Notes: generated by a model from the letters alone, not told the origin. DNA of 43,562 nucleotides from an uncultured Verrucomicrobiota bacterium (GCA_903873415.1 CAIQOK010000188.1:1-43562), one strand, 5' to 3'; numbered from the stretch's first letter, positions 1 through 43,562 are shown. Made by a program: numbers and translations.

Positions 1-11
1 CCCCCCCCCCC
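1..11. other. Poly-C run at window edge
   Basis: Eleven consecutive C residues form the first bases of the window. It lies just beyond the 3' end of the minus-strand beta-helix gene. It could be a real homopolymer or an assembly edge effect; nothing else supports a function. Confidence 0.5.
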
Positions 12-44
12 AAACAAACGCAACTGGGGACAGATATGATTCCG

Positions 45-2123
45 TCACCTCGGCCCAACAGCCCGGAGATCAATCGGACGGAATCCCAAAGCCCGGGCCG
101 GGGAATCCGGCCGCAATCTGAAATCGTCGCGTTGGTCATCGAAAAAGAGAGGATCTGCAACAATCGAAAGCCGGTCGTGACCCCGACGGCGCCACTCCTC
201 CAAGCTCGCCCCGGCAAACCGCAGGCCGTTGCTCTGCCCGGCCAGCCGGGTGTCCCAATAAAGATTGCCCTCGGAAATGAACCTATCATCCTTCCAGTTG
301 GAGCCCAGCAACTGGCCGTGGTCGAAGAAGACAATGTTGTTGGTGAATGTAAAACTGACATGGGGTTCCTGTCGGGTGCGCTGTAACTGTTGATCCCGCG
401 AGACGGCAAAGATGTTGTTCACCAGAAGATTGGTTGCCCCGTAGTGCTGATGGAATCCGCCGTGCGTGGTGCGATAAACCAGATTGCTGGCCGCAAGGAT
501 GCCCGAAGTGCCCTCGTCAAAATAAATCCCCCACCCTCCGTAGCCGGTGGCGGCAATGTCATGCCAGAGATTGTTCACGATGCGCGTCCCCGTTTGCAGA
601 CCCAGCGTGTAAATCCCCCCCAGATCGCTCAGCAACGCCCCCTCGCCGTCCGACTGGATACCGATGTGATGGATATGGTTCCACTCCACCAGTGTGTTGG
701 TGGCCAGCGCCGCACCGTAACCCCACGTCCAGCCCAGGGAAATACCCGTGTAAAAGAAATCGTGAATGAGATTGTGCCTGATCCGATTGTCGGGCGACTG
801 GCCGATCCAGATCCCCACCGCACTGGGAAACACCCTCCCGCCGTGGTGAAGATGGCAATCCGAAATCTCGTTGCCCCGCGCTTCCTCCGCCTTCGTACCG
901 GGCAGTTCCATCTCACCGATCTTGATCCCGCCCGCGCCAAGGTCGTTAAACTCGCAGCGGGAGATCCGATTGGATTCGGAGCCGCGCGCCAGTTCGAGGC
1001 CGTAGCCGCCGAGGTGTGAGAAGGTGCAATGCTCAAACAAACAGCGCCGCACTCCCCGCCCCCACACAGCCCCCGGCACGCCCACCGCCGCCTGGGGAAA
1101 CCCGGAGGAGCCCGGCGGCAGCCCCCACTCCGCATGGGCAAAACCCAAACCTACAATCTGAACCCCATCCACAAACTGCGCCGCCTGCCCTTGACCTTCC
1201 AACCTCACCAACTGGGACAAAACCGGGGCGATCACCTCGGTCGTCTCCGGTCGTTCCCAAGGCAGGGGCAGGTAGAATAGCTTGCCCTTGGCCCTGTCCA
1301 GGCACCAGTCACCGGGCGTTTGAAGCACTTCAAAAACATTTTCAACATAATACAAATCACCCGGGTGCATTCCAAAGACGGGGGATTGCCCGAAACACAC
1401 CACGCTTTGAGCCTCATTCACGCTGGCGATCGGGAGGCGGGATTCCACCCAAAGCGAGAGAACCACCACTTCGGCATTGGTCAAGGACGGCCAGTCTTTG
1501 AGATCGTCTTGACGAAAGCGGAAACAGGACTTGCTGTTGGTCCATTGCGAGGACTTGTCCGTAAGGCTGTCGATTTGCAGCGTGCCCATGGCAGGATAGC
1601 GGGCACGGCCTCGGCGATTTCCGTTGACCCAGAGTTCCCGAAAAAACCACTGGCCTGAGGCCACTTCGGGAATTTCCGATACCCAGAATGATTTCCCGTC
1701 GATTGTGGCCATATCCCATTTCAAGATCCGGCGCCCCCCGCTGACCAGTGGATGCTCGGCAGGATAAGCCTGAATGCGCAGACCTGAATCCGCGGGCTTG
1801 AGCACCAGCGGCTCGCTCAAAAAATGAGTCCCGCCCCGCACAAAGATAGCAGCCGAAGGGCCCGCGCCGCCGGCCGAGCCGGTCTTGAACTGACGCGCCG
1901 CATCCACCGCCCGAGCCAATGTCGCAAAGGGACCGTTGCTCCGCCGCTCGTTGGGCAACGGCATACCTCCCGACCAATGGTCATCCCCGTTGGTGGCAAC
2001 AAAAAAAACACCCGGACCGGGCCTGACTCCCGGCGATTGGCCGGCCCGGGGTCCCGGCAAGCAGCCTGCAACAAACAACAATGCGACGATGCCGCCCAAT
2101 GCGAGTTGAGTTAAACGATGCAT
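45..2123 (-). CDS. Right-handed beta-helix lipoprotein
   Basis: This 692-residue protein begins with a lipoprotein signal: a hydrophobic stretch at residues 7-18 followed by the lipobox VAGC, with Cys21 as the lipidation site. The mature N-terminus carries the FFVATNGDDHWSG segment and an ATLARAVDAAR helix, a pattern usual at the start of secreted parallel beta-helix carbohydrate enzymes. From about residue 350 to 600 there are many short N- and G-rich strands (CTFSHLGGYGLEL, NLIHDFFYTGISLG, NLWHDIAATGYGGWGIYFD) consistent with beta-helix coils. Polysaccharide lyase or glycosidase activity is therefore plausible, but no catalytic residues can be assigned. It starts with ATG without a clear Shine-Dalgarno sequence and stands alone, 511 bp from hemC on the same strand. 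The fold call is firm and the substrate is unknown. Confidence 0.85.
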   Translation of the reverse strand: MHRLTQLALGGIVALLFVAGCLPGPRAGQSPGVRPGPGVFFVATNGDDHWSGGMPLPNERRSNGPFATLARAVDAARQFKTGSAGGAGPSAAIFVRGGTHFLSEPLVLKPADSGLRIQAYPAEHPLVSGGRRILKWDMATIDGKSFWVSEIPEVASGQWFFRELWVNGNRRGRARYPAMGTLQIDSLTDKSSQWTNSKSCFRFRQDDLKDWPSLTNAEVVVLSLWVESRLPIASVNEAQSVVCFGQSPVFGMHPGDLYYVENVFEVLQTPGDWCLDRAKGKLFYLPLPWERPETTEVIAPVLSQLVRLEGQGQAAQFVDGVQIVGLGFAHAEWGLPPGSSGFPQAAVGVPGAVWGRGVRRCLFEHCTFSHLGGYGLELARGSESNRISRCEFNDLGAGGIKIGEMELPGTKAEEARGNEISDCHLHHGGRVFPSAVGIWIGQSPDNRIRHNLIHDFFYTGISLGWTWGYGAALATNTLVEWNHIHHIGIQSDGEGALLSDLGGIYTLGLQTGTRIVNNLWHDIAATGYGGWGIYFDEGTSGILAASNLVYRTTHGGFHQHYGATNLLVNNIFAVSRDQQLQRTRQEPHVSFTFTNNIVFFDHGQLLGSNWKDDRFISEGNLYWDTRLAGQSNGLRFAGASLEEWRRRGHDRLSIVADPLFFDDQRDDFRLRPDSPARALGFRPIDLRAVGPR

Positions 2124-2634
2124 AAATATGATTTCCGAGTGTTTCCGCCCGTGACCGCTAAAAAACTGGCAAACGACAAAAGCCGCCGCCGCCCCGTGGC
2201 ACGAAGCACGGCAGCAAAACTGACAGCACCAATGGCGGCTGCATCCGACAACTTGTTACACCGAGTCTGTTGGACTGACTTGCCTACCCTTCAAATCGGC
2301 GGCCTGCTTGCGCGGCTCCAGCAACTCTTTCTGCATCCGCACTGTCGCAGAGCCAACGAAAAAAAACACATCGGCAGGAATGCAAACAACACAGGCTTCC
2401 ACCCGTCGACACTCACGCTTTTAAACGCAAAAATAATATGGGGATGCATAGAAATGCGCAAAAACCAGTTGGCGTCTAGTGTCCAATAGTCTGTAATCTC
2501 TGCTTCATGGCTCGTCTGTTGTGGTGTATTTGATTTGCTAAACCAGCGTTGATTCCATGCTGTCTGACAGATCCGGAGCCTGCCATGCCGCCCATGAACT
2601 GCGCCGGGATGAAGGTTACGTTGCCAGCCTCCTT
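2124..2634. other. Gene-free region between hemC and beta-helix gene
   Basis: This 511-bp stretch lies downstream of hemC and upstream of the beta-helix lipoprotein, both on the minus strand. The predicted open frames here are short and do not resemble known proteins. I see no convincing terminator hairpin with a T-run. It presumably holds the end of the heme operon transcript and the promoter of the lipoprotein gene. Confidence 0.4.
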
Positions 2635-3696
2635 TCAAGAAACCGAGTGCCAACGGGAATCGGGAATCATCCGCTGACTGGCGCACCCGGCCAACTCAGC
2701 TGCGATCTGCCGCCCCAACTCCCGGGCCTTGCCCGCAGACCCTCGACCTTCGGCCCGGCGCACGGTTTCATTCAAAAAAGAGACCGCCCGCAGACGCAGG
2801 ACACCATCCATAATCTCGGCGTAGGCACCCACCGGGCTTTGACAACCGCCGCCCATGGCTGCGAGAAAAGACCGCTCCGCCGTCACGCACTCCATCGTCT
2901 CAAAATCATTCAGGCCGGAGCACAGTCCGGCTATCGGCCCATCCTCCGCCCGGATCTCCAATCCAATGGCCCCCTGCCCCACGCAAGGCAGCATCTCCTC
3001 CAGCGACAACACGGTGGCAAGACCCCCCTCAGGCACAGTATCCCCGCTCAACACGCCTTCCGGGGACAGGGTGAAGTTCAAGCGGCTGATTCCCGCCAGC
3101 GCCAGCACGGTGGCATCCAACCCGGGTTGGCTCATGAGCTTCTGCAGCCGGGTGGCCACATTGCCCCGGATATCCGTCACCACCAACCCGGGATGCAAGG
3201 CCAGCAGCTGGGCTTTGCGCCGCGTGCTGCTGGTGGCCACCACCGCGCCATCGGGCAGTTGCCTGAGGTCCAGGCCGGGATTGAAACCGCGCCCTGCCAA
3301 ACCCTGTTTTGCGAGAAAAGCGGCATCCCGATAGACCAGCACATCCCGCACATCGGCGCGGGGCGTGACAGCGCCCAGACACAATCCGGCTGGCAGTTCG
3401 GTGGGCAGGTCTTTCAAACTGTGCACAGCCAGGTCGGCTTCGTGGTTGAGCAGCGCCACTTCCAGTTCCTTGGTGAAAAGACCTTTGGGCAGGCTGCGGT
3501 TTTCCTGCGCCAGCGAGGCGGTTTGAAGCTTGTCACCGGTGGTCTTGATGATTTTCAGCTCAAACACGCCGGCGGGAAAAGCGGCGCGGCATCGGCTTAA
3601 AACCATGTTCGCCTGGGCCAGCGCCAACGCGCTGCCCCGGGTCGCAATCAAAATGGCTTGTTTGGTTTTCAGATCTGTGGAGCACCTTAAATTCAA
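2635..3696 (-). CDS. hemC: Hydroxymethylbilane synthase (porphobilinogen deaminase)
   Basis: The enzyme polymerises four porphobilinogen molecules into hydroxymethylbilane in cytoplasmic tetrapyrrole synthesis. Family landmarks are all present: the N-terminal ATRGSALALAQA segment, the VHSLKDLPTELP motif containing the catalytic Asp (Asp96 here), the ATSSTRRKAQLL arginine segment, and MGGGCQSPVGAYA, where Cys285 would carry the dipyrromethane cofactor. At 353 residues it is slightly longer than usual (about 310), mostly at the ends. The start shown is a TTG; no strong ribosome-binding site decides it, and the true start may lie a few codons inside, because the family normally begins just before the IATRGS strand. 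It follows hemA by 29 bp on the same strand and is almost certainly co-transcribed with it. Confidence 0.96.
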   Translation of the reverse strand: MNLRCSTDLKTKQAILIATRGSALALAQANMVLSRCRAAFPAGVFELKIIKTTGDKLQTASLAQENRSLPKGLFTKELEVALLNHEADLAVHSLKDLPTELPAGLCLGAVTPRADVRDVLVYRDAAFLAKQGLAGRGFNPGLDLRQLPDGAVVATSSTRRKAQLLALHPGLVVTDIRGNVATRLQKLMSQPGLDATVLALAGISRLNFTLSPEGVLSGDTVPEGGLATVLSLEEMLPCVGQGAIGLEIRAEDGPIAGLCSGLNDFETMECVTAERSFLAAMGGGCQSPVGAYAEIMDGVLRLRAVSFLNETVRRAEGRGSAGKARELGRQIAAELAGCASQRMIPDSRWHSVS

Positions 3697-3725
3697 AACA
3701 GCCGCAGAACCACGAAAATCGACGA

Positions 3726-4778
3726 TTAGGAACCGAAAGCAGCCCGCACTGATGCCCCCCCCTCAGACCGCCCCCGCGCCGCAAGCAACCCCGCCGCTTT
3801 CTCCCGGATGATCGCTTCGCATCGCTCTATCTCCTCCTGCCGCTGCTGAAGATAATCAGAAGCTATGGCCTGAAGATCGTCGATGTTATACAAATAAACA
3901 TTAGGCATCACATCCACCGCCGGATCAATGTCGCGCGGCACCGCCAGATCCATCAGCAGCAGCGGCCGGTTCTTGCGCAATCTCATCAACGGCTCCAACA
4001 AGACACGACCCAAAATGAAATGCGGCGCGGACGTGCTGCTCACCGCGATGTCAATCCGGGCAAACTCCTCCGACCACCTGTCAAACTGCACGGCGCGACC
4101 GCCCAGTTCCGCAGCCAGAGCCTGCCCCCGTTCGATCGAGCGATTGGCCACCACCAGACTCTTGGCCCCCCGCGCTATGAAAGCCCGCGCCGTCTTCTCG
4201 CTCGTGTCCCCGGCCCCGATGACCATCACATGCCGGTCGGCCAGCGAAGTGAAAATCTTCTCCGCCAGTTCCACCGCCACGGACGCCACCGAAACGCTGC
4301 CCCGCTGGATGCTAGTTTCGGTGCGGATCTGTTTGGCCACATTGAAGGCGCGTTGGAAAGCCTTGTTCAGCCGGCCTCCCGTATGCCGGTGCCGAAGCGC
4401 CAGATCGTAGGCCTTCTTAAGCTGACCGAGAATCTCCGTCTCCCCCAACACCATCGAGTCGATCCCGCAAGCCACCCGGAACAGATGCTGCAGACTCTGC
4501 GGTTCGGCCAGCGCGTAGATCTCGTCTGTGATCGGTTCGCGATAGTCATGGAGCGTGGTCAGGAACTTTTTCAACTCCCGGCCCGCAGCCTGCGCATCAA
4601 GCCCCGTCGCCACATAAAGCTCCACCCGGTTGCAGGTCGAAAGAATCACCCCCTCCTCGGCAAGTCCCTGTCGACGCAGTTCCTCCAAGACCTCAGGAAT
4701 CCTCTCCTCCGTAAAAGCGAATCGCTCCCGGATGGTGACCGGAGAGGAGCGGTGACTCATGCCAAGCACAAAAATCAT
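3726..4778 (-). CDS. hemA: Glutamyl-tRNA reductase
   Basis: This enzyme reduces glutamyl-tRNA to glutamate-1-semialdehyde, the first committed step of the C5 heme pathway. The N-terminal MIFVLGMSHRSSPVTIRERF and STCNRVELY motifs are diagnostic; Cys49 in the latter is the catalytic thiol. A NADPH-binding segment (VMVIGAGDTSEKTARAF) and the C-terminal dimerisation helix (IASDYLQQRQEEIERCEAII) follow. I chose the ATG at 4778, giving 350 residues, because homology begins exactly there. The frame is open further upstream but that part lies inside the preceding gene. The start overlaps the stop of the upstream ccsA/hemX-like gene as ATGA, indicating translational coupling. Confidence 0.96.
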   Translation of the reverse strand: MIFVLGMSHRSSPVTIRERFAFTEERIPEVLEELRRQGLAEEGVILSTCNRVELYVATGLDAQAAGRELKKFLTTLHDYREPITDEIYALAEPQSLQHLFRVACGIDSMVLGETEILGQLKKAYDLALRHRHTGGRLNKAFQRAFNVAKQIRTETSIQRGSVSVASVAVELAEKIFTSLADRHVMVIGAGDTSEKTARAFIARGAKSLVVANRSIERGQALAAELGGRAVQFDRWSEEFARIDIAVSSTSAPHFILGRVLLEPLMRLRKNRPLLLMDLAVPRDIDPAVDVMPNVYLYNIDDLQAIASDYLQQRQEEIERCEAIIREKAAGLLAARGRSEGGASVRAAFGS

Positions 4779-5596
4779 GGGTGATGAAGCGGGGACAGGA
4801 GATTCGTGCCCCAGAAGGTCAGCATGACAAAAAGAAAGATCCCGATGGTGGCGACGGCAAAGCGGCGGCCGGTCTGGTCGAACCGCCAGCGGGCCAGAAG
4901 CAGCATCAGATACAAAACCCAGAGCACGCCGGACCAAATGACCTTGGCATCCTGAAGCAACCCGGGCCCGGCCGGGCGGGGCAGCCGGGCCCCGATGCCC
5001 AGCCCCACAGTGAGCAGAAGGAACCCGGCCAAAACCAAACGCAAAGTCGCCATTTCAAGCCGCTGTATTGGGGGGAAATACGACAGCACCGCCCGGAGTT
5101 TATGAAACTTCAGATTGTGCTCCTGCGTCAAAAACATCGCGCCCGATACCGACCCCAGTCCGAAGGATCCATAGGCAAGAAGAATCAGCGCCGCATGCAG
5201 GCTGGCCCCCGCCCCGGAAAACTCCGGCTTGGGTCCATGCGGCGGATCCAACGCCGGCATCAAGGCGAAAACGCCAATGGCAAAAAGCACCGGAGAGGCG
5301 AAAGCCCCCAGATAACGCAAGCGGGCCCAAAAACCCACCATGAGGTAGGCGGCAACCAGAGCCCAAGTCAGGAAAAGCGTGGCCTCGTAGAGATTGTTGA
5401 CCGGGCACTGGTTGAGCGAGAACCCCCGCCGGATCATCGCCGTGGTGTGCAAGCCGCAAGCCAGCAGAAGCAGCAGATAATTCACCCGGTTGTCCTGGCG
5501 AAACCCTCTGCGCCAGGCAAACACCGAGTAAAGCATGCTCAAACCGTAGAATAAAACGGCCAGCAGAAAAAAATGGCGATCACTGGGCCAAACCAC
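4775..5596 (-). CDS. CcsA/HemX-family cytochrome c assembly membrane protein
   Basis: A 273-residue integral membrane protein with about eight hydrophobic segments (near residues 7-24, 38-53, 68-90, 94-112, 128-152, 181-200, 216-232 and 243-262). The middle portion (LHAALILLAYGSFGLGSVSGAMF) matches the CcsA/HemX family, which includes heme-handling proteins of cytochrome c maturation and the HemX protein that controls HemA level in Bacillus. Its position directly before hemA with a 4-bp ATGA overlap supports the HemX-like role over general cytochrome c synthesis, since no other ccs genes are nearby. The start is GTG, with AAGG immediately upstream. Which of the two functions applies is not decided by the sequence. 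Confidence 0.88.
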   Translation of the reverse strand: MVWPSDRHFFLLAVLFYGLSMLYSVFAWRRGFRQDNRVNYLLLLLACGLHTTAMIRRGFSLNQCPVNNLYEATLFLTWALVAAYLMVGFWARLRYLGAFASPVLFAIGVFALMPALDPPHGPKPEFSGAGASLHAALILLAYGSFGLGSVSGAMFLTQEHNLKFHKLRAVLSYFPPIQRLEMATLRLVLAGFLLLTVGLGIGARLPRPAGPGLLQDAKVIWSGVLWVLYLMLLLARWRFDQTGRRFAVATIGIFLFVMLTFWGTNLLSPLHHP

Positions 5597-5643
5597 CCTT
5601 GAGCTTAGTCAGCCGGCACGGCTGCGCAAGCGTCAAGTCTCCC

Positions 5644-7047
5644 TCAGCGCGCCGGCGGCGGGATGAATTTCAAGGACGGGGAGTTGAGTTGCTGCCCCGC
5701 CGCAGCCGCGGCGGTGAGATGGTTGGCATCGGCCAGCGCCGCGGTCCTCCCGCTCATGAATGCCGCGGAGGTCGAGGTGCCGCTGACCAGATAGGCTGAA
5801 CCACCAAAATAAACCACACCAGAACCAGGCGCGATAAGATTGATGAAGGATCCATAATTGGCGTAGCTTGCCAACTGCCCCTGGCTGCTGGCGGTGACAG
5901 AGATGGTTTCCGGATAGGCAGCCGGGTAAAACGGCTGGGGCGACGCATCATTGCCGGCAGCCGCAAACATAGGAATGCCGCTTTGCTTCACCTGCTGGAT
6001 GATGTCATGCAGCACGGCACTCTCACCGGGACTGCCCAGACTCAGATTGATGACATTGGCCCCGCTGCCAACCGCCTTCACAATGCCCAGCGCCACATCA
6101 AAGGTGTTCGCAGTGGGGTTGGAACCGTAGACATCCACACTGACCACCTGCACCCCCGACGCACCACCCGGTTCGGCCGAAAGGGCCCTGAGAATATCCT
6201 GATACATCGACGTGGCATGCGTTGGCACGGTTGGATCCGGACTGGCGCTGCCGGCCACCGAAAGGGTTTTGAGCATGAAAGCATCCAGAGCGTTGCCCTG
6301 CGGCTGCCACGCGGTGTCCACAAGACCGACAATAATTTTCCCCGAACCGTTGGGCGGGCTTAATTTCAACTGCACCGGCGAAGGCAGATTGGGGCTATTG
6401 ACCAAGGGTTGCGGGGCCGGGGGCGGGGCCACGACATAATTGGACTCCACGCCGACCACCTCCGTATTGCCTGACAATTGCTCCCGGGCCGCTGAGGCCG
6501 CATCCGCATCGCCGAACCCAAGCCGGTAGGCGTTGAGGCTGTCAATCTTACCGAGGACCTTGGCACCCAGTTTCCTGGCCAGCTCATCGATGCTGGCACC
6601 GGGTTTGAGACGCACGACCAACTCGTTGGCAATTGCGCAGGCGGGCGCCGCGTTCGTCGCGTTCAAATCCGAAGGTGCTATCACCAGAGTCGCCTTGGCT
6701 TGTGCGGTGCGAAACACCACCAGACAGGGCCGGTGATTGGTCTGCGGCAATAAGGCGAAATTCAGATCACCCAACAAACGATGAAGCGCATCTCCGGGAG
6801 GGCAGTCCTTGAACTTTGTGGAAACCTCATGCACGGTTCCCGGCTCAACCAGAACCGTCCAACCCGTCAACTGAGCCACCCCTTGCAGCAATCGCGGCAA
6901 GGCCACCCCTTGCAAGTCGGCACTGACGCGGTTCTGACTTGAGCTCCATGTCAGGGTGTTGGCCGCCTCCAGCTCGGACAGCCAAAGCATCAACCCTGCG
7001 CCTAAAAACAGCATCCGGCAAATCCAACATCGGCGGTTGCGTTGCAT
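5644..7047 (-). CDS. Secreted S8 (subtilisin-type) serine peptidase with N-terminal STN-like domain
   Basis: With the ATG at 7047 the protein has 467 residues and starts with a plausible signal segment (WICRMLFLGAGLMLWLSELEA). Residues about 30-95 (VALPRLLQGVAQLTGWTVLVEP onward) resemble the short STN domain found in secretins and TonB receptors. Next comes a pro-domain-like region (NELVVRLKPGASIDELARKLG) and then the S8 catalytic domain. All key residues are visible: Asp244 in VGLVDTAW, His277 in PTHATSMY, the oxyanion Asn366 in AAAGNDAS and Ser425 in SGTSTSAAF. The gene lies 47 bp upstream of the heme block on the same strand and could share its transcript, though no functional link is apparent. 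The STN assignment is by pattern only and less certain than the peptidase call. Confidence 0.9.
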   Translation of the reverse strand: MQRNRRCWICRMLFLGAGLMLWLSELEAANTLTWSSSQNRVSADLQGVALPRLLQGVAQLTGWTVLVEPGTVHEVSTKFKDCPPGDALHRLLGDLNFALLPQTNHRPCLVVFRTAQAKATLVIAPSDLNATNAAPACAIANELVVRLKPGASIDELARKLGAKVLGKIDSLNAYRLGFGDADAASAAREQLSGNTEVVGVESNYVVAPPPAPQPLVNSPNLPSPVQLKLSPPNGSGKIIVGLVDTAWQPQGNALDAFMLKTLSVAGSASPDPTVPTHATSMYQDILRALSAEPGGASGVQVVSVDVYGSNPTANTFDVALGIVKAVGSGANVINLSLGSPGESAVLHDIIQQVKQSGIPMFAAAGNDASPQPFYPAAYPETISVTASSQGQLASYANYGSFINLIAPGSGVVYFGGSAYLVSGTSTSAAFMSGRTAALADANHLTAAAAAGQQLNSPSLKFIPPPAR

Positions 7048-7356
7048 GAATTCCACTATAGCAGACACATCCTGACCGCGGGTTAAAAAAAGCCAAACCA
7101 ATCCGTTTAGCCCAGCCAAACAAAAGGGATGAATAAAAAACAACGGCCCACGCAGCGTCCACAATGAATCCGCTGCGGTGGGTTTGCAATCTCATTCCGC
7201 CCATTCGAATTGACTCACGGCTAAATGTTACCGGAGACTGGATTTATTAGAGCTCTCCAGTTCATTGCGGATGACCTCCTTGACATCCCGAGCGCACTCG
7301 CTGTAAACAGCCGGCAACGGAATCGGGCCTGCAGCGATAAGGCCGGCCTCAAGAGC
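7048..7356. other. Gene-free region carrying a solo insertion-sequence-end motif
   Basis: This gap separates the dehydratase gene from the peptidase gene, both on the minus strand. It should hold the peptidase promoter. The only other recognisable content is the motif at 7210-7236, which matches sequences at the insertion-sequence end near 43.4 kb. No transposase remnant is visible beside it. Confidence 0.5.
7210..7236 (+). repeat. Solo copy of IS-end motif TTGACTCA-N7-ATGTTACCGGAG
   Basis: TTGACTCA at 7210-7217 is followed after seven bases by ATGTTACCGGAG. The stretch TAAATGTTACCGGAG (7222-7236) is identical to 43406-43420 at the insertion-sequence end on the right of the window, and the TTGACTCA element precedes both. 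It probably marks a former insertion or a related element lost by deletion. Confidence 0.55.
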
Positions 7357-7794
7357 CTACCCCGCCAGATCGCCGCTAAGAGTCAACTCGGCCTGCAACA
7401 CCAGCCGATCCCCTACCCACGCCGATGCCTGCGACTGAATCAAGTTCCCCAAACGCGCAATCACCCGGGCCTCCAGCCGAATGACTTCCCCGGGCCGGGC
7501 CGAGCCGAGGATTTTGACGCCGCGCAGAGCGGTAAGTTTAAGGCCCAACATCGGCGGCAACGCCGGGTCGCTCTGTGCCACGGTCCCGGCCAGCTGGGCG
7601 GCAGCCTCCACCAGCAGCACACCGGGAAAGAAGGGTTCCCCGGGAAAATGTCCCCGCAAAAAAGGCTCATCCCCCCTCACCAAATACTCCCCCGCCCCGC
7701 TGCGGCCGGGCTCCAGACTGATCAATCGATCGATGAAACGGAACTCCGGCCCGTGAGGCAGGGATTGCAAGGCGGATTTGAGCGGATCGTTCAT
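7357..7794 (-). CDS. FabZ-like 3-hydroxyacyl-ACP dehydratase (hotdog fold)
   Basis: A 145-residue hotdog protein with the FabZ signature RGHFPGEPFFPGVLLVEAAA. His49 and Glu63 occupy the catalytic positions with the 14-residue spacing of FabZ enzymes. It would dehydrate a beta-hydroxyacyl group bound to acyl carrier protein. It is the last gene of a four-gene minus-strand operon; its ATG overlaps the stop of the LolA-like gene as ATGA (7791-7794). Stand-alone dehydratases of this type accompany LolA and MMPL genes in aryl-polyene clusters, so it may be a specialised rather than a housekeeping FabZ. No ketosynthase or carrier protein lies beside it. Confidence 0.9.
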   Translation of the reverse strand: MNDPLKSALQSLPHGPEFRFIDRLISLEPGRSGAGEYLVRGDEPFLRGHFPGEPFFPGVLLVEAAAQLAGTVAQSDPALPPMLGLKLTALRGVKILGSARPGEVIRLEARVIARLGNLIQSQASAWVGDRLVLQAELTLSGDLAG

Positions 7795-8534
7795 GGATGG
7801 TTTTTAAGCGGCTCCACAATCTTGAAATCGTCGGCGATTTTCGGCGTGAAAAGGGTGGCATCCAGAGCGGCATTGATGCCGCCGCGGGCAAAATCATTGC
7901 GCAGGGTCGATCCGTCGGCAAACTCCAACTCGGTGGCCAACAGCATGAAATCATTGGTCGCGAAGGAGATCTTCATACGGGGCATCAGGCGCCGCGCCGC
8001 TGCGGCTTTGGGGACCAACTCCAATTCACACGCCCCGTTGGTCACCGTTTGCGAGGCAAGCCGGAACTGCTCCTCCATGGCGGCCTGACTGCGGGGAAAG
8101 CCCGCCTCAAGCAAAGCCAGGGCATCACGCCACGGCCCGGTTTGCCGGCCGTCGAGCCGATAGCGCTCGGCCCGTTTGAGGCGCGGATAAATCACCACCA
8201 TCTCGTTGGAGTCGCGCACGGCCAGAGTCTGGGCGGGTTGCCCCAGCTCCCAGCGGAAACGGTTGGGCTGGGCGAAATACAAATGCCCGGTGGCGGTCAG
8301 CGGCTGCACCAGCGACTTGAGCGTGCGGGTCTGCACAAAATCCGCCGACCAAGTCTGGACATTGGTCTGCACGGCGAGCCAGGAGACGATCAAGGAATGG
8401 GTCGGTGCCGCCGCTGCGGACGCGAAAAAACTCCACGGGCCAAGCAGAAATCCTGCAAGCAGGGTCAAAAAACAAACAGCGCGGCGCGGACCGCCGGGCA
8501 CGGAACTCTTAAGACTGGATATGTTTGATTTCAT
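7791..8534 (-). CDS. LolA-like outer-membrane lipoprotein carrier protein
   Basis: A periplasmic protein of about 247 residues with an N-terminal signal peptide (hydrophobic CFLTLLAGFLLGPWSFFASA). The mature part shows LolA-family features: WSADFVQTRTLKSLVQPL, TATGHLYFAQPNRFRWEL and DSNEMVVIYPRLKRAERYRL, describing the half-barrel that binds acyl chains. I chose the ATG at 8534 because it overlaps the stop of the exporter gene as ATGA, matching the other junctions of this operon; an ATG at 8549 is also possible. LolA homologues next to MMPL exporters and FabZ-like genes are typical of aryl-polyene-type clusters, where they are thought to carry the lipid product and not lipoproteins. That role is inferred from context. 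Confidence 0.88.
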   Translation of the reverse strand: MKSNISSLKSSVPGGPRRAVCFLTLLAGFLLGPWSFFASAAAAPTHSLIVSWLAVQTNVQTWSADFVQTRTLKSLVQPLTATGHLYFAQPNRFRWELGQPAQTLAVRDSNEMVVIYPRLKRAERYRLDGRQTGPWRDALALLEAGFPRSQAAMEEQFRLASQTVTNGACELELVPKAAAARRLMPRMKISFATNDFMLLATELEFADGSTLRNDFARGGINAALDATLFTPKIADDFKIVEPLKNHP

Positions 8535-11500
8535 GGGTGATGCGTGCATGGATCCCGGGGCTTTGCCGGCTCAAGCCAGACGGGGACAAAATGGTACCAT
8601 TGATCCAAATGCGCCCGGATAACCGGTTCGAAAGCACGTAGTATCTGCTGTGTCAGAGCCTGGCGCACGGCCCGGTCGCGCAGGGCGGCACGATCATAAA
8701 AAATCTCCGGCAGCGTGTGCGCGGCGTAGGCCCCGCCCATCCTTGGCAGGTAAACCGGGAGCAGGGCGCAACCGGAGGCGCGGGCCAACTCGGCGGCCGC
8801 CACGGAGGCGGCAAAGGGCCGGCCGAATAATTCCACGCTCACCGCCGTGGCCGGAGGCGGACGATCCATAAGGAGCGCCACGCAGGCGCCAGCCTCCAGC
8901 CGACGGATGATTTCCACAAATGCAAACGGATCCTCCCCGATGACCAGCGTTTCGATGTTATGTGCCGCCCTCGAAGCCTGCCGTAACCGGGTAAAATCAC
9001 GCCCCGGCTCGGGCAGGGTGATGACGAGCAGTGACACCCCCTGCCGTTTGAGCCAAGGAGCGCCAAACTCCCAGTTGCCCAGATGCAGGGTGAGCAAAAG
9101 CACCCCCCGGCCCCGGGCCTGTGCGGACAAGAAATGTTCCCAACCACTGGCACCGCTCAACAATTGATCAACCGGCAACCCCGCTTCATAACGCCACAGA
9201 TCCACCAACTTGACGGCAAACTCTGAAACCAACAGACGGGCGGTGCGGCGCGCCTCAGCCCGATCCCCCGCCAGCACGGGCAAAATATTGGCAATCACGA
9301 TCTCCCTCCGCCGCCTCGCCACCCGCCAGTAAACCGCAGCCCCGAGCACCGCCAGCCGCAGACACACAGACCGGGGCAATCTGCGCGCCACCCACAGGCC
9401 GGCCTGCCAGAGTTCCGCCCGGTAGAGCGACGACGGCGACAGAGGACCGGAGGTCAGGGGCGGAAAATCGATGGAAGAAGACGGATTGGGGCCCGCGTTT
9501 TTTTGCGGCTGGTGTCCGCTCAACGCCCGCCACCACACTGGCAGGAGGAAGACGGAGATGATCCCGTTGCAGGCGATGCCGACGGCGCAGAGGCGGCCCA
9601 GACTGGCCATGCCGGCGTTGCTGGAGAATGCAATGGCCCCGAAGCCTGCCACAGCCGTGCCGCAGCAGAGCAGCAGCGCCCGGCCAACCGAGCGGTGCGC
9701 CAGCCGCAGATCCCCCCCATAGCGCCGCAAAGCCAGCTGCATGAAAATGCTGTAATCAACCCCGGTTCCCAGAATGAGAGGCAGCGCCATCAGATTCAAC
9801 AAATTCCACGACCACCCCGCCAACCGCATCACCGCCAGCAAAACCAAACCGCTCAGGAGCAATATGGCCAGGCTGAGCAAGACCTCCCCACCCCGCCGGA
9901 AGGCCAGCGCCAGGGAAATCAACACCAGACCGAGCATGGGCAAAACCAGCTTCCATAAGTTGCCGCGCACACTGGCTAGGATCCCCTGCCCGAGCAATTC
10001 CCAGCCCGAAAGCCAGACACGCCTGCCGAGGGCGGGATCTGCCGTGGCGGCTTGCAATTGCTCCTCCAACCCCATCAACGCGCAGACCGGGGCGGAAGCA
10101 TCCGGATAAAGCAGGCTGAGCGCGTAAAAACGAGTGTCATCGCGTGCCGCCAGTTTCTCGAAAATCCAGCGGCTCATGTCGTTCGTCGGCCAAAAGACAT
10201 TGGTGGACGACGCGGCTCGTTGCCAGGTGTCCAGAACCCCTCCGGCCAGGGCCATGGAATTTGAAGTGAACCCGCCGGACTGCGCGGCGGAATTCAGTTC
10301 GGCGCGACGTCCCGCCAAGCGGGCGGCGGCGGCCCGGTTGGCTTGCTGCCATTCCGGCCGCGGCCACAAAGGCGCCGCCAGCGTGAAACCGCTCAGCGTC
10401 CGGTTGGAAACAGCGTTACCCAGCACCAGCTCCACAGCATCCAATCCCAGAGCCACTTCCGACTCCGTCCGCCCCCCCACCAACATCCAGAGCGGTTCGC
10501 GCAGCGGACTAAACTGGCGCTTGATCTCCTCCAGAGCCGCATAAGCCTGGCTGTTCCGGGGGCGCAATGCGTTGGCGGTGGCATCCATTTTCGGAAAACC
10601 GAAGACCAGCGTGGCGATCGACGCGACCACCAGAAAAGCCGTGGCGCCAAAGACAAAGAACCGCGCCAACCCTGCGCGCCCCCCCTGGGATGCGCGGACC
10701 CCGGGGCTCCGGCTGCCGGCGGACAAGGCAGCCGGATGAACTCCGGGCATCTTGTTCCCAGCGCGCCGGCGGTCTGGAAAAAGCGGCGGCAGGAAAGCGA
10801 AAATCATAACGCAGGCGGAAATTCCCACACCCAAACCCACCAACGATCCGAGCTGGGCAAGCCCAGGCAGACCGCCCAAATTGAGAACCAAAAATGCCGC
10901 AATGGTGGTCACCGCCGCCCAGAAAATACTCGGGGCAATCGCACGGCGGATTTCAGGGACGGACAGGTCCGGATGCGCCAGAGCCTCCTGATAATGCACG
11001 ACCGCATAATCCACAGCCAACCCCAGCAGGATTGCGGCAAAGCCCATGCTCACTACGCTGATCGCGCCGAAAATAAGGCCCCCAAGGGCCAGAGTGGCAG
11101 CCAGGATCAAGGCCAGCAACGTCAGCAACCAAAGCATGGGTTTCCAGCGACGGTGTGCCAGCCAGAAAAGGACGGCGATGATCAGCGCGGTGCCGCCGAC
11201 AGAAACCGTAATGTCGCGCTCCATCCCGCTGGAAATCTCAGCCACAAAGGCCGGACGCCCCGTGTAACCAATCTCCACCCCGGTTGGAATGAGGTTTTCC
11301 CGCCGCGCAGACTCAACCAGGTCCTTAACCGCCTTCAACCACCGCAGGCAATCCCGGTAGCTGCCCAAGCCGCCGAACGCCTGGACGAACACCAGCCGAA
11401 AGGTGCCTTCCGCCCCGCTGAAAAGCTCCTGTCCCTGACCGAACGCAGGCGCTGCGCCGGCAACGCCCACGGGCAGTTGCGTCAGGCCGAAGGGGTCGTA

Positions 11501-11965
11501 ACTGAGCCGGGCGATGTCGGCCGGAGAAAGGGTGGTGGAGAGCTGTTCGCGGGCCGCCGACAGGGTGACCGCAAGCCGGTCTGGGGAGAGGCTGCGGATG
11601 AGCCGGGTGAAGGTTTCGGGCGGCTGATTGAGCCAGAGATAGCCGATGAGTTCAGCGGCCTGGCCTGGATGCTCAAGCCAAGGAGGCTGCCAGGTGGCCC
11701 GGGCCACCAGATTTGTCGCCGCACGCAACCGCCCCGCCACTACTCGGGCGGCGGTCTCGGCCGCCTCGGCATCGGGGGCATGGAGGGTGAGGATGAGTTC
11801 GCGGGCGTTGGCGAAATTCTGCTGATGGATTTTCAACCCCTGCACCGCCGGCGCGTCGCCGGGCAACAGGTTGAGAATCTCCACATCAAACCGCAATCGA
11901 ATCACGCCCAACACCGCAAGCGCGATCAAGAGCAGCCAAAGCCAGATACCGAAGCGGCGGGTCAT
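8531..11965 (-). CDS. MMPL/RND-family exporter fused to LpxL-type acyltransferase
   Basis: A single uninterrupted 1144-residue frame. Residues 1-815 form an MMPL-type RND transporter: a first membrane helix (8-23), a periplasmic domain, helices around 255-400 including GLAVDYAV (315-322), a second periplasmic domain (455-660), and helices around 672-810 including GTGVDYSIF (733-741). The two VDY segments are the proton-relay positions of the family. After a linker (816-845), residues 846-1140 form an LpxL/HtrB-type acyltransferase with the active-site segment LTLHLGNWEFG, where His961 and Glu966 fit the HX4(D/E) pattern. Aryl-polyene clusters usually encode these as separate proteins. The gene starts ATGA-coupled to the lipoprotein gene upstream and ends ATGA-coupled to the LolA-like gene. 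It likely moves an acylated product across or out of the inner membrane. Confidence 0.93.
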   Translation of the reverse strand: MTRRFGIWLWLLLIALAVLGVIRLRFDVEILNLLPGDAPAVQGLKIHQQNFANARELILTLHAPDAEAAETAARVVAGRLRAATNLVARATWQPPWLEHPGQAAELIGYLWLNQPPETFTRLIRSLSPDRLAVTLSAAREQLSTTLSPADIARLSYDPFGLTQLPVGVAGAAPAFGQGQELFSGAEGTFRLVFVQAFGGLGSYRDCLRWLKAVKDLVESARRENLIPTGVEIGYTGRPAFVAEISSGMERDITVSVGGTALIIAVLFWLAHRRWKPMLWLLTLLALILAATLALGGLIFGAISVVSMGFAAILLGLAVDYAVVHYQEALAHPDLSVPEIRRAIAPSIFWAAVTTIAAFLVLNLGGLPGLAQLGSLVGLGVGISACVMIFAFLPPLFPDRRRAGNKMPGVHPAALSAGSRSPGVRASQGGRAGLARFFVFGATAFLVVASIATLVFGFPKMDATANALRPRNSQAYAALEEIKRQFSPLREPLWMLVGGRTESEVALGLDAVELVLGNAVSNRTLSGFTLAAPLWPRPEWQQANRAAAARLAGRRAELNSAAQSGGFTSNSMALAGGVLDTWQRAASSTNVFWPTNDMSRWIFEKLAARDDTRFYALSLLYPDASAPVCALMGLEEQLQAATADPALGRRVWLSGWELLGQGILASVRGNLWKLVLPMLGLVLISLALAFRRGGEVLLSLAILLLSGLVLLAVMRLAGWSWNLLNLMALPLILGTGVDYSIFMQLALRRYGGDLRLAHRSVGRALLLCCGTAVAGFGAIAFSSNAGMASLGRLCAVGIACNGIISVFLLPVWWRALSGHQPQKNAGPNPSSSIDFPPLTSGPLSPSSLYRAELWQAGLWVARRLPRSVCLRLAVLGAAVYWRVARRRREIVIANILPVLAGDRAEARRTARLLVSEFAVKLVDLWRYEAGLPVDQLLSGASGWEHFLSAQARGRGVLLLTLHLGNWEFGAPWLKRQGVSLLVITLPEPGRDFTRLRQASRAAHNIETLVIGEDPFAFVEIIRRLEAGACVALLMDRPPPATAVSVELFGRPFAASVAAAELARASGCALLPVYLPRMGGAYAAHTLPEIFYDRAALRDRAVRQALTQQILRAFEPVIRAHLDQWYHFVPVWLEPAKPRDPCTHHP

Positions 11966-12417
11966 GGGTTGAGCCAGCCCTCCAAGCTTTCGCCTGTGGC
12001 GGGGTTGTCCAGCCGCCAGCTGCGGTTTTCAGCCAAACGCCAACGCCAGCGACTGGGCAAGGCTCGCCCCGCTAAAGCCGGGGGGAGTTCAAACCAGAGG
12101 ACCCGCGCCGGCCAAGGGCCGCGGCCCGAATAAAACCGGCCTTGGGCCGGCACCTCCAGTTGCCAGCCATTGGTTGAGGTTTGGGCGATCACCAGCGGAA
12201 AGGGGCTTTTGGTGAATTGCAGCAGGACACGGCCTGAAACATGGGTGGCCACAAGGAGTTCCCCGGCGATTTCCGGGGCATGATGCCCGGCGCGCCACAC
12301 CGCCTGACCCTGAAGAGACTTCCAGCCCGGGGCCGACAGATCGGCCCGGGACATGGGCGGGGCGGTGCGACAGGCCGCCAAATTCAGCGCGAACCAGAGG
12401 CAAAAAAACAACCGCAT
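11962..12417 (-). CDS. Small lipoprotein, DUF3261-like
   Basis: About 151 residues from the ATG at 12417. The N-terminus MRLFFCLWFALNLAAC has the compact shape of a lipoprotein signal ending in the lipobox LAAC. An ATG at 12453 and a TTG at 12465 are also in frame and cannot be excluded, because no ribosome-binding site decides between them. The mature part (FPLVIAQTSTNGWQLEVP, FYSGRGPWPARVLWFELP) resembles in size and style the DUF3261 lipoproteins that accompany MMPL exporters in aryl-polyene clusters; this match is by eye and moderate. It is the first gene of the operon, and its stop overlaps the exporter start as ATGA (11962-11965). It may act as an outer-membrane acceptor for the LolA-like protein. 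Confidence 0.72.
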   Translation of the reverse strand: MRLFFCLWFALNLAACRTAPPMSRADLSAPGWKSLQGQAVWRAGHHAPEIAGELLVATHVSGRVLLQFTKSPFPLVIAQTSTNGWQLEVPAQGRFYSGRGPWPARVLWFELPPALAGRALPSRWRWRLAENRSWRLDNPATGESLEGWLNP

Positions 12418-12593
12418 CCAGGGTCTGAACCCGTTGAAAAAAAAATTGAACATTTCCGCAGTCAACTGTCAAAGCAAGACAGTTCGCGCATTGTAAAAAA
12501 GGCGCGGGCCAAACACAACGCCGGTGAAAACAAGTTTGCTTTCATCCGCTGGAACAGCTACTTAGACGCTTCTCATTTGGGCATGCGTAATTG

Positions 12594-13562
12594 ATGGATA
12601 TGATAAGAGTCAACAACCTGACAAAGTTTTTCGGCGCCAAACACGCCGTGGACGGCATCTCTTTTGCCGTGGAACGCGGCGAGGTGCTCGGCTTCCTGGG
12701 ACCCAACGGGGCCGGCAAATCCACCACCATGCGCATGATCACCGGCTTCATCCCTCCAACATCCGGTGAAATCACCGTGGGCGGCTTTGATATGCTGGAA
12801 AATCCGCTCCCGGCCAAGCGGCTTATCGGCTACCTGCCTGAGAACGCCCCGGCTTACACTGACATGACAGTGCACGGCTTCCTGAGTTTCGCCGCGGAAA
12901 TCCGCGGCTTGCACGGCGGGGCCCGCAAAAAAGCCGTGTCGCGCGCGGTGGAAATGTGCTTCCTGGAAGCGGTGCTGCATCAGAGCGTCGAGACCCTCTC
13001 CAAGGGCTACCGCCATCGCACCTGCTTTGCACAGTCCATCATCCACGACCCGGATGTGCTCATTTTGGACGAGCCGACCGACGGGCTGGATCCCAACCAG
13101 AAACACGAGGTGCGACAGCTCATCCGGCGCATGGGCGCCACCAAGGCCATCATTTTCTCCACCCACATCCTGGAAGAGGTGGATGCGGTTTGTTCCCGGG
13201 CCGTGATCATCGACCGGGGCCGGATTGTGGCCAACGGCACGCCACAACAACTGCGGCAGAAATCCGAATGGTCCGGTGCCGTCACCCTGCGCGTCATCGG
13301 CATCAACGCCGCCACACTACAGCAGCGGTTAATCCAAATACCGGCTGCCAAGAAAATCACCGTGATCAAGGAGGATGCCACCAGCGTCACGGCCCGGGTC
13401 TTCCCCCAACCCGGGTCCAACAGTGTGTTGGCACAGGGCGTGGCCGATGCGGCGCAGGGTTGGAGAATAGAGGAAATGCACACCGAAGAGGGCCGGCTGG
13501 ACGAGGTGTTTCGTAGCATCACCCTGCCGGACACAGCCAAACAGGCGGAGGCAAAGCAATGA
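12594..13562 (+). CDS. ABC transporter ATP-binding protein (GldA-like)
   Basis: A 322-residue ATPase driving the export system encoded with the next three genes. It shows Walker A GPNGAGKST (36-44), the signature LSKGYRHR (135-142), Walker B VLILDEPT (155-162) and the switch His191. The Q-loop position reads GYLPENAP, with Glu in place of the usual Gln; this variant is common in the Gld/ABC-2 ATPase group. A C-terminal extension of about 90 residues follows the nucleotide-binding domain. The start is ATG at 12594; a TTG just before and an ATG at 12600 are alternatives. Its stop overlaps the permease start as ATGA. The gene is divergent from the lipoprotein-exporter operon, so the 176 bp upstream should contain promoters for both directions. 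Confidence 0.93.
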   Translation: MDMIRVNNLTKFFGAKHAVDGISFAVERGEVLGFLGPNGAGKSTTMRMITGFIPPTSGEITVGGFDMLENPLPAKRLIGYLPENAPAYTDMTVHGFLSFAAEIRGLHGGARKKAVSRAVEMCFLEAVLHQSVETLSKGYRHRTCFAQSIIHDPDVLILDEPTDGLDPNQKHEVRQLIRRMGATKAIIFSTHILEEVDAVCSRAVIIDRGRIVANGTPQQLRQKSEWSGAVTLRVIGINAATLQQRLIQIPAAKKITVIKEDATSVTARVFPQPGSNSVLAQGVADAAQGWRIEEMHTEEGRLDEVFRSITLPDTAKQAEAKQ

Positions 13563-14308
13563 ATTCCTGGGCAAACATCAAAACCATCACCAAACGCGAG
13601 CTGGGGGCTTATTTCTCCTCCCCGCTGGCCTACATCTTCATCGTCATTTTCCTGCTCCTTTGCGGGTTTTTCGCCTTTGCGGTGCAGCCCACCTTGCTGA
13701 CCCGGGGACAGGCCTCTCTGGCGGCCAACTTCTTTTTCTGGCATCCTTGGTTTTATCTCTTCCTCGTGCCGGCTGTGGGCATGCGCCTCTGGGCCGAGGA
13801 ACGCCGCGTCGGCACCATCGAACTGCTCCTCACCATGCCCATCACTGCCTGGCAGGCCATCGTCGGCAAGTTTCTGGCAAGCTGGCTCTTTCTGGGCGTC
13901 GCCTTGGCGATGACCTTTCCCATTGTGCTCACCGTGAATTATCTCGGCCACCCGGATAACGGGGTGATCTTTGCCGGTTATCTGGGCAGCTGGCTCATGG
14001 CCGGGTCTTACCTGGCGGTAAGCTGTCTGACCTCCGCCCTCACCCGGAACCAAGTGGTCAGCTTCATCCTCTCGGTGGTCGCCTGTCTGTTCCTGATTCT
14101 GGCCGGGTTCCCCCCGGTCATCAGCCTGCTGGAAAGCTCGGGCCGGCCGTGGTTCGTCGAGGCCGTGGCGTCCTTTAGTGTGATCACTCATTTTGAGGGG
14201 TTGCAAAAGGGCGTGGTGGATTCCCGGGACCTTGTGTTTTACCTGTCGTTGATCGGGTTCTCGCTGTTCAGCACGAGCGTGATTCTGCGCGGCCGCCGCG
14301 CGGGTTGA
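13559..14308 (+). CDS. ABC-2 type permease (GldF-like)
   Basis: A 249-residue membrane protein with six hydrophobic segments, beginning with the cytoplasmic SWANIKTITKRELGAYFSSP stretch characteristic of GldF-type permeases. It includes the conserved WAEERRVGTIELLLTMPIT motif after the second membrane segment, a hallmark of the ABC-2 membrane family. It forms the channel with the ATPase encoded upstream (4-bp overlap at 13559-13562). The substrate is unknown; homologous loci occur in many bacteria that do not glide, so the Gld name does not imply motility. Confidence 0.92.
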   Translation: MNSWANIKTITKRELGAYFSSPLAYIFIVIFLLLCGFFAFAVQPTLLTRGQASLAANFFFWHPWFYLFLVPAVGMRLWAEERRVGTIELLLTMPITAWQAIVGKFLASWLFLGVALAMTFPIVLTVNYLGHPDNGVIFAGYLGSWLMAGSYLAVSCLTSALTRNQVVSFILSVVACLFLILAGFPPVISLLESSGRPWFVEAVASFSVITHFEGLQKGVVDSRDLVFYLSLIGFSLFSTSVILRGRRAG

Positions 14309-14323
14309 AAAAAAGGAGTTGCG

Positions 14324-16222
14324 ATGCAAAAAAAATCTCTGGAAACATTTCTTTTCTCCGTCTTGGGCGTGGCGGCGATGGGCCTGGTGCTCGTGGCGGT
14401 CAACTTCCTTACCGGCACCGTCAAGCTGCGGGCGGATCTCACGGCCGAAAAAGCCCACACCCTGTCCGCCGGCACCAAGGCAATCCTGCGAAAGCTCGAC
14501 ACGCCGGTCAAAATCCGATTCTACTGCACCCAAGTCCAGCAGGCATCCCCGGAAACAATCTACCTGCGCGACTACGCCCGCCGCGTGGAGGATCTCCTGG
14601 CCGAATACAAACAGATCGCCGGAGGCAATCTGACCATTGAAAAACTCGATCCGCAGCCCGATTCCAACGCCGAGGATTCAGCCAAGCTGGACGGCGTGGA
14701 GGGCCAGGCCCTTTCCAGCGGCGAGAAATTTTATCTCGGCCTGGCTGTGAGCGTGCTCGATGAAAAGCAGGCCATCGCCTTTCTCGACCCGAGCCGCGAA
14801 CCCATGCTCGAATACGACTTGTCTCGCGCCGTTTCCCGGGTCATGAAACCCGAGCGCCCCGTCGTCGGAGTCATGACCCCCCTTCCCCTCTTCGGCGCCC
14901 CGGGCAATCCCATGATGATGCAAATGGGCCAGGGCGGTCAGGGTCAGGAACCCTGGTCTCTCATCACCGAACTCAAAAACGACTTCACCGTCCGCACGGT
15001 CCCCATGGACTCCGACAAGATCGATTCCGACATTCGGGTCCTTTTGGTGGTTCATCCCCGGGACATCACCGACAAGGCACAGTTTGCCCTGGACCAGTTT
15101 GTCCTGCGCGGCGGCAAGTTGATCGGCTTTCTCGATCCCTCCCCGCTCTCGGATCGCAGCGGCCAGCAGAATCCCATGATGGGCAGCATGCCTGCCAAGG
15201 GATCCTCCCTGGACAAGCTGCTCAAAGCCTGGGGCCTGAGTTTCGACACCACCAAAGTGGTGGCGGATTTGAACTTCAAGATGCAGGTGGGCGGACGCAA
15301 CGGCCAACCCAGCGAGGCTCCGGCCTTTCTCGGGTTGGTTAACGAAGGGATCAATAAGGAGGACATGGCCAGCGGTCAGATTGACAGCATCTGGCTGCCA
15401 CTGGCAGGGGCGTTCACAGGCACTCCGGCCGCCGGCCTGAAGCAGACAGTGCTTCTGCAAAGCACCCCGGACTCCCAGCTGGTTGAAGGTTTCCTGGCCC
15501 AGATGGGGGGCGAAAGCATTATTCGCGATTTCAAACCCTCGGGCACCAGTTACGCCCTAGCCGTCCGCCTCACCGGAAAATTCAAGACGGCTTTCCCCGA
15601 CGGCAAGCCCGACGAAGACAAGGGCGCAACCAACAAGTTGGACACCGCCTCGCTCAAAGAAAGCCAGCAGGACGGCGTGGTCATCCTGGTGGGAGATGCC
15701 GACATGCTCGCCGATCAATTCTGCCTGCGCCAGATGCAGACGCCCTTCGGCAATCTGGCCCAGCCCATGAACGGCAACCTCACCTTCGTCCAAAACGCCG
15801 TCGAACAACTCAGCGGCGACAGCAACCTCATCTCCGTCCGCAGCCGCGCCGCCCAGAGCCATCCCTTCACCCTGATCCGCAAGATGCAGGCCCAGGCCGA
15901 AGAGGCATATCAGAGCAAGATCAAGGAACTGGAGCAGAGCCTCAGCGAGACGCAGCAGCGCCTCTCCGAACTACAGCAGTCCAAGCAGGGCAACCAACGC
16001 TTCATCCTCTCCCCGGAACAGGCCGCCGAGCTGGAAAAATTCCGCAAGAAAGAGGGCCAAGTCAAAGTCCAGCTCAAGGAGGAGCGCAAGCGCCTGCGTC
16101 GTGACATCGACGCCCTCGAAAACAGGGTCAAGTGGGTCAACATCGCCGCCATGCCGCTGCTGGTCAGCTTGTCCGGCCTGGGCTTGGCGCTCTACAAACG
16201 CAAACGCACTTCGGCAAAATGA
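14324..16222 (+). CDS. GldG-family ABC transport auxiliary protein
   Basis: A 632-residue membrane-anchored protein. A helix near residues 9-30 precedes the segment RADLTAEKAHTLSAGTKAIL, which is the classical start of the GldG/ABC-auxiliary domain. A large extracytoplasmic domain follows, then a coiled coil rich in Glu, Lys and Gln (about residues 520-600, including KIKELEQSLSETQQRL and QVKVQLKEERKRL) and a second helix near the C-terminus (AAMPLLVSLSGLGLALY). The start has a clear ribosome-binding site, AAGGAG at 14313-14318, five bases before the ATG. It lies 15 bp after the permease gene and overlaps the next gene as ATGA. It probably couples the transporter to its extracytoplasmic substrate; the cargo is not evident. 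Confidence 0.92.
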   Translation: MQKKSLETFLFSVLGVAAMGLVLVAVNFLTGTVKLRADLTAEKAHTLSAGTKAILRKLDTPVKIRFYCTQVQQASPETIYLRDYARRVEDLLAEYKQIAGGNLTIEKLDPQPDSNAEDSAKLDGVEGQALSSGEKFYLGLAVSVLDEKQAIAFLDPSREPMLEYDLSRAVSRVMKPERPVVGVMTPLPLFGAPGNPMMMQMGQGGQGQEPWSLITELKNDFTVRTVPMDSDKIDSDIRVLLVVHPRDITDKAQFALDQFVLRGGKLIGFLDPSPLSDRSGQQNPMMGSMPAKGSSLDKLLKAWGLSFDTTKVVADLNFKMQVGGRNGQPSEAPAFLGLVNEGINKEDMASGQIDSIWLPLAGAFTGTPAAGLKQTVLLQSTPDSQLVEGFLAQMGGESIIRDFKPSGTSYALAVRLTGKFKTAFPDGKPDEDKGATNKLDTASLKESQQDGVVILVGDADMLADQFCLRQMQTPFGNLAQPMNGNLTFVQNAVEQLSGDSNLISVRSRAAQSHPFTLIRKMQAQAEEAYQSKIKELEQSLSETQQRLSELQQSKQGNQRFILSPEQAAELEKFRKKEGQVKVQLKEERKRLRRDIDALENRVKWVNIAAMPLLVSLSGLGLALYKRKRTSAK

Positions 16223-17397
16223 ATCGGAAACAACTCGGCATCCTTCTTGGTCTGGTCGTCATGGTGGGCGGCGCCGGCCTCATGGTTTATCAGCAACGCG
16301 AGCACTCCTGGCAGCCTCCCTCAGGTGCCACCGGCGGCAGCCTGTTGGCCAACCTCCCCGTCAACGACATCACCCGCTTGGTCCTCCGCCAAGGCACCAA
16401 CGAGGTCAATCTGATCAAACAATCCGATGCCTGGCGCGTGCGCGAACGCCACGATTACCCGGCCAACTTCACTCAGATCAGCGAATTCCTCCTCAAGGCC
16501 CGCGACCTCAAGGTGGTCCAGACCGAAAAGGTGGGCCCCTCCCAACTCCCAAGACTGCACCTTGCCCCGTCCGGACCGGACACCAATGCGGCGCTGGTGG
16601 TCGAGTTCAAGGGGGCCGGAGACAAGACCCTTTCCACCCTGCTCGTCGGTAAAACCCATCTCCGCAAATCCGCCCGCCCGTCGCCTGACGGAGAGTCCGA
16701 CGGCGGCTTTCCCGACGGCCGCTATGTCATGACAGCCGAACCGGGCACCGTCAGCGTCATCTCGGATCCCCTTGAAAGCCTGCAACCACGGCCGGAGAGC
16801 TGGTTGAACAAAGACTTCATTAAGATTGAGAAAGCCCGTTCACTCACAGTCACCTTTCCCGCAGCCACAAACTCCTGGAAACTCAGCCGCGAAACCGAAT
16901 CAGGCGACTGGAAGTTGGCAGACCTCAAACCCGGCGAGGCTCTCGATTCCGCCAAAACCTCCGCACTCGCCACCCCGCTCAGCTCACCCTCGATCAACGA
17001 CGTGATTTCAGGCGACACACTCACCGGCGGCGTCACCACCGTCAGCGTGGACACCTTCGATGGATTTCACTATGACCTGAAGGTCGGGGCCAAACGAAAC
17101 GACGACCTGCCCCTCACGGTTTCAGTCTCAGCCAACCTCCCCAAGCAACGGGCTGCAGCCAAGGACGAAAAACCGGCCGATAAGGACAGACTCGACAAAG
17201 AGTTCAAGGCGCAATCTCAAAAACTCGAGGAGAAACTCAAACAGGAACAGACTCATCAGGGCTGGACGCATTTAATCTCCAGTTGGTCTCTGGAATCTCT
17301 CGTCAAGGAACGGGCCCAACTGATGGTGGAGAAGAAGGAAGAGCCGAAGACTGAAACACCCGGCTTTCCACAGCCCGGCGAAGCGCCCCATCCCTAG
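16219..17397 (+). CDS. DUF4340 domain-containing protein
   Basis: A 392-residue protein beginning MNRKQLGILLGLVVMVGGAG, a signal anchor, followed by the DUF4340 pattern (NDITRLVLRQGTNEVNLIKQ, DAWRVRERHDYPANFTQI, LLKARDLKVVQTEKV). DUF4340 proteins regularly sit at the end of GldA-F-G type operons, as here. The C-terminal quarter is charged and probably coiled (KDRLDKEFKAQSQKLEEKLK). The start is ATG at 16219, sharing ATGA with the GldG-like stop; the frame extends upstream only inside that gene. Function is unknown, but the context ties it to the ABC system, likely on the outer face of the inner membrane. Confidence 0.9.
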   Translation: MNRKQLGILLGLVVMVGGAGLMVYQQREHSWQPPSGATGGSLLANLPVNDITRLVLRQGTNEVNLIKQSDAWRVRERHDYPANFTQISEFLLKARDLKVVQTEKVGPSQLPRLHLAPSGPDTNAALVVEFKGAGDKTLSTLLVGKTHLRKSARPSPDGESDGGFPDGRYVMTAEPGTVSVISDPLESLQPRPESWLNKDFIKIEKARSLTVTFPAATNSWKLSRETESGDWKLADLKPGEALDSAKTSALATPLSSPSINDVISGDTLTGGVTTVSVDTFDGFHYDLKVGAKRNDDLPLTVSVSANLPKQRAAAKDEKPADKDRLDKEFKAQSQKLEEKLKQEQTHQGWTHLISSWSLESLVKERAQLMVEKKEEPKTETPGFPQPGEAPHP

Positions 17398-17500
17398 GAC
17401 CACCGGTTCCCTGCAACAGCCGCCTCCCGCACCTGACTAAACCGGGGCGGGGGTCCCCAGAAAAGGCCGCTGACCAAAGGTTTGCTACCGTAAAGGCAAT

Positions 17501-18304
17501 TTGGATCCATCGCTCACACTCCACCCCATCGGGTTCATCCGCACCGGCAAAGAGGTTAAATTCCAGACTCCCCATCAGCCTTCGGAAAAAAATCCGGAGC
17601 AGAATGTGCTCGAGCTCTTACCGGACCGGGGCTACGAAACGGCATTGCAAGATCTGGCCGGGTTCTCCCGCATCTGGCTGCTCTGGTGGTTCCATCGAAA
17701 CCAGACTTGGCGCCCTCTGGTGCTCCCGCCTCGCGGCCCGGCCCGGCGACGCGGCCTCTTCGCCACCCGTTCACCGCACCGCCCCAATCCACTGGGCATG
17801 ACTCCCGTGCCCCTGCTGCGGATTGAAGGCCGCAAACTGATTCTTGGCGCCTGCGATCTGGTGGAGGGAACACCGGTGTTCGACATCAAACCCTACATCC
17901 CGGCCTATGACGCCTTTCCAGAAGCCGCCGCCGGGTGGACAGATCAGGTGGAAGCGGAGCTCTCCCTGCCTGCGGCCTTCACCGTGCACCTCGCCACTCT
18001 GGCCCAATTGCAGGCCCAGTGGCTGCTGGACCAATGGCAAATTGATTTCCGGCCGCGTCTCTTCGAGCTCCTGGCCCGCGACCCCACTCCACACCGGACC
18101 CGGCGGATCCGACGCCGCGGCGATACGCTCTTCGTCATTGGTTGCGGCGCCTGGCGCGCCGTGTTCACCGTCACCGGTCCCGCGGTGGAGGTGCTGTCGC
18201 TGGAGACGGGTTATCCGCCGCGCTTCCTGAACAACCTCCAGCTCGAAGCCCTGCCGGATCGGGATGCGCAACTGGCTTTTCTGCGGCTCTGGCCGCACTG
18301 GTGA
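17501..18304 (+). CDS. trmO: tRNA (N6-threonylcarbamoyladenosine37-N6)-methyltransferase TrmO
   Basis: This is the SAM-dependent enzyme that methylates t6A37 of certain tRNAs. The family signature RGLFATRSPHRPNPLGMTPV is present in full, followed by the DIKPYIPAYDAF segment of the beta-barrel fold. The protein starts with LHPIGFIRTGKEVKFQTP, the standard N-terminus. The start codon is TTG at 17501 with AAAGG about seven bases upstream; no ATG or GTG fits better. At 267 residues it is a little longer than the usual 235, and the extra length lies in the C-terminal domain. It lies about 100 bp after the DUF4340 gene and is probably transcribed separately. Confidence 0.92.
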   Translation: MDPSLTLHPIGFIRTGKEVKFQTPHQPSEKNPEQNVLELLPDRGYETALQDLAGFSRIWLLWWFHRNQTWRPLVLPPRGPARRRGLFATRSPHRPNPLGMTPVPLLRIEGRKLILGACDLVEGTPVFDIKPYIPAYDAFPEAAAGWTDQVEAELSLPAAFTVHLATLAQLQAQWLLDQWQIDFRPRLFELLARDPTPHRTRRIRRRGDTLFVIGCGAWRAVFTVTGPAVEVLSLETGYPPRFLNNLQLEALPDRDAQLAFLRLWPHW

Positions 18305-18773
18305 ACACCGGCCAGTCTCAGGCTGAAGCACAAAATCCGCAAACTTCCGGCCTACGGACCTTTCCTCCGACTGTTTCAACCAAAGCAAAATCCAGTCTCT
18401 GTGCGACACGCTGCTCTTCCGTTCTGTGGCCGCCGAGGTAAGGAGGCGCTCGGAGACAGGAGCAAATCCCATTTCCCCCCTGTTCGCGCGATCAGATGTT
18501 CACCCCGATTGCGATGGCGAGCATGAATTGACACCCTCGATGGTCCCCGCCCCGAAAGCCTTTTCGCGCTTCGCGCACTGACACCCCCAAGATGCGCAAA
18601 TCCTGAATGACCGATGAGTCAGCCTTATGATTCTTGGAAGGAATCCGACACAACCGCTTCCGGCCTGCTGTCCCCGGGAATTGCCACCCGGCAATTAAAC
18701 TTGTCGGCCGCGCAATTTACCCCGATAAAGAGCTTGTCCGGTTTCAACTGTTTCAAGGAGGAAAGACAATACT
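18305..18773. other. Gene-free leader region upstream of glmS
   Basis: A 469-bp gap between trmO and glmS. No conserved small protein or known riboswitch is recognisable. It includes a plausible promoter at 18701-18729 and an extended ribosome-binding site AAGGAGG at 18755-18761, twelve bases from the glmS ATG. Confidence 0.5.
18701..18729 (+). promoter_or_regulatory. Candidate sigma-70-type promoter of glmS
   Basis: TTGTCG (18701-18706) and GATAAA (18724-18729) are separated by exactly 17 bases, and lie about 45 bp upstream of the glmS ATG. Each hexamer matches the consensus at about four of six positions, so this is suggestive only. Confidence 0.3.
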
Positions 18774-20630
18774 ATGTGCGGAATCATTGGATACATCGGT
18801 TCTAAGGCGGCACAGCCCATCGTGCTGGAGGGCTTGCGCCGGCTGGAATACCGGGGCTACGACAGCGCCGGCTTGGCCGTGTTGAACGGCACGGGCCTGC
18901 AGGTCCGCAAGCGCATGGGCAAGATCAACGAGGGCCTGGCCTGCCTGCTGCTCGATCAACCGGTCCACGGCCACACCGGCATCGGCCACACCCGGTGGGC
19001 CACTCACGGCCCGCCCGCGGATGAGAATTCCCACCCCCATCTGGACCAGTCCGGCCGCATTGCAATCGTCCACAACGGGGTGATTGAAAACTATGACCGG
19101 CTCAAGCAGCGCCTCACCCAGGCAGGTCACTCCTTCCATTCCAGCACCGACACCGAAGTGCTGGCCCATCTGATCGGCGAACATTACCAACTCCACCGCG
19201 ACAAACCCACCAGCGGCAACCCACTCCTGCTCGCAGTCTGCGACGCCCTCCGCGAAATCATCGGCACCTACGGCATCGCCGTCATCTGCACCGACCAACC
19301 CGGGATCCTGATCGGCGCCCGGCGCGGATCGCCTCTGATAATCGGGATTGGCGAGGGGGAACATTTTCTGGCCAGCGACGCCAACGCCTTGGTGTCACAT
19401 ACGCGGGAGGTGGTTTACTTGAACGATTATGACGTGGCCACCCTGACTCGCGACGGCTTCGAGGTCCAAAACCTCGGGGTTGTCTCAGCCGGATTCAAGA
19501 TCAGCAAGCTCGAGTTCGGCTCCATGGATGCCGAGCGCGGAGAGTTCGAACACTTCATGCTCAAGGAGATTTTCGAACAGCCGCGCGCCGTTGAAAACGC
19601 CCTGCGCGGTCGGGTCGACACAGAGAACGCCACCGCCCGGTTCGGCGGACTGAACATGACCGCGGCGGAATTGCGCGCTATAGACCGGGTGATCATTGCG
19701 GCCAGCGGCACAAGCTGGCACGCCGCTTTGGTCGGCGAATACCTCATCGAAGAGCTGGCCCACCTGCCGGTGGAAGTGGAGTTCGCCCACGAGTTCTGTT
19801 ATCGCAACGCGCCGCTCGAGCCGGACACGGTCCTGCTGGCACTCTCGCAGTCCGGGGAGACCGCCGACACGCTGGCCGCGTTGCGCGAAGCCAAGCGCCG
19901 CGGCCACCGCGCCCTGGCCATTGTCAACGTGGTCGGCAGCTCCATCGCCCGCGAATCCGACGGCGGCATCTACATGCACGCCGGACCGGAGATCGGCGTC
20001 GCCTCCACCAAGGCCTTCATCTCAACACTCACGCTCCTCTCGCTGCTGGGGGTGCACCTGGGACGGATGCGCATGCTATCAGGCAACCGCGCGCTGGAAA
20101 TCCTCCGCGCCCTGCAGGCCGCTCCCGCCCAGATCGAAGCCATCCTCCAACAAAACCATCTCATCCGGCAACTCGCCCTGAAGTATGCCCGGGCTGATGA
20201 CTTCTTCTTCCTCGGCCGCGGCTACACCTATCCCATCGCTCTGGAAGGCGCTCTCAAACTCAAGGAAATCTCCTATATCCATGCCGAAGGCTATTCAGCC
20301 GCGGAAATGAAACACGGCCCGATCGCCCTGATCGAGCCGGCCACACCCACGGTTTTCCTCGTCCCCCAGGACGCCATGTATGACCGCACGATGGCCAACC
20401 TTTCCATGATCCGCGCACGGAAGGGGCCGATCATTGCGGTGGCCACTGAAGGCGACGAGCAGATACGCCAGGTGTCCGACGACGTCATCTACATGCCGCG
20501 CACCGCCGAGCCGGTGTATCCCATTCTGGCCACCATTCCGCTGCAATTGTTCGCCTACCACATGGCTGTGGCCCGGGGCTGCGATGTGGACAAACCGCGG
20601 AATCTGGCCAAAAGCGTGACCGTTCAGTAA
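18774..20630 (+). CDS. glmS: Glutamine--fructose-6-phosphate aminotransferase (isomerizing)
   Basis: GlmS makes glucosamine-6-phosphate from fructose-6-phosphate and glutamine, the entry to peptidoglycan and lipopolysaccharide amino sugars. The protein starts MCGIIGYIG, so Cys2 becomes the N-terminal nucleophile of the glutaminase domain. Further marks are YRGYDSAGLA, GHTRWATHGPPADENSHPH and HNGVIENY. Two SIS domains follow (IAASGTSWHAALVGEYLIEE, LSQSGETADTLAALREAKRRG, FLGRGYTYPIALEGALKLKE), and the end KPRNLAKSVTVQ matches the family C-terminus. The length of 618 is near the usual 609. A strong AAGGAGG lies upstream with rather long spacing. No glmS ribozyme is recognisable in the leader. 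Confidence 0.97.
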   Translation: MCGIIGYIGSKAAQPIVLEGLRRLEYRGYDSAGLAVLNGTGLQVRKRMGKINEGLACLLLDQPVHGHTGIGHTRWATHGPPADENSHPHLDQSGRIAIVHNGVIENYDRLKQRLTQAGHSFHSSTDTEVLAHLIGEHYQLHRDKPTSGNPLLLAVCDALREIIGTYGIAVICTDQPGILIGARRGSPLIIGIGEGEHFLASDANALVSHTREVVYLNDYDVATLTRDGFEVQNLGVVSAGFKISKLEFGSMDAERGEFEHFMLKEIFEQPRAVENALRGRVDTENATARFGGLNMTAAELRAIDRVIIAASGTSWHAALVGEYLIEELAHLPVEVEFAHEFCYRNAPLEPDTVLLALSQSGETADTLAALREAKRRGHRALAIVNVVGSSIARESDGGIYMHAGPEIGVASTKAFISTLTLLSLLGVHLGRMRMLSGNRALEILRALQAAPAQIEAILQQNHLIRQLALKYARADDFFFLGRGYTYPIALEGALKLKEISYIHAEGYSAAEMKHGPIALIEPATPTVFLVPQDAMYDRTMANLSMIRARKGPIIAVATEGDEQIRQVSDDVIYMPRTAEPVYPILATIPLQLFAYHMAVARGCDVDKPRNLAKSVTVQ

Positions 20631-20743
20631 TGCGGCGGAAGGATGCGAATCAAAAACCGCATCAGCGGTCTAGCACGGCCGCGGCCCGCGGAGCGATGTC
20701 CTGCGCATCCAGCCTGAACTTTCGGACTGAGGAGAGCATGGCT

Positions 20744-20782
20744 AAACAAAAAACCGCGGAGCCGTTCGAGACGGCTCCGCGG
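20744..20782 (-). terminator. Rho-independent terminator of the LamG-repeat gene
   Basis: A perfect 12-bp inverted repeat (20754-20765 against 20771-20782, stem CCGCGGAGCCGT) encloses a 5-base loop. Read on the minus strand it is followed by TTTTTTGTTT. It lies 20 bp past the stop of the LamG-repeat gene, so it terminates that transcript. There is no T-run on the plus side, so it does not look bidirectional, although glmS converges here. Confidence 0.85.
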
Positions 20783-20801
20783 TGCGCACCGGTTGAACGG
20801 C

Positions 20802-23800
20802 TTACTGTTGCAGCCGGAAGAACTTGTTACCGGCACCGAGAGCGACTTCGACGGCGTTGTTTGCAACACCCGAAACCGCCGACCAAGGCCCCGTTAAGGT
20901 GGAGGAGCTGACCAAGGTGTAACCGCTGACGCTCAGCGGCCACTGAAGGATGGTTTTTCCGGCAATCACCGGGCTCATCGTAAGTGTGGGTGCGGACGGC
21001 ACCACAGAGGAAACCGGCATAGCGGCGGCAGAGGGAGTGCCCAAGGCGATGATGGCCGCGTCGGACATCTTGCCGGCACGGATCTGTACCCGCTTGACCC
21101 ACATTGTGCGACGTTCATCGACGGTTCCGATCCCGTCGACAAACAAGTAGGCCAGCGGCCCCATGGCCCGGCGCGCAGCGTCCAACCCTTGATTGGCTGT
21201 CCAATCATCCTGCTTAATGCCATCCACAAACTTGGTGACCACCGGCGTCGAAGCCGCTTCATCATAAGCGGCGACCACGCGGTGCCAAGCTCCGGGTGTG
21301 AAGGTGCCTTTGCCGTTGTAACCGCCACCTCCCTGGCCAAAGTTATTCCCTTGCCAGAACAAATCCCCATCGTTACCGGTGAGGTTCACCTTCCAAAGCG
21401 AGGCTGCACCGGGACCGCTAGTGTTCACCATCATATCCATAATCAGGGTGTATTGGTTGACTTTCGTGCCGCCACCATTGGGGGCAATCCCATGATCCAT
21501 CACATAGCCGATTCCCGCGTTAAGATCGCCAGGAACCTGCATGATGTTGGCATCCACTCCGTTGATCAGCGAAACCCCCAGACCACTGCAGGTCCCGAAT
21601 TGAGTCACGTTTCCAGGAGCGCTTGTGTTGTTGGTGCCGCCGTCCACAGTGGGATTTAGATACTGCAGGGGTTTGCCAACGGTGGCGGAAAGGTCGCCGC
21701 GTTCGAAGTCCCATTCACCAGCGACGCTGGTGGCAGGGGTAGCCACCGGGATGGCTTTGCCATCAGCGGTGCCCAAAGCCACGATTTGCGCGTCGGAGAG
21801 TTTTCCGGCTCGGACCTGAACACTCTTGACCCACATCATGCGGCGTTCGTCGGTGGGCGTCCCGTCGGCAAACAAATAGGCCACCGGGGACATGGCCCGG
21901 CGCGCATTGTCCAACCCTTGATTGGCTGTCCAATCATCCTGCTTGATGCCATCCACGAATTTTGTGACCACCGGGGTCGCGGCCGCCTCGTCATATGCCA
22001 GCACAACGCGATGCCAAGCCAGTGTCGTGAAGGTGCCTTTGCCGTTGTAACCGCCTCCGCCCTGGCCAAAGTTATTGTCTTGCCAGAACACATCCCCATC
22101 GGAAGAGCCGGTGGGCTGCACCCGCCACAGCGCGGCTGCACCAGGACCGGTGTTGTTCACCATCACATCCATGATCAGGGTGTACTGGTTGACTTTGGTG
22201 CCGCCACCGTTGGGCGCGATACGATGGGTCATGGCATAACCAATCCCGGGATTCAGATCCCCGGGAACCTGCATGATGTTGGCATCCACTCCGTTGATCA
22301 ACGAAACCCCCAGACTGCTGCAGCTGCCGAACCGGGTGACGTCTCCGGGAGCGCTTGTGTTGTTGGTGCCGCCGTCCACAGTGGGATCAAGGTAGGCCAA
22401 ATCCGCTCCGATGGAGGCGCTCAAGTCGCCGCGTTGAAAGTCCCACTGACCAGCCACGCTGCTGTCAGGGATGCTGGACGGAATACCTGCCGCATCAGCT
22501 CCTCCCAACAGAGCCATTTGGGCGTCGGTCAGCTTGCCGGCGCGAATCTGGACACTCTTGACCCACATCTCACGCCGCTCGTCGGTGGGTGTGCCATCGG
22601 CAAACAAATAGGCGACCGATGACATGGCGCGGCGCGAATTGTCCAATCCTTGGTTGGCCGTCCAATCGTTCTGCTTGATGCCATCCACAAACTTGGTGAC
22701 CACGGGAGTCGAAGCCGCTTCATCATAAGCGGCGATCACGCGGTGCCAAGCTCCGGCTGTGAAGGTGCCTTTGCCAAGGTAACCGTTACCACCTTGACCG
22801 AAATTGTTACCCTGCCAGAAGAGATCGCCATCCGAAGAACCGGTGGGCTGCACCCGCCAGAGCGAGGCCGCTCCCGGACCGGTCGCAGCCACATACACAT
22901 CCATGATCAGGGTGTATTGGTTGACTTTGGTGCCGCCGCCGTTGGGCGAGATCCCATGGGTCATCGCGTAGCCATAGCGCGCATCCAAGCCGCCGGGAAC
23001 GTGCATGACACGGGCGACCTGCCCGTTGATGTCGGGAATCCCGAAGAAGGCCGTCGTGCCGAATTGGGTCTTGGACGGCGCCGAACCGGCAGGCCCGTCA
23101 AAGGTCGGATCCAAATAATGCAGGTCATAACCGATGGTGGCCCGTAAATCGCCGTAGTTGAAATCCCATTGGCCAAACACGGTGGCGGAGTTGCCACCGG
23201 CGACACTGATGGTGAAGGCCCAGTTGTTGGTCTTAGACACAGAGGCCGAATCCCTGAAGGTCAAGCTCATGGCATTGTTGGGATCCACCCGCAGCGGCGC
23301 AGGGGAGTAGCTCACCGTGGTCCTGCCGCCGGCTTTGCTCTTGGAGATGGAGGCTGGAGTTCCGTTGAGGCTCAGCGCCACCGTGCTCAGGTTGACCGTG
23401 GCAGTGCCATCGATCAGCAATGCGGTGACGGGAGTGGCGGCAGCGTTCCCAGCCGAACCGGGTAGCGGACTGACTTCAGCCACATACGGGGCATTGGGTG
23501 CAGCCAAAGTGCTGTCCGTATAGGCGGGAACGGAAGAAATATCATTCGGGTCATTCACCAAAATGCGGCCGCCGTAGAGGGGATCAATCGAGTAAAACTC
23601 TAGATTGGCGCCATGTCCGGTCTGCCAATAAAGGAATCGAATGGGGTAAATGCCCGCGACAGGCGCAACAAAAACCAGTTGGGTTTCCAGATGCTGATTG
23701 CTCGTAAAAGGCTGCGACGTGTTCTTTTCGGCGGCCCCTATCTGGGTCGCGAAAAAGTCGCGGGGATTGGCTCCCGTGAAAACATAAAAACCATCGTCGT

Positions 23801-24314
23801 CGGGCACATCGGTCCGTTCAGCCCCCGAGGAAACACCAAACAAGTTTGTCCCGGCCTGAAGCTGCAGATAGGTGACCACCTCGACAGTAAAGTTACTGGT
23901 GGATCCTTCCGGACCCGGAATGCCGGGGAATAAACCAGGAGAGAAGCTTCTTACTATTGTCCCCGAGCCATCCTTGACGTCAATAGCATAGCCGTCCTTC
24001 TCGAAGTCGATCGTGTCGACGGTGTAACTCCCGTCGGTGTTCGTGCCGGCATAGGCTGCGTTGGCAGCCACTTGATTATTCACGTCCAACAGGGTGCCGT
24101 TCATCTGCCTGAAGGCGCGCAGATAGCTGTTCTGAACCGGTCCATTGGTGGACCAGGACTGAGCCGTGCGCACCAGAAACCCGCGTTGGCTGGACGAACT
24201 TATGGAACCCGCAAGACTGGCGGGAAGCATTGTGACTATTGTGCCGGATGCCCTCAGCCCGGCAAAGGCCAGAGCGCCGGTCAGGATTGGAATGAGAAGC
24301 CTAGGGATTTTCAT
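20802..24314 (-). CDS. Large secreted protein with three tandem LamG/concanavalin-A-like repeats
   Basis: A 1170-residue exported protein with signal peptide RLLIPILTGALAFAGLRASG. Residues about 25-270 form a unique domain, and about 275-372 a segment resembling an immunoglobulin-like module. Three near-identical units follow at about 381-612, 622-856 and 866-1093. Each starts (G)QWDF/EWDF-x2-GDL and contains APNGGGTKVNQYTLIMD, FGQGG-x-GY, AWHRV-x2-AYDEA and VTKFVDGIKQ-x-DWTANQGLD. This is the style of LamG-type jelly-roll domains that bind carbohydrates. The tail (GYTLVSSSTLTGPWSAV ... NKFFRLQQ) is a C-terminal domain common in secreted Verrucomicrobiota proteins. The gene stands alone between its own terminator and a long repeat-filled gap. 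A cell-surface or secreted adhesin or glycan-binding role is likely; no catalytic domain is seen. Confidence 0.88.
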   Translation of the reverse strand: MKIPRLLIPILTGALAFAGLRASGTIVTMLPASLAGSISSSSQRGFLVRTAQSWSTNGPVQNSYLRAFRQMNGTLLDVNNQVAANAAYAGTNTDGSYTVDTIDFEKDGYAIDVKDGSGTIVRSFSPGLFPGIPGPEGSTSNFTVEVVTYLQLQAGTNLFGVSSGAERTDVPDDDGFYVFTGANPRDFFATQIGAAEKNTSQPFTSNQHLETQLVFVAPVAGIYPIRFLYWQTGHGANLEFYSIDPLYGGRILVNDPNDISSVPAYTDSTLAAPNAPYVAEVSPLPGSAGNAAATPVTALLIDGTATVNLSTVALSLNGTPASISKSKAGGRTTVSYSPAPLRVDPNNAMSLTFRDSASVSKTNNWAFTISVAGGNSATVFGQWDFNYGDLRATIGYDLHYLDPTFDGPAGSAPSKTQFGTTAFFGIPDINGQVARVMHVPGGLDARYGYAMTHGISPNGGGTKVNQYTLIMDVYVAATGPGAASLWRVQPTGSSDGDLFWQGNNFGQGGNGYLGKGTFTAGAWHRVIAAYDEAASTPVVTKFVDGIKQNDWTANQGLDNSRRAMSSVAYLFADGTPTDERREMWVKSVQIRAGKLTDAQMALLGGADAAGIPSSIPDSSVAGQWDFQRGDLSASIGADLAYLDPTVDGGTNNTSAPGDVTRFGSCSSLGVSLINGVDANIMQVPGDLNPGIGYAMTHRIAPNGGGTKVNQYTLIMDVMVNNTGPGAAALWRVQPTGSSDGDVFWQDNNFGQGGGGYNGKGTFTTLAWHRVVLAYDEAAATPVVTKFVDGIKQDDWTANQGLDNARRAMSPVAYLFADGTPTDERRMMWVKSVQVRAGKLSDAQIVALGTADGKAIPVATPATSVAGEWDFERGDLSATVGKPLQYLNPTVDGGTNNTSAPGNVTQFGTCSGLGVSLINGVDANIMQVPGDLNAGIGYVMDHGIAPNGGGTKVNQYTLIMDMMVNTSGPGAASLWKVNLTGNDGDLFWQGNNFGQGGGGYNGKGTFTPGAWHRVVAAYDEAASTPVVTKFVDGIKQDDWTANQGLDAARRAMGPLAYLFVDGIGTVDERRTMWVKRVQIRAGKMSDAAIIALGTPSAAAMPVSSVVPSAPTLTMSPVIAGKTILQWPLSVSGYTLVSSSTLTGPWSAVSGVANNAVEVALGAGNKFFRLQQ
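21036..23174 (-). repeat. Three in-frame tandem repeats of about 730 bp inside the LamG gene
   Basis: The units occupy roughly 22479-23174, 21747-22451 and 21036-21719. Long runs are nearly identical between units at DNA level, for example around the DGIKQ-x-DWTANQGLD codons near 22650, 21920 and 21200. Units two and three are more alike (both carry DGGTNNTSAPG) than either is to unit one, suggesting the most recent duplication produced that pair. Such repeats are prone to copy-number change and to assembly collapse. Confidence 0.85.
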
Positions 24315-24923
24315 TGTTTTCTTCTTTGATCGTGTTTGGTTTTTTCACTGTTCACAAAACAGATTTCGCATCCAAGCTGGATACGACAACGCCTTGCTGA
24401 AAAACAAAGCGTTGAAGCTTGCGTTTCTGTGATGTGATAGTGGTTCGGGCTGATTGTCTCCCCCCTCCAAAAAAAAACAAGAATAATTGAATAAAATAAA
24501 CTGAAGATAAAACACCCCTCCTTTCACCCCGCTCCGCCGCCCCTCGTGGATGAAAAACCAGGGGGGGACAGTCCCCTCAATTTTGCGGCGCATTTAGACG
24601 GACGCTTCCGGTGCAGACTGCGGAGCAATCCCAGGTCCTTGACTGTCGGACTTAACGCCCAATTATCAAAGACGCCCGCAAATCTTCATATTAAGGCGGG
24701 GATTTTCTTGATTTCATGACACTTGAATAGAGTTATGAATGCATGGCTGCAGGCATAATCCCTCAAGAGCGTTGAGGCGGTCATGAGTGTCAACCGGGAT
24801 TTCGCAGCTGAAGTGGCTTTCTTGAAGCTCCGGAGGAACGGCACAATTCAGGCAAAGGCCAAGCGGTAAGCGGTAAGCGCATCCAAAGGATGGTATCCAA
24901 AACCCCTTCCTAGACAGACCGCG

Positions 24924-25141
24924 CCCTGTGCCGCCCCTACGGGGCTCGGGAAGATTTTTAGATGGACGCAGATCTATAGACAGGTCGCGCCTACGGCGCT
25001 TCAAAGACCTTGCCGCACGACCACCGTACGACCACCGTACGACCACCGTACGACCACCGCACGACCACCGCTGAGACAAGCGCACAACCAGCGCATTGGG
25101 CCGATACGCGATCGCAACCCGAGGTGCCACAGCCAAGCTCC
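24924..25141 (+). repeat. Dispersed intergenic repeat, copy A (interrupted)
   Basis: This copy aligns along its length with 42565-42705 apart from a 78-bp insert at 25018-25095; without it the two are 140 and 141 bp long. Shared landmarks include CCCTGTGCCGCCCC, a short hairpin with GCCCC/GGGGC arms (24933-24945), AGACAGG, a second hairpin GCGCC-TAC-GGCGC (24987-24999), GATACGCGATCGCAAC and GCCACAGCCAAGCTCC. The paired arms are kept between copies, which suggests a structured element. Confidence 0.8.
25018..25072 (+). repeat. Five tandem copies of an 11-bp unit (CGACCACCGTA)
   Basis: Units lie at 25018, 25029, 25040, 25051 and 25062; the first three are identical and the last two differ only at the final two bases. 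The array begins exactly at the point where copy A of the dispersed repeat departs from the copy at 42.6 kb. There are no unique spacers, so it is not a CRISPR array. Confidence 0.92.
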
Positions 25142-25180
25142 AGAGGAGCGGCACATCCGACAGACGCGCATCCCAAGCAC

Positions 25181-25303
25181 ATCCAATTTGCTTTGCGCGT
25201 GTTCTGCGCCGTTGGCGCTTGGCGCTTACCGCTTACCGCTTTGACGCAGATCTATAGACAGGTCGCGCCGGCGAGGCCGCGCCTCCGGCGCTTGAAAGCA
25301 AGG
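25181..25303 (+). repeat. Dispersed intergenic repeat, copy B (partial)
   Basis: CCAATTTGCTTTGCGC at 25181 matches the left flank of the copy near 42510 (CCAATTTGTTTTGCGC). GACGCAGATCTATAGACAGG and the following GCGCC-TCC-GGCGC hairpin match the middle of copy A. The hairpin segment is preceded by a small extra GC-rich stretch, and the right-hand part of the element is missing. Confidence 0.65.
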
Positions 25304-25555
25304 CAACGGACCATGGGACCACGGACCGTGTGCATGGAAAACCCAACCCAATCGTGCAAGAGGAGGATTTTGAAGCGTAATTGATCCTCCACGCCCTCCG
25401 AATCCCGGAAAAAACGAAAACCAACAGCCTTGGCAGCGACATTCGCGGTGCCATCGATGCCGCAAACTCTCATACGGACAAAGTCGGATTAGCGCGCCGG
25501 TGGCTCGCTAATGGCTGGGGACTTAAAGCCTTTGACCCCATTGATTTGCTTATCC

Positions 25556-25589
25556 GCTTTGCTCCGGAATAATCTTACAGGAGCAAAGC
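25556..25589. repeat. Perfect 10-bp inverted repeat
   Basis: GCTTTGCTCC (25556-25565) is the reverse complement of GGAGCAAAGC (25580-25589), with a 14-base loop. No T-run follows on either strand. It may be a protein site or an RNA hairpin; no function is indicated. Confidence 0.5.
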
Positions 25590-25863
25590 CGGCAGGCAGA
25601 CGCCCCCCGACTCCGCAATCACCGGGAAAATTCCGCACCCTACCCCGAATAATTCCCCGTTCCACCTTTTGGAGATGTGCGGGGATTTCGGACCGGTTTC
25701 ATTCGGGGAAGGATCGACCTTGTCGTCGTCGCAAAGCATACCGGCTGGGAAAGACTGGGGGGGGCTGGCATGAATCTAAAGCCGCGACGGATCAAAGATT
25801 AAACTCAGCCGACGCCTCAAAAAACCTTCGGTGAGAAAAACCCCGAGATTCCGCAGGTTTGGC

Positions 25864-26613
25864 TCAAGCCAGGGTCCGGCGCAAATGGATCACCGCCTTC
25901 TGATCAGTGACTGCAAACTCATCCTCCGGGGGCTTGAGGTTCCCCCCAAAGGACACCTGAGGGCGGGCTGCGACAGAAAAATCCTTTCGACCGGAACTCA
26001 ACGAGGCATGGACCTGGTTGCAACCGGTCCGCTTCACCACGTCGTCGACGGTGAACCGGTTGATGCCGCCGGCGGGCAGGATCTCGATGCGCCCGGCGCT
26101 GTAATCGAGGTGGCGGGCTATTGCAGCGGCGCCATTGTAGGCGCTGGCTTCCTGGCCGGAACTCATCACTCGGGTCACGCCCAGATCGATTAATTGGTCC
26201 AGCGCCGTAATCGGCTCTGGCACCACGTCAAACGCGCGATGAAACACCACCTGCCGCCCCCCCGCCATCCTCACGATTTGGCGGCACCGCTTCATATCCA
26301 CTTTTCCGCCCGCAGTCAGGATTCCAAAAGCGATGCCGTCTGCCCCCTCGGCCAGAACGGATTCGACGTCGCGCTGCATGACTTTGAATTCGCTGGCACT
26401 GTAGCAAAACCCTCCCGCCCGAGGCCGGATCATGGCAATAAGAGGAATTCTGATGGCCGCCCTGGACTCGCGCAGGCTGCCCAAGGACGGAGTCAGACCG
26501 CCAAGCATCAGGGCGCAGTTCAGTTCGACTCGATCGGCCCCGCCCTGCTCCGCCACCACGCAGTCTTCGGGGGAAGCCGTGCAGATTTCCAAGGTGATGC
26601 GCTGCCGGCTCAT
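25864..26613 (-). CDS. cutC: CutC family protein
   Basis: A 249-residue TIM-barrel protein with the CutC signature segments LEICTASPEDCVVAEQGGAD, RVELNCALMLGGLTPS, IPLIAMIRPRAGGFCYS, DGIAFGILTAGGKVD, VVFHRAFDV, SSGQEASAYNG and ILPAGGINR. CutC was named for copper tolerance in E. coli, but that role is disputed and the biochemical activity is not settled. Its ATG lies two bases after the stop of the glycosylasparaginase gene, so the two are co-transcribed. That linkage suggests a role linked to sugar metabolism; this is inference. It is cytoplasmic, with no signal peptide. Confidence 0.93.
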   Translation of the reverse strand: MSRQRITLEICTASPEDCVVAEQGGADRVELNCALMLGGLTPSLGSLRESRAAIRIPLIAMIRPRAGGFCYSASEFKVMQRDVESVLAEGADGIAFGILTAGGKVDMKRCRQIVRMAGGRQVVFHRAFDVVPEPITALDQLIDLGVTRVMSSGQEASAYNGAAAIARHLDYSAGRIEILPAGGINRFTVDDVVKRTGCNQVHASLSSGRKDFSVAARPQVSFGGNLKPPEDEFAVTDQKAVIHLRRTLA

Positions 26614-26615
26614 TT

Positions 26616-27593
26616 TTATAGTTTGCCATTGGCCGGATTGGGCAGCACACGGCTGCTTTCGGGCATGGTCACTGAGTATTGAAATCCGCGATCCGTTCCC
26701 GCCGCGCCGTAGCGTCCCTGCTTGTCGAGCGCGACGAAGTTAATACTGAGGTTTGCGCCCTTGGGTTCGCTGCTCAAGATGCGCCGGATGACCTGCATAC
26801 AGGCCTCGTGAGGCGCCATTCCCTGGCGCATGAACTCGACGATGAGAAATGAGGCGCAATAACGCATCACGTTTTCACCCAGCCCGGTTGCCCCCGCCGC
26901 CCCCACCGCGTTGTCCACATCCAAACCGCTGCCAATGATGGGCGAATCCCCCACCCGCCCCGGCAGTTTGCCGCCCAACCCACTGGTGGAGCAACCGCCC
27001 GCGATATCCCCGTTCGCGCCCAACACCAGCAATGCAAGGGTGTCGTGGCCGGTCGGTTTCCTTGCAGACTCCCGGGATTGTTGCGACATCCGTTGCTTGT
27101 GCCACTGGGTATGAAGCCCGCTGGAATCCCCCCCCACAGACTCCAGCCCTTCTTCCAAGGCGAACATTTTAGCCCCCTCACCCACCAGCATCACGTGGCG
27201 GGTCTTTTCCATCACCCGCCTCGCGGCCGAAATAGGATGGCGTATCCCTTCCAGGGCGCAAACGCTCCCCGCTTTGTGGTTGGGACCATTCATGATGCAG
27301 GCGTCGAGCTGGACCACGCCGGCAGCGTTGGGGTTGCCTGCCAGACCGACCGACGAATTGCCCGCATCGGATTCCGTCACCCAGATCCCCTGCTCCACGG
27401 CGTCCAAAATGGAATCGCCGCGGACCAAGACTTTCAGCGCCGCGTCGTTGGACGCCTTGCCAAAACCCCAGGTGGAAACAATCAATGGCCCCCGGCCTGG
27501 CTCCGATTTCGAACCGGCGCTGCGGCCGGCCGTGCCGGCTGAGGCAGCAAGTAATCCCAAGCCCGTCTGAGTGAGGAATCTACGTCTGTTCAT
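26616..27593 (-). CDS. N4-(beta-N-acetylglucosaminyl)-L-asparaginase (glycosylasparaginase)
   Basis: An Ntn-hydrolase that cleaves the GlcNAc-asparagine bond of N-linked glycopeptides. The precursor of 325 residues has a Tat signal (NRRRFLTQTGLGLLAASAG). Substrate-pocket segments STWGFGKASNDAA, GNSSVGLAGNPNAAGVVQLD and ACIMNGPNHKAGSVCALEG are present. The autocleavage site GHDTLALLVLGANGDIAGG makes Thr185 the N-terminal nucleophile of the beta subunit, and CSTSGLGGKLPGRVGDSPI completes the active site. I chose the ATG at 27593 because the Tat motif starts there; the open frame upstream has no homology. It lies 380 bp downstream of the GH109 gene and two bases before cutC. Export suggests it acts on glycopeptides in the periplasm. 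Confidence 0.94.
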   Translation of the reverse strand: MNRRRFLTQTGLGLLAASAGTAGRSAGSKSEPGRGPLIVSTWGFGKASNDAALKVLVRGDSILDAVEQGIWVTESDAGNSSVGLAGNPNAAGVVQLDACIMNGPNHKAGSVCALEGIRHPISAARRVMEKTRHVMLVGEGAKMFALEEGLESVGGDSSGLHTQWHKQRMSQQSRESARKPTGHDTLALLVLGANGDIAGGCSTSGLGGKLPGRVGDSPIIGSGLDVDNAVGAAGATGLGENVMRYCASFLIVEFMRQGMAPHEACMQVIRRILSSEPKGANLSINFVALDKQGRYGAAGTDRGFQYSVTMPESSRVLPNPANGKL

Positions 27594-27973
27594 GGCTGCT
27601 GAAATACATGCGGTTAGATTGACATCCCGTTCAGGCAAGTCGTGCTCGAAAACAAAGAATGGACGAGTGTTGAATCGGGCGTTGCCGCTGTCAATCCTTG
27701 TTTTAAACCGTTCATCCCGACACAAACCCGGGCCGCAGGCCGGGGAAGTCAAAAGCCCGATCCCTCAAAATCAATCCTGCTGTGCAAAGCCCTCGTGTTC
27801 GGGAAGCCCGTGGGAAAACGGAAAGCACGGCCTGTTTGCAGACCGCGCCGGTCAAAAAACATTCCCGCCCCCGAAACCCGCAAGCGTGGCCGGCAGGCGG
27901 GCCTTAAACCGCCGCTACAGTTTTCGATCCTATCTTTTTTGACTCAACACCGAACACGCCTGTCCCCCTTAAC
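27594..27973. other. Gene-free region between GH109 and glycosylasparaginase genes
   Basis: A 380-bp gap within the minus-strand glycan group. No terminator with a T-run, no repeat and no convincing small gene is visible. It is long enough to hold an internal promoter for the glycosylasparaginase-cutC pair. Confidence 0.4.
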
Positions 27974-29401
27974 TCAGCTGGCAATGCCCAGCGGTTGCAT
28001 CGTCTTCCACAGGCCGCGGGTGAAATCAGGAATGATCACCGGCATGCTGTCGTTGGAGACGGAGCGCGTCGTGAGTTCCAGAATGGAACTCCAAGAGGCG
28101 GCATCATACACCACGCTGTCAGGTGTGACTCCGCGGCGAAGGCAATCAAGATGGCGCCAGTTGACGACATAATCCATGCCGCCGTGTCCGGAACCGGCGG
28201 CTCGGGTCTGGAGTTTTTTCCAGAGTGGATGGGTGAATTTTTCGCGCATGATGGCCATATCCTTGTCTTCAAGCCATTCATGCGAGCCGGTGGAGGACAA
28301 TCCGAAGGTTTTGGGATACGCGGTGGAGAGCCGGGCCGGGTAATCAAAGAATGTGGCATCGGTGCCGTAGAGGGCGTTGATGCGGCTATAGGGACGCGGG
28401 CTGACCACGTCGTGCTGAATCATGATGGTGCGCCCCAACTCGGTCTTGATGATCGAAGTGTTCATGTCGCCGCAGACATATTTCTCGGAAGAATGCCGCC
28501 CCCCATTGGGTTTCACTTCCTTAAGCACCTTGGTGAGGCTCAGTTCGGGAGAGCTCATGGAGACCAGGTATTTGAACTGGTCGCCGCGGCCGATGCCCAG
28601 GTATTGGGCCACGGGTCCCAGACCGTGGGTGGGATAAAGATTGCCGTTGTGGGTCTTGTGATATTCCCGGCGCCAATCGCCCTCGGAACCCAGGCTGAAG
28701 AGCACCCCGCGCAACTCGTGAAGATAGGCGCACTCGGCATGGGTGAGCTCCCCGAAAACCCCTTCGCGGGCCATGTTCAGCACGAACAATTCATTCTCCC
28801 CATAACAACAATTCTCCAGCATGACGCAGTGCTTCTGCGTCCGCTCGCTGGTGTCCACAAGATTCCAGCAGTCCTCCAGAGTCACGGCCGCAGAGACCTC
28901 GACGAAAGCGTGTTTGCCCTGCTCCATGGAGCGCAGGCACATCGGCACATGCCATTCCCACGGGGTGGCGATATAGACCACGTCGATGTCCTCGCGCTGG
29001 ACCATTTTCTCCCAGATGTTTTCGGTTCCGCTGTAAACGGCGGGGCGCTTGCCGGCTTTCTCCCCGCAGACCTTGGCGGCGTGGTTGGCGCGATCGTCGC
29101 GCTTGTCGCAAACAGCCACAACCTCGGCAAACTCAATGCTTAGGGCGGCACTGACATGGGCCATGCCGCGGCTCAGGCCGATGACGGCAACGCGGATTTT
29201 CTCCCGCGGCGGCGTGGCGAGCTGGTGCACGGGCTTGTTGCCGGCCGGGCGCGGCCGCAGGGCCTGGCCCAAGGCATGCAAGCGGCCGCCGCTTTCCTTG
29301 GGAGCGGCGGAGGCGTTCGAGGTCGGGGCCAATGTGGCGCCCAAACCTGCAAGAGTGGAGGCCTTGAGAAAATCACGGCGCGAAGAATTGGAAGAATTCA
29401 T
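27974..29401 (-). CDS. GH109 family glycosidase (alpha-N-acetylgalactosaminidase type)
   Basis: A 475-residue NAD-dependent Gfo/Idh/MocA-fold protein with a Tat signal (SRRDFLKASTLAGLG). The Rossmann segment IRVAVIGLSRGMAHVSAAL and the stretch YIATPWEWHVPMCLRSMEQG, with HAFVEVSAAVTLEDCWNLVD and MLENCCYGENELFVLNM, follow the GH109 pattern and not ordinary sugar dehydrogenases. GNLYPTHGLGPVAQYLGI and GHGGMDYVVNWR are further GH109 marks. The founding enzymes remove terminal alpha-GalNAc (blood group A) using bound NAD. The gene lies 60 bp after the sialate esterase gene, as part of a glycan degradation group. Substrate is inferred from the family and could differ. Confidence 0.9.
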   Translation of the reverse strand: MNSSNSSRRDFLKASTLAGLGATLAPTSNASAAPKESGGRLHALGQALRPRPAGNKPVHQLATPPREKIRVAVIGLSRGMAHVSAALSIEFAEVVAVCDKRDDRANHAAKVCGEKAGKRPAVYSGTENIWEKMVQREDIDVVYIATPWEWHVPMCLRSMEQGKHAFVEVSAAVTLEDCWNLVDTSERTQKHCVMLENCCYGENELFVLNMAREGVFGELTHAECAYLHELRGVLFSLGSEGDWRREYHKTHNGNLYPTHGLGPVAQYLGIGRGDQFKYLVSMSSPELSLTKVLKEVKPNGGRHSSEKYVCGDMNTSIIKTELGRTIMIQHDVVSPRPYSRINALYGTDATFFDYPARLSTAYPKTFGLSSTGSHEWLEDKDMAIMREKFTHPLWKKLQTRAAGSGHGGMDYVVNWRHLDCLRRGVTPDSVVYDAASWSSILELTTRSVSNDSMPVIIPDFTRGLWKTMQPLGIAS

Positions 29402-29461
29402 AGATAAGATTCAGGGTGCTTTAACATTTCAGGAAACCAACCCTTTGGCAACAGGCTTCCC

Positions 29462-30985
29462 TCAGTTGCCGGTGCGAAAAGGCGAAGCCGGCAGACCGGC
29501 GGCATTGACCAGGTTCGGCTCAGCCGTTTCATCCCAACCAAACCGGACCGCCTTGGGGATTGCGACCCCGTCGCCGCTGACCACCACGGTGTTGCCGACG
29601 ATGTCCGCCCGGGCGGGAACAAATTTCCCATCCTCTCCGGCCAAGGTGAACCAGCTCAACGGCTTGCCGTCAAGCGACTTGAGCCCATCGGCATGATCAA
29701 AAGCCAGCACGACCTTCCCCCCCTGCACCTGCATTGATTGGTAAACCGGCCCGGAAAACTCCTGCCCCCCGACACCATAGGTCTTGGCCAGGGCCCAGAG
29801 AGAGAGCCGGCGCCCGACCTCCTGCTTGTTGCGGGGATGGATATCAGAGACGTTGCCTATGTCGGTGATCACCGCCATGCCGGTATTGGGGATGGCCAAG
29901 GCAGAACGCTGGGCCTCCCAGATGCCGGGCAGGGCTTCGGGGCGGTTATAGCGGTAGGGGGCAAGCTGGACGTAGAGGAAAGGAAATTCGCCTTGGTTCC
30001 AAAGGCGGCGCCAAGAGCTGATCAGAGCCCGCATTTTCTCGGCATAGAGCATTCCTTCGCCGTTGTTCGACTCGCCCTGATACCACAAAGCCCCCCGAAT
30101 CCCATAGGGGACGAGCGGCGCCACCATGGCATTGTAGATCCCTGTGGGCCGGTCGGCGGCATTCAAGGGGTGTTCGGGCAAACCGCCGGGGAAAGCGGCC
30201 GGAACACCCCCTTTTTCCAGAGCTTCACGACTCTGCTTCACCCAACTCTCAAGCTGGTCCAGCTTGGCTGCCTGATTCCGACGGTGGACCTGATCCGCAT
30301 TGGCGACCTGATCCGAGATTTCCTTGAGTGCCGGAGACATCTTAAAACCGTCCGGGTCGGTCCAAGGCTCGATCCGGGTGCCGCCCCAGGAGGTATTGAT
30401 GAGGCCGATGGGGACGTTGAGTTTTTTGAAGAGTTGCAGGGCGAAGTGAAAACCCACACCGGTGAAATTACCGGCCGTGGCGGGCGAGCAAACCGCCCAG
30501 TCCCCGGGCAGATCCTTTTGCGGTTTCGCATTGGTCACATGCGGCACCTTGAACTGCCGGATCAGAGGCATGTCCGCCGACGCGATGATTTCCTTGGCCC
30601 CGTCAGTATCGCGAAGCAACCACTCCATGTTTGACTGGCCCGAACAAATCCAGACCTCGCCCACGAGCACGTTTTTAATGGTGATCTGCTTGCCTCCAGC
30701 CGCAACGGTCAGTTCAGCCGGAGTGGTGCTGGCGGGCAGGGACTCCAAAGCGAGAGTCCACTTGCCGTCCGGGCCGGTCGTGGCAGTTTGCCTGCGTGTG
30801 CCAAAGGCAACCTCCACCGGCTGCCCCGGTTCAGCCCAACCCCAGACCCGCACGGGCTGGCCCTGCTGAATCACCATGTTGTCGGAAAAAACCTTGGGCA
30901 GGTTCAACGCCTGCGCCGTGGCGCCGGCCAGAACGCAAAACACGAGCAGAAAGGCGCCTCGGAAAGCAAAACGGGAATTTGACAT
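29462..30985 (-). CDS. Sialate O-acetylesterase
   Basis: A 507-residue exported esterase that removes acetyl groups from sialic acids, or from other acetylated sugars. It has a signal peptide (FRGAFLLVFCVLAGATAQA), an N-terminal domain (LPKVFSDNMVIQQGQPVRVW) that always precedes the catalytic domain in this family, and the SGNH-type nucleophile motif CSGQSNMEW with Ser118. Other family stretches are IGLINTSWGGTRIEPW, GALWYQGESNN and IHPRNKQEVGRRL, the latter carrying the Asp/His region. It is the first gene of the minus-strand group followed by GH109 60 bp later. The divergent pheS lies 299 bp away. Confidence 0.93.
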   Translation of the reverse strand: MSNSRFAFRGAFLLVFCVLAGATAQALNLPKVFSDNMVIQQGQPVRVWGWAEPGQPVEVAFGTRRQTATTGPDGKWTLALESLPASTTPAELTVAAGGKQITIKNVLVGEVWICSGQSNMEWLLRDTDGAKEIIASADMPLIRQFKVPHVTNAKPQKDLPGDWAVCSPATAGNFTGVGFHFALQLFKKLNVPIGLINTSWGGTRIEPWTDPDGFKMSPALKEISDQVANADQVHRRNQAAKLDQLESWVKQSREALEKGGVPAAFPGGLPEHPLNAADRPTGIYNAMVAPLVPYGIRGALWYQGESNNGEGMLYAEKMRALISSWRRLWNQGEFPFLYVQLAPYRYNRPEALPGIWEAQRSALAIPNTGMAVITDIGNVSDIHPRNKQEVGRRLSLWALAKTYGVGGQEFSGPVYQSMQVQGGKVVLAFDHADGLKSLDGKPLSWFTLAGEDGKFVPARADIVGNTVVVSGDGVAIPKAVRFGWDETAEPNLVNAAGLPASPFRTGN

Positions 30986-31284
30986 GGCTTGAGTTTCAAC
31001 GCGAACGGCCCGCCGTCAATCCGGAAATGAGCAGGATCCCGTTTTTTTAAAAACAAGCTTCCCGGCGGCAACCCCTCTCCCCTCCTCAGAACCAGCCGCC
31101 CTGATGCAGTGGAACCGCTTGGTCACAAAGACATTCCCGGGCAAGCTCACCCCCCCCCAGGATAAAAAAGCGAACGCGTCGGATTCAACCGCTTCATCGG
31201 TTCTGCAGGGCAGGAAAAGCAACCCGTCGGAAGGGAAGGTTCTTTGTTTTCTTCGCCGCCTGTTCCCATTAAACTGCGGTCATT
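30986..31284. promoter_or_regulatory. Divergent intergenic region between sialate esterase gene and pheS
   Basis: Both flanking genes read away from this 299-bp region, so promoters for each must lie in it. It includes a partly palindromic GTTTTTTTAAAAAC near 31041-31054 and a run of C residues near 31149. No attenuator with a Phe-rich leader peptide is evident. Confidence 0.5.
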
Positions 31285-32346
31285 ATGTCCGGATTCCTTG
31301 ATGAAATCGAACCGCTGAAACAAAGCGCCCTGACCCAACTCCAAGCCGCGCCTGACGCCGCCGCTCTGGAGCAGACCAAAGGCCTGTGGCTCGGCCCCAA
31401 CGGCCGGTTCACCGCCCTAATGAAACAAATGGGCACGCTCTCAAAGGAGGAAAAGCCCGCAGCGGGCAAACTCATCAACGCCGCCAAGGTCGAACTAGAA
31501 AGCGCTTTGAACGCACGGCGCGAAGAACTCGAACTGGCCGCCGCCCTGCCCAAGGAACCCACCGATTTCACCTTGCCCGGACGCCGGCGCGCCCTGGGCA
31601 AACTGCATCCCCTCACCCAGGTCACTGACGACATCGTGCGCGCCTTCCGCAAAATCGGCTTCGCGGTGGCGGACGGGCCGGAGATCGAGGACGAGTATCA
31701 CTGCTTCGATGCGCTCAACACCCCCGCCGACCACCCCGCCCGCGACAGTCAGGACACTTTTTATATCGGCACAAACACAGCCTCCGGTTTGGCCGCCCTT
31801 CCCGAATCCGACGTACAAAGGGACCCGGCAAGGGGCAAGCTGCTCCGCACCCACACCAGCTCCGTCCAGATCCGCGTGATGAAAAGCCAGCCGCCGCCCG
31901 TGCGCATCATCGTTCCAGGCCGGGTCTACCGGCGCGACAACGCCGACGCCACGCACAACCCGACCTTCCACCAGATCGAAGGGCTCTATGTTGACAAGAA
32001 CGTGACGGTCGGCGACCTGAAAGGCACGGTTGAGTTTGTCTTCCGCGAACTGATGGGCAACGATGTGAAAATCCGTTTCCGCCCCCATTATTTCAGCTAT
32101 ACCGAACCGAGCTACGAGATTGATTTCACAAACGCACTCGTGAAAAGGATGGGCAAGGACTGGCTGGAGATAGCCGGCTGCGGCATGGTTCATCCACAAG
32201 TCTTTGAAACCGTGGGCTACGATCCCGAGGTGTGGACCGGCTGGGCTTTTGGGTTCGGCATTGAGCGTATCGCCATGCTGCGCTACGGCATCAACGACAT
32301 CCGCCTCCTCTACGAAAACGACGTCCGGTTCTTGAAGCAATTCTAA
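31285..32346 (+). CDS. pheS: Phenylalanine--tRNA ligase alpha subunit
   Basis: The catalytic subunit of PheRS, which charges tRNA-Phe. The N-terminal part is a helical, probably coiled region; the class II core contains the HPARDSQDTFYI motif, HTSSVQIRVM, GRVYRRDNADATHNPTFHQI (motif 2), YFSYTEPSYEID and the motif 3 segment GFGIERIAMLRYGINDIR. At 353 residues it has normal length. The start ATG at 31285 has no strong Shine-Dalgarno. Unusually, pheT does not follow: the next gene is a membrane carrier 79 bp later. A separate pheT elsewhere must be assumed. Confidence 0.97.
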   Translation: MSGFLDEIEPLKQSALTQLQAAPDAAALEQTKGLWLGPNGRFTALMKQMGTLSKEEKPAAGKLINAAKVELESALNARREELELAAALPKEPTDFTLPGRRRALGKLHPLTQVTDDIVRAFRKIGFAVADGPEIEDEYHCFDALNTPADHPARDSQDTFYIGTNTASGLAALPESDVQRDPARGKLLRTHTSSVQIRVMKSQPPPVRIIVPGRVYRRDNADATHNPTFHQIEGLYVDKNVTVGDLKGTVEFVFRELMGNDVKIRFRPHYFSYTEPSYEIDFTNALVKRMGKDWLEIAGCGMVHPQVFETVGYDPEVWTGWAFGFGIERIAMLRYGINDIRLLYENDVRFLKQF

Positions 32347-32425
32347 GCACGGCTTAAAATCCGGGCGCAAAGGCGTTGGATCCAGGCGACTGCGTTTAAT
32401 AGACGGCTCAGGTTGACTTGTTTTG

Positions 32426-33397
32426 ATGAACACCTTGGGAACTTTGTTCGGAGCCGTGTTGCCGGTGTATGGCTTGATGCTCGCCGGATTTGGCCTGCGC
32501 CGGATCCGCTGGATCAGCCGGGAGGCGGATCACAGCCTGCTGCGCCTGTGCGTCAACATCCTCCTACCTTCCCTCATCTTCGAGTCGGTTCTGGGCAACC
32601 CAGCGTTGCAGCGGACGGAAAACCTGCTACTGCCCCCGCTCGTGGGCATTCTAATGGTGTTGATTGGACTTGCCCTGTCCTGGCTCACCGCCCGGGGCCT
32701 TGGCCTCTCAAGCCTTGCGGAACGGCGGACCTTCACCCTGACCGCCGGCCTGCAAAACTACGGATACATTCCCCTGCCCTTGTGCCTGCTGCTCTTTGAC
32801 TCCGGCACGGTCGGCGTGCTCCTCATTCATAACGTCGGCGTGGAATTGGTGATGTGGACGTTGGGGATCTGGGTTTTGTCGGGCACCGGATGGCAGGGCG
32901 GCTGGCGGCGGGTGTTCAACGCCCCGCTGCTGGCGCTTCTCCTGGCCCTGACGCTCAATGGTCTGGGACGCCTTATCCCGCCACCCGCACTCTTGCTGGC
33001 AGCTGGACACATAGCCTTGACAAGCGTGCATTGGCTCGGCCAATGCGCCATACCTCTGGCCCTGCTCATGATCGGCGCCATTGTGGCCGATCACTGGTCT
33101 GAAATCCGCGGCGGCCGCAGCCTCCGCGTGATATCCGCCGCCCTGCTGGTCCGGCTGGTAATGATGCCCGTGCTCTTTCTCCTTCTGGCACGCTGGCTGC
33201 CTTGCTCGGTGGAACTCAAACGCGTCATCGTGGTGGAGGGTGCCATGGCCTCGGCAGTTTTGCCCATCGTGCTGGCCAAACATTATCGCGGCGACCCCCG
33301 CACCGCCTTGCAGGTGGTCCTAGGCACCTCCCTCGCCAGCCTGATCACCACCCCTCTCTGGATCCGACTTGGCGGACGCATCACCGGATTGTGGTAA
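32426..33397 (+). CDS. AEC-family transporter (auxin efflux carrier type)
   Basis: A 323-residue membrane protein with about ten hydrophobic segments. The N-terminus LGTLFGAVLPVYGLMLAGFG, the inner segment SLLRLCVNILLPSLIFESVL (family N-x3-P-x2-I/L-F) and AGLQNYGYIPLPLCLLLF are typical of AEC permeases. The second half (GQCAIPLALLMIGAIVADH, VRLVMMPVLFLLLARWLP, VEGAMASAVLPIVLAKHY) mirrors the first. The family moves small organic anions such as malate or malonate; the substrate here is unknown. The ATG at 32426 is preferred to a TTG one codon earlier. Confidence 0.88.
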   Translation: MNTLGTLFGAVLPVYGLMLAGFGLRRIRWISREADHSLLRLCVNILLPSLIFESVLGNPALQRTENLLLPPLVGILMVLIGLALSWLTARGLGLSSLAERRTFTLTAGLQNYGYIPLPLCLLLFDSGTVGVLLIHNVGVELVMWTLGIWVLSGTGWQGGWRRVFNAPLLALLLALTLNGLGRLIPPPALLLAAGHIALTSVHWLGQCAIPLALLMIGAIVADHWSEIRGGRSLRVISAALLVRLVMMPVLFLLLARWLPCSVELKRVIVVEGAMASAVLPIVLAKHYRGDPRTALQVVLGTSLASLITTPLWIRLGGRITGLW

Positions 33398-33678
33398 GCC
33401 CCCATCAGGCGGGGCCCAAACCAGAAGCATCACCAATCCCCCGGGCTTCGCCTCATGAAACAGCGGTAGGAAAAACCCTCGTTGTTTGAAAGAGAAGTCA
33501 GCAAAGGCATGGCATTGCCACGGTGCGGCAATGCAGGCAAAAGATTACTTTTTTCAAAGTGCAACCGGGAGGCGGTTCATGCGGCCCACCCCGTAATCCC
33601 GGCCGGTGCGCCCCCGGCTTTTTCAACTGATTCCACTCTTTTCAATTCCTGCGCACTTTGCCACCATGATGTCAATCT

Positions 33679-34482
33679 ATGAACGAAAACAACACCAACT
33701 CCTATGCTGGCACTGGCGTGAACCGCCGACGGTTCCTCTCCGCCTCCGGTCTCGCCCTTGGGGCGACTGGATTGGGCGCATTGCTTCCTGAAGACGCGGC
33801 CCGGGCCGGCGAGGCTTGGCCTGTGTCACCCCGCTCGCTGCTTAAGAAAAACGATGTGGTTCTCTTTCAGGGCGACTCCATCACCGACGCGGGACGCGAC
33901 CGCTCCAAGACGGGGCTGCCAAACAACCAACCCGCGATGGGTGGCGGCTACGCCTGGCTGGCTGGCGCGGAGCTTCTGGTGGACCATCCCGCCGCGAACC
34001 TCTTGGTTTACAACCGGGGCGTCAGCGGCAACAAAGTCTTTCAACTTGCCGACCGCTGGCAGGCCGACTGCCTGGACCTCAGCCCAGCCCTGGTGAGTAT
34101 TCTCATCGGAGTCAACGACATCTGGCACAAACTCAACGGCAACTACAATGGGACCGTGGAGATTTACGAGCGCGACTACCGGGCGCTGCTGGAGCGGACC
34201 CGCAAGGCCCTGCCCAAGGTGAAACTCGTGATCTGCGAACCCTTCGTGCTGCGCTGCGGCGCGGTGAACGAGAAATGGTTTCCAGAGTTCGACACCTACC
34301 GCGCCTCCGCCCGGCGCGTGGCCGACTCGTTCCACGCGACTTTCGTGCCGTTCCAAGCCATGTTCGACGAGGCGGTGAAATACGCCCCGCCCGCGCACTG
34401 GGCCGGGGACGGGGTGCACCCCACAAGTGCCGGCGCCTCGCTGATGGCGCACACATGGTTGCGCGCCGTGGCGGGCAAGTAG
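33679..34482 (+). CDS. Tat-exported SGNH/GDSL hydrolase
   Basis: A 267-residue lipase/esterase of the SGNH superfamily. A twin-arginine signal (VNRRRFLSASGLALGATGLG) precedes the catalytic domain. Block I is LFQGDSITDAG with Ser67 as nucleophile; the Gly block is YNRGVSGNKVFQL; block III is ILIGVNDIWHKLN; block V is GDGVHPTSAGASLMA with Asp and His three residues apart. Homologues in Verrucomicrobiota deacetylate or de-esterify plant and algal polysaccharides. It lies upstream of the pseudopilin and carbohydrate genes on the same strand but is separated from them by 385 bp, so co-transcription is not indicated. Confidence 0.92.
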   Translation: MNENNTNSYAGTGVNRRRFLSASGLALGATGLGALLPEDAARAGEAWPVSPRSLLKKNDVVLFQGDSITDAGRDRSKTGLPNNQPAMGGGYAWLAGAELLVDHPAANLLVYNRGVSGNKVFQLADRWQADCLDLSPALVSILIGVNDIWHKLNGNYNGTVEIYERDYRALLERTRKALPKVKLVICEPFVLRCGAVNEKWFPEFDTYRASARRVADSFHATFVPFQAMFDEAVKYAPPAHWAGDGVHPTSAGASLMAHTWLRAVAGK

Positions 34483-34867
34483 ACGAACCGCGCAGCGATG
34501 CCGGTTTTCGGGTTTGGAATCCGGGTCTGCGAGCCGAAGCGCTTGGACCCTCCATCTCGATTCCTGGAGCATTACCTCCGCCCATCCCCCGACCTGCGAC
34601 CGCACTCCCCCCGCCGGGCGGGGGAGAGGCGGTGTGAAGTGCGTGTATTGGGTCAACGCGACCCGGCGGAGCTCGAACCAAAAACATGCCCATTGCACCA
34701 GCCCACACCTCATGATTTTGGGTGAGATGTGTTCAAGATGATTGCCGTGCGCATTGTCTTCCGCGCGAATTATTCGGCAAACTTCATAAAACAGATAAAC
34801 ACCCAAGGAAATATCCCGCTCGACATGCGGCATCACGCCGTGCAATGTGATTTTTATCACTATGCCC
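34483..34867. other. Gene-free region downstream of SGNH hydrolase gene
   Basis: A 385-bp gap between the esterase and the pseudopilin. It contains the GC-rich hairpin at 34605-34626 and nothing else recognisable. The pseudopilin start region lies at its right end. Confidence 0.45.
34605..34626. repeat. GC-rich stem-loop
   Basis: CTCCCCC (34605-34611) pairs with GGGGGAG (34620-34626) around an 8-base loop. No T-run follows, so it is not a classical terminator; it resembles REP-type palindromes found between genes in GC-rich bacteria. Confidence 0.5.
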
Positions 34868-35728
34868 ATGCGAGCAGCACAAACTCTTTTTCGGCATCTC
34901 TGGCCTCGGAGAACAGGCGTTGCGCCCCGCAGCTATGAATCAAGCCGCAGGAACCAGGCGCCCCTCGGCGGGCGCGGCGGTTTCACGTTGATCGAACTGC
35001 TCGTGGTCATTGCTATCATCGCCATTCTGGCGGCAATGCTCCTGCCGGCGCTGGGCCAGGCCAAGCAGAAAGCCATCCGGATCCAATGCACCAGCAACCT
35101 CAAGCAATGGGGCATTGCAATCACCTTGTATGCCGGCGACAACCGCGACAAATTCCCGAACAATCCCTCTACGGACGGGGCGGCTGGTTTTGGCTGGATG
35201 GCCTTGGGGCTGAACACCACCTTTTATCCGCAATACCTCTATCCCAACCGCCCGGGCGCTGTTAAGGCGTTGCGCAGCAGACAGGACGTGCTCTATTGCC
35301 CGACCGACGAGTGGCATCGCGCCTTTGAGTCGGACTACTCCCGAGTGAACTTGATCGGCTACCAATACCTGCCAGGCCGGGATTCGGGCGGATGGGATTA
35401 CAACTCCGACGGTCTGGGGGAATGGGCCTACCGCAAAAAACTCGGGGGCGCGTATCGAAAGGCGCCGGTGATGCTCGACAAGATTCAGGCCACGGGAAGC
35501 CAGCCCAACCTGACTTGGTTCGGAAGCAGCCCAAGCGGGAGTTTCCCCCTAGCCAACCACCGCGACAGCAAGGGCGTTGCTATCGGCGGCAATTTCCTAT
35601 ACGAGGATGCCAGCGTCCTGTGGCGCCGGTTCGATCCGGCCAACAAGAACTCCATCGATGTCGGCTCGGCATCAAGCGGCTGGGTCGTGTTCTATCGCCC
35701 AGGCGACCTGGAAAAAGGGCCGTGGTGA
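34868..35728 (+). CDS. Type II secretion-like pseudopilin (prepilin-type N-terminal domain)
   Basis: The core of this protein is a prepilin leader of about 38 residues ending in Gly just before [20 protein letters not shown], which forms the hydrophobic pilin helix; the +5 Glu is present. The remaining part is a secreted C-terminal domain of about 240 residues ([20 protein letters not shown], then [20 protein letters not shown]), a pattern expanded into large families in Verrucomicrobiota and Planctomycetota. Homologues there are usually lone genes with undefined roles, possibly surface or envelope structures. The start is uncertain: ATGs at 34862 and 34868 and a GTG at 34847 are in frame and none has a clear ribosome-binding site. 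It precedes the carbohydrate genes by 217 bp. Confidence 0.85.
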
Positions 35729-35945
35729 AAAACGGCTGACGGTTCCAAGCCCTCCGGAGGATGCCTGCAAAGGATTTCTCCGCCGACCAAAGAGGATCGG
35801 ACACTCCGTCCGCGCGGGGACCGGCTCATGGAGGGCTGGTTTGCATCAATGCAACAAAAAATGGCAGCCGCGTTGGAGTCGAAAAATCCGTTTCAAATGA
35901 ATTTTGTTGCCGCGCAGAAAGTCCGAACAAATTCATTGAGTTAAA

Positions 35946-37253
35946 ATGAACCGACGCCAATTCCTCAAACACGCCGCAACCGCCACCACCGGCGCCCTTG
36001 CGTTTCCCATAATCATCCCCTCCTCGGCCCTGGGGCTCAACGGTTCCGTGGCGCCCAGCAATCGTGTGACGGTGGGGCTCATTGGAGCGGGCGACCGTGG
36101 CCTACATGTGCTCAAGAACGGTTTCCTGGCGTGTTCTCTCGGGCAAGTGACGGCGGTCTGCGACACAGCCGCTTGGAGGGTCAAGGGGGGCATCGATGCG
36201 GTGGAGGCAGCCTACGGAACCAAAGGGTGTGCGGGGCACGCGGATTTCCGCGAGTTGCTGGCGGATAAAAGCATCGATGCGGTCTACATCGCCACTCCGG
36301 ATCATTGGCATACCCCGGCCTCGATTTATGCGGCCAAAGCGGGCAAGGATGTTTACTGCGAAAAGCCGGTGACCCTCACCCTCACACAAGGACAGGCCTT
36401 GTGCGCCACCATGAAACGTCACAGCCGGATTTATCAAAGCGGCACCCAAACCCGGTCAAGCGAACGGCTGCGGCATGCCTGCGAACTGGTTCGTAGCGGC
36501 CGGCTGGGCAAGCTGACCTCCTTGGATATCGTCCTGCCCAACAGCCGGGGCGTGGAGGCCCAAAACCGGGCGGCCGGATTCCCCCCCATCCAACCCGTGC
36601 CGGACGGTTTCGACTATGACCTCTGGTTGGGACCGGCGCCCAAGGTGCCTTACCGCGGCGGATGCTTCTGGGATTTCCGCTGGCGCTCGGACTATGGCGG
36701 CGGCTACATCACCGACTGGGGCACGCACCTCTTGGATTTCGCCCAATGGCTGCTGGATGCCGATGGAAGCGGGCCGGTCGGTGTGGCAGGAAAGGGGGAA
36801 CGGATGACCGGCGGATTTTGGGATGTCTACTCCAAATACAACGTCGAATTCACCTACGCCAATGGCGCAAAGGTGACGGTCAAGGAGGCCGTTGAAGGCG
36901 ACGCCGGACTGAAAGCAACGGGATCGGAAGGCTGGTTTTTCTACAGCTGGAATTCGCAGTCCATCGCCTCCGGCTCCGCGGATTACCAGCGGATTGAAAT
37001 CAAGCCCGATAAGACCCGCGTCTATCGCTCGGACAATCATGTGGAGAATTTCCTGACCTGCGTCCGCAACCGGCGCCCCACCATTTCACCGGCCGAAGTC
37101 GGGCATCGGTCCGCCTCGCTGTGCCATCTGGCGATCATCGCAATGGATCTGGGAAAGCCGCTCGGCTGGGATCCGGTGACCGAACGCTTCGCCAACAGCG
37201 ACACGGCCAACCGCATGATTTCCCGCGCACTGCGCAGCCCGTGGCATCTGTGA
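35946..37253 (+). CDS. Tat-exported Gfo/Idh/MocA family oxidoreductase
   Basis: A 435-residue NAD(P)-dependent oxidoreductase with a Tat signal (MNRRQFLKHAATATTGALAF). The Rossmann motif is VTVGLIGAGDRGLHVL, followed by VYIATPDHWHTPASIYAAKA and DVYCEKPVTLTLTQGQAL, where the Lys of EKP is the conserved catalytic-site residue of the family. The C-terminal half has the usual WDFRWRSDYGGGYITDWGTH pattern of secreted homologues. It is followed after 11 bp by a HEAT-DUF1080 gene, and such pairs have been linked to oxidation of glycosides at C3 and cleavage of the 3-keto product. The exact substrate is unknown. Confidence 0.92.
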   Translation: MNRRQFLKHAATATTGALAFPIIIPSSALGLNGSVAPSNRVTVGLIGAGDRGLHVLKNGFLACSLGQVTAVCDTAAWRVKGGIDAVEAAYGTKGCAGHADFRELLADKSIDAVYIATPDHWHTPASIYAAKAGKDVYCEKPVTLTLTQGQALCATMKRHSRIYQSGTQTRSSERLRHACELVRSGRLGKLTSLDIVLPNSRGVEAQNRAAGFPPIQPVPDGFDYDLWLGPAPKVPYRGGCFWDFRWRSDYGGGYITDWGTHLLDFAQWLLDADGSGPVGVAGKGERMTGGFWDVYSKYNVEFTYANGAKVTVKEAVEGDAGLKATGSEGWFFYSWNSQSIASGSADYQRIEIKPDKTRVYRSDNHVENFLTCVRNRRPTISPAEVGHRSASLCHLAIIAMDLGKPLGWDPVTERFANSDTANRMISRALRSPWHL

Positions 37254-37264
37254 AACCGTGCCTG

Positions 37265-39946
37265 ATGAACCCCCTCGCATCCCGCCACTTTATGCAGCGC
37301 TTTACGGGCGTTTTTTGCGCCGCCGGAATCCTGCTCGGCCTCTTGTGCTCCCCGGCTGCCATGCCTACCGCGGTGTCACCGAAGGAATTCACTGCCGCGC
37401 TTAACCACCTTGGTTCCCATGACTTTAACCAAGGCGGTGACGCCTTTGGCCGGATAGCCGGAATGGTCCGGACCAGCGCGAACCATCCCGATGAGAGCAG
37501 ATGGTTGGCAGGGGAACTGGGGGCGTTGCTGCGCAAAAACACCAACACTTTTCTCAGCGATTTCATCTGCCGGCAACTGGCCATCATAGGAACCGAAGCC
37601 GAGGTGGGGGCGCTCAGCCCGCTCTTGACCGATCCCGGGACAAGCGACATGGCCCGTTATGCCCTGGAGCGAATCGGCGGCTATCAAGCGCGCAACGCAC
37701 TGCGCCTGGCACTGCCCAAAACCACGGGACGCACCACCATCGGATTAGTCAATTCGCTGGCCTTGCTCCACGACCTGCAAGCGGTGCGTGCCCTGGCGGA
37801 GCTGGGAGCGGGGCCGGATGGGGCCGCGGCATCTGCCGCAGTCGCGGCGCTGGGAAAGATGGGCGGTCCGGCAGCGGAACGTGCGCTGAGAACCCTCTCG
37901 ATAAAGGCGCAAGGGAATTTTCTCACTGAGGTTCAGGACGCCTACCTTGAATGTGCCGATCTTCTGGCAGCTGCCAAAAAGAAATCCCAAGCGCTGGCGA
38001 TTTACAAAAAGCTCTTCTGGCACGCCTCCTCTCCGGATATCCGCTCCCTCGCCCTGCGAGGACTCGTCACCGCAAGCGGACCCGAGGGAATCACCGTGGT
38101 CCTGAACATCCTTAAAAACAACGATCTGTCCATGCAGCCGGCGGCCCTGTCCTTGGCCGGCCAGATTCCCGGAAGAAAAGCCACTCTGGAACTTGCTCAA
38201 GCCCTCCCGGGTTTGCCGTCGAACCTTCAGGTCAAACTCCTGGGGATACTGGCCTATCGTCAGGATCCAGCGGCACTGCCTCAAATCGTTAAAACGGCGC
38301 AGTCCGGCGAGACACCCGCCCGCATTGCGGCGCTGGATGCGCTGGGAGAATTAGGGAATGCCTCTGCGGTTGCCTTTCTGGCGCAAGCGGCCTCGGAGAA
38401 TAACGCCTCCATCAGCGAATCCGCCCGCAACAGCCTCAACGCACTCAAAGGACAGGCGGTCGACGGGGAGATCCTCCGCCTTCTGAACGGGACCAATCGC
38501 ATAGTTCAACTCGAATTACTCCGCACAGTGACACAACGCAAGCTTTTCGCTGCCACACCAGCCCTGATTCAACTCGCCCGACAAAACGACCCCGCACTTC
38601 GCACTCTCTGCTTCAAGGCTCTAAGCCGGGTTGCGGAAACAAATGCCCTGGCCGCTTTGGTGGATTTGCTCATCCACGCCGCGCCTGGGGAGGGTCTCCT
38701 CGCAGCCAGTGACGCGGTGGAATCTGTCGCGGCCAGAGCGGGCACAGAATCGGATCCAACCCGCTACCTGCGCGCGGTCTACCCCGGCCTGAAGGACGTT
38801 GTGACACAAAACCTGGTCCTAAAAATCCTGGGAGAGATCGGCGACGCCGCCAGCCTCCCCCTGGTTCAGGAAGCCCTCAACTCGCCTGAGTCCGGGGTGT
38901 CGATGACTGCGCTGAAGGCGCTGGCAGCCTGGCCCACAGCCGCTCCCCTGCCAGTGCTCCAGCAGAGGCTGAACTCGCCGATGGAACCCGGCCTTCAACT
39001 GGCGGTGCTCTCGGGATTCATACGGCAGATCGGATTGGATGAAGGCCGAACGGCCGATCAGAAGGTAATGCTCTACCGACAGGCGTTTGAACACTGCGCC
39101 CGGCCGGAGGAAAAGAAAGCGGTTCTGGCCGGACTGGCCGGAGTGAAAACTCTGGAGGCCCTGGCATTGGCGGCACCCTGCTTGATGAATGAAGCCCTGA
39201 AATCCGAAGCAGCCCTCGCTGTTGCACTGATCGCCTGCCCCCAGACCGCCTCCGATTCGGGGTTGCGGGGACCGGAGGCCATCGCCGCCCTGCAGAAGGC
39301 GGCATCGCTCACCGGCCTTGCAGAACAACGAAGGAGGATTGATGAATATCTTTCCACAATGCCGGAGGACGAAACGGGTTTCACATCCCTGTTCAACGGC
39401 AAAGACCTCACCGGCTGGAGAGGATCGGACTTTGTGGTGACCAACGGCCTCCTGTTATGCCACGGACATCACGGCGGCTATCTGGCCTGCACCAAGTCCG
39501 AGTTCACAAACTTTGTCATGCGGTTCGAAGTGAAACTTTCTACTGCGGCCAATAACGGCCTGAACTTCCGCACCGATGGAAGCGTCTGGAACGAAATCCA
39601 GATTCTCGATGATTCCCATCCGGTGTTCACAAACCTTCATCCCTACCAAATGCACGGCTCGATCTATGGGGTGGTTCCGTCAAAACGCGGCTCCCTCAAG
39701 CCCGCCGGGAAATGGAATTACGAGGAGGTCACCGCCGACAGCACCCATATCCGGGTCCGGCTCAATGGGAATGTCATCGTGGATGTCGACCTGAACGGAT
39801 TGGATCTTGAAAAGTGCCTCGATGGGACGGCCCACCCGGGACTGCGCCGCGCTTCCGGCGGCATCGGATGGCTCGGGCATCTCAACGGCTATGAGAAGGA
39901 GGGGCCCATCTGGTTTCGCAATATCCGCCTCAAGGAGCTGCCTTGA
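37265..39946 (+). CDS. HEAT-repeat protein with C-terminal 3-keto-disaccharide hydrolase (DUF1080) domain
   Basis: An 893-residue exported protein. The N-terminal signal is FMQRFTGVFCAAGILLGLLC. Residues about 45-690 are made of short alpha-helical HEAT-like repeats (for example ALDALGELGNASAVAFLAQA and RTVTQRKLFAATPALIQLA). The C-terminal portion from about residue 705 starts GFTSLFNGKDLTGWRGSDFV, the classical opening of the DUF1080/3-keto-disaccharide hydrolase jelly-roll, and includes NNGLNFRTDGSVWNEIQILD and GPIWFRNIRLKEL at its end. The domain cleaves 3-keto-glycosides in characterised relatives. The ATG at 37265 lies 11 bp after the oxidoreductase gene; an ATG at 37292 is a possible alternative. 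Cotranscription with the oxidoreductase is very likely. Confidence 0.92.
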   Translation: MNPLASRHFMQRFTGVFCAAGILLGLLCSPAAMPTAVSPKEFTAALNHLGSHDFNQGGDAFGRIAGMVRTSANHPDESRWLAGELGALLRKNTNTFLSDFICRQLAIIGTEAEVGALSPLLTDPGTSDMARYALERIGGYQARNALRLALPKTTGRTTIGLVNSLALLHDLQAVRALAELGAGPDGAAASAAVAALGKMGGPAAERALRTLSIKAQGNFLTEVQDAYLECADLLAAAKKKSQALAIYKKLFWHASSPDIRSLALRGLVTASGPEGITVVLNILKNNDLSMQPAALSLAGQIPGRKATLELAQALPGLPSNLQVKLLGILAYRQDPAALPQIVKTAQSGETPARIAALDALGELGNASAVAFLAQAASENNASISESARNSLNALKGQAVDGEILRLLNGTNRIVQLELLRTVTQRKLFAATPALIQLARQNDPALRTLCFKALSRVAETNALAALVDLLIHAAPGEGLLAASDAVESVAARAGTESDPTRYLRAVYPGLKDVVTQNLVLKILGEIGDAASLPLVQEALNSPESGVSMTALKALAAWPTAAPLPVLQQRLNSPMEPGLQLAVLSGFIRQIGLDEGRTADQKVMLYRQAFEHCARPEEKKAVLAGLAGVKTLEALALAAPCLMNEALKSEAALAVALIACPQTASDSGLRGPEAIAALQKAASLTGLAEQRRRIDEYLSTMPEDETGFTSLFNGKDLTGWRGSDFVVTNGLLLCHGHHGGYLACTKSEFTNFVMRFEVKLSTAANNGLNFRTDGSVWNEIQILDDSHPVFTNLHPYQMHGSIYGVVPSKRGSLKPAGKWNYEEVTADSTHIRVRLNGNVIVDVDLNGLDLEKCLDGTAHPGLRRASGGIGWLGHLNGYEKEGPIWFRNIRLKELP

Positions 39947-40135
39947 TCCAAGGCGGAATCGGAGCGTTGGTCTCAACCATTCCGCAGGCTATGCTTCACC
40001 TTACGCGATCCGGGCAGCGGCTTTCGAATCCCCCCGCCCCTCAGGCAGGCAGCGGGACCAGAGCTCTACCTCATCCATGCCAATCCTCCTTCATAACACC
40101 CGTAACTTTGCCACCAGTCACCAAATCAGCCATTC

Positions 40136-42430
40136 ATGAAACGAACATCTCTGGCTCAAGCAACCCTGGCCGCGGCGTTGCTTTGCATCCTTGCTGCCAA
40201 TCCGCTCGCGGCTGAAACACCGGCGCAGAACGGGGACATTTGCCGACTGCTCGGCGGCCGATCCGACCGGGATTTTTCAGGCCGGCCTGGAAACCTCTCC
40301 GCCATATTCGGCGCAAAAGCCCGGCTTATCTACATGGCGGCGGATCTCTCCACCAAGTCCAGCCTCTTCGGGGGCCGGATTGTGGAATGGCGTCCCGACT
40401 TCGTGCAGCTTCAGCCCGACACACTCGCCGACCCCGAAGGACAGTTGATCGAAGGAATCACAACCGAGAAGTATTGCTGGATCGGACCTGCAGACAGCGT
40501 GCTCGCCGAGCATGCCTTTAGAAACCCCACCAGCCATGATCAAACCGTGCGGCTGGGCTTTGATCTGCAAGGCGTCGAGGATGTGAAGCTGCAGGACGGC
40601 AGATTGACCTGCAAGATTAGCGCCGGCTACCCGTGCACGGTTGTGCCGCAGCTTTTCGGCGCGCTCTCAGTCTCACACCCCGTCACTGTTTCCAAAGGCA
40701 GGATGTGGATGGACATTCCCATTCCAGCCGGAAAGTCAGTCAGTTGCGTGGTGGCTCTGGCCATCGGAGCGGATTTGGAAAACACAGTTCGCCTCGCCCG
40801 CCTCGGCAGACAGCCACACACGGAGAGCACCCTCTATTGGAACCACGTCCTGACTGAGGAGATTCCGACATTCACCTGCGACGATTCCTATTTGGAAAAG
40901 CTTTATTATTTCCGCTGGTGGTCGCTGCTGACGAAAATGAATGTGGGCGGCTTCGGGCACTGGATCAAACCCCTCGCACGCGAGGGAACGGTCGGCTTCA
41001 ACGCCCTCATCAGCTACTCCGGCGGCCCCAACACGATCGATCTGCGATGGATGCGCTCGCCAGACTATGCCTACGGAAACATCCAGTCCTTTTACGAAAA
41101 CCTCCACGACGGCAATCTGGCCAACCATATTTATCCCGACACGCTGGATGGCGACGGTGCCAATCGCGGAACGAGCCGTGATGGAAAACCACTCGACTTT
41201 CCCTATCACAACTTTCTCGTCAAGGCGCTGGCCGACATCCATGCGCTGCATCCCAACAGGGCGCTGCTGCGGCGGTTGTGGCCGGCACTGCAGCAGGCCA
41301 CCGGACTCTACGACCGCGAACTCGATGCCGACCGGGACGGCCTCTACGAAACCTATCCCTGGAGCAATATCACCGGCCAGGAATGGGGAGCGCGCTTCCT
41401 CTACTTCCATCCCTACGACAACCAGCTCGGCTACGAGCGGACCTGGCGTCCGAAGGATGACGCCGACGCCGCCAGCCTGGGGGAAAAGATCGAAAAAAAC
41501 GTTGTGATGAGGCCCGGCACCAGGATTCCCCGCACCGCGACGGAAATGGTCAAGCAGGTGGATCAAGACCGGCATTACCGCCAGGAAACATTAGATGAGA
41601 ATTGCTATGCCTACGCCAACATGATGGCGATGTCGGACATCGCCAAAATCATCGGTGAGAAGTCGGAACACAGACGCTGGCTGGCGGCAGCCAAACGCAC
41701 CCGCAGTCTGGTTCTTAAAAACCTTTGGGATCCGGCCGCCGGCTTCTTTTACGACCGCGACGGAGCAACAAAACAATGGGCGCTGGTGAAATCACCGACG
41801 GGCTTTTATCCCTTCTGGGCCGGCATCGCCAAAAAAAACCAACTCCCGATCTTCAAGCATCTGTTCAACCCGGCTGAGTTCTGGACCCCTTTCCCCATCC
41901 CGAGCATCTCGATGGATTACCGCGGCGACCTGCGTAAAATGGGCTGGGCCTATTGGAATTGGAGCAGCTGGCCTATGACCACCAGCCACGTTGTCGACGC
42001 CGCTGCCCGCGCCGCAAAGCAGCTCGACCCGTCACTGGTGCCGGGCGCGGCGGAATTCCTGCGACGCTACACAATGGTCCATTTCATCAAAGCCGACCTG
42101 AATCGCCCCTGCATCTCCGAGTATTTCGACCCCATCACCGGCGACCCGAATGCTCCCAGCCTCGATTATGCCCATTCCTATTACATCGACCTGATCATGC
42201 GACACGTCGTGGGTATTGAGGCCGATCCGATTTCTAATGAAGTCCTCATCAACCCGCTCGACATGGGGCTGATGCGTCTTGAAGCTCGGAACATCCGGGT
42301 CAAGGGCCATGACCTGAATGTCCGCTGGAAGGACGGCAAGCTCACCGTCGAGGTGGATGGCAGACTGGCCGCCAGTGACGCCAAATTGAAGCCGCTAAAA
42401 ATCCGGTTGACCTCAACCGTGTTTAAATAA
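40136..42430 (+). CDS. MGH1-like (alpha/alpha-barrel) glycoside hydrolase
   Basis: A 764-residue exported enzyme with signal peptide LAQATLAAALLCILAANPLAA. An N-terminal beta-sandwich of about 230 residues precedes an alpha/alpha barrel with the stretches PWSNITGQEWGARFLYFHPY, RHYRQETLDENCYAYANMMA, RSLVLKNLWDPAAGFFYDRD and PSPDYAHSYYIDLI-like end segments. This resembles the mannosylglycerate-hydrolase-like (MGH1, GH63-related) fold seen in many Verrucomicrobiota. Specificity cannot be assigned. It lies 189 bp after the HEAT-DUF1080 gene and may belong to the same transcript or have its own promoter; together the set suggests breakdown of a particular glycoside. Confidence 0.86.
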   Translation: MKRTSLAQATLAAALLCILAANPLAAETPAQNGDICRLLGGRSDRDFSGRPGNLSAIFGAKARLIYMAADLSTKSSLFGGRIVEWRPDFVQLQPDTLADPEGQLIEGITTEKYCWIGPADSVLAEHAFRNPTSHDQTVRLGFDLQGVEDVKLQDGRLTCKISAGYPCTVVPQLFGALSVSHPVTVSKGRMWMDIPIPAGKSVSCVVALAIGADLENTVRLARLGRQPHTESTLYWNHVLTEEIPTFTCDDSYLEKLYYFRWWSLLTKMNVGGFGHWIKPLAREGTVGFNALISYSGGPNTIDLRWMRSPDYAYGNIQSFYENLHDGNLANHIYPDTLDGDGANRGTSRDGKPLDFPYHNFLVKALADIHALHPNRALLRRLWPALQQATGLYDRELDADRDGLYETYPWSNITGQEWGARFLYFHPYDNQLGYERTWRPKDDADAASLGEKIEKNVVMRPGTRIPRTATEMVKQVDQDRHYRQETLDENCYAYANMMAMSDIAKIIGEKSEHRRWLAAAKRTRSLVLKNLWDPAAGFFYDRDGATKQWALVKSPTGFYPFWAGIAKKNQLPIFKHLFNPAEFWTPFPIPSISMDYRGDLRKMGWAYWNWSSWPMTTSHVVDAAARAAKQLDPSLVPGAAEFLRRYTMVHFIKADLNRPCISEYFDPITGDPNAPSLDYAHSYYIDLIMRHVVGIEADPISNEVLINPLDMGLMRLEARNIRVKGHDLNVRWKDGKLTVEVDGRLAASDAKLKPLKIRLTSTVFK

Positions 42431-42928
42431 AACGGCGCCAGACAAATAATGGCAAATCGACCGGCTCCGCAAAAGCGGCACAGACGGTAAAGTTCACAAC
42501 TCAGGCAAACCCAATTTGTTTTGCGCCTGTGCCCCGCCCTTACTTGCCGCTGGGCGCTTTGTCACCCTGTGCCGCCCCGACGGGGCTGGGGAGGAGTTTT
42601 GGATGGATGCGGGTCTACAGACAGGCCGCGCCTACGGCGCTTGAAAGACCTTGCCGCATTGGGCTGATACGCGATCGCAACATCGAGATGCCACAGCCAA
42701 GCTCCCTAGGAACGACCTCTCTATAGCAACCGGTCCAAGACAAAATCCACGCTCCCGCGGAGCGGCACAAACCCGGCATTCCCTATTCCCACTTGGCCCC
42801 TGCGGCTTGACTGGCCAAGATAGCGAGTGGTCCAATCACTCCCCGGCCTAACACCTTCTTGAATCCGCTCACCAGGTTCGCGCTAGATACAAGCGCAGCC
42901 ATCCTAGAAGTGGCCACTTGGCAATCCT
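42431..42928. other. Gene-free region holding dispersed repeat copy C
   Basis: A 498-bp gap between the glycosidase and a minus-strand small gene that converges on it. From 42509 to 42770 it is filled by the dispersed repeat and its flanks. No terminator with a T-run is evident. Confidence 0.55.
42565..42705 (+). repeat. Dispersed intergenic repeat, copy C (uninterrupted)
   Basis: This 141-bp copy matches copy A at 24924-25141 once the 78-bp insert there is removed. It keeps both hairpins: GCCCC-GAC-GGGGC at 42574-42586 and GCGCC-TAC-GGCGC at 42628-42640. Its left flank (CCAATTTGTTTTGCGC, from 42509) matches copy B, and the right flank contains GGAGCGGCACA near 42759, as does the flank of copy A. 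Confidence 0.8.
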
Positions 42929-43321
42929 TCACGACCATTGACGCTTGCCTTGTTCCAGCATCCTGATGCAAATGTTGAGGGCGCTTTTGTTGACCTGTGC
43001 CTCGGTCGGGGGCCAAACAACATCTGCATCGAAATCGGCTTTGACAGTCTGATGCACCAAAATCGTCGGGCAATGCTCAGAAATAAAACACAGCACATCG
43101 GCCATTAAATCAGGAAAACCCGTCATCATGGCTCCCCCCACCAGGAAAAACGAATCGGGGCTGTTCTTAAGGGTCGCTTTGATTTCCTCCACCGGCATCG
43201 ACTCGCAGAGAATCGCTGAAACATCGGTGAATCCATTCGCCTTCAGAAGAGCAACTTTCCCGTTCGTATGCCCGGGCAGATGACCGACGGTAATGACCTT
43301 GGTGTTAAATGTGAACGGCAT
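42929..43321 (-). CDS. Hypothetical protein, 130 residues
   Basis: I do not recognise this protein. It reads as a compact alpha/beta domain: VITVGHLPGHTNGKVALLKA, SAILCESMPVEEIKATLKN, SFFLVGGAMMTGFPDLMADV, LCFISEHCPTILVHQTVKA. The alternation of hydrophobic strands and helices suggests a Rossmann-like or receiver-like sandwich; no catalytic motif is obvious. A ribosome-binding site (AGAGGTG) lies about five bases before the ATG at 43321, which supports it as a real gene. It is cytoplasmic. The insertion-sequence end lies just upstream, so its native promoter or an upstream partner may have been displaced. Confidence 0.7.
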   Translation of the reverse strand: MPFTFNTKVITVGHLPGHTNGKVALLKANGFTDVSAILCESMPVEEIKATLKNSPDSFFLVGGAMMTGFPDLMADVLCFISEHCPTILVHQTVKADFDADVVWPPTEAQVNKSALNICIRMLEQGKRQWS

Positions 43322-43394
43322 CCCACACCTCTACCATTTCAGTGGAGTCTGTCGACCCATAAATCGTAAGAAATTGTTTTTTGGTGCGGGCGAG

Positions 43395-43476
43395 TTGACT
43401 CAAATTAAATGTTACCGGAGCTGGGCGGTGGACGAGGAGTCCGCCGATACGTTGACTCATAATCATGGTTACCGGA
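43395..43476 (+). mobile_element. Left end of an insertion sequence with repeated end motif
   Basis: Two copies of the composite motif lie here: TTGACTCA at 43395 leading to ATGTTACCGGAG (43409-43420), and TTGACTCA at 43452 leading to ATGGTTACCGGAACC (43465-43479). Repeated short motifs in front of a transposase gene are typical of transposase-binding end repeats. The partial transposase gene starts inside or just after the second copy. The outer boundary of the element is not defined by this window. Confidence 0.55.
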
Positions 43477-43562
43477 ACCACGACCATGAGTTTATCCTCC
43501 AAACGCGAGTGTCTGGCTCGCATCCACGGCCGCTATCAGAGGGCCGGACGGCCGCACAAGTC
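43465..43562 (+). CDS. Transposase / integrase N-terminus (partial, runs off window)
   Basis: Only about 32 codons are present before the window ends. The stretch SLSSKRECLARIHGRYQR followed by RAGRPHK is the typical N-terminus of integrase-core transposases that continue with an ILDEFC-x2-GYHRK motif, common in Verrucomicrobiota insertion sequences. Two in-frame ATGs are possible, at 43465 and 43486; the second is the more usual start position for such proteins. Family (IS481-like or IS21-like) cannot be decided from this fragment. Confidence 0.6.
   Translation, partial: MVTGTTTMSLSSKRECLARIHGRYQRAGRPHK

Follow-up and report, generated by a model that had tools for sequence, protein, structure and literature searches.

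An exporter–acyltransferase fusion in an uncultured Verrucomicrobiota bacterium and its probable role in an aryl-polyene-type lipid pathway

The stretch of DNA analysed here, referred to as the window, spans 43,562 nucleotides of the genome of an uncultured Verrucomicrobiota bacterium. Its minus strand (11965..8531) carries one open frame of 1144 residues with an ATG start, in which an MMPL/RND exporter, a linker, and an LpxL-superfamily acyltransferase follow one another, as judged from the frame itself, Pfam, conservation, and AlphaFold modelling. The single frame that the first-pass annotation had reported at 8531-11965 is thus present, though on the minus strand; the plus-strand reading from 8531 is broken by stops. 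The domain search proposed there returned MMPL in two stretches and Lip_A_acyltrans at residues 853-1131, both well over the Pfam cut-off, and an AlphaFold model computed from an alignment of 35 fused proteins reached a mean pLDDT of 86. In this model, the RND fold extends to residue ~816 and the acyltransferase is confidently modelled from residue 850, so the domain limits given earlier (1-815 and 846-1140) are correct to within a few residues. A long plus-strand frame opposite the fusion (10343-12133) is regarded as a GC-rich antisense frame.

The exporter half (residues 1-815; 9521..11965, minus strand) is assigned to the MMPL / HAE3-type RND exporters by its Pfam domain (PF03176, 62.6 bits vs a cut-off of 20.5), by a confident RND fold with 12 long helices, matching 12 predicted transmembrane helices, and by the transmembrane aspartates D319 and D737, which are invariant among 35 fused homologues. 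A Foldseek search ranked the hopanoid transporter HpnN best, followed by MmpL4, MmpL5 and MmpL3, while hhalign aligned Escherichia coli ApeM over nearly its entire length (probability 99.6). HpnN is the closest solved structure to this half, yet it is without an acyltransferase domain, and the fusion falls far under the HpnN equivalog cut-offs (154 vs 752 bits, and 100 vs 1100).

The exporter is followed by a disordered linker (residues ~819-843; 9437..9511, minus strand) with pLDDT <50 and then by the acyltransferase half (residues 850-1131; 8573..9418, minus strand). PF03279 covers residues 853-1131 of this half with 75.5 bits vs a cut-off of 22.3, and the HX4D/E motif is found as an intact HLGNWE at residues 961-966, as the first-pass annotation had claimed, with H961 and E966 invariant among the 35 fused homologues. 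The domain therefore belongs to the LpxL superfamily, but not to LpxL/LpxP proper, as it scores 30 vs 298 bits against TIGR02207. Among the two acyltransferases of the E. coli aryl polyene (ape) cluster, it matches the C-terminal half of ApeJ (hhalign probability 94.5), while ApeD was rejected as its counterpart (probability 0.4). LpxL-type enzymes act on the cytoplasmic side and use acyl-ACP as donor, and RND proteins have cytoplasmic termini; since the RND fold puts the C-terminus of the exporter on the cytoplasmic side, the acyltransferase is predicted to lie there as well. An internal ATG start for the acyltransferase was considered and rejected: the 160 codons of the window from the end of the exporter to HLGNWE hold no ATG, which argues against separate ATG initiation, while GTG and TTG codons do occur there and may conceivably serve as starts.

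Given that HpnN is the closest solved structure and that the acyltransferase lies within the lipid A acyltransferase Pfam family, the fusion could be read as an exporter of HpnN type that carries a lipid A acyltransferase and serves ordinary envelope lipids such as lipid A or hopanoids. This is improbable, as the scores lie far under the equivalog cut-offs quoted above for HpnN and LpxL/LpxP, the same genome encodes a separate 936-residue MMPL frame (contig C34) and a separate, stronger PF03279 protein (contig C22), and the neighbouring genes are of FAS/PKS and Lol-like kinds. The curated cut-offs together with the separate genomic copies argue against the fusion being itself HpnN or a lipid A enzyme.

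The fusion occupies the second position in an operon of four genes with 4-bp ATGA overlaps, in the order LolB-fold lipoprotein, fusion, LolA, and FabZ. The lipoprotein gene (11962..12465, minus strand), whose stop overlaps the fusion start as ATGA, was recognised by its lipobox, with an invariant cysteine C32, and by its fold; translation likely starts at an ATG near 12417 and not at the TTG at 12465. Its model has a pLDDT of 93, and LolB was nearest in both Foldseek and VIA-align, the latter giving Z 9.4-11.4 against E. coli LolB structures. The protein had no Pfam match up to E 10, and hhalign against E. coli ApeN aligned 18 signal-peptide residues and nothing more, while ApeN itself matches PF11659; the likeness to ApeN (DUF3261) is therefore one of fold type, not of sequence. 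The LolA-family periplasmic carrier (7791..8549, minus strand) matches PF03548 and the E. coli ApeL profile (hhalign probability 95.2) and scores under the cut-off of TIGR00547; a second in-frame ATG of lolA, at 8534, would overlap the fusion stop as ATGA. The last gene encodes a FabZ-like 3-hydroxyacyl-ACP dehydratase (7357..7794, minus strand) and shares an ATGA overlap with lolA. No sigma-70-like site emerged from a promoter scan, and predicted terminators did not exceed chance level. Downstream of the operon lies a subtilase with a fervidolysin-like prodomain (5644-7164, minus strand), and on its other side the operon is adjoined by genes for a GldA/GldF-like ABC transporter, then ABC_transp_aux and DUF4340 (12591-17397, plus strand), a neighbourhood that recurs at four other loci (L037, L049, L072, and L075).

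A fused frame of this kind might be the product of an assembly or sequencing error that merged two frames, as the window stems from a draft genome in 189 contigs and certain homologous loci look frameshifted (L047). This is vanishingly improbable: all 28 of the 28 best loci of an order-wide survey (L119-L146) hold both domains within one stop-free frame, as do many other assemblies from independent projects and habitats, and this recurrence independently confirms the frame and rules out an assembly artefact. A scan of species genomes likewise gave 16 loci from independent metagenome projects, the majority with both domains. At one locus (L104:2-1438, genome G010), a frame runs from the start of the exporter straight into the end of the acyltransferase, as would result from an internal deletion or a misassembly.

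Within the order, 134 of 320 genomes contain homologues. By approximate counts read by eye from the survey table, the alignment crosses the junction in one open frame in ~95 genomes from more than 20 family-level groups, while ~20 genomes carry exporter and acyltransferase as separate genes. The domains are accordingly far from always separate in homologues, and the fusion is favoured but not obligatory, because the latter genomes hold two genes. Fusions also occur at 35-41% identity within the same order (L083) and, in more divergent form, in another order of the same class (G296, L090). Within Verrucomicrobiota, the phylum covered, G296 is the one clear fusion found outside the order. A plasmid search found no fusion and nothing beyond weak acyltransferase matches, two in all, in Nocardia and Nonomuraea. 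No MMPL-acyltransferase fusion was found in a literature search, which is weak evidence with most subscription papers outside its coverage.

Judging from a tree of the exporter half, on which the fused state needs ~seven changes, switching between fused and split states happened several times. The fused locus L045 is the nearest kin of L046 and L048, which are split by a stop within the linker, and this kinship indicates that the state changes easily. In this clade, the linker DNA (L040, L046, and L048) contains tandem 7-bp repeats (GTCCAAA); gain or loss of copies would alter the frame and could thereby switch between fused and separate proteins. A conserved 445-residue protein without a Pfam match is encoded near the fusion in one clade (L045:16111-17448, L071, L046, L048, and L076). 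The joining of the two domains may have been neutral, with a stop lost between adjacent, co-translated genes and two enzymes of the same pathway still working independently. The adjacency of the two genes in most split relatives, the short, variable and disordered linkers (8-47 residues among close homologues), and the repeated changes of state, seen even between close kin, would fit such an event. However, the fused state predominates and has been kept across deep divergence, the domain order is constant, and the linker is always in frame, as direct checks of the frames confirmed for the close homologues. While the predominance points to maintenance, it cannot alone prove channelling, and the repeated switching leaves room for a neutral origin, which we consider possible but short of probable. 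A neutral origin would concern the coupling of the two activities only and is compatible with the pathway assignment made below.

In relatives, the operon genes adjoin genes for a ketosynthase (KS), a chain-length factor (CLF), FabG, an acyl carrier protein (ACP), an acyl ligase, a family 2 glycosyltransferase (GT2), and a HydE-like radical SAM enzyme. The locus L070 assembles within ~14 kb a FAD enzyme, then the lipoprotein, the fusion, LolA, and FabZ, and after these an AMP ligase, GT2, the radical SAM enzyme, KS, CLF, FabG, and ACP; L041 and L050 resemble it in gene set, and L039 and L043 hold part of it. At L070 and L041, the fusion thus lies together with the KS, CLF, FabG, ACP, FabZ, and ligase genes of an aryl-polyene-type set. 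The genome of the window also contains this set, in separate subclusters unlinked to the fusion: KS, CLF, FabG, and ACP lie together on contig C140, the AMP ligase and a conserved gene without assigned function on C158, GT2 next to the radical SAM gene on C29, and the flavin (FAD) enzyme on C40. A dedicated RND exporter, a LolA-like carrier, and a LolB-like lipoprotein, the last by fold only, complete the set. For the conserved protein of ~230-300 residues beside the AMP ligase (L041:16255-17151, L037:16772-17635, G000:C158:113926-114621), the copy that was searched matched nothing in Pfam or NCBIfam. The recurrent radical SAM enzyme (L070:14523-15617, L041:18802-19839, G000:C29:7590-8582) is HydE/PylB-like.

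These genes resemble the ape cluster of E. coli, in which ApeM is the exporter, ApeL and ApeN are Lol-like carriers, with ApeL LolA-like and ApeN (DUF3261) LolB-like, and ApeJ acts late, in attachment, with late intermediates remaining when it is deleted (PMC8253772). Both systems have an RND exporter, a late acyltransferase, a LolA carrier, a LolB-like lipoprotein, and a FabZ-type dehydratase, as well as KS/CLF, FabG, ACP, an acyl-ACP ligase, and GT2. In a counterpart search run without ApeD, ApeK, and ApeB (ApeD was compared only with the acyltransferase of the fusion), ApeQ, ApeR/ApeO, and ApeH found counterparts in the verrucomicrobial set, while BLAST matches of exporter, acyltransferase, and ligase to E. 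coli were weak (~23-37% over local stretches, E 0.01 to 1e-4). The verrucomicrobial set differs in adding the HydE-like radical SAM and flavin enzymes and in its lipoprotein without a DUF3261 match. It also differs in architecture: ApeJ of E. coli unites the acyltransferase with GT2, leaving the exporter ApeM as a protein of its own, whereas the verrucomicrobial acyltransferase is joined to the exporter and GT2 stands alone. The N-terminal GT2 domain of ApeJ matches the separate GT2 of the cluster (33%, 2e-25), and together with the ApeJ match of the acyltransferase this gives our main finding, namely that one acyltransferase module is joined to a glycosyltransferase in one lineage and to an exporter in the other.

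Other systems offer partial parallels. Xanthomonadin-type pigment clusters of Lysobacter and Xanthomonas, as described in the available part of the source, contain KS-CLF, ACP, KR, dehydratases, exporters, an outer-membrane carrier protein, a dolichyl-phosphate-mannose-synthase-like gene and, in some, a flavin halogenase, and an exporter-acyltransferase fusion is not described in that part (PMC3691225). In mycobacteria, the acyltransferase Chp2 acts only with MmpL10 present (PMC4183827), and MmpL5 binds the acyl carrier protein AcpM on the cytoplasmic side (PMC12346298). In both cases, an MMPL transporter is coupled functionally or physically to acyl transfer or to an ACP, but the partners are separate polypeptides, and Chp2 is an acyltransferase of another type that works on the periplasmic side. 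A fused protein may plausibly ease the handover.

Taken together, the best explanation is that an aryl-polyene-type (APE-like) lipid pathway uses the fusion as its inner-membrane exporter, into which its late acyltransferase is built. We give this reading, which covers both the pathway and what each half of the protein does, a probability of about 0.72, while direct coupling is weighed separately. In such a pathway, the type II FAS/PKS set (KS, CLF, FabG, FabZ, ACP, and acyl/aryl ligase) would make an unsaturated acyl chain on ACP, and the cytoplasm-facing acyltransferase would move an acyl chain onto a lipid acceptor, the chain being either the polyene or a partner fatty acid and the acceptor probably sugar-bearing because GT2 belongs to the gene set. 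The linked proton-driven RND exporter would then take the finished lipid from the membrane and hand it to the LolA-like carrier for delivery to the outer-membrane LolB-fold lipoprotein. The analysis directly establishes the fusion and its conservation, its partners in the operon, its linkage to pathway genes in relatives, and the occurrence of those genes in the genome of the window; the nature of product and acceptor, the order of acylation and export, and the direct handover between the domains are features that we infer. Since no HydE-like radical SAM enzyme is encoded in the ape cluster of E. coli, the chemistry may depart from that of aryl polyenes.

The first-pass annotation had proposed that acylation of the product takes place at the membrane, during export or ahead of it. 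This remains the most economical reading, and the fused architecture and the predicted cytoplasmic topology fit it, yet physical coupling is still an extrapolation from architecture, and ~20 genomes manage with split genes. What that interpretation missed is the aryl-polyene-type pathway, apparent from LolA, the LolB-fold lipoprotein, and FabZ in the operon and from the remaining genes elsewhere in the genome. Going one step further, it could tentatively be proposed that acylation and export take place in one polypeptide: an ACP-bound polyene or fatty acyl chain would be attached to a lipid carrier at the exporter's cytoplasmic mouth and enter the exporter directly from there. The verrucomicrobial polyene-lipid pathway to which this would belong also employs a HydE-like radical SAM enzyme. 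The use of this enzyme is what suggests that the lipid may be one not yet described.

Aryl-polyene gene clusters rank with the most widely distributed in bacteria (PMC8253772), and how aryl-polyene-type lipids are anchored and exported is poorly understood. A natural fusion of late acyltransferase and exporter constitutes genetic evidence that both steps belong together, and it points to the ApeJ-type, and not the ApeD-type, of the two published acyltransferases as the partner of the exporter. The fusion also offers a single protein in which the coupling of acylation and export can be tested. Finally, it flags a polyene-lipid pathway, so far uncharacterised, that includes an unusual radical SAM enzyme and belongs to a mostly uncultured order.
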